Of a stretch of DNA of 64,000 nt, positions 1 to 64,000 are shown piece after piece. Position numbers and translations under genes: made by a program. The notes below the pieces were generated by a model. That model had not been told where the DNA came from. It ran no database searches and saw only the letters and a list, made by a program, of their open reading frames with translations. The stretch is taken from NCBI GenBank assembly GCA_018402525.1, contig JAGYIR010000010.1, positions 310,001 through 374,000 of the forward strand. The letters are read 5' to 3'. This stretch comes from Crocinitomicaceae bacterium. GTDB lineage: Bacteria > Bacteroidota > Bacteroidia > Flavobacteriales_D > Crocinitomicaceae. Numbering within the stretch: position 1 is the stretch's first letter; every line of letters starts with the position of its first letter.

Positions 1-1
1 G

Positions 2-289
2 AAAACAGAAATTTATGGAATTACGAATCAAATCCGACGGTGTGCAGTCTCCATTCCCTCAAATATTGCAGAAGGAGCAGCCAGAAACTATTCCAAAGAA
101 AAAATTCAATTTTATCATTATGCCCTTGGTTCAGCTTCAGAATTGGATGCTCAAATAGAAATATCATTACATTTGAACTTCTTAAACGAATCTGATTACA
201 ACCGCATCAATCGTCAATTGGATTCAGTTTCGAAAATGCTGATGGGATTATTAAAATACGAAAAAGCCAAATTAAATGATAAAAAATAA
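2..289 (+). CDS. four-helix-bundle (S23/IVP-type) protein, 5' end cut off
   Basis: The frame is open from base 2 to a TAA at 287-289 and gives 95 residues, so the start lies outside the window. The reading contains IPSNIAEGAARNYSKE and YHYALGSASELDAQIEI, the signature of the small four-helix-bundle family first described as proteins encoded by 23S rRNA intervening sequences (S23/IVP) and related to the Avd protein of diversity-generating retroelements. No rRNA or retroelement is present here. In many Bacteroidota such genes sit as single inserts within polysaccharide loci, as this one does. Its molecular role is not established. The family call is confident, a function is not. Confidence 0.8.
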   Translation, partial: KTEIYGITNQIRRCAVSIPSNIAEGAARNYSKEKIQFYHYALGSASELDAQIEISLHLNFLNESDYNRINRQLDSVSKMLMGLLKYEKAKLNDKK

Positions 290-300
290 AACCACACCAA

Positions 301-420
301 CCAGTCCCCAAAAACTAATCCCTAGTCACTATAAAGCAGTCACTAAAACCAATCCCTAGTCCCCAAAAACTAGTCACTATAAACTAATCCCTAGTCACTA
401 TAAACCAGTCACTAAACAAA
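301..420. repeat. degenerate short-repeat tract (CTAATCCCTAGTCACTATAAA)
   Basis: Between the four-helix-bundle gene and the HisF-like gene lies a 120-bp tract built almost entirely from reshuffled words: CCAGTC, CCCAAAAACTA, ATCCCTAGTC and CACTATAAA. The 21-mer starting CTAATCCCTAG is perfectly repeated at 315-335 and 384-404. There is no open frame of note. The tract ends six bases before the next start codon, so it forms the leader of the HisF-like gene. Its role is unknown. Confidence 0.8.
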
Positions 421-425
421 AAAAA

Positions 426-1185
426 ATGTTCCGCCCCAGAATAATCCCCGTATTGCTATTAAAGAACGATGGACTTGCTAAATCGATTCAATTTAAGTCA
501 CACAATTACATCGGAGATCCTATCAACGCTGTAAAAATTTTTAATGATTTGCGTGCGGATGAACTGGTTTTCTTGGACATTGATGCGAGTAGAACTGGAA
601 GACTGATTTCGCTCGATTTTGTCAAAGATGTAGGGGAAGAAGCCAACATGCCCTTCGCTGTCGGTGGTGGAATTCGCTCCCTTGAGGACATCCATGCCAT
701 CATTAGCGCAGGAGCGGAGAAGGTAGTTATTGGTAGCGCTGCGGTTGCAAATCCAACCTTTATTCGTGAAGCTGCTGATGCCTTTGGGTCTTCGACCATT
801 TGTGTGTGCATGGATGTAAAGAGAAAATACTTTAGTGGACAAAAAGTATGGACACTGAATGGAACGAAGGCGTCGTCCTATTCGCCAGTCGAGTTTGCTG
901 TACGTATGGAACAACAAGGCGCTGGTGAACTAATTGTACAATCCATAGAACGAGACGGAACGATGCAAGGATATGACATTGACTTAGTAAAATCTATTTC
1001 AGAAGCAGTGTCCATTCCAGTTGTTGCGCTTGGTGGCGCAGGAAGAATGGAACACCTCAAAGGAAGTCTACCATAAGGGGTTTGCGAATGGATTGGCATC
1101 AGGTAGCTTTTTCGTTTACCAAGGCGAAAAACGAGGGGTATTGATTAGCTATCCCGAAAAGAAGGAACTGCGATTTGATCAATAA
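426..1185 (+). pseudogene. wbuZ: HisF-like acetamidino-sugar protein (WbuZ type), frameshifted
   Basis: This is a TIM-barrel protein of the HisF superfamily in the branch that works with WbuX and a HisH-like glutaminase to turn an N-acetyl sugar into an acetamidino sugar for surface glycans. The beginning RIIPVLLLKNDGLAKS replaces the classical HisF beginning and is typical of the sugar-modification branch. The phosphate-loop stretch AVGGGIRSLEDI is present. The first frame stops at 1076 after GGAGRMEHLKGSLP. Dropping one G in the GG near 1060 restores the homologous ending EVYHKGFANGLASGSFFVY and runs to a TAA at 1183-1185, giving about 252 residues. The glutaminase partner is not in the window and may lie upstream. 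Whether the lesion is real or a consensus error cannot be told from the sequence. Confidence 0.8.
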
Positions 1186-1255
1186 GTGAAGGTTGAAATT
1201 GCCGTTTGAAAGGTTTTATTACTTTTGAGTCGGAAACCAACTTGAGTTATTCATA

Positions 1256-2388
1256 ATGCATCAGACAAACTATCAGCAATGTATGCGTTGTGTCATGGAC
1301 ACTACCGATCCAGAAATCGTTTTTGATGAGAAAGGGGTGTGTAATCTGTGTACGGAGTTTTTGGATAAGCGATCGAAACACAATTATCAAGGAGAAAAGA
1401 GTGCAACTGAGCTCAATGCACTGATTGAACAAATGAAACTTGTAGGAAAAGGCAAGGAGTACGATTGTGTTGTTGGTTTAAGTGGAGGGATTGACAGTTC
1501 TTACGTAGCTTATATTTTAAGCCAGCATGATTTGCGGGTTCTTGGAGTTCACTTGGACAATGGATGGAACTCTGAGGAGGCTGTTATGAACATCAAGAAT
1601 ATTGCGAAGAAGCTCAACATAGATTATGAAAGCTATGTGTTGAATTGGATTGAATTTAAAGACATACAACTTGCATTTTGAAAGCATCAGTACCGGAAGC
1701 AGAAACCCCCACAGACATCGCCATTCAAGCTTCATGGTATTACTTTACAAATAAATATGGTGTAAAGTATATTATCAGTGGAGGCAATTTTGCTACGGAG
1801 GGAATCCTTCCAAAGTTTTGGCATTACAATGCAAAGGACTTAAAGTATTTGAAGGCGATTCACAAGAAATTCGGAACGAAAACCATGCGACATATTCCTA
1901 CGTTTGGCTTTTTGAGAGAGATGTACCAAAAACTAGTTAAAAAAGTAAAGGTCATCTATGTGTTGAATTATGTTCCGTACAATAAATCCGAAGCAATGGA
2001 CTTTTTGGAGAAAGAGCTGAATTGGAAGTATTACGGGGGGAAGCACTACGAATCTAAGTACACAGGATTTATACAGTCCTACTACCTTTTTGAGAAGTTC
2101 GGTATTGATTATAGAAAAGCAACTTTATCCTCTCAAATTTGTCTGAACAAAGTGACCAGAGAGGAAGCTTTGAAAGAACTTGAGAAACCACCGTACAACA
2201 AGGAAGTTGCTGAAAAGGAAATGCAATACATTGCTAAAAAACTAGGAATAAGCATAGAAGAACTGCAAAAAATCATTGTGGCACCACCAAAATGGTATAC
2301 GGATTATCCGAACAATGAAAAACAGCTAGGATTCATCTATGACACCTATCGAAAACTCTTCAAAAAGGATAAATTGGCTAATTTTTAG
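1256..2388 (+). pseudogene. wbuX: N-acetyl sugar amidotransferase WbuX, frameshifted
   Basis: WbuX-family enzymes use ammonia from a HisH/HisF-like pair to amidinate an N-acetyl group on a nucleotide-linked or lipid-linked sugar. The N-terminal part (1256-1681) has two cysteine pairs (C9/C12 and C29/C32) and the PP-loop SGGIDSS near residues 76-82, which binds ATP. It stops at LNWIEFKDIQLAF. The remaining part (from 1678) begins KASVPEAETPTDIAI and continues the family without a gap. The two frames join if the TTTT run at about 1676-1679 had one more T, restoring AF-L-KASV and a protein of about 377 residues. Both halves are otherwise intact, so the lesion is a single missing base. The gene follows the HisF-like gene by about 70 bp, as expected for a shared operon. 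Confidence 0.82.
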
Positions 2389-2423
2389 TGGACATTGCTT
2401 ACCTTTATTGAATATTGTGATAA

Positions 2424-3293
2424 ATGAAAGCGAACCATACACATTGTTTAATTTGCACTTCTGATCAATTCGTTCCACTAGCTGGGTACGAAACTGCACA
2501 CTTGAATCAATGCAAGAAATGTGGGTTTGTTTTTTCAGGCGCCATTCCTACTCTAGAAGAACTAGAAGAACATTACAATCAGTACGGAAGGAATGATTAT
2601 TTATCGCCAATTACCATTAAACGCTACCACGAGTTGTTAGATAAAATGGAATCCTACAGAAGAACAGGAAGGCTATTGGATGTCGGTTGTGGTATCGGTT
2701 ACTTTTTGGAAGTTGCCAAGGAACGAGGATGGGAAGTTTACGGCACAGAATATACCGATGATGCGGTTACAATTTGCGAAAAGAAAGGTATTCACATGCA
2801 CAAGGGTCAACTGAACCCCGATAATTACTCTCCTGATTTTTTTGATGTCATTACATCTTTTGAGGTGATTGAACACATCAATAATCCTTTGGAAGAGTTG
2901 AATCGCTTTAAAAAACTACTTAGAACAGGTGGCTTGGTCTACGTGACTACGCCAAATTTCAATTCGCTCCTACGCTACCGACTCAAAGCCGCTTACAATG
3001 TCATTTGTTATCCAGAGCATTTAAGCTATTACACACCGAGAACCTTAAAAAAGGTATTTAAAAAAGTTGGCTTTAAACCCATTAAAATCCAATCAACAGG
3101 AATAAGTTTAACACGCTTAAGAACCAGTTCAGGAAAAAGCGACCAAGCATTTATTTCTTCCACTTCTGACGATGAAAAACTTAGAGACCAAATGGAAACG
3201 AAGTGGTACTTGCAATTTGCTAAGCGTTCTATCAACGGGTTTTTAACCCTTTTTGGCAAAGGGGATAGTTTGAAAGGGTGGTTTGTGAAGTGA
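2424..3293 (+). CDS. SAM-dependent methyltransferase with N-terminal zinc ribbon
   Basis: The protein has 289 residues. The N-terminus carries two CxxC pairs (C8/C11 and C30/C33, the latter in NQCKKCGFVF), a probable zinc site common in sugar- and lipid-tail methyltransferases. The Rossmann core follows: LLDVGCGIGYF at 84-94 binds S-adenosylmethionine, and DVITSFEVIEHINNPLEEL is the usual post-I/motif-IV segment. The C-terminal 90 residues are less conserved. It starts 35 bp after WbuX and is the last gene of the polysaccharide cluster, so glycan or sugar-precursor methylation is the likely role; the substrate is not evident. Confidence 0.8.
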   Translation: MKANHTHCLICTSDQFVPLAGYETAHLNQCKKCGFVFSGAIPTLEELEEHYNQYGRNDYLSPITIKRYHELLDKMESYRRTGRLLDVGCGIGYFLEVAKERGWEVYGTEYTDDAVTICEKKGIHMHKGQLNPDNYSPDFFDVITSFEVIEHINNPLEELNRFKKLLRTGGLVYVTTPNFNSLLRYRLKAAYNVICYPEHLSYYTPRTLKKVFKKVGFKPIKIQSTGISLTRLRTSSGKSDQAFISSTSDDEKLRDQMETKWYLQFAKRSINGFLTLFGKGDSLKGWFVK

Positions 3294-3828
3294 TGTTATT
3301 ACCCCTAATGCGCATCCAACCAATTATTCCCGCAAAAACAGTGGTTACAACCATAAAAATCCCTATATTTTAATAGTTTTTATGGGTCTAACCCTATAAT
3401 CGAATGTTTCAATCCCCCCAAAATCAATTCATTTAACCATGAATATTTAAAATTTGGTTTAAATTTTTCATGGAAATTTTACAAGCAGTTTGTATTTGTA
3501 AAGCGTTATAATTAACAATTATCTCCTATAAAATAAGCGGCATTGAAGATTCCTTTTGGTAAATTTCCTCGATAGAATTCCAAGCATTGTATTGTGGTTT
3601 ATAGCACATAAAATTAAAGACACGCGCTCAACTAAAATTTATTAACGTATTGTTAATCAATATATTACATGAAAAATTGGGACGTTCAGGTATGCATAAT
3701 TCTAGCTATTCCATAGCACAAGTACGGGTAGTGTATAGATAGAGTATGGATAGTGTATGAAAATAGAATGATACCACAACGCTTTTCTATTTTTTTAGGA
3801 GTGCAAGAGTTATTCTCGACTTTAATCC
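3294..3828. other. AT-rich intergenic spacer with hairpins, no gene seen
   Basis: No credible coding frame was found in these 535 bp between the convergent methyltransferase and polA genes. The spacer holds a 25-bp copy of the polA end (3303-3327), a 9-bp inverted repeat CCATAAAAA/TTTTTATGG (3351-3359 and 3377-3385), and a longer imperfect AT hairpin bounded by CCATGA and TCATGG (3437-3473). Near 3727-3758 there are imperfect copies of a GTATGGATAGT-like word. Either hairpin could end transcription from one side, but neither has a clean T-tract. Confidence 0.6.
3303..3327. repeat. 25-bp direct copy of the polA 3' end
   Basis: The 25 bases from 3303 (core TGCGCATCCAACCAATTAT) are identical to 3827-3851, which encode the last residues and stop codon of polA on the minus strand (NWLDAH-stop). 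The two copies are 524 bp apart in direct orientation. Homology decays just beyond both ends. It looks like a target-site or attachment-site duplication, or the leftover of an old polA end. Confidence 0.8.
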
Positions 3829-6633
3829 CTAATGCGCATCCAACCAATTATCCGCCACCTCAATTTCTACTTCCATCGGGACGGCTAGTTGAACCGCAGC
3901 TTCCATTTCTTTCTGAACAAGTGCTTTCATCTGGTCGAGTTCACTTTCGTGGACATCAAACACCAATTCATCATGCACTTGAAGCAACAATTTGGATTTC
4001 ACATTCGCTTTAACCATCGCATTATGGACGCGAATCATTGCCAATTTAATGACATCGGCAGCAGAACCCTGAATAGGCGCGTTGACAGCATTTCGCTCGG
4101 CAAATCCACGTACCACTGCATTCGCTGAGTTGATGTCCGCTAAATAACGTCGGCGCTGCATGATCGTTTCCACGTAACCTTTTTCACGTGCACTTGCAAT
4201 CGCACCGTCCATGTAACCTTTAATCGTTGGGTACTGCTCAAAATAACTGTCGATGATTTGTTTCGCTTCGGTGCGTGAAATATTGAGGTTTTGTGCCAAT
4301 CCAAAGGCCGATTGTCCGTAAATGATTCCAAAATTGACCGCTTTTGCTGAACTTCGTTGGTCGCGTGTGACTTCTTCCAACGGTACATTAAACACCTTCG
4401 ATGCGGTAGCTGCGTGAATGTCCTGACCATTTCTGAAAGCTTCAATCATGTTTTTATCTTCACTCAACGCTGCAATGATGCGCAATTCAATCTGAGAGTA
4501 ATCTGCCGCCATTAACTTAAAGTCTTTTCCGCGGGAAATAAATGCGCGTCGAATTTCTCGTCCTTTTTCAGAACGGATAGGAATGTTTTGAAGGTTGGGA
4601 TTGTTTGAACTCAATCGTCCCGTAGCTGCAACTGCCTGCATGTAATTCGTGTGAATGCGCCCATCAACAGGGTCCATCATCGTGGGAAGCGGATCGACAT
4701 ACGTATTTTTCAATTTACGCAATTGGCGGTAATCCAAAATCAATTCAATAATGGGGTGGGCATGCTTCAATTTCTGAAGGACATCTTCTCCTGTGGCGTA
4801 CTGTCCCGTTTTGGTTTTCTTCGCCTTAGAAATGATTTGCAGATGATCAAAAAGTACTTCTCCCAGTTGTTTCGGAGAATCAATGTTGAAGTCCATTCCC
4901 GCTTCTTTCTTTATGGCGGTCTCCAACTCGTCGAGTGTTTTCCCTAATTCTTCCGAATAGACTTTCAATCCTTCCGCATCGATGGTGATACCCTCTTGTT
5001 CCATGCTTTTCAGCACTTCAACCAGTGGCATTTCCATGTTGTAGAACAATTCTTTCAAATGCTCTTTTTGTACCTCTGGTTCGAAGATTTGCTTCAGTTG
5101 AAAGGTGATATCGGCATCTTCACAAGCATAATCGTACACCTCTTCAGGTGTCAATTCCGACATGTTTTTCTGGTTCTTTCCTTTTTTACCAAGCAATTCA
5201 GTAATTGATACGGGTTGGTAATTCAAGTAAAATTCAGAAAGGAAATCCATGCTGTGTTTTGAATCCGCGTTGATCAAATAATGCGCAATCATGGTATCAA
5301 ACGTGGGAGCTGCGACCTGCACACCGTAACGGTTGATGACCTTTATGTCGAACTTAATGTTGTGCGCAATTTTTTCAATGGTAGTCGATTCAAAAAACGG
5401 ACGAAACTCCTCTACAATCTTTTTGGCGTCTTCAAAATTGGCTGGCGTCGCAACGTAAAATGCTTCTCTCGCTTTGTACGAGAAAGACATTCCAACCAAA
5501 TTGGCGTGTAACGGTTCAATGTTATCCGTTTCTGTATCGAAGCAAACCGAGGATTGTTTAAGTAATAATTCCAATAATTCTTTGCGCTCTTCAGGTCGTG
5601 TAATGAGATGATAACTCGGTTTTTCCGTCGCCAATGTTTTGTAGGTCGATGTCTCACTCGGAGTTTGTTCTTCCACCAAACTTTGCGTGCTGAACAAGTC
5701 CATTTGTGCGCCTGGTTCGCTGGTTTGTTGTCCCACCACAATTTCTTCTCCCAACACACGTCGTGCAAGGTTGCGAAATTCCAGTTCCGTAAAAATGGCA
5801 CGAATTTTTTCTGGATCGCTGTCACACATCAACAGGTTTTCTTCGTCCAAATCGATGTCAATGTCTAAAATAATCGTAGCAAGTGATTTCGACATCAATC
5901 CTTGTTCTGCGAATGTTTCAATGTTTTCCCTTTGTTTTCCTTTCAACTCGTGTGCGTTGGCGATAATGCCTTCTACTGAACCGTAGTCTTTCAATAATTT
6001 AGAAGCTGTTTTGGGTCCAATACCTGGAATTCCCGGAATATTATCTGCTGCATCGCCTTGTAAACCAAGGACATCAATCACTTGAGAAACATTATCGATG
6101 TCAAATTTCTCACAAACTTCTTTCACGCCCCACACTTCAGCAGGTCCACCACCACGTCCCGGTCGGAACATAAAAATATTTTCACTGACCAACTGACCGA
6201 AATCTTTGTCAGGAGTCATCATATAGGTTTTGTATCCCTTTTGCTCTGCTTTTTTCGCCAAGGTTCCGATTACGTCATCTGCTTCAAATCCGTTGACTTG
6301 AATCATCGGCACATTAAATGCACGCACAATTTCCTTGATGGGTTCAATCATCGTTGTAATTCCTTCTGGCGTCTCTTCACGGTGCGCTTTGTATGCTTCA
6401 AATTCTTCTCGTCTTGAAACCGAACCGCCTGGAGGATCAAACACGACCGCCAAATGCGTCGGTTTTTCATTCTTGATGACATCGATCAATGCGTTTGTAA
6501 AACCAAACGCTGCAGAGGTATTCAACCCTTGCGAATTCACCCGTGGATTTTTAGCGAAGGCAAAGTAAGCACGGAAAATAAGTGCATACGCATCAATGAG
6601 AAATAGTTTTTTATCGTGTTCAGGCGAAATCAT
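3829..6633 (-). CDS. polA: DNA polymerase I
   Basis: This 934-residue enzyme fills gaps and removes RNA primers. It shows all three modules: an N-terminal 5'-3' exonuclease (starting KKLFLIDAYALIFRAYFAF, with NGFEADDVIGTLAKKAE and GIPGIGPKTASKLL), a 3'-5' proofreading domain with the acidic motif FDTETDN (D366 and E368), and the polymerase core with motif A DYSQIELR (D711), motif B KAVNFGIIYG and motif C VHDELVFDV (D888). The proofreading acidic pair is retained, unlike in Taq. An in-frame ATG exists 57 codons upstream at 6804, but that extension is unrelated to the family and crosses a repeat, so the start at 6633 (MISPEHDKK) is preferred. Confidence 0.97.
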   Translation of the reverse strand: MISPEHDKKLFLIDAYALIFRAYFAFAKNPRVNSQGLNTSAAFGFTNALIDVIKNEKPTHLAVVFDPPGGSVSRREEFEAYKAHREETPEGITTMIEPIKEIVRAFNVPMIQVNGFEADDVIGTLAKKAEQKGYKTYMMTPDKDFGQLVSENIFMFRPGRGGGPAEVWGVKEVCEKFDIDNVSQVIDVLGLQGDAADNIPGIPGIGPKTASKLLKDYGSVEGIIANAHELKGKQRENIETFAEQGLMSKSLATIILDIDIDLDEENLLMCDSDPEKIRAIFTELEFRNLARRVLGEEIVVGQQTSEPGAQMDLFSTQSLVEEQTPSETSTYKTLATEKPSYHLITRPEERKELLELLLKQSSVCFDTETDNIEPLHANLVGMSFSYKAREAFYVATPANFEDAKKIVEEFRPFFESTTIEKIAHNIKFDIKVINRYGVQVAAPTFDTMIAHYLINADSKHSMDFLSEFYLNYQPVSITELLGKKGKNQKNMSELTPEEVYDYACEDADITFQLKQIFEPEVQKEHLKELFYNMEMPLVEVLKSMEQEGITIDAEGLKVYSEELGKTLDELETAIKKEAGMDFNIDSPKQLGEVLFDHLQIISKAKKTKTGQYATGEDVLQKLKHAHPIIELILDYRQLRKLKNTYVDPLPTMMDPVDGRIHTNYMQAVAATGRLSSNNPNLQNIPIRSEKGREIRRAFISRGKDFKLMAADYSQIELRIIAALSEDKNMIEAFRNGQDIHAATASKVFNVPLEEVTRDQRSSAKAVNFGIIYGQSAFGLAQNLNISRTEAKQIIDSYFEQYPTIKGYMDGAIASAREKGYVETIMQRRRYLADINSANAVVRGFAERNAVNAPIQGSAADVIKLAMIRVHNAMVKANVKSKLLLQVHDELVFDVHESELDQMKALVQKEMEAAVQLAVPMEVEIEVADNWLDAH

Positions 6634-6749
6634 ACGGCGAGTTTTGTTGTTGGGGACTAAATTAATAAAATCTTGTGGTTGGTAGTTCCTTGTCTGACGC
6701 AAGAAAGGAAAGTTTATTGTTTTACCGAGGCATCTCTCATCTCGACATT

Positions 6750-6853
6750 TCGACAGGCTCAACGTCCGAAGCTCGATGTCCGATGCTTGATGACCGAGTA
6801 TCAACGTGAGAAATGTCCCAATGTTAGCAAAAAGTGGATGCCGAGCCTGTCGA
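6750..6853. repeat. REP-like inverted repeat (TCGACAGGCTC)
   Basis: In the polA/cystathionine-gene spacer, TCGACAGGCTC (6750-6760) is the perfect reverse complement of GAGCCTGTCGA (6843-6853). The 82 bp between them contain further partial copies of the words GAAGCTCGATG and GATGCTTGATG. The motif resembles short palindromic repeats scattered in intergenic regions of many Bacteroidota. No coding potential was seen. Confidence 0.65.
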
Positions 6854-6900
6854 GGTAGGAACTTTTTAGTATCTGAACCAATATCTCCCTATATCTTTAC

Positions 6901-6908
6901 TACATTTG
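6901..6908 (+). promoter_or_regulatory. putative -7 element TACATTTG
   Basis: TACATTTG fits the Bacteroidota -7 consensus TAnnTTTG and lies 33 bp before the ATG at 6941. I see no clear TTTG -33 element at the usual distance, so this is a moderate prediction for the 6941-9487 gene run. Confidence 0.45.
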
Positions 6909-6940
6909 TCCAAAGCATTCATTAAAAAAAACAAAACAAT

Positions 6941-8080
6941 ATGAAGTTCGGAACAAAAGCCATTCATGCAGGAGTTCATCCAGACGAAACAACTGGAGCC
7001 ATCATGACCCCCATTTATCAAACATCTACATACGTGCAAGAAGCACCTGGAGTTAACAAGGGGTACGGTTATGCACGTGGGAAAAATCCAACGCGCGAAG
7101 CACTTCAAGACAGTATTGCGGCGTTGGAGAATGGAAAGCATTGTGTATGTTTTAGCAGCGGTGTGGCAGCAACGGATGCCGTATTGAAAATGTTAAGTCC
7201 GGGAGATGAGGTCATCACAGGAGATGATTTATACGGTGGAACGTACCGTTTATTCACAAAAATTTACGAGAAGTTTGGCATTAAATTCCGTTTTATCGAT
7301 TTAACGAATGCGGAAAACATTCACGCACATATCAACGAGAATACAAAACTGATTTGGGCGGAGACTCCAACCAATCCAACCATGCAAATCATCGATATTG
7401 CTGCATGCGCTGCGATTGCAAAGAAACATAACCTTACGATGGTTGCTGATAATACATTTGCATCACCGTATTTACAAAACCCGTTGGAATTGGGTGCAGA
7501 TATCGTTATGCACTCGGTAACAAAATACATTGGCGGTCACTCGGACGTAGTCATGGGAGCGCTAATTACCAACGATCCAGCGATTCACGAACAATTGTAC
7601 TTCATCCTGAACAGCTCTGGAGCAAACCCTGGTCCGATGGATTCATTTTTGGTGTTGAGAGGAATCAAAACCTTGCATTTGAGAATGGAAAGACATTGTT
7701 ACAATGGTAGACTTGTCGCTGAATTTTTAAAGAATCATCCAAAGGTTGAAAAAGTCTACTGGCCAGGATTTCCTGAGCACCCGAATCACGAAATTGCTAA
7801 GAAACAAATGAAGGATTTTGGCGGAATGATTTCGATAGTGTTAAAAGATAAGAGCATAGAAAACACCTACAAAATTGCATCGTCCTTTAAAGTTTTCTCA
7901 CTGGCGGAATCCTTGGGTGGAGTTGAATCATTGATCAATCACCCCGCAACGATGACGCATGGATCTATTCCAAAGGAAATCAGAGAAAATGTAGGAGTTG
8001 TAGATAATTTATTACGTTTGAGTGTTGGGGTTGAAGATGTAGAAGACATTATTGAAGACTTGACACAAGCGCTGGCATAA
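6941..8080 (+). CDS. cystathionine gamma-synthase/beta-lyase family PLP enzyme
   Basis: This 379-residue protein belongs to the Cys/Met-metabolism PLP-dependent enzymes (transsulfuration). The opening GTKAIHAGVHPDETTGAI, the substrate-site stretch YGYARGKNPTREALQ and the PLP lysine in HSVTKYIGGHSD (K195) are all present, as is the C-terminal SLGGVESLINHPATMTH. Members act as cystathionine gamma-synthase, gamma-lyase or beta-lyase, or use O-acetylhomoserine; the sequence alone does not settle which. It is followed 10 bp later by the TrkA-like gene in the same direction, probably by co-transcription rather than shared function. Confidence 0.9.
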   Translation: MKFGTKAIHAGVHPDETTGAIMTPIYQTSTYVQEAPGVNKGYGYARGKNPTREALQDSIAALENGKHCVCFSSGVAATDAVLKMLSPGDEVITGDDLYGGTYRLFTKIYEKFGIKFRFIDLTNAENIHAHINENTKLIWAETPTNPTMQIIDIAACAAIAKKHNLTMVADNTFASPYLQNPLELGADIVMHSVTKYIGGHSDVVMGALITNDPAIHEQLYFILNSSGANPGPMDSFLVLRGIKTLHLRMERHCYNGRLVAEFLKNHPKVEKVYWPGFPEHPNHEIAKKQMKDFGGMISIVLKDKSIENTYKIASSFKVFSLAESLGGVESLINHPATMTHGSIPKEIRENVGVVDNLLRLSVGVEDVEDIIEDLTQALA

Positions 8081-8090
8081 TTAACTCAAG

Positions 8091-8792
8091 ATGATATATA
8101 GTAAGTTCGCAGTTATTGGAGTAGGTCGATACGGAGCAACAATTGCTCGAAGAATCGCCGAAAGAGGAGCACAAGTGTTTGCGTTTGATCCCGATGAGGA
8201 AAAAATTGAAGGCATTAAGGACGACGTTGCTTTTGCGGTGACCTTGGATGCAACAGATATTCGCGCTTTGAAAAGTCAAAACTTGGAGGAAATGGACGCT
8301 GCAGTTGTGGCGATTGGTGAAAATTTTGAAGCGACCGTGTTGACGTGTGTTCATTTAATGGACATAGGCGTAAAGCGAATAATTGCGCGAGCGAGTGGAG
8401 ATCATCAACGATTAATTTTGGAAAAAATTGGCATCACAGAGATCTTAACCCCTGAGAACGAGGTAGCCTATGTGGTCCGTGAAAAATTATTGAATCCAAA
8501 TATCGTTTCGTTCTTGCAGTTACCTGATGACCATGAAATTGCCGAAATTAGAGCACCAAAAGGAATCATTGGAAGGTCAATTGACTCCATCGGATTCCGA
8601 AATAAGTACGAAATAACGTTAATTACGATCAAACGTGAGTACAACATTACTAAAAACAGCGAAGATTGTGTGGAAACACACATCATAGGTGTTCCGAAAA
8701 GCGATATTGAAATCAAGGAAAAAGACACGTTGGTCATTTTTGGTGCAGCAAAAAGCGTTGAGCGATTTATTGAAATCAACGAATCATTATAG
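8091..8792 (+). CDS. TrkA/KtrA-type potassium uptake regulatory subunit
   Basis: The protein has 233 residues with the RCK layout: an N-terminal Rossmann fold opening VIGVGRYGATIARRIAERG (a GxGxxG nucleotide site) with the acidic FDPDEEKIE end of strand 2, and a C-terminal RCK_C domain (about 135-230). Single-RCK proteins of this size (KtrA type) form an octameric ring that gates a KtrB/TrkH membrane channel in response to ATP/ADP or NAD(H). No channel subunit is encoded in this window, so the partner must be elsewhere. The stop codon overlaps the next gene's GTG start by one base. Confidence 0.88.
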   Translation: MIYSKFAVIGVGRYGATIARRIAERGAQVFAFDPDEEKIEGIKDDVAFAVTLDATDIRALKSQNLEEMDAAVVAIGENFEATVLTCVHLMDIGVKRIIARASGDHQRLILEKIGITEILTPENEVAYVVREKLLNPNIVSFLQLPDDHEIAEIRAPKGIIGRSIDSIGFRNKYEITLITIKREYNITKNSEDCVETHIIGVPKSDIEIKEKDTLVIFGAAKSVERFIEINESL

Positions 8793-9487
8793 TGTACATT
8801 GTCACCGGTATATCGCGCGGGCTTGGAAAGGCTATTGTATCACAATTACTTGAAGCAGGCGAGACGGTGCTAGGCATAGGTCGTTCTCATGACTTTTCGC
8901 ATCCTAATTTCTCGTTTCTTTCGTGCGACTTTAGGAACAATGAAGCGGTGCACAACCTAAAAATTGATCTACCTGAAGGGCCAATTACATTGATCAACAA
9001 TGCGGGAGTGATAGGAACGATCCAACGAATAAGTGACCAAAAGAGTTTGGATACACAAGAAGTCATGCAAGTCAATGTGATTGCGCCAATGGTATTGTTG
9101 CACAAGGTTTATCGTCAGGTGAGCGATCCTTCTAATTTCACTTTGGTCAATATCAGTTCAGGCGCAGCCAATCGTGCTATTCCCTCATGGGCAAACTACT
9201 GCGCTTCTAAGGCGGCGTTAAACATGTTGACAGAGACTTTTTATTTGGAAGAAAAGGAAAAAGAAAATTACCCGAAAGTCTACGCAATTGCTCCCGGAGT
9301 TGTTGATACGGATATGCAAGTTCAAATTCGTGCAGCAAGTGAAACTGATTTCTCCTCTGTTGAAAATTTCAGGGAAATGAAGTTAACTAATAGTTTATAC
9401 TCACCTGATTTGGCGGCGAATAAGATGCTTACGTTGTTAAAACAACCTTTTTCGGGACTTGTTTTCCAAGATTTGCGATCCATTTAA
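8792..9487 (+). CDS. short-chain dehydrogenase/reductase, benzil-reductase-like
   Basis: This is a classical SDR of 231 residues. The cofactor loop is VTGISRGLGKAIV (TGxxxGxG), followed by NNAG at about 69-72, S123 and the catalytic pair Y136/K140 in NYCASKAALN. The overall look resembles the YueD/sepiapterin-reductase group that reduces dicarbonyls with NADPH, but substrate prediction for SDRs is weak. Translation must begin at the GTG at 8792, which shares its G with the TAG stop of the TrkA-like gene, implying translational coupling. Confidence 0.85.
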   Translation: MYIVTGISRGLGKAIVSQLLEAGETVLGIGRSHDFSHPNFSFLSCDFRNNEAVHNLKIDLPEGPITLINNAGVIGTIQRISDQKSLDTQEVMQVNVIAPMVLLHKVYRQVSDPSNFTLVNISSGAANRAIPSWANYCASKAALNMLTETFYLEEKEKENYPKVYAIAPGVVDTDMQVQIRAASETDFSSVENFREMKLTNSLYSPDLAANKMLTLLKQPFSGLVFQDLRSI

Positions 9488-9612
9488 ACGGTTTAATCAA
9501 TTCTTAACACACTTTATCCTTAAATTAATACCGTAGAAACGATTAATTTGTATTTGTGTAAGGTCTTTCGTATTTTCACAGTCTAAGAATTGTATAAAGT
9601 AAAACTAAAACT

Positions 9613-11718
9613 ATGAAAAGAACTTTCCTCTCCTTATTGAGTATTCTCGTGTTTTCTTCGGGATTATTCGCCCAAAGGGCAGATTTTGATCCATCCAATG
9701 CTAGAGATGGAGAAACAGTTGAATTTTGTGGACAACACAAAAAATCAGCACAAATTCAAGCAACTCAAGAGTATATTGATGGAATCGTTGTTGATAATCT
9801 TGCGCAAGAATTTACTCCTAAAGGGGTAGTTTATTATATTCCTGTTGTTTTTCATGTACTTCACAATGGAGGAAATGAAAACATTTCTGATGCCCAAATT
9901 TACGATGCACTCGATATTTTGAATCGCGATTTTCGTTTAATGAATGCGGATGCGAATAACGTGCATGCCGACTTCCAAGGAATGCCTGCCGATGTGGAGG
10001 TTGAATTTCGCTTGGCTACGAAAGCGCCAAATGGAACGTGTTTTACAGGAATCACAAGAACAATGAACCCGATTACGTTTAATGGTGATAACGGTGGGTC
10101 ACAGGTAAATGCCATTGTTAATGGAAATGATGTTTACAATGCCACATGGCCAGGGAATAATTACTTGAACATTTTTGTAGTTGCTGATGCAGGTGGAGCT
10201 GCTGGTTACACGACATTACCATGGTCGACTGCAATGACGAATGGTATTTGGATTTTACACCAGTACGTTGGTTCAATTGGAACGGGTAGTGTTGGAGCAA
10301 GCCGTGCATTGACACATGAAGTTGGACACTGGTTAAACCTGGAGCACACGTGGGGTGGTAACAATAATCCTGGAAATCTGTCAAGCTGTAGTACTGATGA
10401 TGGTGTAGGTGATACACCAAATACAATTGGCGTGACATCATGCGCACTGAATGAAAACACGTGTGGACCTCGTGCAAACGTGGAAAATTATATGGATTAT
10501 TCGTACTGTTCTAAAATGTTTACGCAAGGTCAAGCTACACGTATGAGAAATGCACTTAATTCTGGTACTGGTGGAAGAAGCACAGTTAGATCTGCGACGA
10601 ATCTTACGAATGTGGGAGCAGACGGAAACCTTGTGTTGTGTGAAGCACAATTTTCAGCAGATAGAACTTCGGTTTGCCCAGGAGAGCAAATTCAATTTAC
10701 GGATGAAACTTTCAACGCAGCGTCGGGTTGGACTTGGACATTTGATGGCGGTGTACCAGCATCATCTAACGCACAGAATCCAGTTGTGACGTATTCGACT
10801 CCAGGAGTTTATTCAGTTACATTAGCTGCTACTCACCCTTCTGGAAATGACACGGAAACAAAAACAGGCTACATTCGTGTAGTACCTGCACCTGCAAACA
10901 TTCCAATGTTGGAAGGATTTGAAACCTATACAACTCTAAATGGAATTGATGAATGGGAAGTTTACAATCCAAATGGAAATGGATTTGAGGTTACAACAAC
11001 AACTGGTTTAAACAGTGCTAAATCAGCGCGATTGATGAACCACGGGCAGTCTTCAGGATCAATTGATCAATTGATTTCTTCTCCAGTTGATTTGTCAGGT
11101 GTGAGTGGAACAATGACGTTTAGTTACCGCTATGCGTATAAGCGAAGAACAACAGGCGATGATGATGTACTACGTGTTTTAGTGACGAATGACTGTGGTG
11201 AATCTTGGACAGTTCGTAACACGCGATTGTTACATATTGTTACACCAGATGTTCAGTCTACATCGTATACACCGGCGTCTGATGCAGATTGGACGACAGT
11301 ACACGTTACGACAATTAATTCAACCTATTTTGTTGATAATTTCCGTTATAAGTTTGAATTTGAATCAGGAGGTGGAAACAACATTTACTTAGATAATATC
11401 AACATTTATCAAGGGTCATCTTCAGATGAATTGGTGGTAGGATTGTCTGATATTGATGCAACAGTCTTCTCAGGATTGAATTTATTCCCGAATCCTACCG
11501 ACGACGAATTGAACGTTCAGTTTACAGTTGAAACTCCACAAGACGTGGTGTTCAAAATACAAGACTTAACAGGAAAAGTAGCGTTAACTAACTTGATTAA
11601 AGCGAACTCAGGTTCCAACCATGTATTTATGAATACAAGTGAATTGGCTGCTGGAGTATACTTCTTAGAAGTTCAAGTCGCTGGAATGAGAGAAACACGT
11701 CAGTTTATTGTAAAATAA
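9613..11718 (+). CDS. secreted M43 (pappalysin-like) metalloprotease with PKD and T9SS domains
   Basis: The preprotein has 701 residues. A signal peptide (MKRTFLSLLSILVFSSGLFA) leads into a peptidase M43 domain with the zinc motif HEVGHWLNLEH (H235, H239 and H245; catalytic E236) and the Cys-rich segment ending NYMDYSYC. A PKD-like domain follows (about 342-423, with WTFDGGVPASS and YSTPGVYSVTLAA), then a beta-sandwich region and a C-terminal T9SS type A sorting domain (NLFPNPTDDELNVQF to ETRQFIVK). It is predicted to be exported through Sec, moved across the outer membrane by T9SS and released or anchored. A close paralogue follows directly. Substrates are unknown. Confidence 0.93.
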   Translation: MKRTFLSLLSILVFSSGLFAQRADFDPSNARDGETVEFCGQHKKSAQIQATQEYIDGIVVDNLAQEFTPKGVVYYIPVVFHVLHNGGNENISDAQIYDALDILNRDFRLMNADANNVHADFQGMPADVEVEFRLATKAPNGTCFTGITRTMNPITFNGDNGGSQVNAIVNGNDVYNATWPGNNYLNIFVVADAGGAAGYTTLPWSTAMTNGIWILHQYVGSIGTGSVGASRALTHEVGHWLNLEHTWGGNNNPGNLSSCSTDDGVGDTPNTIGVTSCALNENTCGPRANVENYMDYSYCSKMFTQGQATRMRNALNSGTGGRSTVRSATNLTNVGADGNLVLCEAQFSADRTSVCPGEQIQFTDETFNAASGWTWTFDGGVPASSNAQNPVVTYSTPGVYSVTLAATHPSGNDTETKTGYIRVVPAPANIPMLEGFETYTTLNGIDEWEVYNPNGNGFEVTTTTGLNSAKSARLMNHGQSSGSIDQLISSPVDLSGVSGTMTFSYRYAYKRRTTGDDDVLRVLVTNDCGESWTVRNTRLLHIVTPDVQSTSYTPASDADWTTVHVTTINSTYFVDNFRYKFEFESGGGNNIYLDNINIYQGSSSDELVVGLSDIDATVFSGLNLFPNPTDDELNVQFTVETPQDVVFKIQDLTGKVALTNLIKANSGSNHVFMNTSELAAGVYFLEVQVAGMRETRQFIVK

Positions 11719-11741
11719 AGGTTAGAATGTAATATCAATTA

Positions 11742-11774
11742 AACAAAGGGAACTTACGTAAAGTTCCCTTTGTT
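11742..11774 (+). terminator. Rho-independent terminator-like hairpin
   Basis: A perfect 14-bp stem with core ACAAAGGGAACTT and AAGTTCCCTTTGT encloses the loop ACGTA, 23 bp after the first M43 stop. The T-tract is short and interrupted, so termination may be partial. It separates the two protease genes. Confidence 0.75.
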
Positions 11775-11789
11775 ATCTAAATAAACCCC

Positions 11790-13965
11790 ATGAAAAAACT
11801 AATAATATCAACACTTTGTACTGTCTTTGTTGCTATGAGCGCCAGTGCACAGGCTCCAACTGAAGTCAATGAAAATTGGTGCGGTACCTCGGAGCGGATG
11901 AACGCTAGGTGGAATGATCCACAGTATTTTGATGTACTCACCAATGATGCATTAATTAGAGAACAGGAAGCTGCAAATCCTCCGTTCGTTCCAAAAGGAA
12001 CGATTTATAAAATTCCAACGGTGTTTCATATTCTCCACAATGGGGGAACAGAGAACATTTCTGAAGAACAAATTTTCAACGCCATAGAGGTGATGACCCG
12101 CGATTTCCGTAAGCAAAATGCGGATACGATTGAAGTCCCAGCGGTCTTTGACACCATTATGGGAGATGCTGAAATTGAATTCGTCTTGGCAACTAAAGCA
12201 CCGGATGGAACGTGTTTCAAAGGATATACACGCACCCAGTCGCCTCTAACCCATGAAGGAGATGATGGTGATGCGCAAGTGGATGCGATTCGTTTTGGAA
12301 ATGATGTGTACCAAGGAAACTGGCCTAGTAATCAATACTTGAACGTCTTTGTTATTGCAGATGCTGGTGGAGCAGGAGGTTACACAAATTATCCAAGCAA
12401 TTGGGATTTTGGTGATATGTCGAATGGAATATGGATCTTACACACGCAGTTTGGTGAGATTGGGACAAGTGGTCTTTCTGGAGGTCGTTCTATGACGCAC
12501 GAAGTAGGTCACTGGTTGAATTTACCGCACACATGGGGGTCTAACAATAATCCAGGTTCAGGAACCTGTGATATTGACATAGGCTGGGGTGGACAAGACA
12601 ACAATGATGATGGAGTAGCTGATACACCAAGATGTTTGGGGACTTCCTCTTGCTCAGTTGTACATAACTCTTGCTCGAACGATGATATAGATGGTTATTG
12701 GACTATTGATGTACCAGACAACGTGCAGAATTACATGGATTATGCTCTTTCTTGTCAAACCATGTTTACCTTGGGACAAGTCGATCGCATGAGAACGGCT
12801 ATTACTTCTAGTGTTGGTGGAAGAAATAATTTATGGACTCCGGGTAACTTGACAGCCACTGGCGCTGACGGTGATGTGTACCTTTGTGAAACCAGGTTTT
12901 CAGCGGATAGAACTTCTATTTGTGCTGGAGAAACGGTACAGTTCAACGATGAATCTTTCAATAGCGTAACCGGTTGGGAATGGTCGTTTCCAGGAGGATC
13001 ACCTGCTGTATCGACCGATCAACACCCATCAGTCGTGTATGCCGCTCCTGGAATATATGAGGTCTCGTTAACTGCAACGGACGGTTCGAACGATCAAACT
13101 GAAACGAAAACAGCATACATTCGCGTAGTTCCGTCTCCAACAGATCTTCCAATTGTGGAAGGGTTCGAGTCGTACACAACGTTCGCAGGTATTGAAGAGT
13201 GGGAAGTGGATAACTTGAATGGTAATGGATTTGAATTAGAATCTTCTGTGGGATTGAATAGCGCTAAATCAGCACGTTTATTGAATCATGGACAAATGTC
13301 AGGCTCAATAGATCAATTGATAGCTTCTCCAGTAGACTTGTCAAATGTAGCTTCTACATTAACATTTAGTTATCGATACGCTTACAAACGAAGAAACACA
13401 AGTGATGGTGATGTCTTGCGTTTGAAGGTGAGTAATGACTGCGGTGAAACATGGACAATACGTAACACAAGACTATTGTATATTGTAACGCCAGATGTTC
13501 AATCATCTCCTTTTACTCCAGTTTCTGAGGACGATTGGACGACGATTCATGTCACAACGATTAATTCAACTTATTTTGTCGATAATTTCAGATATAAATT
13601 TGAGTTCGAATCAGGTGGAGGAAATAATATTTACCTCGACAATATCAACATTTATGAGGGCGCTCCTTCAGATGATTTAGTTGTCGGTCTTTCCGATGTG
13701 GAAAACGATGCAATTGCTGGATTGAACATTTATCCAAATCCAACTGACAATGAATTGAATGTGGTTTTCAGCATGGAAACACCTAGGGATGTCGTTTTAA
13801 AAATTCAAGATTTGACCGGTAAGGTTACACAAAGTAGTCTTGTGAAAGCAGCACCGGGAAGAAACCAAGTGTTTATGGAAACAAGTCAGCTGGCTTCGGG
13901 CAGTTTACTTTTTAGAAATCCTTGTGGATGGAGTAAAGGAAACCCGTCAGTTTATTGTGAAATAA
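11790..13965 (+). CDS. second M43 metalloprotease, frameshift in T9SS sorting domain
   Basis: This tandem paralogue of the preceding protease has the same architecture: signal peptide (MKKLIISTLCTVFVAMSASA), M43 zinc motif HEVGHWLNLPH (H237, H241 and H247), PKD-like domain, beta-sandwich and T9SS domain. The catalytic domain has a longer Cys-rich insert (GGQDNNDDGVADTPRC). In the literal frame the last 40 or so residues become LASGSLLFRNPCGW and run to 14033. Removing one base near 13900-13902 restores VYFLEILVDGVKETRQFIVK and a stop at 13963-13965, matching the paralogue. The runaway frame also reads through a good terminator at 13988, so 13965 is almost certainly the original end. As read, the product would lack a working T9SS signal. 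Confidence 0.85.
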
Positions 13966-13987
13966 ATGAATTGAAATTTTGTAGAGA

Positions 13988-14018
13988 AACTGTCAACATT
14001 ATGTTGGCAGTTTTTTTT
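13988..14018 (+). terminator. Rho-independent terminator
   Basis: AACTGTCAAC-loop-GTTGGCAGTT (one G-U pair) is followed by eight T residues. It is placed 22 bp after the corrected stop of the second M43 gene and inside the frameshifted extension of that frame. Confidence 0.85.
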
Positions 14019-14052
14019 GCTAAATTTATCTAAATCAAAGGGAGGATTTGAA

Positions 14053-14718
14053 CTATTGATTAGTAGACTTCAAAATTGCAATCAAGTCTTCGATGGAAGC
14101 ATTTTTTAAAGTGGCCGTCACGTGGACCCCTTCAGCTGTTAAATACTCAGTCGTGCTTTCGCCCCAAGAATATACGATTGCATCGGTTGGAATTGTATTT
14201 AACTCCAAAAAACCTTCAACGTTGGAGGGACTTGTAAATGCGTAGGTTCCACAATAGGAAAGCGGTTTTGAAACAATTTTTGTACGATACACTGTTACCA
14301 CTTCCTTTTGGTGATCCTCTAGTTGTGAGGAAATGGACTTTTTAGAAATACTTGAACTGGGAAATAACACCCGTTTTTCTCCACACCATCGTTTGAAGCT
14401 GTCCGCTACACTCGAAATCGCTCCACTTTCTTGACCTTCGAAGTGTACCGTATAACCCAATCCCTTCAGTAATTCAGCAGTTTTATTCCCTGTGCAAGCG
14501 ATGAGAACGTTCTGTGGTATTTTTTGCTGGTATTGAAAGAAAATGACACTTCTCGGACTGTTAAAATAAATGATATCAAAGGGATGCTGTACTGAAAACT
14601 GCACAGGTTCAAAGTGTAAGAAGGACTGTGCGATTAGCGTAATGTCCTTTTCTGCTAAAAACTTGGCTAGTTCAGCTACTTCATCGTAGTTCTTTGATAT
14701 GAAAAATGGACTTTTCAA
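14053..14718 (-). CDS. hemD: uroporphyrinogen-III synthase
   Basis: The protein has 221 residues with the two-domain HemD layout. Sequence identity in this family is low, but IIYFNSPRSVIFF, IACTGNKTAELLKGLGY, RVLFPSSSISKKSI and YAFTSPSNVEGFLEL are recognisable family segments. It closes and inverts ring D of hydroxymethylbilane to give uroporphyrinogen III. It is the last gene of hemA-hemC-hemD; its ATG overlaps the hemC stop by four bases, which supports both the call and the start. Confidence 0.9.
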   Translation of the reverse strand: MKSPFFISKNYDEVAELAKFLAEKDITLIAQSFLHFEPVQFSVQHPFDIIYFNSPRSVIFFQYQQKIPQNVLIACTGNKTAELLKGLGYTVHFEGQESGAISSVADSFKRWCGEKRVLFPSSSISKKSISSQLEDHQKEVVTVYRTKIVSKPLSYCGTYAFTSPSNVEGFLELNTIPTDAIVYSWGESTTEYLTAEGVHVTATLKNASIEDLIAILKSTNQ

Positions 14719-15605
14719 TCTGAATAAGTCGAAAGTTCAAGGATTACGTTTTCTGCGACTCCATCAAAAGAAGACAATGTGTAGTTGAGGTACACACATG
14801 GACTGTGAGCATTTTTCGCAAAGGAGACGAACAGTTCATCCGCTTCCGTGCAATAGACTCCCAGCGGTAGTTGACAACCACCATCGAGTAAATTCAATAT
14901 TTTTCGTTCCAGTTCAATGCGTTTTTGAACCTCTGGAGCATTCATTTTTTGCAGGATGTCAAACAATACAGTATCCTCTTCGCGAATTTGTAAACCTAAT
15001 ACACCTTGCGCAGGGGCTGGAACAAATTCTTTAGGGTCAAGCACCTCCACATGAAACTCAGAAAGGTCCAATTCCAGTCGATCTACACCAGCTTTTGCAA
15101 GTAATATAGCGTCGTAACCACCATCGCGCAGCTTGTTAATGCGTGTAGGAACGTTACCACGTAAATCATTGATGGTAACATCCGGTCGATGCGTCAGTAC
15201 TTGCGATTTTCGTCGAGCAGAGGAAGTTCCAATGATTGCGTTTTTTTTGACCATCCATTTTTGTGAATCGTCAACGGCATTTTTATTAATGAGCAGCAGG
15301 TCAGCCGGATTTGCTCGTTCTGATACGGCGGCAATCACCAATTTTTCAGGAGGCGTCGTTTCTAAATCCTTGTGCGAATGTACAGCCAAATCAATGCTTC
15401 CATCTAGGAGTGCGTTTTCAATTTCTTTGGTGAAAAAGCCCTTTCCTTCGAGCTTGTCAAAACTCAAATGTTGGATTTTGTCGCCTTGTGTTTTTATAAT
15501 TTTAATTTCGACAGAGCAATTGATTTTTTCGAGTTCAGATTTCACAAAATACGCCTGCCATAGGGCAAGATCACTTCCTCTAGATCCAATTACTACATGC
15601 TTCAT
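14715..15605 (-). CDS. hemC: hydroxymethylbilane synthase (porphobilinogen deaminase)
   Basis: HemC polymerises four porphobilinogens using a covalent dipyrromethane primer. The protein has 296 residues and shows IGSRGSDLALWQA at the N-terminus, AVHSHKDLETTPP (a family active-site segment), GTSSARRKSQ, LRGNVPTRINKLRDGGYDA and the primer-binding cysteine C244 in LDGGCQLPLG. All key residues look intact. It starts within the hemA stop (one-base overlap) and overlaps hemD by four bases, forming a tight cytoplasmic heme-synthesis operon. Confidence 0.96.
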   Translation of the reverse strand: MKHVVIGSRGSDLALWQAYFVKSELEKINCSVEIKIIKTQGDKIQHLSFDKLEGKGFFTKEIENALLDGSIDLAVHSHKDLETTPPEKLVIAAVSERANPADLLLINKNAVDDSQKWMVKKNAIIGTSSARRKSQVLTHRPDVTINDLRGNVPTRINKLRDGGYDAILLAKAGVDRLELDLSEFHVEVLDPKEFVPAPAQGVLGLQIREEDTVLFDILQKMNAPEVQKRIELERKILNLLDGGCQLPLGVYCTEADELFVSFAKNAHSPCVYLNYTLSSFDGVAENVILELSTYSD

Positions 15606-16852
15606 TAAGATTGTTTTTTAAGTAGAATTTCCTTTGCCATAAGCATCGGCATGCTCATGTATTTTTTCTCCATGTATCCCACAATTTTTTCCAGTATTTC
15701 GCGCGAATTTTCGTCCATTGAACTCAGTTCGTTTTTAAACACTTCTGTCATTGCAGTATGTTTAATTTCTTTCACTTTTTGAGGGACGTCACGCATGGCA
15801 AGTTCAACGCTTCGCACTTGGTGAATGTGCTGGAACTCATACAATGCTTCGGAAACGATTTCCTCTACGTGTTGAATTTCTGCAGAACGAGCCTTTAAAT
15901 TTTCGTTTGAAATTTTTTGAAGAACTTCTACTGAAATATGTGTCACATTGTATGTTTCGATAATAGATGGCGATAAATCTTGTGGAATTGCAATATCAAT
16001 CACCACTTTTCGATTGGTGTCTCCATTTAACAATTGTGTATAGATTTCATCTGTTAAAATATGTGTTTCAGCTCCCGTACAGGTAATGATAATGTCAAAA
16101 CCTTGGTCAAACGATGATAAATCAGAAAGCGGATGCGCAGTACCATTCAAGTCATTGGCAAGCAATTGCGCTTTTTGAAAGGTTCTGTTGAACACATGAA
16201 AGTTGGTGAAACCATGTTTTCTTAAAAATCGGCTCATATTGGTGTTTGTCACGCCAGCCCCAACAATTAAAATACGTGAATCCAACGGAACATTGAGGGA
16301 TTTCAATTTATGGTAAGCCAAGGAAACTACAGAAACAGGTTTTCGTGCGATACTCGTTTCGGTGTACACTTTTTTAGCCGTTTCAATGGTATGCCGCATC
16401 AAAAGGCGAATTAAGTCACCCGTTAAGTTCATTTTGCGTGACGCTTCAAAAGCATTGCGCACTTGGGTAATAATTTCGCGCTCACCAATCACCATAGAAT
16501 CGATCGAAGAGGCAACAATCAGTTGATGCTCAACGGCTTGAATTCCAGTGTACAAGGTCCCAGCATTGGAAAAATATTCCAGTTTATCCAATTCGAACGA
16601 AGGATACAATTTTTCAAAAAATGTATTGAGAAAATGGTGGTCTACAATCTGATTGGATGTAAAGGTAAACTCTACACGGTTACAGGTCGACAAAAACATG
16701 AGCTCTCCTAACGAAAGTGACTCTTTGAGATAAGTCAATCGTTCTTGCTGATGCTCAGCATCAATATGCAACTCACCTATCTCATTTACAGAAAGGTTAC
16801 GATGCGTAAAGGCGACGATATGTAGGGCATTTAAGCCTGCTGCTGGTAACAC
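15605..16852 (-). CDS. hemA: glutamyl-tRNA reductase
   Basis: This 415-residue enzyme starts the C5 route to tetrapyrroles by reducing glutamyl-tRNA to glutamate-1-semialdehyde. The catalytic cysteine is C57 in FLSTCNRVEF. SIDSMVIGEREIITQVR and the NADPH-binding ILIVGAGVTNTNMSRFL follow, then the C-terminal dimerisation helix. No ATG is available in a sensible position; the GTG at 16852 starts MLPAAGLNALHIVAFTHRNL, which fits the family N-terminus. The GtrR partner enzyme HemL is not in the window. Upstream, a perfect palindrome (16912-16930) could control the operon. Confidence 0.95.
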   Translation of the reverse strand: MLPAAGLNALHIVAFTHRNLSVNEIGELHIDAEHQQERLTYLKESLSLGELMFLSTCNRVEFTFTSNQIVDHHFLNTFFEKLYPSFELDKLEYFSNAGTLYTGIQAVEHQLIVASSIDSMVIGEREIITQVRNAFEASRKMNLTGDLIRLLMRHTIETAKKVYTETSIARKPVSVVSLAYHKLKSLNVPLDSRILIVGAGVTNTNMSRFLRKHGFTNFHVFNRTFQKAQLLANDLNGTAHPLSDLSSFDQGFDIIITCTGAETHILTDEIYTQLLNGDTNRKVVIDIAIPQDLSPSIIETYNVTHISVEVLQKISNENLKARSAEIQHVEEIVSEALYEFQHIHQVRSVELAMRDVPQKVKEIKHTAMTEVFKNELSSMDENSREILEKIVGYMEKKYMSMPMLMAKEILLKKQS

Positions 16853-16911
16853 GACTGCAAATATGCTTAGTTATTGCGTTTGATTTGTCATGCAATTGTC
16901 ATATTCGCTAT

Positions 16912-16930
16912 ATTTAGAACAGTTCTAAAT
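16912..16930. promoter_or_regulatory. 19-bp palindrome, candidate operator of hemACD
   Basis: ATTTAGAAC-A-GTTCTAAAT is a perfect inverted repeat with 9-bp arms and a single central base, 60 bp upstream of the hemA start codon. Such symmetric sites typically bind a dimeric repressor or activator. The regulator is not identifiable from this window. It could instead serve the divergent direction, but the RDD gene starts about 365 bp away. Confidence 0.5.
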
Positions 16931-17012
16931 TACCCCGTATTGACTGCTGGAGTCTACATATTTTATCAATATTTCGTTAAAATTTAACGCAAATATTCAT
17001 AGATCATTCAAG

Positions 17013-17135
17013 TCCTCCCCCTGCACCCCCTCCAAAGGGAGAGACGAGTCGAAATTGATCTTTCTTTAATTTTCTATGAGTTATTGTCAAAATGACTGAA
17101 AAGATTCCCCCTTTGGAGGGGGTGCAGGGGGAGGA
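17013..17135. repeat. GC-rich long inverted repeat (MITE/REP-like)
   Basis: The left arm TCCTCCCCCTGCACCCCC continuing to 17039 is perfectly complementary over 27 bp to 17109-17135 (CCCTTTGGAGGGGGTGCA and onward). The arms flank a 69-bp AT-rich centre with no gene. The GC-rich arms stand out sharply from the surroundings. The right-arm ends (TTCCCCCTTTGGAGG and GGGGGAGGA) recur inside ileS at 56432-56493, so this belongs to a dispersed repeat family. Confidence 0.85.
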
Positions 17136-17294
17136 TCTGTATTAAACAAAAACCATCATTGACAGGATTTCTATCCCAAAGGAAAATTATATTTCAAAGT
17201 TCCTTTTGCAATCGGGTAAAAAATGATGACGTCCTATCTTGAATTTAATCGAATAATAATGCAAAAAAACTATCTTTAAGCCAAGTTTTCAAAA

Positions 17295-18065
17295 ATGAAA
17301 TCAATAGAATTTGAATCGGCACAGAATGTAAAAATTGAGTACGAACTCGCTTCGGTAGCTCAACGTACGGCTGCTGCTTTTATTGATTTTTTCGCATTTG
17401 TCATTTACTATTTTGTTTTAGGGATGATGATTGGATTTACTGGATATTTTGAAGCAGATTTTGGAACTTTTCTGTTTGTTCAGCTATTGCTAATGAAACT
17501 TCCATGGATTTTTTACCATCCGGTCATTGAATATTTAACCCATGGTCAAAGTCTTGGAAAATACATTTTGGGAATTAGGGTTGTAACTATTTCGGGGGAG
17601 CGGCCTGGACTTCGAGAAGTGTTTACGCGTTGGATTTTTCGTGGCGATTTTCTTTGGATCAGCGCCGATTTTTTCGCTTTATTTTGGTTTGGAATAGGTG
17701 TGCTAGGAATTGTATTTGCTGGCACTTCAGAAAGAAGACAACGCATGGGAGACGTGATGGCAAACACGGTGGTCATCAAGAACAAGTCATCCATTCGCTA
17801 TACGTTAAGGGATGTGTTAGATATTAAGAATCAAGACAACTACACCCCTGAATATCCGAATGCAGTTCAGTTTACAGATGAAGACATGTTGCTGATTAAA
17901 AATACCATTCAGCGATTGCGATCTAATCCGACTCCAGAAACTAAGAAGTTTGCTATTGAATTGGCAGATGAATCCGCTCGTCTTCTTGGATTGCCCGAAA
18001 CGCCAGAGAAACGAATGAAATTTCTACAAACATTGCTACAAGATTACGTAGTTTTAACGCGATAA
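17295..18065 (+). CDS. RDD family membrane protein
   Basis: The protein has 256 residues and an N-terminal RDD domain: VAQRTAAAFIDFFAFVIYYF gives the R...D pattern, and HGQSLGKYILGIRVV and RQRMGDVMANTVVI are the other conserved blocks. Three hydrophobic stretches lie at about 25-50, 60-80 and 120-150. The C-terminal 80 residues are soluble and helical and are not part of the RDD fold. RDD proteins have been linked to ion or small-molecule transport, but no function can be assigned here. It is followed 9 bp later by rsmI. Confidence 0.85.
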   Translation: MKSIEFESAQNVKIEYELASVAQRTAAAFIDFFAFVIYYFVLGMMIGFTGYFEADFGTFLFVQLLLMKLPWIFYHPVIEYLTHGQSLGKYILGIRVVTISGERPGLREVFTRWIFRGDFLWISADFFALFWFGIGVLGIVFAGTSERRQRMGDVMANTVVIKNKSSIRYTLRDVLDIKNQDNYTPEYPNAVQFTDEDMLLIKNTIQRLRSNPTPETKKFAIELADESARLLGLPETPEKRMKFLQTLLQDYVVLTR

Positions 18066-18074
18066 ATCCAACGT

Positions 18075-18749
18075 ATGCCGAAGTTAATTCTTGTCCCAAC
18101 ACCTATAGGAAACTTAGAAGATATTACGCTTCGCGCGATTCGAATTTTGGAAGAAACAGAACTCATTTTTGCGGAAGACACCCGTGTGACTAAGAAACTG
18201 CTCAACCATTTAAATATTCAAAAAACGGTATATCCATTTCATGCCCACAATGAACACAAAGCGCTGAGTGTGGCTTTGGACAGAATTAAAACCAACACAA
18301 CCACAGTTTTAGTTTCTGACGCTGGTACTCCGGGAATTTCTGATCCAGGATTTCTTTTGGTTAGAGCGTGTTTAGAAGAAGGAATAGACATTGAATGTCT
18401 GCCCGGTCCAGTGGCTTTGATTCCAGCGTTAGTTGCGAGTGGTTTTCCCTGCGACAAATTCGTTTTCGAAGGATTTTTACCACATAAGAAGGGAAGACAA
18501 ACCCGTTTGAAAATTATCGCCGAAGAAACGAGGACTGTTGTTTTGTATGAATCTCCGCATCGATTGGTGAAATGCTTAGGTCAAATAGAAGAATTTATGG
18601 GTGGTGAACGAAAGGTGTGTGTGGCGCGAGAAATATCCAAAATGTTTGAAGAATACAAGCGCGGGACTGCTGCTGAGGTGAAGGCCTATTATGAAGCGCA
18701 TCCACCTAAAGGAGAAATAGTTATTGTGATTGAAGGAAAGCATGAGTAA
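18075..18749 (+). CDS. rsmI: 16S rRNA (cytidine(1402)-2'-O)-methyltransferase
   Basis: This 224-residue tetrapyrrole-methylase-fold protein methylates the ribose of C1402 in the decoding centre of 16S rRNA. Family blocks are all visible: VPTPIGNLEDITLRAIRILE, FAEDTRVTKKLL, VSDAGTPGISDPGFLLV, CLPGPVALIPALVASGFP and EGFLPHKKGRQ. The C-terminal EIVIVIEG strand is intact. The protein is shorter than the E. coli enzyme (about 286 residues) because the small C-terminal extension is absent. The stop overlaps the next ATG by eight bases. Confidence 0.95.
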   Translation: MPKLILVPTPIGNLEDITLRAIRILEETELIFAEDTRVTKKLLNHLNIQKTVYPFHAHNEHKALSVALDRIKTNTTTVLVSDAGTPGISDPGFLLVRACLEEGIDIECLPGPVALIPALVASGFPCDKFVFEGFLPHKKGRQTRLKIIAEETRTVVLYESPHRLVKCLGQIEEFMGGERKVCVAREISKMFEEYKRGTAAEVKAYYEAHPPKGEIVIVIEGKHE

Positions 18750-19779
18750 GTTGAAAAGTGAAGCATTTTTTATTACGAGAGTTGGAACACCAGAGGAGGC
18801 GTTCGAGCTCCGTGAGTTGGATATAGATGCGCCGTCCGAAGGAAGGGTGCTTGTAGAAGTGGAAGCATTTGGACTGAATTATGCAGATGTCATGGCGCGC
18901 CGAGGTTTGTACCGAGAGGCACCGTCTTTTCCTTGTGTGGTGGGCTATGAAGTTGTTGGAAAAATTATCGATTGTGGCAGCGCATCCGATGAACATTTGA
19001 TTGGAAAAAGGGTCTTGGCTTTTTGTCGTTTCGGTGGTTATGCGCGACATGTGGTGACGGAAAGTCATGCTGTAGTGGAAGTGCAACAGCAACCTGCACA
19101 GGAATTACTAGCGCTCAGTACGCAAGGTGTAACGGCTTATTACATGGCGGAGTATTTAACTCCAATCCACCAATCAGACATCGTTTTGATTCACGCTGCT
19201 GCTGGAGGAGTTGGAACCTTGTTGATTCAACTCGCTAAAAACAGTGGAGCTACGGTGATTGCTAAAATTGGTGATGAGAAGAAACGCGCTTTGGTCGAAC
19301 AACTGGGAGCCGATTTTATAGTCAATTACAACACGTCTGATTATGTAGCACAAGTCAACTCCTTTTTGAATGGACGAAGACTGGATGTAAGTTTCAACCC
19401 CGTAGCCGGATCAACCTATAAAAAGGACATGCAATTGCTTGGCTCTGGAGGAAGAATGATTTTATTTGGTGGTTCAGAATTATCAAAAGGCAAATGGGGT
19501 ATTTTTTCGAAACTCAATTTTGTGCGAAAAATGGGATTAATTCTCCCAATTGGACTCATGATGCGTTCGAAAAATGTACTCGGGGTCAATATGCTTAAAA
19601 TTGCAGATAACAAACCCGAGGTGCTAACACATTGCTTGGCAGCGGTGATTCAAAAGTATGCTAATGGAACGCTTCATCCGCAGGTGGGAGGTGCGTACAA
19701 TGCTACAGAATTGAACAAAGCACACACGTTGTTGGAAAGCGGTAAATCGACAGGAAAACTATCCATTTTTTGGGATTAG
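18742..19779 (+). CDS. MDR-family quinone oxidoreductase-like protein
   Basis: The protein has 345 residues and belongs to the medium-chain dehydrogenase/reductase superfamily, quinone reductase/VAT-1-like branch. It shows the GroES-like N-domain (VEVEAFGLNYADVMARRGLY, PCVVGYEVVGKI), the NADPH-binding VLIHAAAGGVGTLLIQLAK and GADFIVNYNTSDY. The structural and catalytic zinc ligands of alcohol dehydrogenases are missing, as expected for this branch. A TTG four codons upstream is possible, but the ATG at 18742 (MSKLKSEAFF) is the better start. It probably reduces a quinone or enone with NADPH; the substrate is not known. Confidence 0.88.
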   Translation: MSKLKSEAFFITRVGTPEEAFELRELDIDAPSEGRVLVEVEAFGLNYADVMARRGLYREAPSFPCVVGYEVVGKIIDCGSASDEHLIGKRVLAFCRFGGYARHVVTESHAVVEVQQQPAQELLALSTQGVTAYYMAEYLTPIHQSDIVLIHAAAGGVGTLLIQLAKNSGATVIAKIGDEKKRALVEQLGADFIVNYNTSDYVAQVNSFLNGRRLDVSFNPVAGSTYKKDMQLLGSGGRMILFGGSELSKGKWGIFSKLNFVRKMGLILPIGLMMRSKNVLGVNMLKIADNKPEVLTHCLAAVIQKYANGTLHPQVGGAYNATELNKAHTLLESGKSTGKLSIFWD

Positions 19780-21098
19780 AAACCGTCAAAATCTTGCTTT
19801 TCTGTATTTTCTTCCATACGCCGCTCTCTTTCTGGATCTACTACTTTTTTAGAAGAACCTCCAACAATAGGAATTTTGGGAAACAACACGTCTGCCACCT
19901 TTTCACCTTTATAGGCAATCAACGCTATCATCATGACAATGCTCGAAATCAGAATTGGGTACAACAGCAATCCTGTATCAAAATTAGGGATATGAATTGT
20001 GTCGTGTTTGAGTAAAACAAAGAAAAGCAACACCGTAATTAAACCTCTTGGTGCAATAAAGACTTCAGGAAATAGGTTCTCCCTAGAAACAAATCGAAGT
20101 AGTATCACTCTAATCGCATAGAAAATTCCAACGATCACAAAGCTGTTAATAGCGACCTCAAGATTGTACAAAGAACTAAGCGTAATGCTTAACCCAAACA
20201 CGACAAAAAAGAAGGTTCGAACCAAGAAAGCAGACTCGAGGGTCAAATTGTGAAAGTCATGCAAAATAGGCTTGACCTGCTCGTGGTTGAAAAATTTGGA
20301 CAGCTTTCCCTGAAAAAATAGTTCAGTATTGTTCAGCACTAGCCCAAATGCCAATATGATGAGTAAAGAAGATAAATGGAAGTATTTCCCCACGGCAAAC
20401 AATAGAATAAGTACGGCGATAATCAAAAAAAGCTTAACCTGCATACGCAAGTGTTGGAACAGATAGACCATCACGTAGGCCACCACGACAGAAAGTAAAA
20501 AGGTGACACCAATATTTAGAACTATTTCAAAAAACAGCGACCCTTGAGCACCTTTTTCACTAACACCATCTGCACCAATCATAAAGTAGAAAACCATGAT
20601 TCCAACAATGTCGGAAAATGTACTTTCATACACCATAAACTCCTTTTTCTTGCCGGTTAATCTGCCGACACTTGGAATGATTATCGCACTACTCATAATA
20701 CTTAGAGGTGTAGCATAAACTATGGCTGTATAGAATGATGTACTTGGGAAGATATAGAGAAAGAAACCACCAATGGCAAACATAGAGCCACCTATTCCAA
20801 GCACGGCAATGATAAAGGATCGAATGATTAAACCTGTTTTTTCTCGTTCTAGTTTTAAGTCCAGTGCGGCTTCTAAAACAATCATTACCAGTCCGATGTT
20901 GCCTAAAATCTCAAGAATGGTGTCCAACGCTAGATCTTTATCAAGAATGTTGTTTGCTGTCATTATGGCTTTAATACCTATACCTAGTCCAATCAATAAA
21001 ATGACCGAAGGAATATTGGTTTTCTTTGAAAGGATATTGAAAAAAAAGCTAAGTATTACTACGCCCGAAAGCGCCATAATGAGCAAGTATGAATTCAT
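19776..21098 (-). CDS. cation:proton antiporter (CPA family)
   Basis: The protein has 440 residues and about 12-13 membrane segments. The beginning LIMALSGVVILSFFFNILS and IPSVILLIGLGIGI, the segment LVMIVLEAALDLKL and the transport-site region VYESTFSDIVGIMVFYF are typical of NhaP-like CPA exchangers, where the acidic residues in the sixth segment carry ions. A short hydrophilic C-terminus rich in Arg/Glu ends the protein. It most likely exchanges Na+ or K+ for H+ at the inner membrane. Its 3' end overlaps that of the convergent MDR gene by four bases. Confidence 0.87.
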   Translation of the reverse strand: MNSYLLIMALSGVVILSFFFNILSKKTNIPSVILLIGLGIGIKAIMTANNILDKDLALDTILEILGNIGLVMIVLEAALDLKLEREKTGLIIRSFIIAVLGIGGSMFAIGGFFLYIFPSTSFYTAIVYATPLSIMSSAIIIPSVGRLTGKKKEFMVYESTFSDIVGIMVFYFMIGADGVSEKGAQGSLFFEIVLNIGVTFLLSVVVAYVMVYLFQHLRMQVKLFLIIAVLILLFAVGKYFHLSSLLIILAFGLVLNNTELFFQGKLSKFFNHEQVKPILHDFHNLTLESAFLVRTFFFVVFGLSITLSSLYNLEVAINSFVIVGIFYAIRVILLRFVSRENLFPEVFIAPRGLITVLLFFVLLKHDTIHIPNFDTGLLLYPILISSIVMMIALIAYKGEKVADVLFPKIPIVGGSSKKVVDPERERRMEENTEKQDFDGF

Positions 21099-21248
21099 GC
21101 AATCCTATTTAGTATAACAGCAGCCTTAGTTGACTGAAGCGGGTATCACAAACGTAATGAAAAAATTTGAGGTTACTTCGTGTATCAACCGCTTTCAAGA
21201 ACCAGCGAATTGAACCTCATTCCACAAGGCATTCTCAAATTTTTAACG

Positions 21249-21256
21249 TAATTTTG
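21249..21256 (+). promoter_or_regulatory. putative -7 element TAATTTTG
   Basis: TAATTTTG matches TAnnTTTG and lies 33 bp before the aldehyde dehydrogenase ATG at 21290. A matching -33 element is not evident. Confidence 0.45.
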
Positions 21257-21289
21257 TGACAGAAAATAAAAAGTTAACACAAGTAGACA

Positions 21290-22846
21290 ATGGCAGCAGT
21301 AATGACTGATCTTGGAATCGGAACAATATTAAACCAATTAGGAATTGAAAAGGAGAACAATGGTGCATCAACAGGTGGACATTGGTTCAATACACGCGGA
21401 GAGGTAATTGCCTCAGTTTCTCCTGTAGATGGACAAGTAATCGCTTCGGTGCATTCAGCAACAGAAGTGGATTATGAAGCAGTAATTTTGAAAGCGCAAG
21501 AAGCATTTTTGGAATGGCGCAAATGGCCTGCACCAAAAAGAGGAGAAGTGGTGCGTCAATTGGCTGAGAAGCTTCGAGAATACAAAGAACCGCTTGGAAA
21601 ATTGGTTTCTTACGAGATGGGTAAATCCTTGCAGGAAGGTTTAGGAGAAGTACAAGAGATGATTGATATTTGTGATTTCGCGGTTGGACTTTCACGTCAA
21701 CTGCATGGTTTGACAATGCACTCGGAGCGTCCAGGACACAGAATGTACGAGCAATACCACCCATTGGGAATCGTTGGAATTATTTCAGCCTTTAATTTCC
21801 CGGTTGCGGTTTGGAATTGGAATACGGCTCTTGCATGGATTTGTGGTGATGTATGTGTTTGGAAGCCATCGGAGAAGGCACCAATTACAGCTATCGCTTG
21901 TCAACAAATAACAAAACAAGTATTTGACGCAAACGGAGTTCCAGAAGGAGTTTCTGGATTGGTGATCGGCGGAGCTGACATAGGAAAATTAATGGCAGAA
22001 GACAAACGCGTTCCTTTGGTTTCAGCGACTGGATCTACACGTATGGGTAAATCTGTTGGTGCAGCTGTTGGTGAACGACTTGGAAAATCATTGCTAGAAC
22101 TTGGTGGAAACAACGCCATCATCATTACACCAAGTGCAGATTTGAAAATTGTTCTTCCGGGAGCAGTTTTTGGAGCAGTTGGAACATGTGGTCAACGTTG
22201 TACTTCAACACGAAGATTGATTGTTCATGATTCAGTTTACGATAAAGTAAAAGATGCATTGGTAAAAGCATACAGTCAATTGAAAATTGGAAATCCATTG
22301 GATCAAAATAACCACGTTGGACCGTTGATCGATAAAGACGCTGTTGCAGCCTACGAAGATGCGTTGAACAAAGCAGTTGCAGAAGGAGGGACAATTATCA
22401 CCGAAAGTGGAGTGCTTTCTGGCGATGGGTACGAATCAGGATGCTACGTGAAACCAGCAATGGTGGAAGCAAAGAACGAATTTAAAATTGTTCAACATGA
22501 AACGTTTGCGCCAATTTTGTACATCATGAAGTACAATGGTGGTGTTGAAAATGCAATCAAAATTCAAAACAACGTTCCACAAGGATTGTCTTCTGCAATT
22601 ATGACGAATGATTTGAAGGAATCTGAAATTTTTCTTTCAGCAGCAGGATCTGATTGTGGAATTGCCAATGTGAACATCGGAACTTCAGGAGCTGAAATCG
22701 GTGGTGCTTTCGGTGGAGAGAAAGAAACTGGTGGTGGACGTGAGTCTGGATCAGATGCTTGGAAAATCTACATGAGACGTCAAACAAATACAATCAATTA
22801 CACAGACAGCTTGCCTTTAGCACAAGGAATCAAGTTTGAGTTGTAA
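21290..22846 (+). CDS. aldehyde dehydrogenase, ALDH7/piperideine-6-carboxylate type
   Basis: The enzyme has 518 residues and belongs to the ALDH7 group (alpha-aminoadipic semialdehyde/antiquitin-like dehydrogenases of lysine breakdown). The opening NTRGEVIASVSPVDGQVIAS, the NAD site FNFPVAVWNWNTALAW, VSATGSTRMGKSV, the general base in LELGGNNAII and the catalytic cysteine C304 in GTCGQRCTSTRR are all present. The C-terminal GGAFGGEKETGGGRESGSDA is diagnostic of this group. It is a single-gene unit, closed by a terminator before hemW. The lysine-catabolic role is inferred from the family, since no other lysine-degradation gene is nearby. Confidence 0.9.
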   Translation: MAAVMTDLGIGTILNQLGIEKENNGASTGGHWFNTRGEVIASVSPVDGQVIASVHSATEVDYEAVILKAQEAFLEWRKWPAPKRGEVVRQLAEKLREYKEPLGKLVSYEMGKSLQEGLGEVQEMIDICDFAVGLSRQLHGLTMHSERPGHRMYEQYHPLGIVGIISAFNFPVAVWNWNTALAWICGDVCVWKPSEKAPITAIACQQITKQVFDANGVPEGVSGLVIGGADIGKLMAEDKRVPLVSATGSTRMGKSVGAAVGERLGKSLLELGGNNAIIITPSADLKIVLPGAVFGAVGTCGQRCTSTRRLIVHDSVYDKVKDALVKAYSQLKIGNPLDQNNHVGPLIDKDAVAAYEDALNKAVAEGGTIITESGVLSGDGYESGCYVKPAMVEAKNEFKIVQHETFAPILYIMKYNGGVENAIKIQNNVPQGLSSAIMTNDLKESEIFLSAAGSDCGIANVNIGTSGAEIGGAFGGEKETGGGRESGSDAWKIYMRRQTNTINYTDSLPLAQGIKFEL

Positions 22847-22870
22847 TTCGACAATAAATCATATTTTTGA

Positions 22871-22900
22871 AGGCTATCCACATTGCGGGTAGCCTTTTTT
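22871..22900 (+). terminator. Rho-independent terminator
   Basis: AGGCTATCC-loop-GGGTAGCCT with one G-U pair is followed by six T residues, 24 bp after the aldehyde dehydrogenase stop. It lies upstream of the hemW ATG at 22907, which argues against the longer TTG-initiated hemW frame beginning inside the hairpin. Confidence 0.82.
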
Positions 22901-22906
22901 GTTCCA

Positions 22907-24040
22907 ATGGCAGGCATCTACATCCATATTCCTTTTTGCAAGCAACAATGCACCTACTGCGATTTTCACTTTAGCACAACGTTTGAAGGTTATCGCTCCG
23001 AGATGGTAAATGCGATTGCTACTGAATTACGCACACGCATCGATTATTTGGAAGGGAAACCAATTGAAAGCATCTATTTTGGAGGTGGAACCCCAAGTAT
23101 TTTGAATGAACAGGAACTTTCTCTGTTGCTGACCGAAGTTCGTACGAATTATCAAGTAAATCCTAAGGCGGAGATTACACTCGAAACAAATCCAGATGAT
23201 ATTACTCAGGAGAAGTTAACGGAATGGAAAAATGTTGGAGTGAATCGGCTAAGCATCGGTTTGCAGTCGTTCAAGACAGAGGATTTGGAATGGATGAATC
23301 GCGCCCACACAGCGGATGAAAGTCGAAACTGTGTGGTACTGGCGAGGGCGCATAATTTTCAGAACTTAACGGTGGATCTAATGTATGGACTTCCAAATCT
23401 AAGCAATCAGGAATGGAAGTACCATATTTTGCAGGTGATAGAAATGGGCGTTACACATATTTCAGCCTATTGTCTTACTGTCGAAGAAAAAACCGTATTG
23501 AACAAATGGGTGAAAGAGGGGAAGATCCATCCAGCATCTGAAAATAAGCAAAGCGAGCAGTTTTTATTGTTGGTAGAAACTTTGGAGGTACATGGATTCG
23601 AACAATACGAAATTTCGAATTTTTGTCGACCGGGACATGAAGCAGTCCACAATTCAAATTATTGGAAAGGTGAATGGTATTTGGGTGTTGGTCCATCGGC
23701 GCACTCGTTCAATGGAACTTCTAGAAGCTGGAACATCGCTAATAATCAAAAATACATGCAGCGAATAGCTGGGAACGAAGGATGTTTTGAAACAGAAATC
23801 CTTTCAAATAGAGATCAATACAACGAACTATTATTGACAGGCCTTCGCACGAAATACGGTGTTTCAAGAAAAAAATTGGCCACACTTCATGCTATTTCTG
23901 AATCGACTGAGCTGAAAATTAATGAGTTCAACTCGGCTGGCTGGATGACTGAAATTGATGGTGTACTGTTATTGACCAAATCAGGTAGGTTGAAAGCAGA
24001 TTATATTGCTGCTGAACTGTTTCTGGACGTAAATGAATAA
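22907..24040 (+). CDS. hemW: radical SAM heme chaperone HemW
   Basis: The protein has 377 residues. MAGIYIHIPFCKQQCTYCDF carries the CxxxCxxC cluster that binds the radical-SAM [4Fe-4S] centre. YFGGGTPSIL, TLETNPDDIT, NRLSIGLQSF and TVDLMYGLPN are the usual family blocks, and the C-terminal HemN_C domain follows. HemW was long annotated as oxygen-independent coproporphyrinogen oxidase, but the family binds and delivers heme. The ATG at 22907 is chosen because the earlier TTG lies in the upstream terminator. It overlaps the VanZ-like gene by eight bases. Confidence 0.92.
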   Translation: MAGIYIHIPFCKQQCTYCDFHFSTTFEGYRSEMVNAIATELRTRIDYLEGKPIESIYFGGGTPSILNEQELSLLLTEVRTNYQVNPKAEITLETNPDDITQEKLTEWKNVGVNRLSIGLQSFKTEDLEWMNRAHTADESRNCVVLARAHNFQNLTVDLMYGLPNLSNQEWKYHILQVIEMGVTHISAYCLTVEEKTVLNKWVKEGKIHPASENKQSEQFLLLVETLEVHGFEQYEISNFCRPGHEAVHNSNYWKGEWYLGVGPSAHSFNGTSRSWNIANNQKYMQRIAGNEGCFETEILSNRDQYNELLLTGLRTKYGVSRKKLATLHAISESTELKINEFNSAGWMTEIDGVLLLTKSGRLKADYIAAELFLDVNE

Positions 24041-24404
24041 ATGGATGGGATTAAAAATTACGCTGGTGATCATTGTTTTATCAATCTCCTATTTGAGCCT
24101 AACGCCGTCTGAAATTGTGATAGTTGGAAACGACAAAATCAGTCATTTTATCGGGTATAGTGCGCTCACATTCAATATTGGATTACTTGTATTTCCATCA
24201 AAACGCCGTTTGCTGATTGGAATGCTCATTGCTGTGGCATTTGGCATCCTAATAGAATGTATCCAACACTACATTCCTGGTCGTTTCAGGTCGATGGAGG
24301 ATGTGTATGCAAATACGATGGGTGTTGCACTGGGTGGATTGTTAACGCTTGCTTTTGGAAAGGGCCTTCTTAAACTGCTTCGTAAATTCAGGTTATTTAG
24401 GTAG
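24033..24404 (+). CDS. VanZ-like small membrane protein
   Basis: The protein has 123 residues and three or four membrane segments: LVIIVLSISYLSL, LTFNIGLLVFPS, GMLIAVAFGILIECIQHYI and VALGGLLTLAFG. The pattern NDKISHFIGYSALTF followed by ECIQHYIPGRFRSMEDVYAN is the VanZ-like signature (conserved H, E, Q and D around the membrane face). VanZ in enterococci gives teicoplanin resistance, but most chromosomal homologues have no known role. Its start overlaps hemW by eight bases, so the two are co-translated. Confidence 0.85.
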   Translation: MNKWMGLKITLVIIVLSISYLSLTPSEIVIVGNDKISHFIGYSALTFNIGLLVFPSKRRLLIGMLIAVAFGILIECIQHYIPGRFRSMEDVYANTMGVALGGLLTLAFGKGLLKLLRKFRLFR

Positions 24405-24427
24405 TTTTACAATTAGAATTTTTTACC

Positions 24428-25870
24428 ATGGAAAAGCTTCAAAATTTTATTGACGGGAAATATTGTGCTCCTGCAAACGGAAATTACATTGATAACTACG
24501 AACCTGCTTCGGGCATGGTGTATTGCCAAATTCCTAATTCGGATGCAGAGGATGTTGAATTGGCTGTAAAAGCGGCTGAACGGGCCTTTCCTATATGGTC
24601 AAAAATGAGCATTGACGAGCGCAGTGCAATCCTCGTGAAATTATCACAAGGTATTGAAGCGCGCATGGATGAATTTGTGAAAGCAGAATCACGCGACAAT
24701 GGGAAACCGCTGTCATTGGCTGCCCATGTGGATATTCCTCGAGCAGTATCGAACTTTCACTTTTTCGCCACAGCAATTTTGCATTATGCTTCTGAATCGC
24801 ACAACATGGAAGGAGTTGGTGTAAACTATACTTTACGCAAACCATTGGGAATTGTTGGTTGTATTTCTCCATGGAATTTACCACTTTACCTTTTTTCTTG
24901 GAAAATTGCACCAGCACTTGCGGCAGGGAATTGTGTCATTGCTAAACCGTCAGAGGTTACTCCATACACTGCATATTTGTTGGGGAAAGTCGCACAAGAA
25001 GCAGGATTACCTGATGGTGTGTTGAATATTCTGCACGGCGAGGGTGGTGCAGCGGGTGATGCCATTGTCAAACATCCAAAAATTAAAGCAATTTCATTTA
25101 CCGGAGGAACAAAAACAGGCGAGTATATTGCTCGAACAGCTGCTCCAATGTTTAAAAAATTATCACTTGAATTGGGAGGAAAAAATCCCAACATCATTTT
25201 TGCAGATTGCGATTGGAAGGAGATGATGAGTACCACATTACGCTCGTCTTTCGCCAACCAAGGTCAAATTTGCCTATGCGGGTCACGAATTTTTGTCGAA
25301 CGATCCATTTACGATAAATTCAAAGAGGAGTTTGTTCAAAAGGTGGCATCTACAGTTGTTGCACATCCTGACGATCCAACTGCAAAATTGGGAGCAGTAG
25401 TTTCCAAAATGCACCTAGAGAAAGTGCTTTCCTACGTTGAACTAGCCAAGGAGGAAGGAGGAACTGTTTTGACAGGTGGAGAACGTGTTGTGCTTGATGC
25501 TCCTTATGAAAATGGGTATTATTTGCGACCAACAGTCATTGAAGGATTGGCATACGATTGTCGCACCAACCAAGAAGAGATTTTTGGGCCTGTAGTAACA
25601 ATTACACCATTTGATTCAGAAGAAGAAGTGCTCATGATGGCGAACTCGACCCAATATGGACTCAGTGCGACTTTATGGACCTCAAACTTACAGCGTGCGC
25701 ACCGCATGGCCAATGAGATTGATGCAGGAATCGTTTGGATCAACGCATGGTTGGTGAGAGACCTGAGAACACCTTTTGGTGGCGTAAAAGCTTCAGGCGT
25801 TGGTCGCGAAGGTGGCTGGGAAGCATTGCGCTTTTTTACAGAACCGAAAAACGTATTTGTGAAGTACTAA
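24428..25870 (+). CDS. aldehyde dehydrogenase, 2-aminomuconic/hydroxymuconic semialdehyde type
   Basis: The enzyme has 480 residues and the full ALDH layout: ISPWNLPLYLFSWKIAPALA, the cofactor lysine in NCVIAKPSEVTP, SFTGGTKTGEYIA, the general base in LELGGKNPNIIF and the catalytic cysteine C282 in NQGQICLCGSR. The start LQNFIDGKYCAPANGNYIDN and the ending PFGGVKASGVGREGGWEALR resemble the 2-aminomuconate/2-hydroxymuconate semialdehyde dehydrogenases (kynurenine or catechol meta-cleavage routes). No other gene of those pathways is present here. It begins 23 bp after the VanZ-like gene. Confidence 0.87.
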   Translation: MEKLQNFIDGKYCAPANGNYIDNYEPASGMVYCQIPNSDAEDVELAVKAAERAFPIWSKMSIDERSAILVKLSQGIEARMDEFVKAESRDNGKPLSLAAHVDIPRAVSNFHFFATAILHYASESHNMEGVGVNYTLRKPLGIVGCISPWNLPLYLFSWKIAPALAAGNCVIAKPSEVTPYTAYLLGKVAQEAGLPDGVLNILHGEGGAAGDAIVKHPKIKAISFTGGTKTGEYIARTAAPMFKKLSLELGGKNPNIIFADCDWKEMMSTTLRSSFANQGQICLCGSRIFVERSIYDKFKEEFVQKVASTVVAHPDDPTAKLGAVVSKMHLEKVLSYVELAKEEGGTVLTGGERVVLDAPYENGYYLRPTVIEGLAYDCRTNQEEIFGPVVTITPFDSEEEVLMMANSTQYGLSATLWTSNLQRAHRMANEIDAGIVWINAWLVRDLRTPFGGVKASGVGREGGWEALRFFTEPKNVFVKY

Positions 25871-25919
25871 AAAAGGGACAACCGAAACGATCATCCCCTA
25901 TAAAAATTAATTCACCTTC

Positions 25920-26696
25920 TTACTTCTGAAGAAGAATTCGCTTTGTAATGCTTTTGTTCTCAGTTACTACCTTCACAAAGTAGGCACCTGATTCCTGTGC
26001 GCTTAAATCGATTTTTGTATCGTTTTCCTGTTGCAAGATTACCTTTCCTGACAGATCAGCGACCAACACTGTGTAGTTTGATACACCTGGCTCGTTGATA
26101 GAAAGATTTACGATTCCATTTGAAGGATTTGGAGCAAGAGTGACTGCTAATTCGTTGGACAGTTCATCCACATTGGCGTAGTCAAACCACTCAATCTCTA
26201 TCTCCATAAAATAAATTCCACCCAACGAAATGGTATCAAGGGTTGGGGTGTTGGTAGGAATATCAATTAAATCGATTTGCTCAACAAACGTTCTTGCAAT
26301 TACTGCGTCATCTCCTGATTCTGTAGTGCAAGAAGTTGAAATGGCATCACTTTCAAAACCTTCCATTTCGAACGAAATGTAGCTTGATGTCACGATTGTA
26401 ACATTTGCTACCTCTAGGTTTGGAATATCATTCCACAATCCATACTCTTGATCGTCATCGTTGTCAAACGTCCAGCAATAATAGTTTTCATTTCCGCCGG
26501 CATCTGAAACCCAGATTTTGAAAACAGGATCTTGTGGTGCAAGTAGACAAAATGGCTGACCACCATCGCAATCATCTGCGAGCGCCATGAGTTTAGTTAC
26601 CGAAACAGAATAACCAACAATTTGAGTATGTCCCAAAAAGGGAATCGCAAACAAAAGAATGAATGCTATTTTTTGAAGTTTGTAGTGTTTAATCAT
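25920..26696 (-). CDS. T9SS-exported protein of unknown function
   Basis: The protein has 258 residues. The signal peptide is LQKIAFILLFAIPFLGHTQ. The body has an acidic Cys-containing segment (ALADDCDGGQPFCLL), several DNDDDQEYG-type acidic runs and one strand-rich region near EIEIEWFDYANVDEL. The last 75 residues are a T9SS type A sorting domain (VTLAPNPSNGIVNLSI to SITKRILLQK). I recognise no catalytic or binding fold in the middle. It lies downstream of the T9SS protease in the same direction but is separated by a terminator, so it is probably its own unit. Confidence 0.8.
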   Translation of the reverse strand: MIKHYKLQKIAFILLFAIPFLGHTQIVGYSVSVTKLMALADDCDGGQPFCLLAPQDPVFKIWVSDAGGNENYYCWTFDNDDDQEYGLWNDIPNLEVANVTIVTSSYISFEMEGFESDAISTSCTTESGDDAVIARTFVEQIDLIDIPTNTPTLDTISLGGIYFMEIEIEWFDYANVDELSNELAVTLAPNPSNGIVNLSINEPGVSNYTVLVADLSGKVILQQENDTKIDLSAQESGAYFVKVVTENKSITKRILLQK

Positions 26697-26741
26697 AGTT
26701 TTAGTTTTATGTAAATGTAAACTAAGTTTTTAAATTGTTTG

Positions 26742-26781
26742 CAAAAAAAAGCGGGACATCTATTTAAAATCTGTCCCGCTT
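26742..26781 (-). terminator. Rho-independent terminator of the T9SS protease gene
   Basis: Read on the minus strand, AAGCGGGACA-loop-TGTCCCGCTT is a perfect 10-bp stem followed by eight T residues, 17 bp after the protease stop codon. Confidence 0.88.
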
Positions 26782-26798
26782 AACCTGTTTCAATTCAA

Positions 26799-28412
26799 CT
26801 AGTTTTGTATTGCAACTCTTTTGGTAGTTTGAACTCCATTGTTAGTGAGTTGCAATAAATACGTTCCTGTTGAGGCATTCGAAAGGTCCACGATGATGTG
26901 ATTTCCGATGCGCTCAGATGAATGCACTGTTCTTCCAGAAATATCTGTCACTGTCAATTGCGTTTTACCGACTGTAGAAGCGTCTAACTCAATTGTAAAA
27001 ACTCCGTTGTTTGGATTGGGGTAAAGATTAAATTCGAAAGCACTTTTTTCAGTGATGCTGGCTGTTGGGTTGAAACCGTCCAGTGTCACCAGTCCATCAT
27101 CATTTGGATCCAACCAGTGTTTTAGTTGATTCGTAGAATTACTACCTGTAGGCTCCCATGAATAGGAAACTTTACCGTAAAAATCAGGTGCACTTAAGTT
27201 AAAGCAAGATGCTCCGCCGCCCCAAAGTTGACCAATTATTCGTCCATTTTGATCGAAAAGTGGTGATCCTGATGAACCACCCTCAGTAGTGGTGTTTCTA
27301 TCCCATTCTACTTCCCATTGGCTGTTGGCTTCAGAAGATCCCATTCCATTCGAAGAGACTGCAGGAGCATCGTCAAAGGCTAGTTTCTTAATGTCGCCAG
27401 AAGGGTGATGCACACACATCGTTGTTGTAGGAATATCGTCTGAATTGTCCCAACCTGGAAAATAGGTGTAGTAATTCAATGGAACGGTTCCATTTTCAAG
27501 TCCTCCTGTTATTTCAACTAAGTGGAAATCGGAAGGTGTTCTTTTCGCTCTAGAAACAGCTCCTGAAAGCGAATTAAATGAAGGAGAGCTAGCTGGATTT
27601 GTGCATCCAAGTGCTTGCCAATTAAAACGGAATACCCAATTAGTAGGATTTGATCCACAGTGATTTGCGGTTAATACATATGGGGTGCCATCATTTTGAG
27701 AATTATTAATCATAGAACCTGAACAAAATCCATTTCCACCCGAAACTAACATGACGGCTGCTCTTCTTTGAAAATCCCATGGTTCGCCATCGGGACAGTT
27801 CGCATTCATGTTACATGCCCCTGAAGATCCGAAAGCTTTTTCTTGAAATTCTGTTGCGGTTCTATAACCGTGCGTGACTGTATTTATCTGCAGGCCGCGC
27901 TTTTCATCGATGTTGTTTGGAGCGACATAATACTCTACAATAGCGGTGTTTCCTGGAACAAGTTCAGTCCCAAGTTGTCCCTCATATAAGTGTTTAGCTG
28001 TGAATGATCCGAGTATAAAATCTTTTTCAGGATTATAAACGTATAATTCATTCCCCTCAGGTATTTCAACTTGATCCAACGTTAGGTTAATTGTCAGCGC
28101 TTCCTCACATGTTAGAACTAGCTGCCATAATTGCCCGCCATTTGCTAATTCACGCCACGTACCAGCGTTTGTCATGTTAAGCGTTACCTCGTTGTTAAAT
28201 CCAAATCGCCAAGGTCCAATTTTTGAAACCTCATTTTCTGCATCTTCAGCACGCAGTGCATCTAAATTGGGTTGCGGGAAAAAACGTGTATCGATTTGAT
28301 TTAAAACGGTGTTTAGTTCAGAAGATTTTGGCAGTCCTCCGTCTCCCTGTTGTGCAAAGCTCATCCCTGAAACTAGCAGGACAGAGAAAATATTAAGTAG
28401 TTGTTTTTTCAT
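26799..28412 (-). CDS. secreted trypsin-like serine protease with T9SS domain
   Basis: The preprotein has 537 residues and a clear signal peptide (MKKQLLNIFSVLLVSGMSFA). A propeptide or beta domain comes first (about 40-195, including LYVYNPEKDFILGSF). The chymotrypsin-fold domain carries H251 in VLTANHCGS, D295 in SDFHLVEI and S381 in GGSSGSPLF, the full triad. Paired cysteines around 200-255 resemble lysyl endopeptidase (Achromobacter protease I)-type enzymes. The C-terminal 80 residues (NLYPNPNNGVFTIEL to TKRVAIQN) are a T9SS type A sorting domain. It is predicted to act outside the cell. Lys specificity is possible but not shown. Confidence 0.9.
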   Translation of the reverse strand: MKKQLLNIFSVLLVSGMSFAQQGDGGLPKSSELNTVLNQIDTRFFPQPNLDALRAEDAENEVSKIGPWRFGFNNEVTLNMTNAGTWRELANGGQLWQLVLTCEEALTINLTLDQVEIPEGNELYVYNPEKDFILGSFTAKHLYEGQLGTELVPGNTAIVEYYVAPNNIDEKRGLQINTVTHGYRTATEFQEKAFGSSGACNMNANCPDGEPWDFQRRAAVMLVSGGNGFCSGSMINNSQNDGTPYVLTANHCGSNPTNWVFRFNWQALGCTNPASSPSFNSLSGAVSRAKRTPSDFHLVEITGGLENGTVPLNYYTYFPGWDNSDDIPTTTMCVHHPSGDIKKLAFDDAPAVSSNGMGSSEANSQWEVEWDRNTTTEGGSSGSPLFDQNGRIIGQLWGGGASCFNLSAPDFYGKVSYSWEPTGSNSTNQLKHWLDPNDDGLVTLDGFNPTASITEKSAFEFNLYPNPNNGVFTIELDASTVGKTQLTVTDISGRTVHSSERIGNHIIVDLSNASTGTYLLQLTNNGVQTTKRVAIQN

Positions 28413-28428
28413 TTTATATAGTTTTAGT

Positions 28429-29106
28429 TTATTTACGTTTTATACTGCAACCGCGTGGCGAAGTATCATTGTTCTTAAGTGCTGTACCATTCGTTAAATG
28501 ATCCATAACATCATACAAATAAGGGGTGGTTTCAGTTCGTTTACTGTCCCAAATATTGTCTATACTCCCCTTATAGATAAGCATGTTTTTCGCATTCAAA
28601 ACATACACATGTGGAGTTGTTTTTGCTCCAAATGCATCCGCCAATTTGGAGTCAACATCAACAAGGTAAGGCATTTTATAGCCCATTTTTTTGGCATGTT
28701 TTTGCATTGCTTCCAATGAGTCATCTCCCTCTCTTTTTGCTTCATTTGAATTCACCAACACAAGGCCTAAGTTACTTTCAGCGGCTTTATCAAACAAGTC
28801 ATTGTACTGCTTTTCCCACCCTTCAAAATCATCGTTACCCACAACAAATGGGCACGTATTGCACGAAAAAATGACCACGATGCCGTTTTCCTTTTTGAGA
28901 CTTTCGAGAGACAGTATTTGACCATCAATATTGAGCATCTCTTCAGAAGTCATAGGAGCCTTTTTCCCAATTTTAAGTTCTTTTTCTCCATTTCCTATAA
29001 TAAACGAAGTCAAAACAAAAACGGTTGGAAGGAGTAGTGCGGATCGAAATATGCGCAATCCTGCAAATCTACTTGCGATTAAACGATGAACTTGATATTT
29101 TAGCAT
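28429..29106 (-). CDS. thioredoxin-like (AhpC/TSA-type) protein
   Basis: The protein has 225 residues with an N-terminal hydrophobic segment (SALLLPTVFVLTSFIIG) that should send or anchor it to the periplasm. The thioredoxin fold holds VVIFSCNTCPFVVGND, where the CxxC pair sits at the expected helix start, then LVLVNSNEAKREGDD and the cis-proline segment TTPHVYVLN. This CNTCPF form is typical of the peroxiredoxin-like/TlpA-like group often paired with secreted proteins. It may be a reductase or thiol-disulfide factor; the substrate is not known. It sits 16 bp upstream of the T9SS protease gene, so it is probably co-transcribed with it and may assist its disulfides. Confidence 0.82.
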   Translation of the reverse strand: MLKYQVHRLIASRFAGLRIFRSALLLPTVFVLTSFIIGNGEKELKIGKKAPMTSEEMLNIDGQILSLESLKKENGIVVIFSCNTCPFVVGNDDFEGWEKQYNDLFDKAAESNLGLVLVNSNEAKREGDDSLEAMQKHAKKMGYKMPYLVDVDSKLADAFGAKTTPHVYVLNAKNMLIYKGSIDNIWDSKRTETTPYLYDVMDHLTNGTALKNNDTSPRGCSIKRK

Positions 29107-29146
29107 GATAATTGTTTAATTTAGGCATCCAAAATACGATAATTCC

Positions 29147-30373
29147 ATGAAATCTATCTTCTTTTTTATCCTTTTTGTTGCTGGAGCAGGTGTTCAAGCG
29201 CAAACGTTTGAAGTTCCAGCAGCTATTCATCCTTACTCTGACATTATTGAATGGAAAGGGATGGGCTCTATATTGATTAGCATGGATCCAGCAAAGGTAT
29301 CCAAGCAAGTCAACCTTACACTTGTCAACGGAGAGAAGAAGACAGTTTGGGACCAGAAATTTAATCCAAAGAATGACAAATACTATTACATCTCGAGTGA
29401 GAATGCGAGATATGTGTACTTTTTGGACAATTTGAATTTGGACAACGGAAAAGTTTATTTCAATCAGTTAAATTCTGCCGGTAACATTAAGTCGACGTCG
29501 GTTGCAATTGGTGCCGCTGTCAAGAAAATTGGAGTGGATGACTACAACGATTTGGAACTTATTAATTGCGTGGTGACGGACAAAGCTTTGGTGCATCATT
29601 TTAGGTACAACGATAAGAAAAACAAAACCATAGTAGAAATAGCGACGTTTATTACGCACCATAATTTCTTATGTTACGCTGTAGAGCTTGGCGCAATTCC
29701 GCTAGAGGCCTTTAAGAATGAGCATATTGGTAATTGGGAGTATATCGGTTTTACCGATGATCAAATTTGTTTTGCGGCGAGGGATTTCCAAAATAAGATG
29801 TCAGGCTGGAGTGTAAAGGAGTTTAGCTCGAAGGGAAAACCACTGAAAGGCTATTTTATTCCAGGCCCAAAGGATTTAATTCCTATCGAAAACATTGGTT
29901 TTGGGACTACAGGAAAATACTATTTGAATGACAAATACACCATTGAACGTGGTTTGTTGACGTTCATTAATGGTCAATTTTACATGGTTGGAGGTCAGCG
30001 TAAATCGGGTACAGGAGCTGAAATAACATTGTTTCAATTAAATGAGAATAAATGGGAAGAAATCAACCAAATGCAGTTGAATTATTTCATAGAAAAGAAA
30101 AATTTAAAACTGGGGATTTACCCAATGAATGAAGGGATTGGCTATCATTTAGATCACAATGGTTACAACAAAGTAAGTCTTATCGCTTTTAAGCCTCAAA
30201 AGGAAACTGCACACAACGATTTCACCGATCTGACGATTTTCAATCCAAGTAGTGTCTTTGAACGCAAGCAAAAAGAAGAATTTAATGTAATTTTGCCTGA
30301 GGGCTTGTTGGTATTTAAAACAAGTCAATTAGGAAAAGAAGGAGCGGTTACATTTGAATTGAAAGGAAAATGA
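29147..30373 (+). CDS. secreted protein of unknown function
   Basis: The protein has 408 residues with a signal peptide (MKSIFFFILFVAGAGVQA, cut before QTFEV). The rest is soluble, strand-rich and repetitive in character, with short blocks such as KYYYISSENARYVYFLDN, FNQLNSAGNIKST and ENKWEEINQMQLNY, which could form a beta-propeller or stacked beta-sheets. No cysteine motif, catalytic signature or T9SS tail is visible. It overlaps the uridine kinase gene by four bases, and that gene in turn overlaps the histidine kinase, so the three are likely co-translated. I do not recognise the family. Confidence 0.75.
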   Translation: MKSIFFFILFVAGAGVQAQTFEVPAAIHPYSDIIEWKGMGSILISMDPAKVSKQVNLTLVNGEKKTVWDQKFNPKNDKYYYISSENARYVYFLDNLNLDNGKVYFNQLNSAGNIKSTSVAIGAAVKKIGVDDYNDLELINCVVTDKALVHHFRYNDKKNKTIVEIATFITHHNFLCYAVELGAIPLEAFKNEHIGNWEYIGFTDDQICFAARDFQNKMSGWSVKEFSSKGKPLKGYFIPGPKDLIPIENIGFGTTGKYYLNDKYTIERGLLTFINGQFYMVGGQRKSGTGAEITLFQLNENKWEEINQMQLNYFIEKKNLKLGIYPMNEGIGYHLDHNGYNKVSLIAFKPQKETAHNDFTDLTIFNPSSVFERKQKEEFNVILPEGLLVFKTSQLGKEGAVTFELKGK

Positions 30374-30990
30374 TTATTGGAATTTGTGGTGGCAGTGGAT
30401 CAGGAAAGACAACTCTTCTCAAGAGATTATCTGACAAGTACAGCGAACTGAAACCGAGTATTTTTTCAATGGACAATTATTACTTGCCCATTGAAATGCA
30501 ACAGGTCGATGAAAATGGACATTATAACTTCGATTTACCATCGGCGTTGGATGAGGAGCGCTTGACACAAGACTTACACTTGCTAAAGAACGGTAGTGAA
30601 ATTACCGTGAAGGAATATCACTTTAATTCACCGCCAGACAAACATGTGCTGATTTCGCTTGAACCTTCAGAACTCATAATTGTTGAAGGATTGTTCTTGT
30701 TTCACTATGCAGGTGTGCGACAGGTCTTGGATTACAGCATTTTTGTAGATGTTGACCCTAGAATCCAACTCGACAGAAGACTTTATCGCGATCAAGAAAC
30801 CAGAGGTTACTCCCGAGAGAACATAATTTATCAATGGGAAAATCACGTTTCACCTTGCTACCAAAATTATTTGCTACCTTACCAAGGTAAAGCTGATTTC
30901 CGTTTTAGAAATGATTCAAACTCGGAAGAAGATTTTGAACGATTAGTGAAAGAAATATCGTTTAAATTTGAAGAAGCTAAAGCAATGTGA
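30370..30990 (+). CDS. udk: uridine kinase family protein
   Basis: The protein has 206 residues and a P-loop GGSGSGKTTLLKRL near the N-terminus, FSMDNYYLPIEMQQ (the substrate-binding Asp/Tyr block), FDLPSALDEERLTQDL and LIIVEGLFLFHYAGVR. The pattern FVDVDPRIQLDRRLYRDQETRG is the uridine kinase lid region. The role is UMP/CMP formation from nucleosides. Position is unusual: the start overlaps an unknown secreted protein by ATGA, and the stop overlaps a sensor kinase. A role for the pair in sensing or nucleoside metabolism is unproven. Confidence 0.88.
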   Translation: MIIGICGGSGSGKTTLLKRLSDKYSELKPSIFSMDNYYLPIEMQQVDENGHYNFDLPSALDEERLTQDLHLLKNGSEITVKEYHFNSPPDKHVLISLEPSELIIVEGLFLFHYAGVRQVLDYSIFVDVDPRIQLDRRLYRDQETRGYSRENIIYQWENHVSPCYQNYLLPYQGKADFRFRNDSNSEEDFERLVKEISFKFEEAKAM

Positions 30991-33900
30991 TCACTTTTTT
31001 CAAAAAATATTACCGTATCATTTTGGCTGTTGTGTGCAGCCTATTATTTGTTGGGTACTATTTTCAAACATTTTCCACCAATTACCAAGATCAATTCGAT
31101 CGTTTTCAAAAGCAGTTTCATAAAATGGAACTTGCATTGGACAATGCACTTCGTTATCAGGAAGAAGCTCTCGAAAAAGACATTAGTGAACAATGGAAAA
31201 GCATTAAGGATGAAAACGCCATTAACATTCACGTCTATCGAGGCGATTCATTGATTTTATGGAACACGAATCAGATCCCGATCATTCGTTTTGCTGATAT
31301 TCATTATCCTTCTAATGGACTTTTGCACCTTCAGAATGGTTGGTATTATGCCAAGACTAGAGAAATTGGTGATTATTTGGTTTGCGCATCTTTTTTAATT
31401 AAGCAGGACTATTCGTACAAAAACAACGAGTTAATCAACGACTTTTCCCCAGAATTAAGTTTACCCTTTGGAGCAAAGGTTTCGGTAGATTCTGAAAGTG
31501 AATTTAAAGTAATTTCTAAAGACAGAGGTTTTGTCTTTTCAATTCAACCGAATGAGTACCAAAGCGCTTCCGAGATGGAGTCAGTGGTCTTGATGCTTTT
31601 ATTGTTGATGGCGATTATTTTTTGGTTGATTTGGTTAACTGTCATGAAGGTGAAGTTACCGGTTAAATTTCGGTGGTTGATTCCTGTTAGTGTTGTCGCA
31701 CTTCATTTGCTTTCGTTGAAAAATAGCTGGCTAGGATTCATGCACGGCACGCTTGCTTTTGATCCAAGTTTATATGGAGCAAGTTGGTGGTCACCGAATT
31801 TCTTTGAGTACTTATTGAATATTGCCGTTTTTGTTTACTTGTTAAAGGAAATTAAAACACAACTAAAAAGATGGAAACAGACTGTGTTGAATAAGTATTT
31901 GTCACTTTTTTTATTCATTGGTACATTTTTGATTTGGGTCATATACCTTTTTATAACGAAGGGATTAATCGAGGATTCGTCCATTCCTTTAGTAGTTGAC
32001 AAGCTGTTTTCCTTGAATTTATTCTCTGTTCTTGCCTTTTGTGGATTAGGCGTTTTCTTCTATGCGTACTTTCATTTTGTGCATGCTGTTGTGGAGTTGT
32101 GCAAACGACAGGATTTGACGGGAGCTCAACTTGCGGTAACCAGTTTTATTGTGAGTTGTACATTCTTTTTTTACGAAATTAATTATGGCTATGAATTATT
32201 ATTTGCGGCCCTTTTTCCATTGCTATTTTACGAGTTGATTCTCTACTTGGTGTACCGCCATGTAAAGTCAAATCAAATGGGAACAGGAATAACGTTATTG
32301 CTATTGTTTTCTATTGTAATGGCCCAAACGATTAGCTCTTTCAATGAACGAAAGGAGCGAGGGGAAAGGGAATTATATGCACAGCAATTGATTACCGAGC
32401 GCGATATCGTTACTGAAGTTGAGTACGCCTCTACGGCTGAAAAACTAACCTCGGATAATTTTTTAAGAAAATTCATTGAAGCACCGCATTTTATTAGTGT
32501 CGCAGCATTTCAAGAGGGGATTGAAAGAAGGGTTTTCAATGGCTTTTGGGAACGGTATGAAATGAAATTCAAATTGTTCAATGCTGAAGGTGTACCACTG
32601 ATTGATAATCGAAGCGAAACGACTAACTTATATGAAGAATTACAGGAAATAATAGCGCAATCGGGACGGGCTTCTGAAATTGACTCTAATATTTATTTTA
32701 TTGGCGATTATGCAAAACAGTATAGCTACATTATTCGCCAGGAAATATTCGGCAAGGATTCTACCAAAGCAGTATTGTTTTGCACGCTTAAATCAAAAAA
32801 AATACCTGAAGAAATTGGTTTCCCGCGACTGTTGATTTCATCAAAGGCCAATGTATTAGAATCACTTGAAGCCTACTCAATTGGGAAGTATCACAACAAA
32901 AGATTGGTTACCAAATACGGAGCATACAGGTATCCTTCTTCTGATGAGATTATGTTGCCCGAATTTATTGGTGAAAAGGGCTTTTACGATTACGAAGGCT
33001 ACAATCACTATGTATTAAAGAGATCTGACAGCAACAGTGTTGTTCTCTCAAAGAAAAACAGAACCATCGTCGATTTTATTACGTCCTTTTCATATTTGTT
33101 TACCTTTTTCGGGCTGCTGCTGTTACCGCTTGTATTTCGCCTGAATTCTGAAAAGGGATTTAGTTCAACATTGACCCTGGCGTTGAAAATTCAAGTCGTA
33201 CTGATTACTTTAGTCTTTATCTCTTTACTGGCCTTTGGATGGGGCAGTGGAGTTTTTGTTAGTAATCAATACCATGAGTTTACCAATGACGTGATTCGAG
33301 AAAAACTTAGTTCAGTTGAAACTGAGTTGAATACCAAGGTCAATTCGATCGAAAAATTAACCATTGCAGAACATGGAAATACCATGCAGTTTTTGCTTCA
33401 GAACTTTTCAAAGGTGTTTTTTACAGACATCAATATCTATGATGTAGACGGATATTTGGTAGCTAGTTCTCGCCCAAAGGTTTTTAATGTTGGACTACTA
33501 AGTGAGCAAATGAATCCAATTGCGTTTAAGCATGTAAAACATTTGAAGAAAAGTGAATTCATTCAGACAGAAACAATCGGTCAACTCGATTATTCGTCCG
33601 CTTATCAACCAATTTACAATGCAAAGAATAGTTTGCTAGGGTATATCAACTTACAACATTTCGGTCAACAGCGGGAGTTTGAAAATCAGATTCAAAAATT
33701 TCTAGTGGCGATTATTAATGTATTTATTTTGCTTTTGGCAATTTCTATCATTCTAGCGATTTTTATTTCAAACTGGTTAACAGCGCCTCTTCGTATTCTG
33801 CAATCAAGTTTTTCTCGCGTAAAATTCGGCAAGCACAATGAGCAAATTAGCTATGAAAAGGACGATGAAATTGGTGCGCTGGTAAAAGATTACAACAAGA

Positions 33901-34613
33901 AGTTAGAAGAATTAGAATTTGCCGCTCAGCAATTAGCGAAAAACGAGCGTGAAATCGCCTGGAGAGAAATGGCGAAGCAAGTGGCACATGAGATTAAAAA
34001 CCCACTGACTCCAATGAAATTGAGCGTTCAGCATTTGCTTCGTTCGCACAATCCAGACGATCCAAAGAGTGCAGATAAACTAAAGGCTGTTGCGAATTCC
34101 ATCATTGAACAGATTGATGCATTGACCAAAATAGCCAATGAGTTTTCAACCTTTGCAAAAATGCCAGTTCCGAATGAAGAACGGATAGAGCTGGTACAGT
34201 TAATTAACAATGTGATTGAACTGTTCACAGGAGAAGAGCACATCAATGTACAAGTGACATCGTATGATGAACTAGTCTATTTATTAGGTGACAAGGATCA
34301 GTTTGTGAGGGTCTTTAACAACCTTATTAAGAACGCAGTTCAAGCGATTCCAAAAGATCAAGAAGGCAAGGTCGAAATTAGAGTGGAACAAGAAATGGGG
34401 CAAATTATGATATCCATTAGTGACAATGGTATTGGAATAGATGACAATCAACGATCCAAAATCTTTGTTCCTTATTTCACGACTAAAAATACTGGAACAG
34501 GGTTAGGACTGGCGATGGTAAAACAAATTATTGAAAACCACAAAGGAACAATCGAATTTGAATCGCTGAAAGATCAAGGAACCACATTTATTATAAGACT
34601 TCCACAACAATAA
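30987..34613 (+). CDS. very large NtrY-like membrane sensor histidine kinase
   Basis: The protein has 1208 residues and begins at a GTG that overlaps the udk stop. The order is: a first membrane segment (10-25), a periplasmic stretch, then a block of about seven or eight helices (roughly 200-450), a soluble region (450-690), two more helices (about 690-760), an extracytoplasmic sensor-like region, another helix (FILLLAISIILAIFI), HAMP, a HisKA helix with H1001 in QVAHEIKNPLTPMKL, and an HATPase domain (NNLIKNAVQAI, SDNGIGID, GTGLGLAMV). All kinase boxes are intact. No response regulator lies in the window. The combination of a multi-helix N-terminal half with a second sensor is unusually large. 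Confidence 0.9.
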   Translation: MITFFKKYYRIILAVVCSLLFVGYYFQTFSTNYQDQFDRFQKQFHKMELALDNALRYQEEALEKDISEQWKSIKDENAINIHVYRGDSLILWNTNQIPIIRFADIHYPSNGLLHLQNGWYYAKTREIGDYLVCASFLIKQDYSYKNNELINDFSPELSLPFGAKVSVDSESEFKVISKDRGFVFSIQPNEYQSASEMESVVLMLLLLMAIIFWLIWLTVMKVKLPVKFRWLIPVSVVALHLLSLKNSWLGFMHGTLAFDPSLYGASWWSPNFFEYLLNIAVFVYLLKEIKTQLKRWKQTVLNKYLSLFLFIGTFLIWVIYLFITKGLIEDSSIPLVVDKLFSLNLFSVLAFCGLGVFFYAYFHFVHAVVELCKRQDLTGAQLAVTSFIVSCTFFFYEINYGYELLFAALFPLLFYELILYLVYRHVKSNQMGTGITLLLLFSIVMAQTISSFNERKERGERELYAQQLITERDIVTEVEYASTAEKLTSDNFLRKFIEAPHFISVAAFQEGIERRVFNGFWERYEMKFKLFNAEGVPLIDNRSETTNLYEELQEIIAQSGRASEIDSNIYFIGDYAKQYSYIIRQEIFGKDSTKAVLFCTLKSKKIPEEIGFPRLLISSKANVLESLEAYSIGKYHNKRLVTKYGAYRYPSSDEIMLPEFIGEKGFYDYEGYNHYVLKRSDSNSVVLSKKNRTIVDFITSFSYLFTFFGLLLLPLVFRLNSEKGFSSTLTLALKIQVVLITLVFISLLAFGWGSGVFVSNQYHEFTNDVIREKLSSVETELNTKVNSIEKLTIAEHGNTMQFLLQNFSKVFFTDINIYDVDGYLVASSRPKVFNVGLLSEQMNPIAFKHVKHLKKSEFIQTETIGQLDYSSAYQPIYNAKNSLLGYINLQHFGQQREFENQIQKFLVAIINVFILLLAISIILAIFISNWLTAPLRILQSSFSRVKFGKHNEQISYEKDDEIGALVKDYNKKLEELEFAAQQLAKNEREIAWREMAKQVAHEIKNPLTPMKLSVQHLLRSHNPDDPKSADKLKAVANSIIEQIDALTKIANEFSTFAKMPVPNEERIELVQLINNVIELFTGEEHINVQVTSYDELVYLLGDKDQFVRVFNNLIKNAVQAIPKDQEGKVEIRVEQEMGQIMISISDNGIGIDDNQRSKIFVPYFTTKNTGTGLGLAMVKQIIENHKGTIEFESLKDQGTTFIIRLPQQ

Positions 34614-34621
34614 CACTTAAG

Positions 34622-34900
34622 TTATTTTACCAGAAGTAAGTAAATTAACATTAATACATCGATCGAAACGGCAATCACACCAGAGGTGATGATGTACTTC
34701 ATTGGCGCAACGGCAATTAATAGACTTAATGTCACCATTGTTGGAATAACAATTAGTGTTAATGACCAGACTTCATTTACAGCACCAGCTCCGACAGTTA
34801 ACCCACCAAGGCAACCAACTATCAAAAGAATGATAGAAATAAGTCCAAAACGATTGAATTCTACTGCATTTTGTTTTACATTTTCTGACATGGCATTCAT
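34622..34900 (-). CDS. small hypothetical membrane protein
   Basis: The protein has 92 residues and three hydrophobic segments: FGLISIILLIVGCLGGLTVG, LTLIVIPTMVTLSLLIAVA and VIAVSIDVLMLIYLLL. Only the ends are charged. It is convergent with the histidine kinase gene, whose stop is 8 bp away. The ATG at 34900 is used; another lies three codons later (MSENVKQ). No family is recognised. Confidence 0.65.
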   Translation of the reverse strand: MNAMSENVKQNAVEFNRFGLISIILLIVGCLGGLTVGAGAVNEVWSLTLIVIPTMVTLSLLIAVAPMKYIITSGVIAVSIDVLMLIYLLLVK

Positions 34901-35069
34901 TTTTTGATTTGTATAACAAAGTTGAGAAGTTCTATGTGCACAAACTATGATCGATTCTCAGTAAAAAACATGATATAAGTCAGATACAGTTGCGCATGAC
35001 AGGAATTTTTTTCACCGAAAAGGTCAATGTTTGGCAAAAACTGTTAATTTTAAGCAAAACTATAAAACT

Positions 35070-38000
35070 ATGAAAATGAATAAACTACTCTCCATGGGGT
35101 TGATGTGCGTGGTCATCTGTGCTCAATTCCTCAGTTATTCGCAAAACATTAAATCAATAAATTTCTCTAAAACGGAGTTGAAAAAAGAGGAGGCCGCTTC
35201 TCTAGGAACACCTCAAATTCAAGCAAATGAATACAGGGTTTTTCAAATGGATATTGAAGCGTTGAAAAACCAATTGGATGGTATTATGCATCGTGAAAAC
35301 GAGTCGGTTGGATTTATTGCACAATTCAATTTACCGCATCCTGATGGATCTATTCACACCTACAATGCAAAAGAAAATAGTACAATGCATGCGCAACTTG
35401 CTGCATCATTCCCAGAAATCCGATCCTACGATGCTTCGGGGGTTGATAATGGAGCTTTTGTAAAATGGGACATCACTCCTCATGGTTTTCACGCAATGAT
35501 TATGCAAGATGGAAAGAGTACAATTTACATCGACCCACTAATTAAAGGAAATTCTGATTACTACATTGTGTATGAGAAATCGAGCTTCATAACCAACAAA
35601 ACAAAGGATTGTTTGTTTGATAGTGCTGTTGAAACATTGGAAAACAAATCAGTACCAACAACGGGTATTGTAAAAATGTTTGGAACCTGTGAACTTAGAA
35701 CATATCGTTTGGCTATTTCGGCTACTGGTGAATACACTATTTTTCACGGTGGAACTGTACCCTTGGCCCTCGCTGCGCAAGTGACAACAATGAATCGCGT
35801 AAACGGGGTGTACGAGCGTGACATGGCAATTACGATGGTTATTATTCCGAATAATAACCTAATAATATACACGAACCCAGGGTCTGATCCATTTGCCAAT
35901 GGAACTCCAGGGACCATGATCAATCAAAACCAAACAAATACAGACGCAGTTATTGGTAATGGAAATTATGATATTGGGCACGTCTTTGGAACCAACAGTG
36001 GAGGTTTAGCCGGATTAGGAGTGGTGTGTAACAATGCAAATAAAGCAAGAGGTGTAACAGGAAGTGCTGCGCCAATTGGTGACCCTTTCGATATTGACTA
36101 CGTAGCTCATGAGATGGGACATCAGTTTGGCGCAAATCATACCCAGAATAATAACTGTAACAGAAATGGTGCAACAGCGATGGAACCTGGCAGCGCCTCG
36201 ACAATTATGGGGTATGCAGGAATTTGTGTTCCTAATGTGCAAAATAATAGCGACGACCATTTCCACGGTGTGAGTCTTGGTGAAATTAGTATCGAAATAT
36301 TGAGTGCAGGTCATACGTGTGAAGTGCTTACTCCTCTGGCAAATTCGGCACCTGTACTGGTTTCAACGAATGGAAATGTCACTGTTCCTGCGAATACGCC
36401 TTTTGCATTGACTGCCATTGCGACCGATGCTGATGGAGATCCAATGACCTATAACTGGGAACAGATGAATAACAATGTCAGTACTCAACCTCCGGTTGCA
36501 ACATCGACAGGTGGTCCTAATTTTAGAAGTAATCCTTCTTCAACAAGCCCTACTCGGTATTTCCCAAACTTGATTGATCTGGCAGCTGGCGGGCCTTTTA
36601 CATGGGAAGTTATTCCGTCGGTATCGCGTACGATGAATTTTAGAGTTACAATTAGAGACAATGCTGCTGGAGGAGGTTGCAACGATCATGACGATGTGAC
36701 TTTAACAACACACGCCGCGTCGGGACCGTTTGTGGTTACTTATCCCTCAGCTACTGGTATCGTTTGGGCAGGAGCAACGCAGGAAACAGTGACATGGGAT
36801 GTAGCAAACACCAATAACGCACCGGTATCCTGTTCCAATGTAAATATTCTATTGTCAACGGATGGAGGTTTAACCTACCCAACGGTCCTAGCGACAAATG
36901 TTCCAAACAATGGATCAAGTTTGATTACTGTACCAAATGTTGCAACAACCACAGCACGTGTAATGGTGATTAGTGAGAACGGAACGTTTTTCGATATTTC
37001 GAATAACAATTTTGAAATTACGATGGCAACGTTTGATTACACATTGGATGTGACTAATCCTGTTGTGAGTGTCTGTCAACCAAACCTTGCAACCTTTGAC
37101 ATAGAAATCGGTCAAATTGGAGGTTACAATGATGCTGTGAATCTTTCTGTTTCTGGTGTGCCAGCTGGAGCTACTTCGAACTTCACGGTCAATCCAGTAA
37201 CTCCGATTGGAACAAGTCAATTGATTATTTCAAACACAGCAGCGGCTGCACCAGGTTCGTACGTGCTTACAGTGACAGCGAACAGTACATCTGGGATGAA
37301 ACAAACAAATGTAACTTTAAATATTTCAGCAGGAAGTCCTGCTGCAATTGCACAGATTAGTCCCGCAAATGGCGCAACAGCTGTTAATATTCCAGTGGAT
37401 TTCACATGGGCTGCTTCGCCTGAAATAGGTGTGACATATGAAATTGACATTGCAACGGATGCAGGATTCTCATCCATTGTAGATCAATCCACAGGATTGG
37501 GAACACCAGATTACTCTTCGGGTGTATTCCTTTCGAATACCACTTATTATTGGAGGGTTCGAGCTGTTACAGGCTGTGGTCAATCTCCTTGGTCAGCAAC
37601 ATTCTCGTTCACGACTAGCTCTTGTATAACGACCGCAAGTTTAGATGTGGGACAAGTCATTAATAACGGATCGCCAGTCGTAACGTCCACTATTACGATA
37701 CCTGATGCCGGAACGATTAATGATGTAAACATCTCCTTACTTGATGTTTCACATGTTTGGGTTGGAGATTTGAGCGCTACGCTAACATCTCCAACTGGAA
37801 CTGTCGTTCAATTGTTCGATGGACCAGGAATACCGGCTTCTCAATACGGATGTGCTGGTGATAATATTTTAGCTTCGTTTGATGATGGAGCAGCATCGAC
37901 TGCCGCAGATTTTGAAAACATGTGTAATGGAACACCACCAGCAATCAGTGGAGATTTTCAATCTATTGATCCATTAGCAGATTTTATTGGGGAGTCAATA

Positions 38001-41000
38001 ACTGGTGTGTGGACGTTGACAATTACGGACGGTTATCCCGCGGCAGATAACGGAGTTTTGAACGATTGGAGCTTGGAGCTGTGTGTTGACCCCGTTTGTG
38101 TTGACCCAACGCTTCCAACCCTTTCAGGAACAACTACGATTTGTGAGGGAGGTAATACGACCTTAAGTGTAAGTGCAGGAAACTTAAACGATGCAACAAA
38201 CTGGCAATGGTACACTGGATCATGCGGTGGAACATCGGTTGGGTCAGGAGCAAGTTTATTGGTAAATCCAGTAACAACGACTACCTACTTTGTAAGAGGA
38301 GAAGGTGGTTGTGTAGCACCAGGAACATGCGCAACAATTACAGTAACCGTTCAAACGGTTGACAATACGGTTACTAATAACGGAACGTCGTTGATGGCGA
38401 ATCAAGGTGGCGCGAGCTACCAATGGGTTGACTGCGACAATGGCAATGCACCAATTGGCGGAGCAACGGGACAAACATTTGTTCCATCGGTTACAGGTAA
38501 TTACGCTGTGGAAGTGACAGTTGGTGGATGTACAGAAACATCAGGATGTGAGCTTATTACAGTTTGCGTTGACCCAACGCTTCCAACCCTTTCAGGAACG
38601 ACAACTATTTGTGAGGGAGGTAATACGACCTTAAGCGTAAGTGCAGGAAACTTAAACGATGCAACAAACTGGCAATGGTACACTGGATCATGCGGTGGAA
38701 CATCGGTTGGGTCAGGAGCAAGTTTATTGGTAAATCCAGTAACAACGACTACCTACTTTGTAAGAGGAGAAGGTGGTTGTGTAGCACCAGGAACATGCGC
38801 AACAATTACAGTAACCGTTCAAACGGTTGACAATACGGTTACTAATAACGGAACGTCGTTGATGGCGAATCAAGGTGGCGCGAGCTACCAATGGGTTGAC
38901 TGCGACAATGGCAATGCACCAATTGGCGGAGCAACGGGACAAACATTTGTTCCATCTGTTACAGGTAATTACGCTGTGGAAGTGACAGTTGGTGGATGTA
39001 CAGAAACATCAGGATGTGAGCTTATTACAGTTTGCGTTGACCCAACGCTTCCAACCCTTTCAGGAACGACAACTATTTGTGAGGGAGGTAATACGACCTT
39101 AAGCGTAAGTGCAGGAAACTTAAACGATGCAACAAACTGGCAATGGTACACTGGATCATGCGGTGGAACATCGGTTGGGTCAGGAGCAAGTTTATTGGTA
39201 AATCCAGTAACAACGACTACCTACTTTGTAAGAGGAGAAGGTGGTTGTGTAGCACCAGGAACATGCGCAACAATTACAGTAACCGTTCAAACGGTTGACA
39301 ATACGGTTACTAATAACGGAACGTCGTTGATGGCGAATCAAGGTGGCGCGAGCTACCAATGGGTTGACTGCGACAATGGCAATGCACCAATTGGCGGAGC
39401 AACGGGACAAACATTTGTTCCATCGGTTACAGGTAATTACGCTGTGGAAGTGACAGTTGGTGGATGTACAGAAACATCAGGATGTGAGCTTATTACAGTT
39501 TGCGTTGACCCAACGCTTCCAACCCTTTCAGGAACGACAACTATTTGTGAGGGAGGTAATACGACCTTAAGCGTAAGTGCAGGAAACTTAAACGATGCAA
39601 CAAACTGGCAATGGTACACTGGATCATGCGGTGGAACATCGGTTGGGTCAGGAGCAAGTTTATTGGTAAATCCAGTAACAACGACTACCTACTTTGTAAG
39701 AGGAGAAGGTGGTTGTGTAGCACCAGGAACATGCGCAACAATTACAGTAACCGTTCAAACGGTTGACAATACGGTTACTAATAACGGAACGTCGTTGATG
39801 GCGAATCAAGGTGGCGCGAGCTACCAATGGGTTGACTGCGACAATGGCAATGCACCAATTGGCGGAGCAACGGGACAAACATTTGTTCCATCGGTTACAG
39901 GTAACTATGCTGTGGAAGTGACAGTTGGTGGATGTACAGAAACATCAGGATGTGAATCAATTACGGTGGTAGGATGCAACAATCCAGACGTTCCAACGCT
40001 TTCAGGAACAACTACGATTTGTGAGGGAGGTAATACGACCTTAAGTGTAAGTGCAGGAAACTTAAACGATGCAACAAACTGGCAATGGTACACTGGATCA
40101 TGCGGTGGAACATCGGTTGGGTCAGGAGCAAGTTTATTGGTAAATCCAGTAACAACGACTACCTACTTTGTAAGAGGAGAAGGTGGTTGTGTAGCACCAG
40201 GAACATGCGCAACAATTACAGTAACCGTTCAAACGGTTGACAATACGGTTACCAATAACGGAACGGCGTTGATGGCGAACCAAGGTGGCGCGAGCTACCA
40301 ATGGGTTGACTGCGACAATGGCAATGCACCAATTGGCGGAGCAACGGGACAAACATTTGTTCCATCTGTTACAGGTAATTACGCTGTGGAAGTAACAGTT
40401 GGTGGATGTACAGAAACATCAGGATGTGAATCAATTACGGTTGTAGGATGCAATAATCCAGATGTTCCGGCAATTGCTGGAACCCTAACCATTTGTGCGG
40501 GAGACAATATCATTTTATCTGTAGGTGCAAGTAATTTAAATGATGCAACAAGCTGGGAATGGTACACTGGTTCTTGTGGAGGAACATCTGTGGGAAGTGG
40601 AGCAAGTTTAATGGTAAATCCAGTAACAACGACTACCTACTTTGTAAGAGGAGAAGGTGGTTGTGTAGCACCAGGAACATGCGCAACAATTACAGTAACC
40701 GTTCAAACGGTTGACAATACGGTTACCAATAACGGAACGTCGTTGATGGCGAACCAAGGTGGCGCGAGCTACCAATGGGTTGACTGCGACAATGGCAATG
40801 CACCAATTGGCGGAGCAACGGGACAAACATTTGTTCCATCTGTTACAGGTAATTACGCTGTGGAAGTAACAGTTGGTGGATGTACAGAAACATCAGGATG
40901 TGAATCAATTACGGTTGTAGGATGCAATAATCCAGATGTTCCGGCAATTGCTGGAACCCTAACCATTTGTGCGGGAGACAATATCATTTTATCTGTAGGT

Positions 41001-41645
41001 GCAAGTAATTTAAATGATGCAACAAGCTGGGAATGGTACACTGGTTCTTGTGGAGGAACATCTGTGGGAAGTGGAGCAAGTTTAATGGTAAGTCCAACTG
41101 TCACAACTACCTACTTTGTTAGAGGAGAGGGTGGTTGTGTGATACCTGGCGCTTGTGCGTCAATTACACTAGCAGTTCAGACAGTTGATGCCTCGGTTAC
41201 TAACAACGGTACATCTTTAATGGCGAATCAAGGGGGAGCAAGCTACCAATGGGTTGATTGCGGTGATGGGTTTGCACCAATTTTTGCTGAGACAGGACAA
41301 ACGTATGTACCATCGACTACCGGAAATTATGCGGTGGAAGTCACTTTGAACGGTTGTACTGAAACATCAAGCTGTCAACTAGTAGATTTTTCAGGTCTTG
41401 ATGATTTAGGTCCTGGTGTACTTATTATTTACCCAAACCCAACAGAAGGAATTGTGTATGTAGAATGGACTGAGTCGATTAGTAAAATTCAAGTGATGGA
41501 TGCACGAGGTCGACTACTTGATGTTGTTGAAAACCCAATGGGTAATCTCTACACGCTTAATTTTACAGATTACAGCAGTGGAGTTTATTTCATTCAAATC
41601 GAGAACACTTTAGGCACTAGTGTCTACGATGTAATGAAACAATAA
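35070..41645 (+). CDS. giant T9SS reprolysin-like metalloprotease with tandem Ig-like repeats
   Basis: The protein has about 2191 residues. The ATG at 35070 gives a good signal peptide (KLLSMGLMCVVICAQFLSYS); an upstream TTG frame is less likely. A zinc motif HEMGHQFGANH (H347, H351 and H357) with later NSDDHFHGVS places it in the reprolysin-like M12B group. It is followed by Ig/cadherin-like and Fn3-like domains (TTYYWRVRAV), then a P/Homo B domain (about 850-1010, with VSHVWVGDLSATL and GVWTLTITDGYPAADNGVL). Seven repeats of 156-158 residues follow, then a T9SS type A sorting domain (IIYPNPTEGIVYVEW to SVYDVMKQ). It is probably a cell-surface or released protease with a long stalk-like repeat region. 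Confidence 0.9.
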   Translation: MKMNKLLSMGLMCVVICAQFLSYSQNIKSINFSKTELKKEEAASLGTPQIQANEYRVFQMDIEALKNQLDGIMHRENESVGFIAQFNLPHPDGSIHTYNAKENSTMHAQLAASFPEIRSYDASGVDNGAFVKWDITPHGFHAMIMQDGKSTIYIDPLIKGNSDYYIVYEKSSFITNKTKDCLFDSAVETLENKSVPTTGIVKMFGTCELRTYRLAISATGEYTIFHGGTVPLALAAQVTTMNRVNGVYERDMAITMVIIPNNNLIIYTNPGSDPFANGTPGTMINQNQTNTDAVIGNGNYDIGHVFGTNSGGLAGLGVVCNNANKARGVTGSAAPIGDPFDIDYVAHEMGHQFGANHTQNNNCNRNGATAMEPGSASTIMGYAGICVPNVQNNSDDHFHGVSLGEISIEILSAGHTCEVLTPLANSAPVLVSTNGNVTVPANTPFALTAIATDADGDPMTYNWEQMNNNVSTQPPVATSTGGPNFRSNPSSTSPTRYFPNLIDLAAGGPFTWEVIPSVSRTMNFRVTIRDNAAGGGCNDHDDVTLTTHAASGPFVVTYPSATGIVWAGATQETVTWDVANTNNAPVSCSNVNILLSTDGGLTYPTVLATNVPNNGSSLITVPNVATTTARVMVISENGTFFDISNNNFEITMATFDYTLDVTNPVVSVCQPNLATFDIEIGQIGGYNDAVNLSVSGVPAGATSNFTVNPVTPIGTSQLIISNTAAAAPGSYVLTVTANSTSGMKQTNVTLNISAGSPAAIAQISPANGATAVNIPVDFTWAASPEIGVTYEIDIATDAGFSSIVDQSTGLGTPDYSSGVFLSNTTYYWRVRAVTGCGQSPWSATFSFTTSSCITTASLDVGQVINNGSPVVTSTITIPDAGTINDVNISLLDVSHVWVGDLSATLTSPTGTVVQLFDGPGIPASQYGCAGDNILASFDDGAASTAADFENMCNGTPPAISGDFQSIDPLADFIGESITGVWTLTITDGYPAADNGVLNDWSLELCVDPVCVDPTLPTLSGTTTICEGGNTTLSVSAGNLNDATNWQWYTGSCGGTSVGSGASLLVNPVTTTTYFVRGEGGCVAPGTCATITVTVQTVDNTVTNNGTSLMANQGGASYQWVDCDNGNAPIGGATGQTFVPSVTGNYAVEVTVGGCTETSGCELITVCVDPTLPTLSGTTTICEGGNTTLSVSAGNLNDATNWQWYTGSCGGTSVGSGASLLVNPVTTTTYFVRGEGGCVAPGTCATITVTVQTVDNTVTNNGTSLMANQGGASYQWVDCDNGNAPIGGATGQTFVPSVTGNYAVEVTVGGCTETSGCELITVCVDPTLPTLSGTTTICEGGNTTLSVSAGNLNDATNWQWYTGSCGGTSVGSGASLLVNPVTTTTYFVRGEGGCVAPGTCATITVTVQTVDNTVTNNGTSLMANQGGASYQWVDCDNGNAPIGGATGQTFVPSVTGNYAVEVTVGGCTETSGCELITVCVDPTLPTLSGTTTICEGGNTTLSVSAGNLNDATNWQWYTGSCGGTSVGSGASLLVNPVTTTTYFVRGEGGCVAPGTCATITVTVQTVDNTVTNNGTSLMANQGGASYQWVDCDNGNAPIGGATGQTFVPSVTGNYAVEVTVGGCTETSGCESITVVGCNNPDVPTLSGTTTICEGGNTTLSVSAGNLNDATNWQWYTGSCGGTSVGSGASLLVNPVTTTTYFVRGEGGCVAPGTCATITVTVQTVDNTVTNNGTALMANQGGASYQWVDCDNGNAPIGGATGQTFVPSVTGNYAVEVTVGGCTETSGCESITVVGCNNPDVPAIAGTLTICAGDNIILSVGASNLNDATSWEWYTGSCGGTSVGSGASLMVNPVTTTTYFVRGEGGCVAPGTCATITVTVQTVDNTVTNNGTSLMANQGGASYQWVDCDNGNAPIGGATGQTFVPSVTGNYAVEVTVGGCTETSGCESITVVGCNNPDVPAIAGTLTICAGDNIILSVGASNLNDATSWEWYTGSCGGTSVGSGASLMVSPTVTTTYFVRGEGGCVIPGACASITLAVQTVDASVTNNGTSLMANQGGASYQWVDCGDGFAPIFAETGQTYVPSTTGNYAVEVTLNGCTETSSCQLVDFSGLDDLGPGVLIIYPNPTEGIVYVEWTESISKIQVMDARGRLLDVVENPMGNLYTLNFTDYSSGVYFIQIENTLGTSVYDVMKQ
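38097..41394 (+). repeat. seven tandem 468/474-bp coding repeats
   Basis: Units start at 38097, 38565, 39033, 39501, 39975, 40449 and 40923; unit lengths are 468 bp for the first three and 474 bp for units four to six. Units 1-4 differ by only a few bases. Units 5-7 gain a two-codon insert in the linker (VGCNNPDVP in place of CVDPTLP). Unit 6 is mosaic: its first roughly 167 bp match unit 7, and from about 40616 on it matches unit 5. Each encodes two Ig-like halves (PTLSGTTTICEGGNTTLSV and DNTVTNNGTSLMANQGGASY) with conserved cysteines. Confidence 0.92.
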
Positions 41646-41662
41646 AGAGTTCAATCTTTTTG

Positions 41663-41697
41663 AAAAGACCATCAGTTCAAGACTGATGGTCTTTTTT
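41663..41697 (+). terminator. Rho-independent terminator
   Basis: AAAAGACCATCAGT-TCAAG-ACTGATGGTCTTTT is a perfect stem that merges into a T-tract, 18 bp after the giant protease stop. Confidence 0.9.
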
Positions 41698-41728
41698 GTT
41701 CAGAATCGTGTCATTTCAGAATAAATAA

Positions 41729-41736
41729 TACCTTTG
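41729..41736 (+). promoter_or_regulatory. putative -7 element TACCTTTG
   Basis: TACCTTTG fits TAnnTTTG, 16 bp ahead of the gpsA ATG, just after the terminator of the previous gene. No good -33 element was found. The position would give a very short leader. Confidence 0.45.
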
Positions 41737-41752
41737 TTATTGCGACCTATAA

Positions 41753-42751
41753 ATGGAAAATATAAAAAAAATAGCTGTTATTGGAGGTGGAAGTTGGGCA
41801 ACCGCTTTAGTGAAGATATTGTGCAATAATGTGTCTTCTGTCAATTGGTACATGCGTAATGAAGGTGCTGTTCGACATATATTAAAATTCCGCCATAATC
41901 CGAATTACCTTCAATCCGTTGAGTTTGATCTGAATAAGATCAATGTTAGCACAGATTTAATGGAGATCATTAAGCCAGCAGACATTATTATCATTGCCAC
42001 ACCATCCGCATTTTTGGTCAAACTTTTTGAAAATTTCCCGGTTGAAATCCTTCGAGATAAGATTATTTTTTCTGCAGTTAAAGGAATTATTCCTGAGTAC
42101 AATGCCATACCAGCGCGATTTATCCATAAAACGTTCGGAACACCTTACGACAATATTGGAATCATTTGTGGACCTTGTCACGCTGAGGAGGTTGCTTTAG
42201 AGCGATTATCCTACCTAACAGTGGCTTGTCAGGACGATGAGGTTTCCGAAGAAATGGCGGAACTGCTCGCTTGTCGCTACATCAAGACCACCGTTTCTGA
42301 CGATTTGTTCGGAACGGAAATATCTGCTGTATTAAAAAATGTGTATGCGATTGCTTCTGGAATTTGTGCTGGTTTGGGTTATGGAGATAATTTTCAATCT
42401 GTACTTGTTTCAAACGCCATTCAAGAAATCGAGAACTTAATTGATGAAATGAGTCCCATTCACCGTGATGTAAAATCTTCCGCTTATTTGGGGGATTTGT
42501 TGGTAACGGCATATTCAAAATTCTCTCGAAATCGCTCTTTTGGTTACATGATCGGAAAGGGCTATTCAGTGAAAACCGCTCAAATGGAAATGGACATGAT
42601 TGCTGAGGGATATTTTGCTACCAAAAGTGTCATGGAAATTAAGAAGAAGTTTGATGTCGAAATGCCAATCGTTGAAGCTGTCTACAACATCCTTTACGAG
42701 CGAATCTCCCCTGTAATTGAAATGAGAATCTTGACCGAAAAGTTAAGTTAA
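41753..42751 (+). CDS. gpsA: NAD(P)H-dependent glycerol-3-phosphate dehydrogenase
   Basis: This 332-residue cytoplasmic enzyme makes sn-glycerol-3-phosphate for phospholipids. The dinucleotide site IAVIGGGSWATALVKIL is at the N-terminus. FSAVKGI, IGIICGPCHAEEV, SDDLFGTEISAVLKNVYAIASG (with the catalytic lysine) and RNRSFGYMIGKGY are the conserved blocks, although GPCHAEEV departs from the usual GPSFA. Otherwise the family length and order are normal. It is a single gene between a terminator and the aspartate kinase promoter. Confidence 0.94.
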   Translation: MENIKKIAVIGGGSWATALVKILCNNVSSVNWYMRNEGAVRHILKFRHNPNYLQSVEFDLNKINVSTDLMEIIKPADIIIIATPSAFLVKLFENFPVEILRDKIIFSAVKGIIPEYNAIPARFIHKTFGTPYDNIGIICGPCHAEEVALERLSYLTVACQDDEVSEEMAELLACRYIKTTVSDDLFGTEISAVLKNVYAIASGICAGLGYGDNFQSVLVSNAIQEIENLIDEMSPIHRDVKSSAYLGDLLVTAYSKFSRNRSFGYMIGKGYSVKTAQMEMDMIAEGYFATKSVMEIKKKFDVEMPIVEAVYNILYERISPVIEMRILTEKLS

Positions 42752-42779
42752 TAACATTTTGATTAAAATACAACATCTC

Positions 42780-42813
42780 TTTGCTTTACCATTCATTTTA
42801 ATTTCTACTTTTG
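42780..42813 (+). promoter_or_regulatory. putative promoter TTTG-N22-TACTTTTG
   Basis: A -33 element TTTG (42780-42783) lies 22 bp before TACTTTTG (42806-42813), close to the Bacteroidota TTTG-N19..23-TAnnTTTG layout. The aspartate kinase ATG is 13 bp after the -7 element. Confidence 0.6.
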
Positions 42814-42826
42814 CCAAAAAAATGGC

Positions 42827-44098
42827 ATGAAGGTTTTTAAATTTGGCGGAGCATCGGTAAAAGATGCCCAAGCAGTTCAAAATGTAGCGGATATCGTTTC
42901 ACTTTATAAAGGTGAGAAGTTGGGAATTGTCATCTCAGCAATGGGAAAGACTACGAACGCACTTGAATTGATTGTCGATGCACTCTGCCAAAGAAAGAAA
43001 TCAAATTTTGATGAATTAGTTGCAGAGAGAAAGCAGTTTCATCGAAACATCATGCTGGAGCTTTTTGATGACCCCAATCATTTGATTTTTAATGAAATTG
43101 AATCACAATTCGAAGAGCTTACAAAAATGTACGATGCTCGAATTCCGGATAATTACGATTTCGAATACGACCAAATTGTGTCTTTGGGAGAAGTGGTTTC
43201 AACCCAAATTGTGAACGCCTATTTGAATCAACGAGGTATTAGCTCTGGTTGGGTAGATGCACGGGAATTAATTCGCACCAATAATAATTACCGTGAAGGT
43301 GAAGTGGATTGGAACAAGACAGAAGAATTGTTTAAACAGCATTTCATTCCTAGATTTAAAGATGTGGACGTGCAAGTGACACAAGGGTTTATTGGACATA
43401 CATCAGAGGGTTTAACAACGACATTGGGTAGAGAAGGCTCTGATTATACCGCTGGAATTATGGCGTACTGCTGTGGCGCTGAAAGCGTCACGATTTGGAA
43501 AGATGTTCCTGGAATGCTGAATGCAGACCCTAAGTGGTTTGATAACACCATTAAATTGGAAAGTATTTCATTCAGGGAAGCAATAGAACTTTCGTACTAT
43601 GGTGCGTCGGTAATTCACCCGAAAACGATTAAGCCACTGCAGAATAAAAATATTCCGTTGTACGTAAAATCGTTTATAGATCCAACAGCTGACGGGACCA
43701 CTATTCAGTCGAGTACTTCCAATGATCACACTGTTCCGTCTTTTATTTTTAAAATGAACCAGGTGTTGTTTTCGTTCACACCAAAAGATTTTTCATTCAT
43801 CGTTGAGAAGAATTTAAGCGATATTTTTGAGCGATTGGCGCGTGTTAATGCGAAAATCAACCTAATGCAAAATACCGCCTTGAAATTTTCAATTCTCCTC
43901 GATGAAGAAAAGGTGAATATCGATACGATAAAATCATTGTTTGAAGATACGTACACTGTGCGTTTTGAAAATGGTTTAGAACTGGTCACCGTTCGCCATT
44001 ACGATCAAGCGACATTGGACAGAGTAACAGTCGAGAAACAAATTATCCTAGAACAAAAGACCAGCGAAACAGCTCGATTGATTGTCAAGCAAAAGTAA
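42827..44098 (+). CDS. aspartate kinase
   Basis: This is a monofunctional 423-residue aspartokinase that phosphorylates L-aspartate, the first step to lysine, methionine and threonine. VFKFGGASVKDAQAV is the N-terminal ATP/substrate block, TTLGREGSDYTAGIMAYCCGA the second, and IELSYYGASVIHPKTIKPL the third. The C-terminal 140 residues form the ACT region (FTPKDFSFIVEKN and LMQNTALKFSILLDEE), which normally gives feedback control. No fusion to homoserine dehydrogenase is present. Which end product inhibits it cannot be told. Confidence 0.92.
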   Translation: MKVFKFGGASVKDAQAVQNVADIVSLYKGEKLGIVISAMGKTTNALELIVDALCQRKKSNFDELVAERKQFHRNIMLELFDDPNHLIFNEIESQFEELTKMYDARIPDNYDFEYDQIVSLGEVVSTQIVNAYLNQRGISSGWVDARELIRTNNNYREGEVDWNKTEELFKQHFIPRFKDVDVQVTQGFIGHTSEGLTTTLGREGSDYTAGIMAYCCGAESVTIWKDVPGMLNADPKWFDNTIKLESISFREAIELSYYGASVIHPKTIKPLQNKNIPLYVKSFIDPTADGTTIQSSTSNDHTVPSFIFKMNQVLFSFTPKDFSFIVEKNLSDIFERLARVNAKINLMQNTALKFSILLDEEKVNIDTIKSLFEDTYTVRFENGLELVTVRHYDQATLDRVTVEKQIILEQKTSETARLIVKQK

Positions 44099-44148
44099 GT
44101 ACTATCAAATACCTCGATTAGGGTACTGTGATTTACACGAAGGAACTT

Positions 44149-44156
44149 TATATTTG
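44149..44156 (+). promoter_or_regulatory. putative -7 element TATATTTG
   Basis: TATATTTG matches TAnnTTTG, 15 bp ahead of the feoA ATG. The -33 region has no convincing TTTG. No Fur-box palindrome stood out by eye in the 73-bp spacer. Confidence 0.45.
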
Positions 44157-44171
44157 TACTCATTCTAAATA

Positions 44172-44414
44172 ATGGGTCAGATTCTTTCACAAATTAAAAA
44201 TGGCGAATCCGCAGTGGTTCGTGCTATTCTCGAGTCATCGTTGAAGGTAAAACTGATGGAAATGGGCTTAGTGGAAGGCAAAAAACTGGAAATCTTATAC
44301 CGAGCTCCTTTTGGTGACCCAATCGCCGTGGATATTGATGGATACGTGCTTTCGCTCAGAAGAGATGAAGCCCAATTGATTGAAGTAGAAGTTCAAAATT
44401 CTGCAACATCATGA
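44172..44414 (+). CDS. feoA: ferrous iron transport protein A
   Basis: This is a small SH3-like protein of 80 residues. VKLMEMGLVEGKKLEILYRAP followed by GDPIAVDIDGYVLSLRRDEA is the FeoA core. FeoA supports the FeoB GTPase in ferrous iron import, probably by contact at its cytoplasmic side. It overlaps feoB by four bases. Confidence 0.93.
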   Translation: MGQILSQIKNGESAVVRAILESSLKVKLMEMGLVEGKKLEILYRAPFGDPIAVDIDGYVLSLRRDEAQLIEVEVQNSATS

Positions 44415-46360
44415 AGATAGCCCTACTTGGAAATCCAAATACTGGAAAAAGTTCTGTTTTCAATATGTTAACGGGACTTCGACAGCATGTCGGTAATTTT
44501 CCTGGTGTTACAGTAGACAAAAAAACGGGACGAATAGAAATTGAAGGCAAGTCGCACAAACTAATAGATTTTCCAGGTACGTATAGTATTTATCCTCGAT
44601 CGAAGGATGAAGAAGTAGTGTACAAGAGTCTCTGTAATCCTGAAAGCGAAAATTATCCCGATGCTGTGGTTGTCGTTGTTGATTCGTCAAATTTGGAGCG
44701 AAATCTATTGTTATTCACCCAAGTGTACGATTTGCAACTCCCGACGCTCATGGTTTTGAATATGACTGATTTAGCGGCGAAACAGAACAAGACGATTGAT
44801 ATTGATGCGCTACAAACGTTGTTCCCTGAGGCTACGATCGTTTCATCTAACGCGCGTGTTAAATTGGGAAAACAGAAAGTGGTAGAAGCATTGGCTTCAT
44901 TTAGAGAAAGAAAAGGACATAGATTTCAGCAAGAACTCAATTTTGCTGCAATTGAGGACATTGTGGCACAAGAGCAAGAGACAAAAATTCGATTTGAACA
45001 TATTCGTCAGGAAATGTCCACGATAGAACGAATTTCTAAAAAAACGGTGCCAGCCTCTCGGGGAATAGATAAAATACTGGTGCATCCAATTTTTGGTTAT
45101 CTGATTTTTGGAGTGGTCTTGTTAATTATTTTCCAGTTTATCTATGCGTTCGCATCGGTACCTATGGATTTAATTGATGGGGCATTTGCGAATTTGAGCG
45201 GTTGGACGAGCAGCATCCTGCCAGCGGGTTTGCTTACCGATTTAATCACGGAGGGAATTATTCCAGGTATCGGGGGTGTACTCATTTTCATTCCACAAAT
45301 TGCACTTCTGTTCTTCTTCATCGCCATTTTGGAGGAAACAGGCTATTTGTCACGTGTGGTTTTTATCATGGATCGATTGATGCGCCCATTTGGTTTGAAT
45401 GGAAAGAGTGTCGTTCCGTTACTTTCAAGTGTTGCTTGCGCGATTCCAGGCGTGATGTCAGCCCGCACCATTTCTGATTGGAAAGAGCGGATGATTACGA
45501 TCATGGTCGCTCCACTGATGAGTTGCAGTGCACGAATTCCAGTCTATACGTTACTCATCGCTCTTGTCATTCCAAGTGAAACATACTTCGGTTTCATGAA
45601 TTTACAGGGATTGGTATTATTTGCCTTATACGCACTGGGAACGTTGAGCGCCTTGTTCATTGCGATTCTGCTAAAATGGATCATCAAAACCAAAGAAAAA
45701 GGATTTTTACTCCTCGAAATGCCCGACTACAAGTTTCCGAGATGGCAAAATGTTGGAATTACTGTTTGGGAGAAGATCAAAGTATTTGTGTGGGACGCTG
45801 GAAAAATTATTATAGCAATTTCAATTGTTTTGTGGGGACTTGCAACATTTGGACCATCAGATCGAATGGAAACTGCAGCCGCCGAAGCACAAAACGAAGC
45901 AATGAAACAGAACCTTGATGAAGAGAGTACAAATCGATTGGTTGCATCGGCGAAACTGGAAAACTCCTACATCGGAATCATGGGTAAAACAATTGAACCT
46001 GTGATTGCACCTTTGGGTTATGATTGGAAAATTGGAATTTCACTTATCACTTCATTTGCAGCGCGCGAAGTGTTTGTCGGCTCGATGGCAACTATTTATG
46101 CGGTTGGAGATGACAGCGAAGAAAGTCGACCGTTGATTGAAAAGATGAGAAGTGAAACCTATACTGACGGAACACCTGTGTTTAGTCTCGCTGCTGGTGT
46201 GAGTTTAATGGTGTTCTATGTCTTCGCTATGCAGTGCATGGCGACGTTAGCCGTCGTAAAAAGAGAAACCAAGAGTTGGAAGTGGCCACTGCTACAAATG
46301 GGATATATGGGAATTTTGGCGTATCTTGGTGCTTGGATAACATTTCTAATTCTTTCGTAA
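44411..46360 (+). CDS. feoB: ferrous iron transport protein B
   Basis: The protein has 649 residues: an N-terminal G domain with GNPNTGKSSVFN (G1), FPGVTVDKKTG (G2 region), DFPGTYS (G3) and VLNMTDLA (G4), then a helical GDI-like spacer and a membrane domain with two Gate halves. The Gate motifs include SVACAIPGVMSARTI and APLMSCSARIPVYTLLI, whose cysteines line the pore. GTP-dependent Fe2+ import across the inner membrane is the role. It sits between feoA and the small FeoB-associated gene, with overlaps at both ends. Confidence 0.95.
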   Translation: MKIALLGNPNTGKSSVFNMLTGLRQHVGNFPGVTVDKKTGRIEIEGKSHKLIDFPGTYSIYPRSKDEEVVYKSLCNPESENYPDAVVVVVDSSNLERNLLLFTQVYDLQLPTLMVLNMTDLAAKQNKTIDIDALQTLFPEATIVSSNARVKLGKQKVVEALASFRERKGHRFQQELNFAAIEDIVAQEQETKIRFEHIRQEMSTIERISKKTVPASRGIDKILVHPIFGYLIFGVVLLIIFQFIYAFASVPMDLIDGAFANLSGWTSSILPAGLLTDLITEGIIPGIGGVLIFIPQIALLFFFIAILEETGYLSRVVFIMDRLMRPFGLNGKSVVPLLSSVACAIPGVMSARTISDWKERMITIMVAPLMSCSARIPVYTLLIALVIPSETYFGFMNLQGLVLFALYALGTLSALFIAILLKWIIKTKEKGFLLLEMPDYKFPRWQNVGITVWEKIKVFVWDAGKIIIAISIVLWGLATFGPSDRMETAAAEAQNEAMKQNLDEESTNRLVASAKLENSYIGIMGKTIEPVIAPLGYDWKIGISLITSFAAREVFVGSMATIYAVGDDSEESRPLIEKMRSETYTDGTPVFSLAAGVSLMVFYVFAMQCMATLAVVKRETKSWKWPLLQMGYMGILAYLGAWITFLILS

Positions 46361-46503
46361 TGCAAACAATACTTGTTATAGGAGTTTTACTCGCTGCCTC
46401 GATGTACCTTGGGCGCTTGTTCTATCGGCGATTTTTTGCGGAAGAAACCAAATGCGATGGTTGTGCTGTCGGAAAAATGATGGAAAAGACAGAGAAGAGT
46501 TAG
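46360..46503 (+). CDS. FeoB-associated Cys-rich membrane protein
   Basis: This 47-residue ORF starts on the last base of feoB (TAATG overlap). MQTILVIGVLLAASMYLGRL gives one membrane helix, then FYRRFFAEETKCDGCAVGKM has a CxxC pair, and the ending is charged. This matches the tiny FeoB-associated Cys-rich proteins found after feoB in many Bacteroidota and Firmicutes. Its function in iron handling is unknown. Confidence 0.8.
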   Translation: MQTILVIGVLLAASMYLGRLFYRRFFAEETKCDGCAVGKMMEKTEKS

Positions 46504-46506
46504 AGC

Positions 46507-47589
46507 ATGGGGAACTTTATTAATAATTTACTGGACAATTTACTCTCGACGCTATGGCGTGTGCTGGACTTACCTTTGTACGGCATTGTTCTTATGCTAT
46601 TGGGTTTAATGGTCGTGACAACCTTCCTACTAAGACGATTTTTTAAGAAGGTAGAAAAACGACGGATTTGGCAAGTAAACTTCATCCTTCTGGGTTTTTT
46701 GGTGCTGCTAATCATTGACAAAAAAGTCAGTAACATCAACAAGGAACTCACCGTACTCAATAAGAAGATAGTGGAAAGTAAGATGACGTCTACTTCAGTA
46801 ATAAACAGGGAAAAACTTTATAATGCAAGCGCTTTGAAGGAAAATTATCCTAATGCTACTATTTACGAAAAACCCATCAATGAAGCGATTGACTTAATTA
46901 CCATTCAACAATCATCTCCGAATGTTGTTGCTTTTATAGCCATTGTCGATTTAAAACATCCCAGTGTGAGGGTGAAAATCACGCCAGAAAAAAAACACAA
47001 ATACTTGACCAGCGAATTTGCAAAGGCGAACAATTGTATACTAGCTATCAACGGAGAAGCTGGCGAGTCTATGGCGATGGACTGTGAGCTGGGTGAATGG
47101 AGTGGAAATTGGATCTCAAACGGAAACGTTGTAATGATGGCTGATACCAAGAAAAGACCGTTTATTGGGTTTTCCAAGAACACCAATACTGCAAATTACT
47201 CCATCGAATCTATCGTTGATACCGTTTTAAATGATGACAAGTACAACGCGATTTGGGGACGTTTTGATATTTTGGTGGGTGATACAATTATCAAACACGA
47301 TAACGATAAACCTTATGCGCGAACAATTATGGGAACAAATGCCGATGGAACATTGTTGTACTTAATGATCGTTGATGGTAAAAGACCGGACTACAGCGAA
47401 GGACTTACGTACCACGATTGCGCAAATATGCTTCAATTGCTCGGTGCTTCAAATGCCATGGCGTGCGATCAAGGTGGATCTTCATGCATGTATCTACAAC
47501 CGATGGATGGAATCATCAACAGACCAGCAGATAGTGATGGTTATGAACGTTCAGTTTATTCGCATTTTGGAATCTCCATGAGTAACTGA
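46507..47589 (+). CDS. phosphodiester glycosidase (NAGPA domain) family protein
   Basis: The protein has 360 residues. Two N-terminal helices (LPLYGIVLMLLGLMVVTTFL and WQVNFILLGFLVLLII) anchor it, so the catalytic part is likely in the periplasm. The NAGPA-like domain covers about 140-360: CILAINGEAGESMAMD, KPYARTIMGTNADGTLLYLM, MLQLLGASNAMACDQGGSS and a C-terminal YERSVYSHFGISM. Homologues remove N-acetylglucosamine from phosphodiester-linked glycans (the mammalian uncovering enzyme) or act on wall polymers. It follows the feo genes by 3 bp and may share their transcript, though a link to iron is not obvious. Confidence 0.82.
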   Translation: MGNFINNLLDNLLSTLWRVLDLPLYGIVLMLLGLMVVTTFLLRRFFKKVEKRRIWQVNFILLGFLVLLIIDKKVSNINKELTVLNKKIVESKMTSTSVINREKLYNASALKENYPNATIYEKPINEAIDLITIQQSSPNVVAFIAIVDLKHPSVRVKITPEKKHKYLTSEFAKANNCILAINGEAGESMAMDCELGEWSGNWISNGNVVMMADTKKRPFIGFSKNTNTANYSIESIVDTVLNDDKYNAIWGRFDILVGDTIIKHDNDKPYARTIMGTNADGTLLYLMIVDGKRPDYSEGLTYHDCANMLQLLGASNAMACDQGGSSCMYLQPMDGIINRPADSDGYERSVYSHFGISMSN

Positions 47590-47610
47590 GTGTTCGACTT
47601 TGATTTTTTT

Positions 47611-47708
47611 AACACAGAGTTACAGAGTTTGGGAGTTCACAGAGGTCTTTGGTTAGATTAACGCATGTCCTCTGTGTACACTGTGTTCCCCTGTTTAACC
47701 TCTGTGTT
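47611..47708. repeat. CACAGAG inverted repeat element
   Basis: AACACAGAG (47611-47619) pairs perfectly with CTCTGTGTT (47700-47708). The 80 bp between hold more copies of ACAGAG and CTCTGTG in both orientations. This is a known type of intergenic palindromic repeat in Bacteroidota; it separates the glycosidase and transporter genes and may act as a bidirectional terminator. Confidence 0.6.
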
Positions 47709-47724
47709 GAAAAAGGCAACCTAT

Positions 47725-49368
47725 TTACTCAAACTTCACTCCTTGATCTCTCAAAACTTTTCTTACAAATAGAGCGAAGAAGGCAAGGTAAGCGAAGCAA
47801 ACTGTACCAACAAGAAACGACGCTTGAATTCCCGTGATATCAGCTAATTTCCCTTGCAAGGGTGGTATAATCGCTCCACCCAAAATCATCATGACTAAAA
47901 AGGCAGAACCTTGCGTTTGATATTTACCCAATCCTGCCAGTGCCAACGAAAAGATACACGGCCACATAATGGAGCAGAACAGCCCAGCGCTTAAAAAGGC
48001 ATAAATAGCGATATCGCCAGTTGCCAATAAACCAACGACTGTAGCGATCATTCCCAGTCCACCAAAGACGCCAAGTGTTAAAGCGGGTTTATCATTGGTA
48101 ATGAAGAATGCAATAATTTGAATCAGCACACATACGATATACCAATAAAGTGTATCGATGCTGTAACCAGCGACTTTTGTCAATCCCAAAATGACACCGA
48201 ACGCAATCAGTGGAACGATAAATCGTAGGATTTGCTTCGTAGTTTGTTTTAATTGAAAAGCATTGATGGCTCCTGCCCAACGACCGATCATCAAACTACC
48301 CCAATACATGGCAACGTAAGGCGCTATTTCTGAACTTTCGTGACTTCCAAACTCTGGTTGTACGAGCAATTCACCCAAGTTACTTCCAATCGCAACTTCA
48401 ACACCAACATAGACAAAAATGGCAAGCATTCCCAGTGAAAGTTGTGGGTATTGCATCGCTCCCCAGCCTGTTTTCTGTTTTTTTCCTTGAAAGAAACTGT
48501 ACATTAATCCCACAAGAATAACGACCAATCCAGCACTCCAACCAATGATTCTCAGTTTTTCAGCGTCTTCGTTGGACCATGTCAAATCGGGTCTATAACT
48601 ATAAAACACAGGTGCAAAACAAACAATCAACAAACCAGTAATTACAAGTAAAAGTCGCTTTGCTTTTAAAACACTTTCTTTTGACGTGTCATTTTCTTTG
48701 GTGACTTCAATAATACCAGTGGGTAATTTTCGTGAAAAAGCAAAAAGTGCTGCAATTCCAATAAACAAAGCACCGACACAGGCATAGAGAATGATGACTT
48801 TAGATAGACTCAAGGACTGAATCATGCTTTCATCAATCGCAGAAGCTGTTCCAAACAATGCAAGTGACACGACCAAAGGTCCGATTGTTGTACCCAAACT
48901 ATTAATTCCGCCGCCGAGATTGATACGCGAACTTCCTGTTGCCTCATCACCCAATGCAATCATAAATGGATTGGCAGATGTTTGTTGCAACGAAAAACCC
49001 AAGGCGACAATGAACAAACCGAGTAACATTCCCGCAAAGAGATTGAGGTAGACGGAGACAATCATTGCACCCGCACCAACTGCAGAAAATAGGAGTCCGT
49101 AGACAATACTTTTCTTATATCCCCAGTTTCCAACCAAATCCCTTCCTGTAGATGAGCCAAAGACAAACAATGCAAGCGCACCAAGATAATAGGCTCCGTA
49201 GAAAGCAAAATCAATCAGCTGACTTTGAAACTGATCCAAGTCAAAATAACTCTTGCAAAAAGGAATAAAGACACTATTTCCTGCGGCGATAAACCCCCAA
49301 AAGAAAAAAACGGTAGTCAGTGTGGTGAGTGCACCGTAATTGGTTTTCTGCAATGTATCTGTCGACAT
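47725..49368 (-). CDS. sugar MFS transporter, FHS (L-fucose:H+ symporter-like) family
   Basis: The protein has 547 residues and about 12-14 membrane segments. The N-terminal half is typical FHS: LTTVFFFWGFIAAGNSVF, FAFYGAYYLGALALF, GFSLQQTSANPFMIALG and RINLGGGINSLGTTIGPL. The C-terminal half has FSLALAGLGKYQTQGSAFLVM and LQGKLADITG. It is longer than E. coli FucP (438) mainly because of a central loop and additional helices at about 225-300. Such carriers import fucose, glucose, GlcNAc or similar by proton symport. The ALDH and esterase run divergently next to it. Confidence 0.88.
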   Translation of the reverse strand: MSTDTLQKTNYGALTTLTTVFFFWGFIAAGNSVFIPFCKSYFDLDQFQSQLIDFAFYGAYYLGALALFVFGSSTGRDLVGNWGYKKSIVYGLLFSAVGAGAMIVSVYLNLFAGMLLGLFIVALGFSLQQTSANPFMIALGDEATGSSRINLGGGINSLGTTIGPLVVSLALFGTASAIDESMIQSLSLSKVIILYACVGALFIGIAALFAFSRKLPTGIIEVTKENDTSKESVLKAKRLLLVITGLLIVCFAPVFYSYRPDLTWSNEDAEKLRIIGWSAGLVVILVGLMYSFFQGKKQKTGWGAMQYPQLSLGMLAIFVYVGVEVAIGSNLGELLVQPEFGSHESSEIAPYVAMYWGSLMIGRWAGAINAFQLKQTTKQILRFIVPLIAFGVILGLTKVAGYSIDTLYWYIVCVLIQIIAFFITNDKPALTLGVFGGLGMIATVVGLLATGDIAIYAFLSAGLFCSIMWPCIFSLALAGLGKYQTQGSAFLVMMILGGAIIPPLQGKLADITGIQASFLVGTVCFAYLAFFALFVRKVLRDQGVKFE

Positions 49369-49520
49369 GTAGTTTGTTTTAGAGGTACAAAATAGTCAGA
49401 AAAATGAAATCTCAAATGAAAGTATAATCAAATAGTTGCAGTTGATACAGATAGGCTTTACTTTTAACCTGAGTTCGATAATTGTTTGGGCTCAGAACGT
49501 TTGCAAATAGTGAGATAGGA

Positions 49521-51041
49521 ATGGTAAAAATCAGTGGAGAAAATTGTATTGGAAATCAACGCAGCGCAATGGGAAATGTCCAATTTCGTACGTTTAATCC
49601 AGTTTCAAACAAAGAAAATGATTGGATTTTCTGCGAAGCGACCGTTGAAGAAATAAATGAAGCTGCAGTGCTTTCTTCGCAAGCGTTTAAGTTTTACCGA
49701 AATACACCTCCAGCTGAACGAGCGAATTTTTTAGACACAATTGCCGACGAGATGGAAGCGCTTGGAAATGATTTGCTGATTGTCTTTTGCACCGAATCTG
49801 GATTATCAGAATCGCGCGCACGAGCTGAAAGAGCCCGTACAATTTTTCAATTGCGTTCATTTGCCGGATTATTAAGAGGAAATGATTGGAAACGAACATC
49901 AATCGATGTAGCCGAACCGAATAGAACACCATCGCCTAAAACGAGATTAACAAAAACACTCATTCCACTCGGTCCTGTTGTAGTTTTTGGGGCAAGTAAT
50001 TTTCCCTTCGCTTATTCAACCGCTGGTGGTGATACGGCAAGTGCTTTGGCTGCTGGTTGTACAGTTATTGTAAAGAGTCACCCAATGCACGCAGGAACAG
50101 GTGAGTTAGTTGGTTCGGCAATTATCAAAGCGGCGATTAAAACAGGAATGCCGAATGGTGTGTTTTCCAACTTGAACAGCAAAGGAATTGAAGTCGGTGT
50201 CCATTTGGTAAAACATCCAATGATCAAAGCGGTTGGATTTACTGGAAGTATTCAAGGCGGTCGTGCGTTATTCGATTTGGCAAATCAACGTGCAGAACCA
50301 ATTCCTGTTTTTGCTGAAATGGGAAGTGTAAATCCTGTAGTTATTTCACCATTATCGTTGATCCGAAAAGCAGAATTTTGGGCAGGAAGATATGCCGATT
50401 CAATGACACAAAGTGCGGGTCAGTTTTGCACCAATCCGGGAATCATTTTTGTTCCAGAAAGCAGCGAATTAGATCTATTTTCGCAATTATTGACTGAAAA
50501 ACTAGAAGTTATTGAAAATCAATCGATGTTGCACCCGTCGATTTTTGCTACGTATTCTAAGAAAAAGGAGGAAGTATTGACTGAAAAAAGTGTTGAACTA
50601 ATTAGTGAAAAGCGAAGTGAAAAAGAGAATTACATGGGTCACGTTTTAGCCCGTACGAGTGGTGCTCAATTTTTAGAGAACACGAATTTACACAAAGAAG
50701 TTTTTGGCGTTTTTTCACTGATGGTCACCTATAAAGATGAGGTTGAATTAACGAAGATTATCGAACAGATGGAAGGTCAACTCACGGGAACTATCATCGT
50801 TGAACCCGAAGAAATGCCGACGTTTAATTCAGTGATTGAAGTGTTGAAATACCGAGTAGGAAGAATCATTTTTAATGGCGTTCCAACGGGTGTTGAAGTG
50901 TGCCCCTCCATGCATCATGGTGGACCTTATCCAGCGTCAACAGATGCGCGTTTTACAGCAGTTGGAACAGACGCAATTTATCGTTGGCTAAGACCGATTT
51001 CTTTTCAAAATTTCCCTGATGATTTTGACATTGAATCATAG
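49521..51041 (+). CDS. aldehyde dehydrogenase, alpha-ketoglutaric semialdehyde type
   Basis: The enzyme has 506 residues from the ATG at 49521, preceded by a purine-rich GATAGGA; a TTG 13 codons earlier is less likely. The ALDH blocks are present but in the NADP-type branch: VVFGASNFPFAYSTAGGDTA, VIVKSHPMHAGT (lysine in VKSHP), FTGSIQGGRALF, FAEMGSVNPV and the catalytic cysteine C303 in AGQFCTNPGI. The late GHVLARTSGAQF and PTGVEVCPSMHHGGP are characteristic of 2,5-dioxovalerate dehydrogenases that oxidise alpha-ketoglutaric semialdehyde in pentose, sugar-acid or hydroxyproline breakdown. No partner enzyme is seen; the sugar transporter next to it points to sugar oxidation. Confidence 0.88.
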   Translation: MVKISGENCIGNQRSAMGNVQFRTFNPVSNKENDWIFCEATVEEINEAAVLSSQAFKFYRNTPPAERANFLDTIADEMEALGNDLLIVFCTESGLSESRARAERARTIFQLRSFAGLLRGNDWKRTSIDVAEPNRTPSPKTRLTKTLIPLGPVVVFGASNFPFAYSTAGGDTASALAAGCTVIVKSHPMHAGTGELVGSAIIKAAIKTGMPNGVFSNLNSKGIEVGVHLVKHPMIKAVGFTGSIQGGRALFDLANQRAEPIPVFAEMGSVNPVVISPLSLIRKAEFWAGRYADSMTQSAGQFCTNPGIIFVPESSELDLFSQLLTEKLEVIENQSMLHPSIFATYSKKKEEVLTEKSVELISEKRSEKENYMGHVLARTSGAQFLENTNLHKEVFGVFSLMVTYKDEVELTKIIEQMEGQLTGTIIVEPEEMPTFNSVIEVLKYRVGRIIFNGVPTGVEVCPSMHHGGPYPASTDARFTAVGTDAIYRWLRPISFQNFPDDFDIES

Positions 51042-51100
51042 TTAGTATCTCCCAATCACAGAAAATTCGTACCTTTCAGAAAGTATTTATCTATCAAATT

Positions 51101-52246
51101 ATGAAAATCACACTTACGCTTTTTACACTTCTAGTTCTAAGTTTATCTACAGAGGCACAGCAAACAATCAATGCATCCATTACTCATGGAGGGCTCACAC
51201 GCGATTATATTTTGTACGTTCCAGCCAGCTATGATGGAACACAAGCGTTTCCGCTGCTTTTCAATTTTCATGGATACACGAGCAATGCTGCCGAGCAGAT
51301 GTTTTACGGTGATTTTCGTCCGATTGCTGATACAGCTCGATTTTTAATTGTGCATCCACAAGGAACTCTGGATGGAACTGGCGAACCACATTTCAACGTG
51401 GGTTGGGGCGGAAGTTTTGTAGATGATGTAGGATTTACTGCAGCACTAATCGATTCATTGTTGCTCGATTACAACATCAATGAAGACCGAATTTACTCTA
51501 CAGGAATGTCCAACGGTGGATACATGAGCTTTCATTTGGCGTGTAATTTAAGCGATCGCTTTGCGGCAGTTGGCTCGGTGACAGGAGCAATGGTTCCAGC
51601 GACGATGGCTGGATGCAACGCTACACACCCAACACCAATTATTCAAATTCACGGAACTTCTGATGCGACTGTACCCTACAACGGTGGTGCGGGTTGGTCA
51701 GTGTCGATTCCAAATATTCTTACGCACTGGAGGACATACAACAATTGCGATGCTACTCCAGTCGTTACCAATGTTCCGAACATCAATACTACTGATGGAA
51801 GTACAGTTGAGAAAACGGTTTACGAAAATGGCGATAATTGTACCGAAGTCGTGCATTTTAAAGTCAACAGTGGTGGACATACTTGGCCAGGAAGTGCGTT
51901 CAATATTCCTATCACAAATTACGACATCAATGCTTCTGTTGAAGTGTGGAAATTCTTTTCACAATACGACATCAACGGAAAAATTAATTGTGCAACGTCG
52001 AGTGTAGATGAAAACGAATTAAGCGAAGCGTTTTCAGTTTCACCAAATCCTACCAACGGAACTATTTCTGTTAAAGCTAAATTATCAGGATCTACAAATT
52101 ATGAAATCTACTCGCTAACAGGTGAACGTTTATTGACAGGAACTGTTCATGGATATGACACAGAAATTGATTTGTCCAAACTTACTTCCAATGTTTATTT
52201 TCTTCGTTTAGGAGATCAAACGATGAAGGTGGTTAAGGTGGATTAA
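51101..52246 (+). CDS. T9SS-exported poly(3-hydroxybutyrate) depolymerase/feruloyl-esterase-like hydrolase
   Basis: The preprotein has 381 residues with a signal peptide (ITLTLFTLLVLSLSTEA). The alpha/beta hydrolase of the LpqC/PHB depolymerase type covers about 30-290: FNFHGYTSN (oxyanion loop), S137 in STGMSNGGYM, D188 in HGTSDATVPY and H260 in NSGGHTWPG make the triad. Related enzymes cut polyhydroxybutyrate or feruloyl and acetyl esters on plant polysaccharides. The last 75 residues (SVSPNPTNGTISV to MKVVKVD) are a T9SS type A domain. It is downstream of the ALDH by 59 bp. Confidence 0.88.
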   Translation: MKITLTLFTLLVLSLSTEAQQTINASITHGGLTRDYILYVPASYDGTQAFPLLFNFHGYTSNAAEQMFYGDFRPIADTARFLIVHPQGTLDGTGEPHFNVGWGGSFVDDVGFTAALIDSLLLDYNINEDRIYSTGMSNGGYMSFHLACNLSDRFAAVGSVTGAMVPATMAGCNATHPTPIIQIHGTSDATVPYNGGAGWSVSIPNILTHWRTYNNCDATPVVTNVPNINTTDGSTVEKTVYENGDNCTEVVHFKVNSGGHTWPGSAFNIPITNYDINASVEVWKFFSQYDINGKINCATSSVDENELSEAFSVSPNPTNGTISVKAKLSGSTNYEIYSLTGERLLTGTVHGYDTEIDLSKLTSNVYFLRLGDQTMKVVKVD

Positions 52247-52267
52247 AAATCGTTGGCTCTGTAGCCA

Positions 52268-52720
52268 ATGGTATTTATCAAGGTATTGTTAATTGTTAGA
52301 AGGTATAGAATGGCTAGAGTGGTAATTTTTCAATTAGTAGTTATATTGTTGGTTCTTTTTGGAATAGAAATTTCAATTGCTGACTGGATAGTTTCCATTT
52401 TCTCGGTCATCGGAATGATGACGATATATTTACTTTTTAAGAATCAATTTCTGACAAATAACAGCGCGTCAAAAGTTATTTTATTTTTAAGTTGTATATT
52501 ATTGAGTTTGCAATTAATAATGGATACCCTTCGATTTAAAGAAGCTTCCGAAATAATGTTGATTTCAATTTATATTGTGCTATTGGGATTAATCATATTA
52601 GCCCTGATGTTTTTTAAACAAGGAGTTGATAAGGTAATTCTAAAAAAACAACTGCTTTTTGGCTACATTATTTTCAATTTAATGTTGTTGTTAATTTTGC
52701 ACGAAAGGCTGATTCAATAA
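52268..52720 (+). CDS. small hypothetical membrane protein
   Basis: The protein has 150 residues with four likely membrane segments: VVIFQLVVILLVLFG, WIVSIFSVIGMMTIYLLF, VILFLSCILLSLQLIM and IYIVLLGLIILALMFF, then LLFGYIIFNLMLLLIL. It has almost no soluble part. The ATG at 52268 is 21 bp after the esterase stop; a second ATG (MARVVIFQL) is 14 codons later. It is AT-richer than its neighbours. No family is recognised. Confidence 0.65.
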   Translation: MVFIKVLLIVRRYRMARVVIFQLVVILLVLFGIEISIADWIVSIFSVIGMMTIYLLFKNQFLTNNSASKVILFLSCILLSLQLIMDTLRFKEASEIMLISIYIVLLGLIILALMFFKQGVDKVILKKQLLFGYIIFNLMLLLILHERLIQ

Positions 52721-52742
52721 TTCAATTTTTAAAGTATTAACC

Positions 52743-52783
52743 AAATGGTGTGGGAAGACACAAGTTTTCTCACACCATTTTTT
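52743..52783 (+). terminator. Rho-independent terminator
   Basis: AAATGGTGTG...CACACCATTT forms an imperfect stem of about 16 bp, with the loop near ACAA, followed by six T residues, 23 bp after the small membrane protein stop. Confidence 0.82.
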
Positions 52784-52788
52784 GTAAC

Positions 52789-52839
52789 TTACTCTATCGT
52801 CTTGCCTTGCTTCCGCAACACTTCCCGAACAAATAGGAG
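52789..52839 (-). pseudogene. 3'-end remnant of an FHS-type MFS transporter
   Basis: Read on the minus strand, these 51 bases encode LLFVREVLRKQGKTIE-stop. The intact transporter at 47725 ends ALFVRKVLRDQGVKFE-stop, with 10 of 16 residues identical including the stop position. Upstream of this there is a stop codon in frame and no more similarity. It is best read as the leftover tail of a second, deleted transporter gene. The match is short, so chance cannot be fully ruled out. Confidence 0.55.
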
Positions 52840-52876
52840 TAAAGGAGACTAGTTAGTCGAAACAAAAGCACCTATA

Positions 52877-52900
52877 ATGAAAGTGGTAAAAGTGGATTAA
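52877..52900 (+). pseudogene. 3'-end remnant of a T9SS esterase gene
   Basis: Bases 52877-52900 encode MKVVKVD-stop, identical to the last seven residues of the esterase at 51101-52246. The three base differences across 24 positions are all at third codon positions and silent, which suggests a once-coding sequence. The stop overlaps that of arfB on the other strand. Confidence 0.5.
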
Positions 52901-53301
52901 TAATCATTGCGTCTTCTTTTTTTGATTTCAGCCTTGATTTTTTTCAGGCGGAGTCGTTTTTCTTTGACGGCTCTAGGAATTTTTGTTGGTTTACGTGCTG
53001 TACGGACGCGGAAAGAATCAGTAATCAGCTCTCGAAACTTATCCAAAACGACTTTCTTATTTCTGAGTTGACTTCTTTCCGATTGCGAAACAATTTGTAA
53101 AATACCGTCTTTGGTGATTTTTGAAGCAAGCTTTTTTAGAATCACCTCCTTTTGTTCATCCGTCAGCACGCTGGAATTGTGGACATCAAAATCCAGTTCA
53201 ATCTTGGTCGACACTTTGTTTACATGCTGTCCACCAGGGCCACCACTTCGACTAGCTTTGTACGTAATTTCATTTTCGAGAAGGTCAAGATTTGGAAGCA
53301 T
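52897..53301 (-). CDS. arfB: alternative ribosome-rescue factor ArfB (peptidyl-tRNA hydrolase)
   Basis: The protein has 134 residues, a release-factor-like catalytic domain without codon-recognition domains. It has GGPGGQHVNKVSTKIEL with the GGQ at about 23-25 and a basic, helical C-terminal tail (IPRAVKEKRLRLKKIKAEIK) that in ArfB enters the empty mRNA channel of stalled ribosomes. Length and tail fit ArfB/YaeJ rather than RF2. It hydrolyses peptidyl-tRNA on non-stop complexes. Confidence 0.92.
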   Translation of the reverse strand: MLPNLDLLENEITYKASRSGGPGGQHVNKVSTKIELDFDVHNSSVLTDEQKEVILKKLASKITKDGILQIVSQSERSQLRNKKVVLDKFRELITDSFRVRTARKPTKIPRAVKEKRLRLKKIKAEIKKRRRNDY

Positions 53302-53645
53302 AGCTTAAAGGTAGAAAATAATAATACAAGCTAAAGCAATTACTTTTTGTAGAACATATTATTGTATTATCGAAGTGGAATCAAAAACGGCCTCGTGAGC
53401 GACTTCATCAAAAACAAGCCTTTGCGAATGTCCGGCGAATCCATGTTTGAGCTCAGCTGTCGGAGGATTTGAAAAATCCTACCGTAACAGCGTTTGCGAG
53501 TTTGGATGAGTCAATGAGTAATGGCGTGGTTTTTTGAAGAGCTCACGCAGCCTTGACTTTTTCTTTGTTTCTTTCTTTTGTGTTAAGACAAAAGAAAGAA
53601 AGCAAAATACGTTAAAACAGTGTAGTTTTTGTGTCTAGGATAGAT
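53302..53645. repeat. intergenic dispersed-repeat-like region with long hairpin
   Basis: Between arfB and dxs is a 344-bp gene-free stretch. It ends in a perfect 14-bp stem TTTCTTTCTTTTGT (53568-53581) and ACAAAAGAAAGAAA (53588-53601) with a six-base loop, and also has a 7-bp stem AGGATTT-GAA-AAATCCT (53464-53480). The part around 53390-53450 reads on the minus strand like a fragment of a coding sequence (RLVFDEVAHEAVFDS), without start or continuation. The hairpin may also end the dxs transcript, which enters from the right. Confidence 0.6.
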
Positions 53646-55598
53646 CTACAGGTTCACCGCCCCCTTCACTTCAGCAACTTCTAATTGAAGCATTTGTTTG
53701 ATCGTCGCAACAATGGATGTCACATCAAATCCACAATCTTTCCACAATTCTTCTTGTGTCCCATGGTGAATATAGGTGTCTGGAATTCCCAATCGAACGA
53801 CTTCAGCGGCGTATTTTTGATCTGCCATGAATTCAATAACAGCAGAACCAAATCCTCCCATGATGCAACCGTCTTCCACAGTAATGATCTTTTTGAATTT
53901 CGAAAAGACCTCATGGAGCATTGTTTCATCAATCGGTTTGACAAAGCGCATGTCGTAATGGGCAATAGAAGCACCAGTTGATTTCAATTCCTCAATTGCT
54001 TTTTGGGCAAAATTTCCAGGGTGACCAATGGTCAAAATAGCAATATCGTTTCCTGTTGTCAGTTTACGTCCTGTACCAACTTTGACTTTTTGCAAGGCTG
54101 TTTTCCACTCCGTCATCGTTCCGCTTCCACGTGGGTAACGAATAGAAAAGGGTCCCATGTTTTGCAGTTGAGCTGTATACATCAAATTGCGCAGTTCAGC
54201 CTCATTCATAGGGGCACTTACTACCATGTTTGGAATGCAACGCATGTACGCTAAATCGTATGCACCGTGATGTGTCGCACCATCAGCACCAACCAATCCT
54301 CCTCGGTCTAAACAAAAAACAACGTTCAAGTTTTGGATAGCGACATCGTGCAAGACTTGATCAAAAGCACGTTGCATGAACGACGAGTAAATATTGCAAA
54401 AAGGAACTAAGCCTTGTGTGGCAAGTCCCGCAGAAAACGTGACCGCATGTTGCTCTGCAATACCGACATCAAATGTACGATCGGGCATTGCCGCCATCAT
54501 AATATTCAACGAGCACCCAGAAGGCATTGCTGGAGTTACCCCCATTACTTTATCATTTTTCTCTGCCAATTCGACAATCGTGTGACCGAAAACATCTTGG
54601 TATTTTGGCGGTTGTGGTGATTTTGGAAGAATTTTCACAATTTCACCTGTATCTTTATTGAACACACCTGGCGCATGCCATTGTGTTGGATTTCCTTCTT
54701 CTGAAAATTTATAACCAGCACCTTTACGCGTAATGCAGTGCAAGATTTTTGGACCTGGAATACTTTTTAAATCTTCCAAAACTTTTGCCATAGCAATAAC
54801 GTCGTGACCGTCAATTGGACCGAAATACCTGAAGTTCAATGATTCAAAAAGATTACTTTGTTTCAACAAAGATCCTTTCAATGCGGAAGATATTTTCGAA
54901 GCAACGGTTTGTGCATCTGGACCAAATTTGGAAATCTTACCAAGTAAGTTCCATACTTCATCTTTGACCTTGTTGTAGGTATGCGACGTTGTAATATCTG
55001 TCAAATAATCTCTGAGCGCACCAACGTTTGGATCAATCGACATGCAGTTATCGTTCAAAATAACCAATAAATTGGCGTCTTTTTCAAATCCCGCGTGATT
55101 CATTCCTTCAAATGCTAATCCAGCAGTCATCGCACCATCACCAATCACAGCAATGTGTTGACGATCCTTGTGTCCTTTGTAGTTGTTCGCGACAGCCATT
55201 CCCAACGCCGCCGAAATGGAAGTCGAAGAGTGACCAACGCCAAACGTATCAAAAATACTTTCCGAACGTTTTGGAAATCCAGAGATACCACCTTTCAAGC
55301 GATTGGTATGAAAAACATCACGTCTACCCGTCAAGATTTTATGTCCGTAAGCTTGGTGACCTACGTCCCAGACTAATTGATCTTCGGGTGTATCGAATAC
55401 ATAATGCAATGCTACGGTCATCTCCACAACACCTAAACTCGCACCAAAGTGACTGTTCCCAATTTCCGAAATGACATCAATAATGTACTGACGAACTTCA
55501 TCTGAAATTTGTGGTAAGTCATTGAGGGTAAACTTATTTCTAAGATCCTCTGGCAGATTAATCTGCGCCAATAACGGTCCTGGTGTGTATACTCCCAT
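53646..55598 (-). CDS. dxs: 1-deoxy-D-xylulose-5-phosphate synthase
   Basis: The enzyme has 650 residues, is thiamine-diphosphate dependent and makes DXP from pyruvate and glyceraldehyde-3-phosphate, the entry to the non-mevalonate isoprenoid route. SEIGNSHFGASLGVVEM, WDVGHQAYGHKILTGR, VIGDGAMTAGLAFEGMNHAG (TPP site), FRYFGPIDGHD, the transketolase central block DVGIAEQHAVTFSAGLA and HHGAYDLAYMRCIPNM are all in place. The C-terminal transketolase domain is complete. It has a good promoter (55612-55643) and diverges from ileS. Confidence 0.96.
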   Translation of the reverse strand: MGVYTPGPLLAQINLPEDLRNKFTLNDLPQISDEVRQYIIDVISEIGNSHFGASLGVVEMTVALHYVFDTPEDQLVWDVGHQAYGHKILTGRRDVFHTNRLKGGISGFPKRSESIFDTFGVGHSSTSISAALGMAVANNYKGHKDRQHIAVIGDGAMTAGLAFEGMNHAGFEKDANLLVILNDNCMSIDPNVGALRDYLTDITTSHTYNKVKDEVWNLLGKISKFGPDAQTVASKISSALKGSLLKQSNLFESLNFRYFGPIDGHDVIAMAKVLEDLKSIPGPKILHCITRKGAGYKFSEEGNPTQWHAPGVFNKDTGEIVKILPKSPQPPKYQDVFGHTIVELAEKNDKVMGVTPAMPSGCSLNIMMAAMPDRTFDVGIAEQHAVTFSAGLATQGLVPFCNIYSSFMQRAFDQVLHDVAIQNLNVVFCLDRGGLVGADGATHHGAYDLAYMRCIPNMVVSAPMNEAELRNLMYTAQLQNMGPFSIRYPRGSGTMTEWKTALQKVKVGTGRKLTTGNDIAILTIGHPGNFAQKAIEELKSTGASIAHYDMRFVKPIDETMLHEVFSKFKKIITVEDGCIMGGFGSAVIEFMADQKYAAEVVRLGIPDTYIHHGTQEELWKDCGFDVTSIVATIKQMLQLEVAEVKGAVNL

Positions 55599-55611
55599 AG
55601 TCTTGATTCAA

Positions 55612-55643
55612 CAAAATTAAGCCTTAAACAGATGGTTAACAAA
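55612..55643 (-). promoter_or_regulatory. dxs promoter, TTTG-N20-TAATTTTG
   Basis: Read on the minus strand, TTTG (55643-55640) is 20 bp before TAATTTTG (55619-55612), an excellent fit to the Bacteroidota -33/-7 pattern. The dxs ATG at 55598 is 13 bp after the -7 element. Confidence 0.68.
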
Positions 55644-55739
55644 CAAAAAAGCGTAATATTTTGGTTTTATGAGATTTTAACGATTTAGCAGGAGATAATT
55701 CGTCAGCCTTGAGGGGTTACTTTTTCAAATCAAATTGTG

Positions 55740-55747
55740 TAACTTTG
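55740..55747 (+). promoter_or_regulatory. putative ileS -7 element TAACTTTG
   Basis: TAACTTTG matches TAnnTTTG, 22 bp before the ileS ATG at 55770. No -33 element was found at the normal distance (17-23 bp). No T-box-like leader is apparent in the short 5' region. Confidence 0.5.
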
Positions 55748-55769
55748 CACATTCAAAATTCCAAGTAGA

Positions 55770-58700
55770 ATGAGCAAAACTTATCCAACGTACCAAGGTT
55801 TGAACTTACCAGATGTTGCCACGCGTGTGTTAAATAACTGGGAGCAGAACCATATCTTTGAGAAATCAGTAGACACCCGCGAAGGAAAGGAGCCATTTAT
55901 TTTCTTTGAAGGACCGCCGTCTGCGAATGGTTTACCTGGGATTCACCATGCGATGGGACGTTCAATCAAGGATATTTTTTGCCGCTATAAGACATTGAAG
56001 GGATATCAAGTCAAACGAAAAGCAGGATGGGATACCCACGGTTTACCAGTAGAGTTGGGCGTTGAAAAGGAACTTGGAATTACAAAGGAAGACATTGGAA
56101 CGAAAATCACGGTAGAAGATTATAACAAAGCGTGTAAACAAGCCGTGATGCGTTACACAGATATTTGGAACGATTTGACCCGAAAAATGGGGTACTGGGT
56201 AGATATGGGAGATCCATACATTACCTATGAATCGAAGTACATGGAAACGGTGTGGTGGTTGTTAGGTCAATTGTACGAAAAAGGATTGATGTACAAAGGA
56301 TACACCATTCAACCGTATTCACCGAAAGCTGGAACTGGATTATCAACGCATGAGTTGAACCAACCAGGTTGTTATAAAGATGTGACGGATACAACGGTCG
56401 TAGCACAATTTAGAGTTGCAGAGGGATCGGTTTCCCCCTTTGGAGGAGAAGAAGCGCTAGCTTCTGAAGACCGAAGGGATAATGGGGGGAGGACATTTGA
56501 GGAAACCTACTTCCTTGCGTGGACGACTACTCCATGGACATTACCGTCAAACACAGCACTAACCGTAGGACCGAAAATCGAATATGTGTTGGTTAGAACA
56601 TACAATCAATACACCTTTGAACCGATCAACGTTATTTTGGCAAAGAACTTAGTTGGGAAGCAATTCAACAAGCCATTTTTTGCGGTTGAAAGTGAGGATG
56701 AATTAACTAGCTACGAAGCGGGTGGTAAGGCGATTCCTTACTTTATTGCTGGAACGTGTCTTGGAAAGGAACTGGAAGGAATTCGCTATGAACAATTGTT
56801 GCCATACGCGTTACCCTACGAAAATGCCGATAAAGCTTTTCAAGTTATTTTGGGAGATTTCGTTACCACAGAAGATGGAACGGGAATCGTGCATACAGCT
56901 CCTACATTTGGTGCTGATGATGCCAAGGTTGCTGCGGATGCAGGTGTGCCTGGATTATTGGTGTTGGACGAGAAAGGAAATGCTGTTCCATTGGTCGATT
57001 TACAAGGTAAATTCACGTCACACATGGGTGAATTCGCTGGAAAATACGTGAAAAACGAATATTACAACGAAGGCGAAGCACCAGAAAAATCAGTAGATGT
57101 TGAACTTGCGATCAAATTAAAAACAGAGAACAAGGCATTTAAGGTGGAGAAATATGTCCACAGTTACCCGCATTGTTGGAGAACAGATAAACCTGTGCTT
57201 TATTACCCACTGGATTCATGGTTTGTCAGAGCGAGTGGGGCAAAAGAGCGCATGATGGAATTGAACAATACCATCAACTGGAAACCTGCTTCAACGGGAG
57301 AAGGACGCTTTGGAAAATGGTTGGAGAATGTCAACGATTGGAACTTGTCGCGTTCGCGCTACTGGGGAATTCCAATTCCGATCTGGTCAACCGTTGAGGG
57401 AGACGAGCGCTTGTGTATTTCTTCCGTCGAAATGTTGATGAAGGAATGTGACAAAGCCATCGAAGCAGGAGTGATGGATGCACATCCGTTTCCAGATTTC
57501 GTGGTTGGTGATATGTCGAAGGCCAATTACGAGAAGGTGGACTTGCATAAAAATTACATGGACAACATCACGCTGGTTTCTTCTTCGGGAAAACCGATGA
57601 AACGTGAAGCGGATTTGATCGATGTGTGGTTTGATTCAGGATCCATGCCGTATGCACAGTGGCATTATCCGTTTGAAAATAAAGAATTGATTGATGAAGG
57701 GAAGGCTTTCCCCGCAAATTTCATCGCCGAGGGTGTCGACCAAACCCGTGGATGGTTCTATACCTTGCATGCGATTGCAACCATGGTCTTTGATTCTGTG
57801 GCGTTCAAAAACGTCGTGTCGAATGGATTGGTACTAGACAAAAACGGACAGAAAATGTCCAAACGTTTAGGAAATACGGTAGATCCGTTTACAACTATAG
57901 AAAAATACGGTCCTGATGCGACGCGATGGTACATGATTACCAATGCGCAACCATGGGATAACTTGAAATTCGATTTAGACGGAATCACAGAAGTGCAGCG
58001 AAAATTCTTCGGAACGTTGTACAATACGTATTCCTTCTTTGCACTGTATGCGAACATCGATGGATTTGATTATTCTGAAGAAGATTTACCAGTAGAAAGC
58101 AGACCTGAAATCGATCGTTGGATTTTATCGCAGTTGAATTCACTCATTAAAAATGTGGATGAAGCGTATGAAACCTACGAACCAACAAAAGCGGGACGTT
58201 TGATTCAAGAATTTGTAACTGACCAGTTATCGAATTGGTACGTGCGTTTGTGCAGAAGACGTTTTTGGAAAAGCGATGACTCACAAGATAAACTTTCGGC
58301 GTATCAAACATTGTACACCTGCCTTGAAACGGTTGCCGTTTTAGGATCGCCGATTGCACCATTTTTCATGGATCAGCTGTTCCTCGATTTGAATGCAGTT
58401 TCTTCGAAACATAGCGTTCCTTCGGTTCACATCGCCGATTTTCCGCAAGCGAATGACGCGTTGATTGACTCGGAATTGGAAGCTCAAATGGACATCGCAC
58501 AGCGTGTATCTTCATTGGTACTTGGACTGAGAAAAAAGGAAAACATCCGTGTCCGTCAACCTTTGCAGAAAATTATGGTTCCTGTGCTCGACAAGAAGTT
58601 CTCAGAAAATCTGTTGCACGTAAAAGAGTTGATTCTATCAGAAGTAAACGTGAAGGAATTGGAACTGTTGGAAGAGGACAACGGAATTTTGGTAAAAAGC

Positions 58701-59216
58701 ATCAAGCCGAACTTTAAAACCATCGGGCCGAAGTACGGAAAACAAATGAAAGCAATTGCAGCCATGACAGCTCAATTCACCTCAGAAGATATTGCGAAGA
58801 TTGAATCGAACGGTGGTTGGTCAGGAACGTTGGAAGGAGAAGAAATTGCACTCGACATGCAGGATTTTGAGATTGTTGCTCAAGACATCCCAGGATGGTT
58901 GGTCAGCTCAGAAGGAAATTTAACCGTAGCATTGGACGTAACGATTACCGAAGTGCTCAGATCTGAAGGAATTGCCAGAGAATTGGTGAACCGTGTACAG
59001 AATTTGCGCAAAGATTCAGGCTTGGAGGTTACCGATCGCATTGTATTGAAAGTTGAAACCAATGATGCAGTGAAAGCGGCAATTATTGCGAATCAATCGT
59101 ACGTGTGCAATGAAGTATTGGCCAACGAGGTTATTTTTGAATCGCTCGGTAAAGATGCGCTTACAACAGATTTAGCGGATAAAGACGATGCACGGATTGA
59201 TTTGGTGAAGGGGTAG
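55770..59216 (+). CDS. ileS: isoleucyl-tRNA synthetase
   Basis: The enzyme has 1148 residues and class I signatures: PSANGLPGIHHAMGRSIKD (HIGH-type motif with H59/H60) and QKMSKRLGN (KMSKS-type, K695). The CP1 editing domain shows FLAWTTTPWTLPSNTAL and GTGIVHTAPTFGADDAKVA. CDVWFDSGSMPYAQWH-like DVWFDSGS and the Trp-rich EGVDQTRGWFYTLHAI are the synthetase core, followed by the anticodon-binding domain. Size and motif forms fit the eukaryote-like IleRS clade common in Bacteroidota. Residues 221-241 are an unusual Gly/Glu/Arg-rich insert that coincides with a repeat element (56432-56493). Confidence 0.95.
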   Translation: MSKTYPTYQGLNLPDVATRVLNNWEQNHIFEKSVDTREGKEPFIFFEGPPSANGLPGIHHAMGRSIKDIFCRYKTLKGYQVKRKAGWDTHGLPVELGVEKELGITKEDIGTKITVEDYNKACKQAVMRYTDIWNDLTRKMGYWVDMGDPYITYESKYMETVWWLLGQLYEKGLMYKGYTIQPYSPKAGTGLSTHELNQPGCYKDVTDTTVVAQFRVAEGSVSPFGGEEALASEDRRDNGGRTFEETYFLAWTTTPWTLPSNTALTVGPKIEYVLVRTYNQYTFEPINVILAKNLVGKQFNKPFFAVESEDELTSYEAGGKAIPYFIAGTCLGKELEGIRYEQLLPYALPYENADKAFQVILGDFVTTEDGTGIVHTAPTFGADDAKVAADAGVPGLLVLDEKGNAVPLVDLQGKFTSHMGEFAGKYVKNEYYNEGEAPEKSVDVELAIKLKTENKAFKVEKYVHSYPHCWRTDKPVLYYPLDSWFVRASGAKERMMELNNTINWKPASTGEGRFGKWLENVNDWNLSRSRYWGIPIPIWSTVEGDERLCISSVEMLMKECDKAIEAGVMDAHPFPDFVVGDMSKANYEKVDLHKNYMDNITLVSSSGKPMKREADLIDVWFDSGSMPYAQWHYPFENKELIDEGKAFPANFIAEGVDQTRGWFYTLHAIATMVFDSVAFKNVVSNGLVLDKNGQKMSKRLGNTVDPFTTIEKYGPDATRWYMITNAQPWDNLKFDLDGITEVQRKFFGTLYNTYSFFALYANIDGFDYSEEDLPVESRPEIDRWILSQLNSLIKNVDEAYETYEPTKAGRLIQEFVTDQLSNWYVRLCRRRFWKSDDSQDKLSAYQTLYTCLETVAVLGSPIAPFFMDQLFLDLNAVSSKHSVPSVHIADFPQANDALIDSELEAQMDIAQRVSSLVLGLRKKENIRVRQPLQKIMVPVLDKKFSENLLHVKELILSEVNVKELELLEEDNGILVKSIKPNFKTIGPKYGKQMKAIAAMTAQFTSEDIAKIESNGGWSGTLEGEEIALDMQDFEIVAQDIPGWLVSSEGNLTVALDVTITEVLRSEGIARELVNRVQNLRKDSGLEVTDRIVLKVETNDAVKAAIIANQSYVCNEVLANEVIFESLGKDALTTDLADKDDARIDLVKG
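56432..56493 (+). repeat. repeat-like insertion inside ileS
   Basis: This 62-bp stretch begins with TTCCCCCTTTGGAGG and ends with GGGGGAGGA, both identical to the ends of the hairpin arm at 17105-17135. In between it has the stem AGAAGC-GCTA-GCTTCT. The element keeps the frame open and encodes the segment SPFGGEEALASEDRRDNGG, which separates the conserved VVAQFRVA and YFLAWTTTPW blocks. Confidence 0.72.
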
Positions 59217-59275
59217 AAAGGAGGGAGTTTAGAATAAATGAACTCTAAATTCATAACTCAAAACTCTACATTCAC

Positions 59276-60046
59276 TTACTTCTCCACAATATAAAATAAA
59301 TCAATGCACCCTTCTTTGGCGTCTTCAATGAAGTAATCCTCCATTTTGATGTGACTTCCATTGTCGCTTAGTTTTTTTCTGTTGCGACGATTTAGAATGT
59401 CGTAAGGAATTTGAAGGAACTGGCGCGGTAGACGGTATTGGAGATTGAGGACATCAAAGCGCATGATGCGGCGAACGGAAGCTTTGTTGTCTTCGTAGTA
59501 TTTCATCACTTCCCCATTACCAAAAACACCTTTCGGTGTAACGGAAGCAAATGCTTTTTTAAGTAGTGTTGTCAGTTCATCAATTGTGTATTCGCGAATG
59601 TGCCACGGATTGCGCGTAAGTGACATTTTTTTGTTGGGCGTAGTAAGAATGAACTTTCCACCTGGCTTGAGCACGCGGTGAATTTCTTGCACAAATGCAA
59701 GGTCTTTTTTGATGTGTTCAATGACTTGAAACGAAACCACAAAATCAAAATGATTGTCAGGAAGTCCAGTCAACGGGGGAACTGTCATTTGCTTAAATTC
59801 AACATTGTCAATCTTCTCGCTCAATTCAACACCAACGTTCGAAGCAAATTTATCAATCGTTAGAAATGTGTCGGCTTTTTGACTCAACATTTCAACGCCG
59901 TAACCGCTTCCTGTCCCAATTTCTAGGACGTTTCCGTGAATTAGTTTTGCCGCTTCGACATACGCAAGCACGCTGCGTTGGTAGACATAATTGTCAGAAA
60001 CATCACTGTGCGATACGCGCTCCGCTGTTTGAATTTTTTTACTCAT
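59276..60046 (-). CDS. class I SAM-dependent methyltransferase
   Basis: The protein has 256 residues. LEIGTGSGYGVEML is motif I, FDFVVSFQVIEHIKKD the post-motif segment, and HRVLKPGGKFILTTPNK the usual motif III (UbiE/Methyltransf_11-type). The basic C-terminal half (RRIMRFDVLNLQYRLPRQF) is not family-specific. The substrate could be a lipid, quinone or glycan. It is between ileS (convergent) and the EnvC-like gene (same direction, 36 bp away) and may belong to the envelope operon. Confidence 0.82.
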   Translation of the reverse strand: MSKKIQTAERVSHSDVSDNYVYQRSVLAYVEAAKLIHGNVLEIGTGSGYGVEMLSQKADTFLTIDKFASNVGVELSEKIDNVEFKQMTVPPLTGLPDNHFDFVVSFQVIEHIKKDLAFVQEIHRVLKPGGKFILTTPNKKMSLTRNPWHIREYTIDELTTLLKKAFASVTPKGVFGNGEVMKYYEDNKASVRRIMRFDVLNLQYRLPRQFLQIPYDILNRRNRKKLSDNGSHIKMEDYFIEDAKEGCIDLFYIVEK

Positions 60047-60082
60047 AGTTTTTTGCTCAATCGAAGGGTAAAAATACGGGTA

Positions 60083-61369
60083 TTATTGAGAAACCCAAAG
60101 TGAAGGGTTTAGACAGGTCACGTTACTTCCAACCACATGGTGAATTTCAAAATGGGCAATGGACATGTTTTGTTTGTCTTTTGTCAACAAGGAGCCAATG
60201 ACTTTTTTCGTTGTGACTTTCGTTCCTACACTGACATACGTGTCCTTTAAATTGCTGTAAACCGTTCGGTAGTTTCCATGTTTAATGATTACCACTTTCC
60301 CGGCTCCTGGGATACTCAACACACTTGTCACTTCGCCATCAAACACAGCTCGTACCTGTGCATTTTTCGGCGAACTGATGTCAATGCCTCGGTTGTTGGT
60401 ATACACGTTTTTCAAGGTTGGATGCTCATTTTTCCCGAAGTGTTCAGTGATACTTCCTTTATCGACGGGCCATGGTAATTTCCCTTTGTTTCCTTCAAAA
60501 GAAGCGCTGAGCTTGGCGGCTTCTTTCGTTTCTGTGAAAGCAATCGTCTCCGTTTCTTTAACCGGAGCTGTCGAAGTCGGATTCTTCGCCAATTCAGCTT
60601 TTCGTCGTGCTTCTTCTTCACGCTTTCGTCGTGCTTCAGCTTCCGCAATTTCTTTTTTAATCGCCGCATTAATTTGATTACGGAGAACTTCCTTCTTACG
60701 TTCTTCTTCTCGCAATTGTGCAAGCAGTGCACCTTCTTCCTCTTTGAATTTTGCGTAGACTTCTTGTTGCTTGATACGGTCTTGTTCAATCGCTGCTTTT
60801 TCCTTGGATTTTTCTCCCATCATCAGCAGTTTGTACTTTTTCTCCTTTTCGATGGCTTCAATTTCCTTTTTAATCAAAGCTTGATTTTGCTGAATCGCCA
60901 AAAATTGCTTTTGTTGAATTTCAGAAATGCGCTCCAAGTATTTCTTTCGTTTCAAAGCTTCGTAGTAGTTCTCCGAAGAGAAAAGATACATGAGTTTTCC
61001 GTACTTATTTCGGTGCTTGTAGGCATAAACGAGCAATTGCTTGTACTGCTTTTTCAGTCCGTCAATTTTTTCGTTCAGTTCAGCAATCTGCAATGTCTTC
61101 TTTTGAACGTTTAATTCAGCACCTCGAATTTGATTGTCGTAATTGCGCAACAGTTGTTCACGAAAGGCGATTTGGTTTTCAATGACCTTCAATTCATTCA
61201 ACGACGAAGCCGTGTTGCTTTGCGATTTACTCAATAGCAACTTCGTATCGTTGATTTTTTTCTCCAAACGATCTTGTTCCCGCTTTAACTTCTCACTAGT
61301 CGATTGGCCAAAAACGACTGTGGAAAGTAGCAAGAATAGTATTGCAAAAAAATTACTCACACCGTTCAT
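60083..61369 (-). CDS. EnvC-like murein hydrolase activator (degenerate LytM)
   Basis: The protein has 428 residues with a signal peptide (FFAILFLLLSTVVFG), then a very long coiled coil (about 20-260, dense in K/E/Q with few prolines), a low-complexity Ala/Lys/Glu/Arg-rich linker and a C-terminal LytM/M23-fold domain (about 300-428). In active LytM enzymes the first zinc ligands are in an HxxxD motif; here the matching position reads NNRGIDISSP with Asn in place of His, and the end is HFEIHH. The metal site is therefore probably broken, as in E. coli EnvC, which activates amidases rather than cutting itself. It overlaps the DUF4292 gene by 17 bases. Confidence 0.85.
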   Translation of the reverse strand: MNGVSNFFAILFLLLSTVVFGQSTSEKLKREQDRLEKKINDTKLLLSKSQSNTASSLNELKVIENQIAFREQLLRNYDNQIRGAELNVQKKTLQIAELNEKIDGLKKQYKQLLVYAYKHRNKYGKLMYLFSSENYYEALKRKKYLERISEIQQKQFLAIQQNQALIKKEIEAIEKEKKYKLLMMGEKSKEKAAIEQDRIKQQEVYAKFKEEEGALLAQLREEERKKEVLRNQINAAIKKEIAEAEARRKREEEARRKAELAKNPTSTAPVKETETIAFTETKEAAKLSASFEGNKGKLPWPVDKGSITEHFGKNEHPTLKNVYTNNRGIDISSPKNAQVRAVFDGEVTSVLSIPGAGKVVIIKHGNYRTVYSNLKDTYVSVGTKVTTKKVIGSLLTKDKQNMSIAHFEIHHVVGSNVTCLNPSLWVSQ

Positions 61370-62162
61370 AGCTTTCTGGAATTACGAAATAAATAAGTTC
61401 TGCTTCGTTCATGCGCGTTTTTCGGTATTCTAAGCGGATTTTCATTTCTTTCTTAGGTGTTAGCAGGTACAAATCAACCTCTGTTGGAACGTAAAATCCG
61501 TCCACCCATTCTCTTTCTAAATAATCGATTTGGATAATGGCGCTGTCTTCGGGACTTTCGATACGCATCATTCGTAGATTGGTCAAGTCATCCGAAATGC
61601 GGTAAAACGTAATAATTTCGCGCATTTGCTTTCGTTCAATTTTTTTAATGTCCCGTTTTCGATGCGAACTCATCGTGTATGAAAATGGATCGTTGATTTG
61701 AAAATAGCGATCGCTGGTATCGTAGTCAATCGGTAATCCCAAGATGAGCTCTTCGACGTTACGGTAGGTGAAATCGACAGAGAAATTATCCTGGATGTAG
61801 TCCAAACTTTCCGAAATGAAACATTTTTCGCGTTTGTCGCTGATATGGACAGAATCCTTTGTGACAATCGCATTTAGTACTGGAATTTTAGCAAAAGTAA
61901 TCAATGCGTTGACCGCACTATCTTGCGTAATTCGCACCGACGTTTTAAAGTTGACATTTTGCGTCGAATCTGTGAATTTGGTGGAAATTTTTGAATAGAA
62001 ATAATTGAATTTAGAAGATGAAAGACTGTCGAGAGTCTGATTGAGATCGGCATCTTTAACTTTTGGCAAACGCTCAGGCTTAACATCCGTCAATGTTTTC
62101 GCACAAGAGAAGAACAGACCTATGGATAATAGGATGAAGACGTATTTAAAAAATGGGGTCAT
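61353..62162 (-). CDS. DUF4292 lipoprotein
   Basis: The protein has 269 residues with a lipobox (SIGLFFSCAK, Cys20 as the likely lipid site). The body is strand-rich, resembling a LolA/LolB or VioE fold often seen in DUF4292: SSSKFNYFYSKISTKF, VNALITFAKIPVLNAIV and LYLLTPKKEMKIRLEYRK. This family sits between a TPR lipoprotein and an EnvC-like protein in many Bacteroidota, as here. A role in lipoprotein or outer-membrane handling is plausible but not proven. Confidence 0.82.
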   Translation of the reverse strand: MTPFFKYVFILLSIGLFFSCAKTLTDVKPERLPKVKDADLNQTLDSLSSSKFNYFYSKISTKFTDSTQNVNFKTSVRITQDSAVNALITFAKIPVLNAIVTKDSVHISDKREKCFISESLDYIQDNFSVDFTYRNVEELILGLPIDYDTSDRYFQINDPFSYTMSSHRKRDIKKIERKQMREIITFYRISDDLTNLRMMRIESPEDSAIIQIDYLEREWVDGFYVPTEVDLYLLTPKKEMKIRLEYRKTRMNEAELIYFVIPESYERCE

Positions 62163-63858
62163 AGTATTTTTTCTCTTGAATTTTTTTGTCCAATACCAAG
62201 TTGGTTGATTTTAACTCCTTTGCTTTTTTCCACCAGATAATCGCTTCATCGACATTACCCGTTTTGAAGAAGGCGTCGCCCATGTGTTCTACAATTACTT
62301 TATCTGATTCGTTCAATTTGAACGCTTCTTCGTAGGCAGCTTTTGCCTGTGCGTATTCACCCTGCTGAAAGAGTACGAACCCATAGGTGTCGACAAACTG
62401 TGACTGATTGGGTGAATTTTTCATTGCCTGATTGATCAATGATTTTGCTACTTCCAAGTCTTGCTTTGCCAACGCCAATCGATAGGCGAAATTGTTCTTT
62501 ATCAAACTGCTGAATGGGTCCAACTCCATGGCTTTTTCATAACTTTTCTTTCCTTGGGCGTAGTTTTCCAATCCAAAATAGCTTTCCCCTAATTGTCCGT
62601 AGAACTCAGCTTTCATTGGTTTATCGTTGATTACCATTTCCTTTCCTACTGATAATACTTCGATGGCTTCATCGTATTTTTTCAACTGATTGGCACTTAA
62701 TCCCAATAGCAAGGAAACTACTGAGTTGGTCGGAAACAAAGTCAAACACTCCTTGGCATTCTTGTAAAGATCTTCAAACTTCTTTGCTTGGTATTCCATA
62801 ATCAACACTTGATTCCATATAGCAAACTTGCTTTGGTCTAGTGCCAAGGCTTTTTTGTATGATTCTAGTGCCTTATCGTCTTGCTCAGCACGCAGGTAAT
62901 AATCGGCTTGAATGGAATGTGCTTTCGACTCGTTTGGATAATCCAAAACCATTCGATTCGCCAGAGCAATCACTTTCGGGTCAATTTTGAACATGGATTC
63001 ATGAATACTGATCAAAATATTCATTTTCGTGTCAATGTCAATATCTGGAGATTGAAAAGCCAGAGTCAATTCATCGTAGGCTTTTTGCTCTTCATTTTGT
63101 TTCAGGTAGACATCCGCTAAAGCCAAATGCGCTCTTCCGTTTTGTGGATCTGCAATGACCAATTCCTTGAGCATTTCAATCGCTTTTTCCTCCTGATTGG
63201 CTCTAAAGTAATGATCAACGTAGGTGGCAATGATTTGCGGATCATTGGGATACATGGTACGTGCTTTTTCAAGTTCAAGCAACGCCTTTTCCTCCGATTT
63301 CAGTTCCATGTACATGTTGTACTTTTCGATGGAAAGCGCAGGATTTAATCCAACTTGATCCTCTGTTTTATTCAGGGCTTCAATGGCTTTTGCTGTTTCT
63401 CCTGTACGCACCAATACTTCTGCATAGCCATACTGCCATTCAACATTACGTGGTTCAATATCCACCAACTTTTTGAAATTATCACGCGATTTAGGAAAGT
63501 CGCCCATTTCAAAATACATGTAGGCAAGTTCTTGAATGTACCACGTGTTTTTTGTGTCAATCTCCGCTGCTTTGATAATGTATTCGGCAGACTTTTCTTT
63601 ATTTCCTTTTTGAAGTTCCAACTTAGCGAGCGCATAATAAACTGCATCGTCGTTTTGACGGATTTTCAGACACTCTTCTAACTTGAGAATGGATTCTTCT
63701 AGGCGCCCTTTTGCTTTGAGTCGCATGGCTTCATGAAAAAGCGAGATGTACGGATAATCGTTGGCACTGACCGTCGGTTTTTCGACGACTAGTTCTTTCT
63801 TAGCTCCGCATGCGGTGACCAAAACAACGAGTCCGAGTATAAAGAGGGCTTTAATCAT
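62146..63858 (-). CDS. TPR-repeat lipoprotein
   Basis: The protein has 570 residues and a lipobox (LGLVVLVTACGAKK). About 14-15 tetratricopeptide repeats follow, for example DAVYYALAKLELQKGNKEKSAEYIIKAA in outline, YAEVLVRTGETAKAIEAL, AHLALADVYLKQNEEQKAYD and GDAFFKTGNVDEAIIWW. It probably lies in the periplasm on the outer membrane as a scaffold. The start overlaps the upstream nucleotidyltransferase by eight bases, and the end overlaps DUF4292 by 17 bases. Confidence 0.87.
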   Translation of the reverse strand: MIKALFILGLVVLVTACGAKKELVVEKPTVSANDYPYISLFHEAMRLKAKGRLEESILKLEECLKIRQNDDAVYYALAKLELQKGNKEKSAEYIIKAAEIDTKNTWYIQELAYMYFEMGDFPKSRDNFKKLVDIEPRNVEWQYGYAEVLVRTGETAKAIEALNKTEDQVGLNPALSIEKYNMYMELKSEEKALLELEKARTMYPNDPQIIATYVDHYFRANQEEKAIEMLKELVIADPQNGRAHLALADVYLKQNEEQKAYDELTLAFQSPDIDIDTKMNILISIHESMFKIDPKVIALANRMVLDYPNESKAHSIQADYYLRAEQDDKALESYKKALALDQSKFAIWNQVLIMEYQAKKFEDLYKNAKECLTLFPTNSVVSLLLGLSANQLKKYDEAIEVLSVGKEMVINDKPMKAEFYGQLGESYFGLENYAQGKKSYEKAMELDPFSSLIKNNFAYRLALAKQDLEVAKSLINQAMKNSPNQSQFVDTYGFVLFQQGEYAQAKAAYEEAFKLNESDKVIVEHMGDAFFKTGNVDEAIIWWKKAKELKSTNLVLDKKIQEKKYYDPIF

Positions 63859-64000
63859 TTATTTCTGTGTAGTCGCCAATACTCAAATCTTGCGCCAAAC
63901 CATTGTAGTTGACGTTTGAGCCTATCATAGCGTTCTTTAATACGACATTCGTAAGCGATGTTGCGTGTTGAACAATGGAATTTGATACCACACATGATTC
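63851..64000 (-). CDS. sugar-phosphate nucleotidyltransferase, C-terminal end only
   Basis: Forty-nine residues before a TAA are visible (minus strand; stop at 63851-63853); the start lies beyond the window. Hexapeptide-like turns such as NSIVQHATSLTNVVLKNAMI and GSNVNYNGLAQDLSIGDYTE suggest the left-handed beta-helix tail of a glucose-1-phosphate nucleotidyltransferase, which in related Bacteroidota precedes the TPR and DUF4292 genes. It was found by reading the reverse complement. The family call relies on this short tail and on the conserved order. Confidence 0.65.
   Translation of the reverse strand, partial: ESCVVSNSIVQHATSLTNVVLKNAMIGSNVNYNGLAQDLSIGDYTEIND

Follow-up and report, generated by a model that had tools for sequence, protein, structure and literature searches.

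The window analysed here is a stretch of 64,000 nt from the genome of a Crocinitomicaceae bacterium (G000 in our genome labels), in which the gene for isoleucyl-tRNA synthetase (ileS, encoding IleRS) carries, in its own reading frame, a 62-bp block (TTCCCCCTTTGGAGG...GGGGGGAGGA) with kin between genes of the same window (Table 1). The start of the block, TCCCCCTTTGGAGG, was found at three window sites at ≤2 mismatches (17029-17042 on the minus strand, 17106-17119 and 56433-56446 on the plus strand) against a chance expectation of 0.20, and three sites were reached in none of 100 shuffles. The ileS ORF stays open through the block with both flanks conserved in relatives, which makes this an in-frame repeat insertion, and the copy, given its frame, should be translated. 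Searching Rfam at the gathering threshold gave no match in the window.

An IleRS match was present in all 99 genomes searched (own included), with the best matches among named genomes coming mostly from environmental Flavobacteriales assemblies, several Crocinitomicaceae and a few others. Our own assembly (3.16 Mb, 19 contigs, 98% complete) holds one full-length IleRS, the other listed match being a weak one within valS.

Table 1. Positions in the window of ileS, its in-frame repeat with flanks, and the intergenic repeat pair
Feature	Coordinates	Strand	Evidence
ileS (host gene), isoleucyl-tRNA synthetase, 1148 aa	55770..59216	+	ORF; Pfam tRNA-synt_1 (E 3.6e-116), Anticodon_1, DUF5915
In-frame solitary long-subtype REP-like copy (family a), encoding residues 222-241 SPFGGEEALASEDRRDNGGR	56432..56493	+	Own-genome BLAST, aligned copies, loop comparison with relatives
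5' flank: start of native loop after first hairpin strand	56415..56431	+	Relatives aligned
3' flank: native loop end leading into conserved editing-domain strand FLAWTTTPWT	56494..56526	+	Relatives aligned; strand 246-252 in model
Short-subtype intergenic REP, right arm of inverted pair	17105..17135	+	14-mer search, aligned copies
Short-subtype intergenic REP, left arm of inverted pair with 17105..17135	17013..17042	-	14-mer search, aligned copies; pair fold

The ileS block and its repeat family

Across the own genome, the 14-mer TCCCCCTTTGGAGG was found at 53 places at ≤2 mismatches, compared with 5 for a reversed control, and a 17-mer (TCCCCCTTTGGAGGGGG) had 32 copies against none for its control. 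Copies of this repeat, family a, start with TTCCCCC and end with GGGGGAGGA, and they fall into two subtypes: a short one of about 31 bp (TTCCCCCTTTGGAGGGGGTGCAGGGGGAGGA) and a long one of more than 40 bp, in which a second small hairpin follows TCCCCCTTTGGAGG (GAGAAGAAGCG..AGCTTCT..). A BLAST search of the own genome with 96 nt around the ileS block found seven non-self places at E ≤ 2.7e-7, the best partner being C6:297543 (88% over 49 nt, E 4.3e-11). Alignment to own intergenic long copies gave 53/68, 52/67 and 46/61 identical columns, and alignment to a long copy of the relative G004 gave 55 identical of 62, such that the block, judged by these identities, is at least as close to the G004 copy as to the long copies of its own genome. 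By these alignments the block is a full-length long-subtype copy of the REP-like family a. The sequence-only reading had recognised a dispersed repeat from the ends of the block and had placed it in frame within an essential synthetase gene; both points are borne out, with the match extending beyond the ends to longer intergenic copies, and with the host gene encoding the sole full-length IleRS found in a nearly complete assembly.

REPINs consist of two inverted REPs at short distance, and the own-genome pairs have this form. Among the 34 of the 53 places that were taken for pairing (33 with ≤1 mismatch, one with 2), 30 formed 15 inverted (-/+) pairs 77-122 bp apart and four were singles; the ileS copy and a copy in the leucyl-tRNA synthetase gene (leuS) are both singles, and hence not REPINs themselves. 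Predicted RNA folding gave -76.8 kcal/mol (z -10.3) for the window pair at 17006-17142, z -2.3 for the ileS block and z -0.1 for the leuS copy. Most copies lie between genes, with 25 of the 27 distinct own-genome sites falling outside the interior of any ORF of ≥150 aa.

Three Y1_Tnp (RAYT-like) matches occur in the own genome (L081-L083, one with a stop), and no REP was found within about 1.5 kb of any of them. Family a resembles REPINs and RAYT systems (PMC3116915, PMC6006769) in its inverted pairs about 100 bp apart and in the presence of Y1-type transposase genes, and differs from a REPIN/RAYT system in that no RAYT-like gene is flanked by the same REPs. PMC3733652 defines a REP as a 20-40 bp palindromic unit with many dispersed, mostly intergenic copies, and family a fits this definition apart from its long subtype, the ileS copy's own, which exceeds 40 bp. 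Like the GTAG/CGTC REPs of that account, family a is short, palindromic, dispersed and mostly intergenic, occurs as singles and dimers, and lies within some genes; unlike them, it carries neither tetranucleotide at one end, and it is one of three unrelated families that use one IleRS loop in Flavobacteriales, where the homologous LeuRS hairpin is occupied too. The same account names intragenic GTAG- or CGTC-tagged REPs in tRNA synthetases of X. oryzae, E. lithoralis and S. alaskensis (spellings of the paper), and notes that the recB genes of two Xanthomonas have REPs of different kinds at roughly one site.

A second comparison is offered by the Rickettsia palindromic elements (RPE). According to PMC3767692 these are 100-150 bp long, have relatives in Wolbachia, keep the frame when they lie in ORFs, sit in solvent-exposed parts and may stand close to elements of other groups within a single gene, with PheRS beta among the examples given. 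The ileS copy shares with the RPE of that text the presence of a palindromic repeat in an ORF without loss of frame and a synthetase among the hosts. It differs in that the own genome has a single arm of 62 bp in ileS and one of about 32 bp in leuS, and in that the other own copies examined lie outside conserved genes. Judged by host and length, family a differs from RPE, and we do not file it with them.

The editing-domain hairpin in IleRS and LeuRS

In IleRS we took as the loop what separates the ..TTVVAQF strand from the WTTTPWT motif, and read it in 87 of the 99 genomes (own included); the 12 outside this count comprise G031, which was unparsed and read separately, and 11 that were unfetched or without the loop. 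The repeat site is, by alignment and model, a predicted hairpin loop at the start of the CP1 editing domain that varies in length among the IleRS read. The best PDB relative, 8c8w (isoleucine-tRNA ligase), has just a few residues (NRDN) there, by sequence alignment alone, and an AlphaFold2 model from 30 sequences places strands at 205-216 and 246-252 with residues 226-241 at pLDDT <50, in a model that is shallow to moderate overall (mean pLDDT 70.8, pTM 0.55) and has further long stretches of low confidence. Within the window's genus, a 20-residue loop of the DGQSTPFGxDKDIHF type is the most frequent (13/30 rows). The nearest relative in the tree, G019, has a 20-residue loop without the block, and the own loop has 36. 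An extra block of about 20 residues had been claimed, to be checked against relatives, and this comparison upholds the extra length and corrects the rest, in that the 62 bp replace part of the native loop for a net gain of 16 residues.

Family a was found in 8 of the 87 ileS loops at ≤3 mismatches (G000, G004, G009, G018, G020, G026, G028 and G047), and an unrelated family b (CTGAGCGGAGTCGAAGTG, either strand) was found in 5 at the same threshold (G008, G013, G023, G029 and G052), with G010 (a) and G021 (b) added at 4 mismatches. The remaining 203,241 nt of the ileS genes, about half of which were fetched in part only so that this figure is the rest of the fetched sequence, held no match at ≤4 mismatches and, at 5, nine for family a and one for family b; the loops make up 3% of the ileS sequence read, and kinship would make a simple p value too small. 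Dispersal of family b itself is seen, for instance, in its 53 places in G023 and 39 in G043, against 1 and 0 for controls. A palindrome of a third family, c (GTAGAGCCACAATGCCTTGTGGCTCTAC), lies in the ileS loop of G034; it starts with GTAG and is one of 8 in that genome (control 0), two others of which differ from the ileS copy by one base. Three unrelated repeat families have therefore used the ileS loop, and 73 of the 87 loops are without any of the three at the thresholds used (family c having been sought in 4 genomes). That the segment might be an old native loop, which had been named as a refutation of the sequence-only reading, holds for the position, a length-variable loop, and fails for the DNA there, which in the own genome and 13 relatives is repeat (eight family a, five family b, one family c).

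Carriage in ileS went together with copy number elsewhere in the genome. Among 54 same-family genomes, family a was in ileS in 8 of 21 with at least 3 other copies versus 0 of 33, and family b in 5 of 20 versus 0 of 34 (Fisher p 0.0002 and 0.005, respectively, both with kinship ignored). A loop that merely resembles the repeat by chance has some basis in that native loops hold Pro-Phe-Gly, the codons of which overlap the REP centre. However, the match runs along the whole element at the BLAST E value given above, shuffles never reached the observed number of sites, and the rest of the 87 genes held no match at ≤4 mismatches, which refutes chance resemblance and leaves it a negligible probability.

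Several other ileS loops drew attention by their sequence. In G052 (L233), a stretch resembling a long family-a repeat lies beside the family-b repeat, and G042 (L078) has an unusually long loop of 51 residues with no recognised origin. Palindromic-looking inserts were noted by eye in named Flavobacteriales records L092, L093, L129, L156 and L115, the first four of which resemble further REP variants. The inserts of G048 (AAATTGCAAATTGG..) and G056 (an imperfect GTAGGTG..CACCTAC palindrome, of a type outside the family-c search pattern) are candidate repeats.

Reading 30 own-genome repeat loci revealed two well inside conserved genes, ileS and leuS. The leuS copy, a short repeat of about 32 bp, is read as RFPLWRGTEGED between GAAVRF and IEVFTTRPDT, and its spacer, ACTGA, is absent from the other own-genome copies compared. 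Its site is the homologous hairpin opening the editing domain (Pfam domain from fragment residue 287, insert from about 300). A search for further in-frame copies in this genome had been proposed with the original observation, and it thus yielded one, in a frame other than that of ileS.

Of 30 leuS loci, the own one included, 28 were parsed (G012 and G033 were unparsed), and the hairpin had 18 residues in 21 of them and 19 in one. At ≤3 mismatches family a was in 3 of the 28 hairpins (G000, G018, G031) and family b in one (G026), or two at ≤4 (adding G008); a shorter family-b-like piece was seen by eye in G023. The rest of the leuS genes (79,677 nt) held no repeat match at ≤3 mismatches and three family-a matches at 4, all in ordinary coding sequence. 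The family-a frame was SPFGG in all eight ileS copies (as SPFEG in G028), FPLWRG in the leuS of G000 and G018, which are alike in frame, length and flank, and FPPSEG in that of G031. Since family-a copies occupy three forward frames across ileS and leuS, the encoded peptide is not the common element. ValRS as a further carrier was ruled out in the 30 hairpins read (own valS not among them), none of which held a repeat and which were nearly constant in length. A second variable block of leuS, at query residues about 651-718, is unmatched in many relatives, and no repeat was recognised in it.

We next consider gene-internal copies in general, from a survey of sites with fetched surroundings (144 distinct family-a sites in 10 genomes and 81 family-b sites in 6), outside which lie the ileS copies of eight genomes (G004, G009, G018, G020, G026, G047, G023 and G029). 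Counting a site as internal when it lay in an ORF of ≥150 aa and more than 20 aa from either end, 10 family-a and 5 family-b sites of the 225 were internal, and 6 of these 15 were at the ileS/leuS hairpin. The others were in hsdR (two sites, one inverted pair) and hsdM of G004, hemD of G008, three ORFs of G047, an alpha-2-macroglobulin-like protein of G029 and one possibly antisense ORF of G023, with Pfam names given for all except the G023 ORF and two of the G047 ORFs. Gene-internal copies are thus rare and not restricted to synthetases, with ileS/leuS the sole place seen to recur across species. The sequence-only reading had held that such elements can enter genes, and this proved correct for family a in ileS, leuS, hsdR and hsdM and for family b in ileS, leuS and hemD.

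In G004, both type I restriction genes (L318, L332) carry family-a repeats in frame, hsdR an inverted pair and hsdM one. Three similar ORFs of G047 (L312, L319, L333) carry a family-a repeat shortly upstream of a C-terminal tail (a Por secretion tail in L333), in the same orientation in L319 and L333 and the opposite one in L312.

Number of insertion events

The IleRS tree was built without the loop from 48 of the 99 genomes and is a quick tree with 11 of its 45 inner branches drawn open; G021 was coded as a family-b carrier (at 4 mismatches), family c of G034 as no repeat and G052 as missing. Mapping on this tree gave 9 changes for presence or absence, 8 for family a alone and 3 for family b (counts with no shuffled control). 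A single common ancestor for all inserts is rejected for families b and c by their unrelated sequences, so that, with three families, the minimum for ileS is three origins. Further ones are suggested by the G047 variant and by the long subtype of G000, and the leuS events are additional.

For family a itself, a single entry into ileS in the ancestor of the genus-level clade, followed by inheritance with frequent erosion or loss and by exchange that kept the survivors REP-like, is a real though doubtful possibility. The spacer ACAAGA is common to the ileS copies of G004, G018, G020 and G026 and nearly unique to them, this form having only two non-identical matches elsewhere in the 99 genomes at ≤2 mismatches (G055, G053). 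One insertion is also in keeping with the loops of G010 and G031, which by eye could be eroded copies, with the shared frame, length and flank of the G000 and G018 leuS copies, and with a G000 ileS block no farther from G004 long copies than from its own. However, the four ACAAGA carriers do not form one clade, carriers as a whole are scattered on the tree among other loops with the many changes just given, the G047 copy (from another genus) has a different spacer and the G000 copy is of a different subtype, and families b and c cannot derive from family a. Old inheritance also does not predict the likeness of the ACAAGA copies, which agree in 30/30 nt between G004 and G020 and in 26-28 for other pairs, when 4-fold sites in the rest of ileS are 30-42% identical among these carriers (39% for G004/G020). 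One inherited insert, with its arms refreshed by exchange with genomic copies and its spacer fixed by the frame, would explain both the shared spacer and the likeness, and re-insertion might also explain them. A clade test (p-AU 3.5e-29) was set aside because its group was picked after seeing the tree and includes non-carriers.

Explanations for repeats in the hairpins

The established part comprises the identity of the repeat, its frame and position, its absence in G019, the use of the same loop by other families and the occupied LeuRS hairpin of the own genome. The explanation that we regard as probable is that a solitary full-length family-a palindrome came into ileS, replaced part of the short native loop, stayed in frame, and survives through tolerance of length. 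Such palindromes would reach many sites, through transposase or recombination, and copies in essential genes would persist chiefly at points where the protein can accommodate added length. In IleRS and LeuRS the hairpin that opens the CP1 editing domain may be such a point, its tip absorbing the length, and the peptide from the ileS block is probably close to neutral. Because all three forward frames are used and residues 226-241 are of low confidence, tolerance fits better than a selected peptide, and on the same evidence the label "domesticated", in the sense of a new function, is not sustained. Of the own-genome variants, the two short ones tested have no stop in any of the six frames, which would help survival inside genes; for the ileS copy this holds in three of the six, the one used being its sole open forward frame.

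Some observations pull against tolerance of length. Other genes with flexible loops carry few copies, and given the share of internal sites that falls to ileS and leuS, tolerance alone may not explain the concentration; the ACAAGA ileS copies are more alike than the rest of the gene, which would not be expected of a neutral old insert. The explanation as a whole is further weakened by the shallow AlphaFold2 model and by the distance of the own RAYT-like genes from any REP.

Targeting at the DNA level, for instance through microhomology between the REP centre CCCCTTTGGAGG and the native codons for Pro-Phe-Gly (CCNTTTGG), would account for the common frame of all eight family-a copies in ileS, which overlap the native PF(G) codon place, and for an element that replaces sequence and does not merely add to it. 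We consider it unlikely, as PFG codons are missing from the native leuS hairpins read, and yet the homologous hairpin of leuS is occupied by family a as well as family b, with codon and frame varying; nor do families b and c carry the motif. A selected function, in which the repeat-encoded segment or an mRNA hairpin regulates or modifies the synthetase in true domestication, draws on the recurrence at the homologous editing-domain hairpin of two paralogous synthetases, the unusual DNA conservation of the ileS copies and the fold of the ileS block. Against this, different frames, different families and both orientations of family b would give unrelated peptides, most ileS loops read are without the three families (with family c sought in the 4 genomes), and the leuS copy has no special fold, such that selected function seems very unlikely to us.

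Going further than the length tolerance that we favour, one can propose, speculatively and with rather low expectation, that unrelated mobile palindromes in Flavobacteriales share a landing pad in the CP1 entry hairpin of IleRS and LeuRS, with the gene copies kept repeat-like by exchange with, or re-insertion from, living repeats. An essential gene would then carry active repeat sequence and perhaps even act as a store of it.

In-frame palindromes are already known, also in tRNA synthetases (REPs, RPE), and what is new here, as far as we found, is the IleRS/LeuRS pattern; within the open-access literature, leaving supplementary lists of intragenic REPs outside its scope, we found no report of homologous hairpins of two paralogous synthetases used by unrelated repeat families. 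The pattern offers a natural, replicated record of selfish DNA becoming part of the protein in two paralogous enzymes, both essential, and singles out one surface hairpin where insertions are directly testable. It also carries a warning: a short repeat in an essential gene can pass for a sequencing error or for a conserved protein insert.

The window holds other repeats as well. Seven tandem copies of a 468-474-nt unit lie at 38094-41238, the first four nearly identical and the last grading to 72-75%; degenerate short repeats of the CCCCAAAAACTAGTCACTATAAAC type occupy 292-416; and identical 25-mers stand 524 bp apart at 3303-3327 and 3827-3851.
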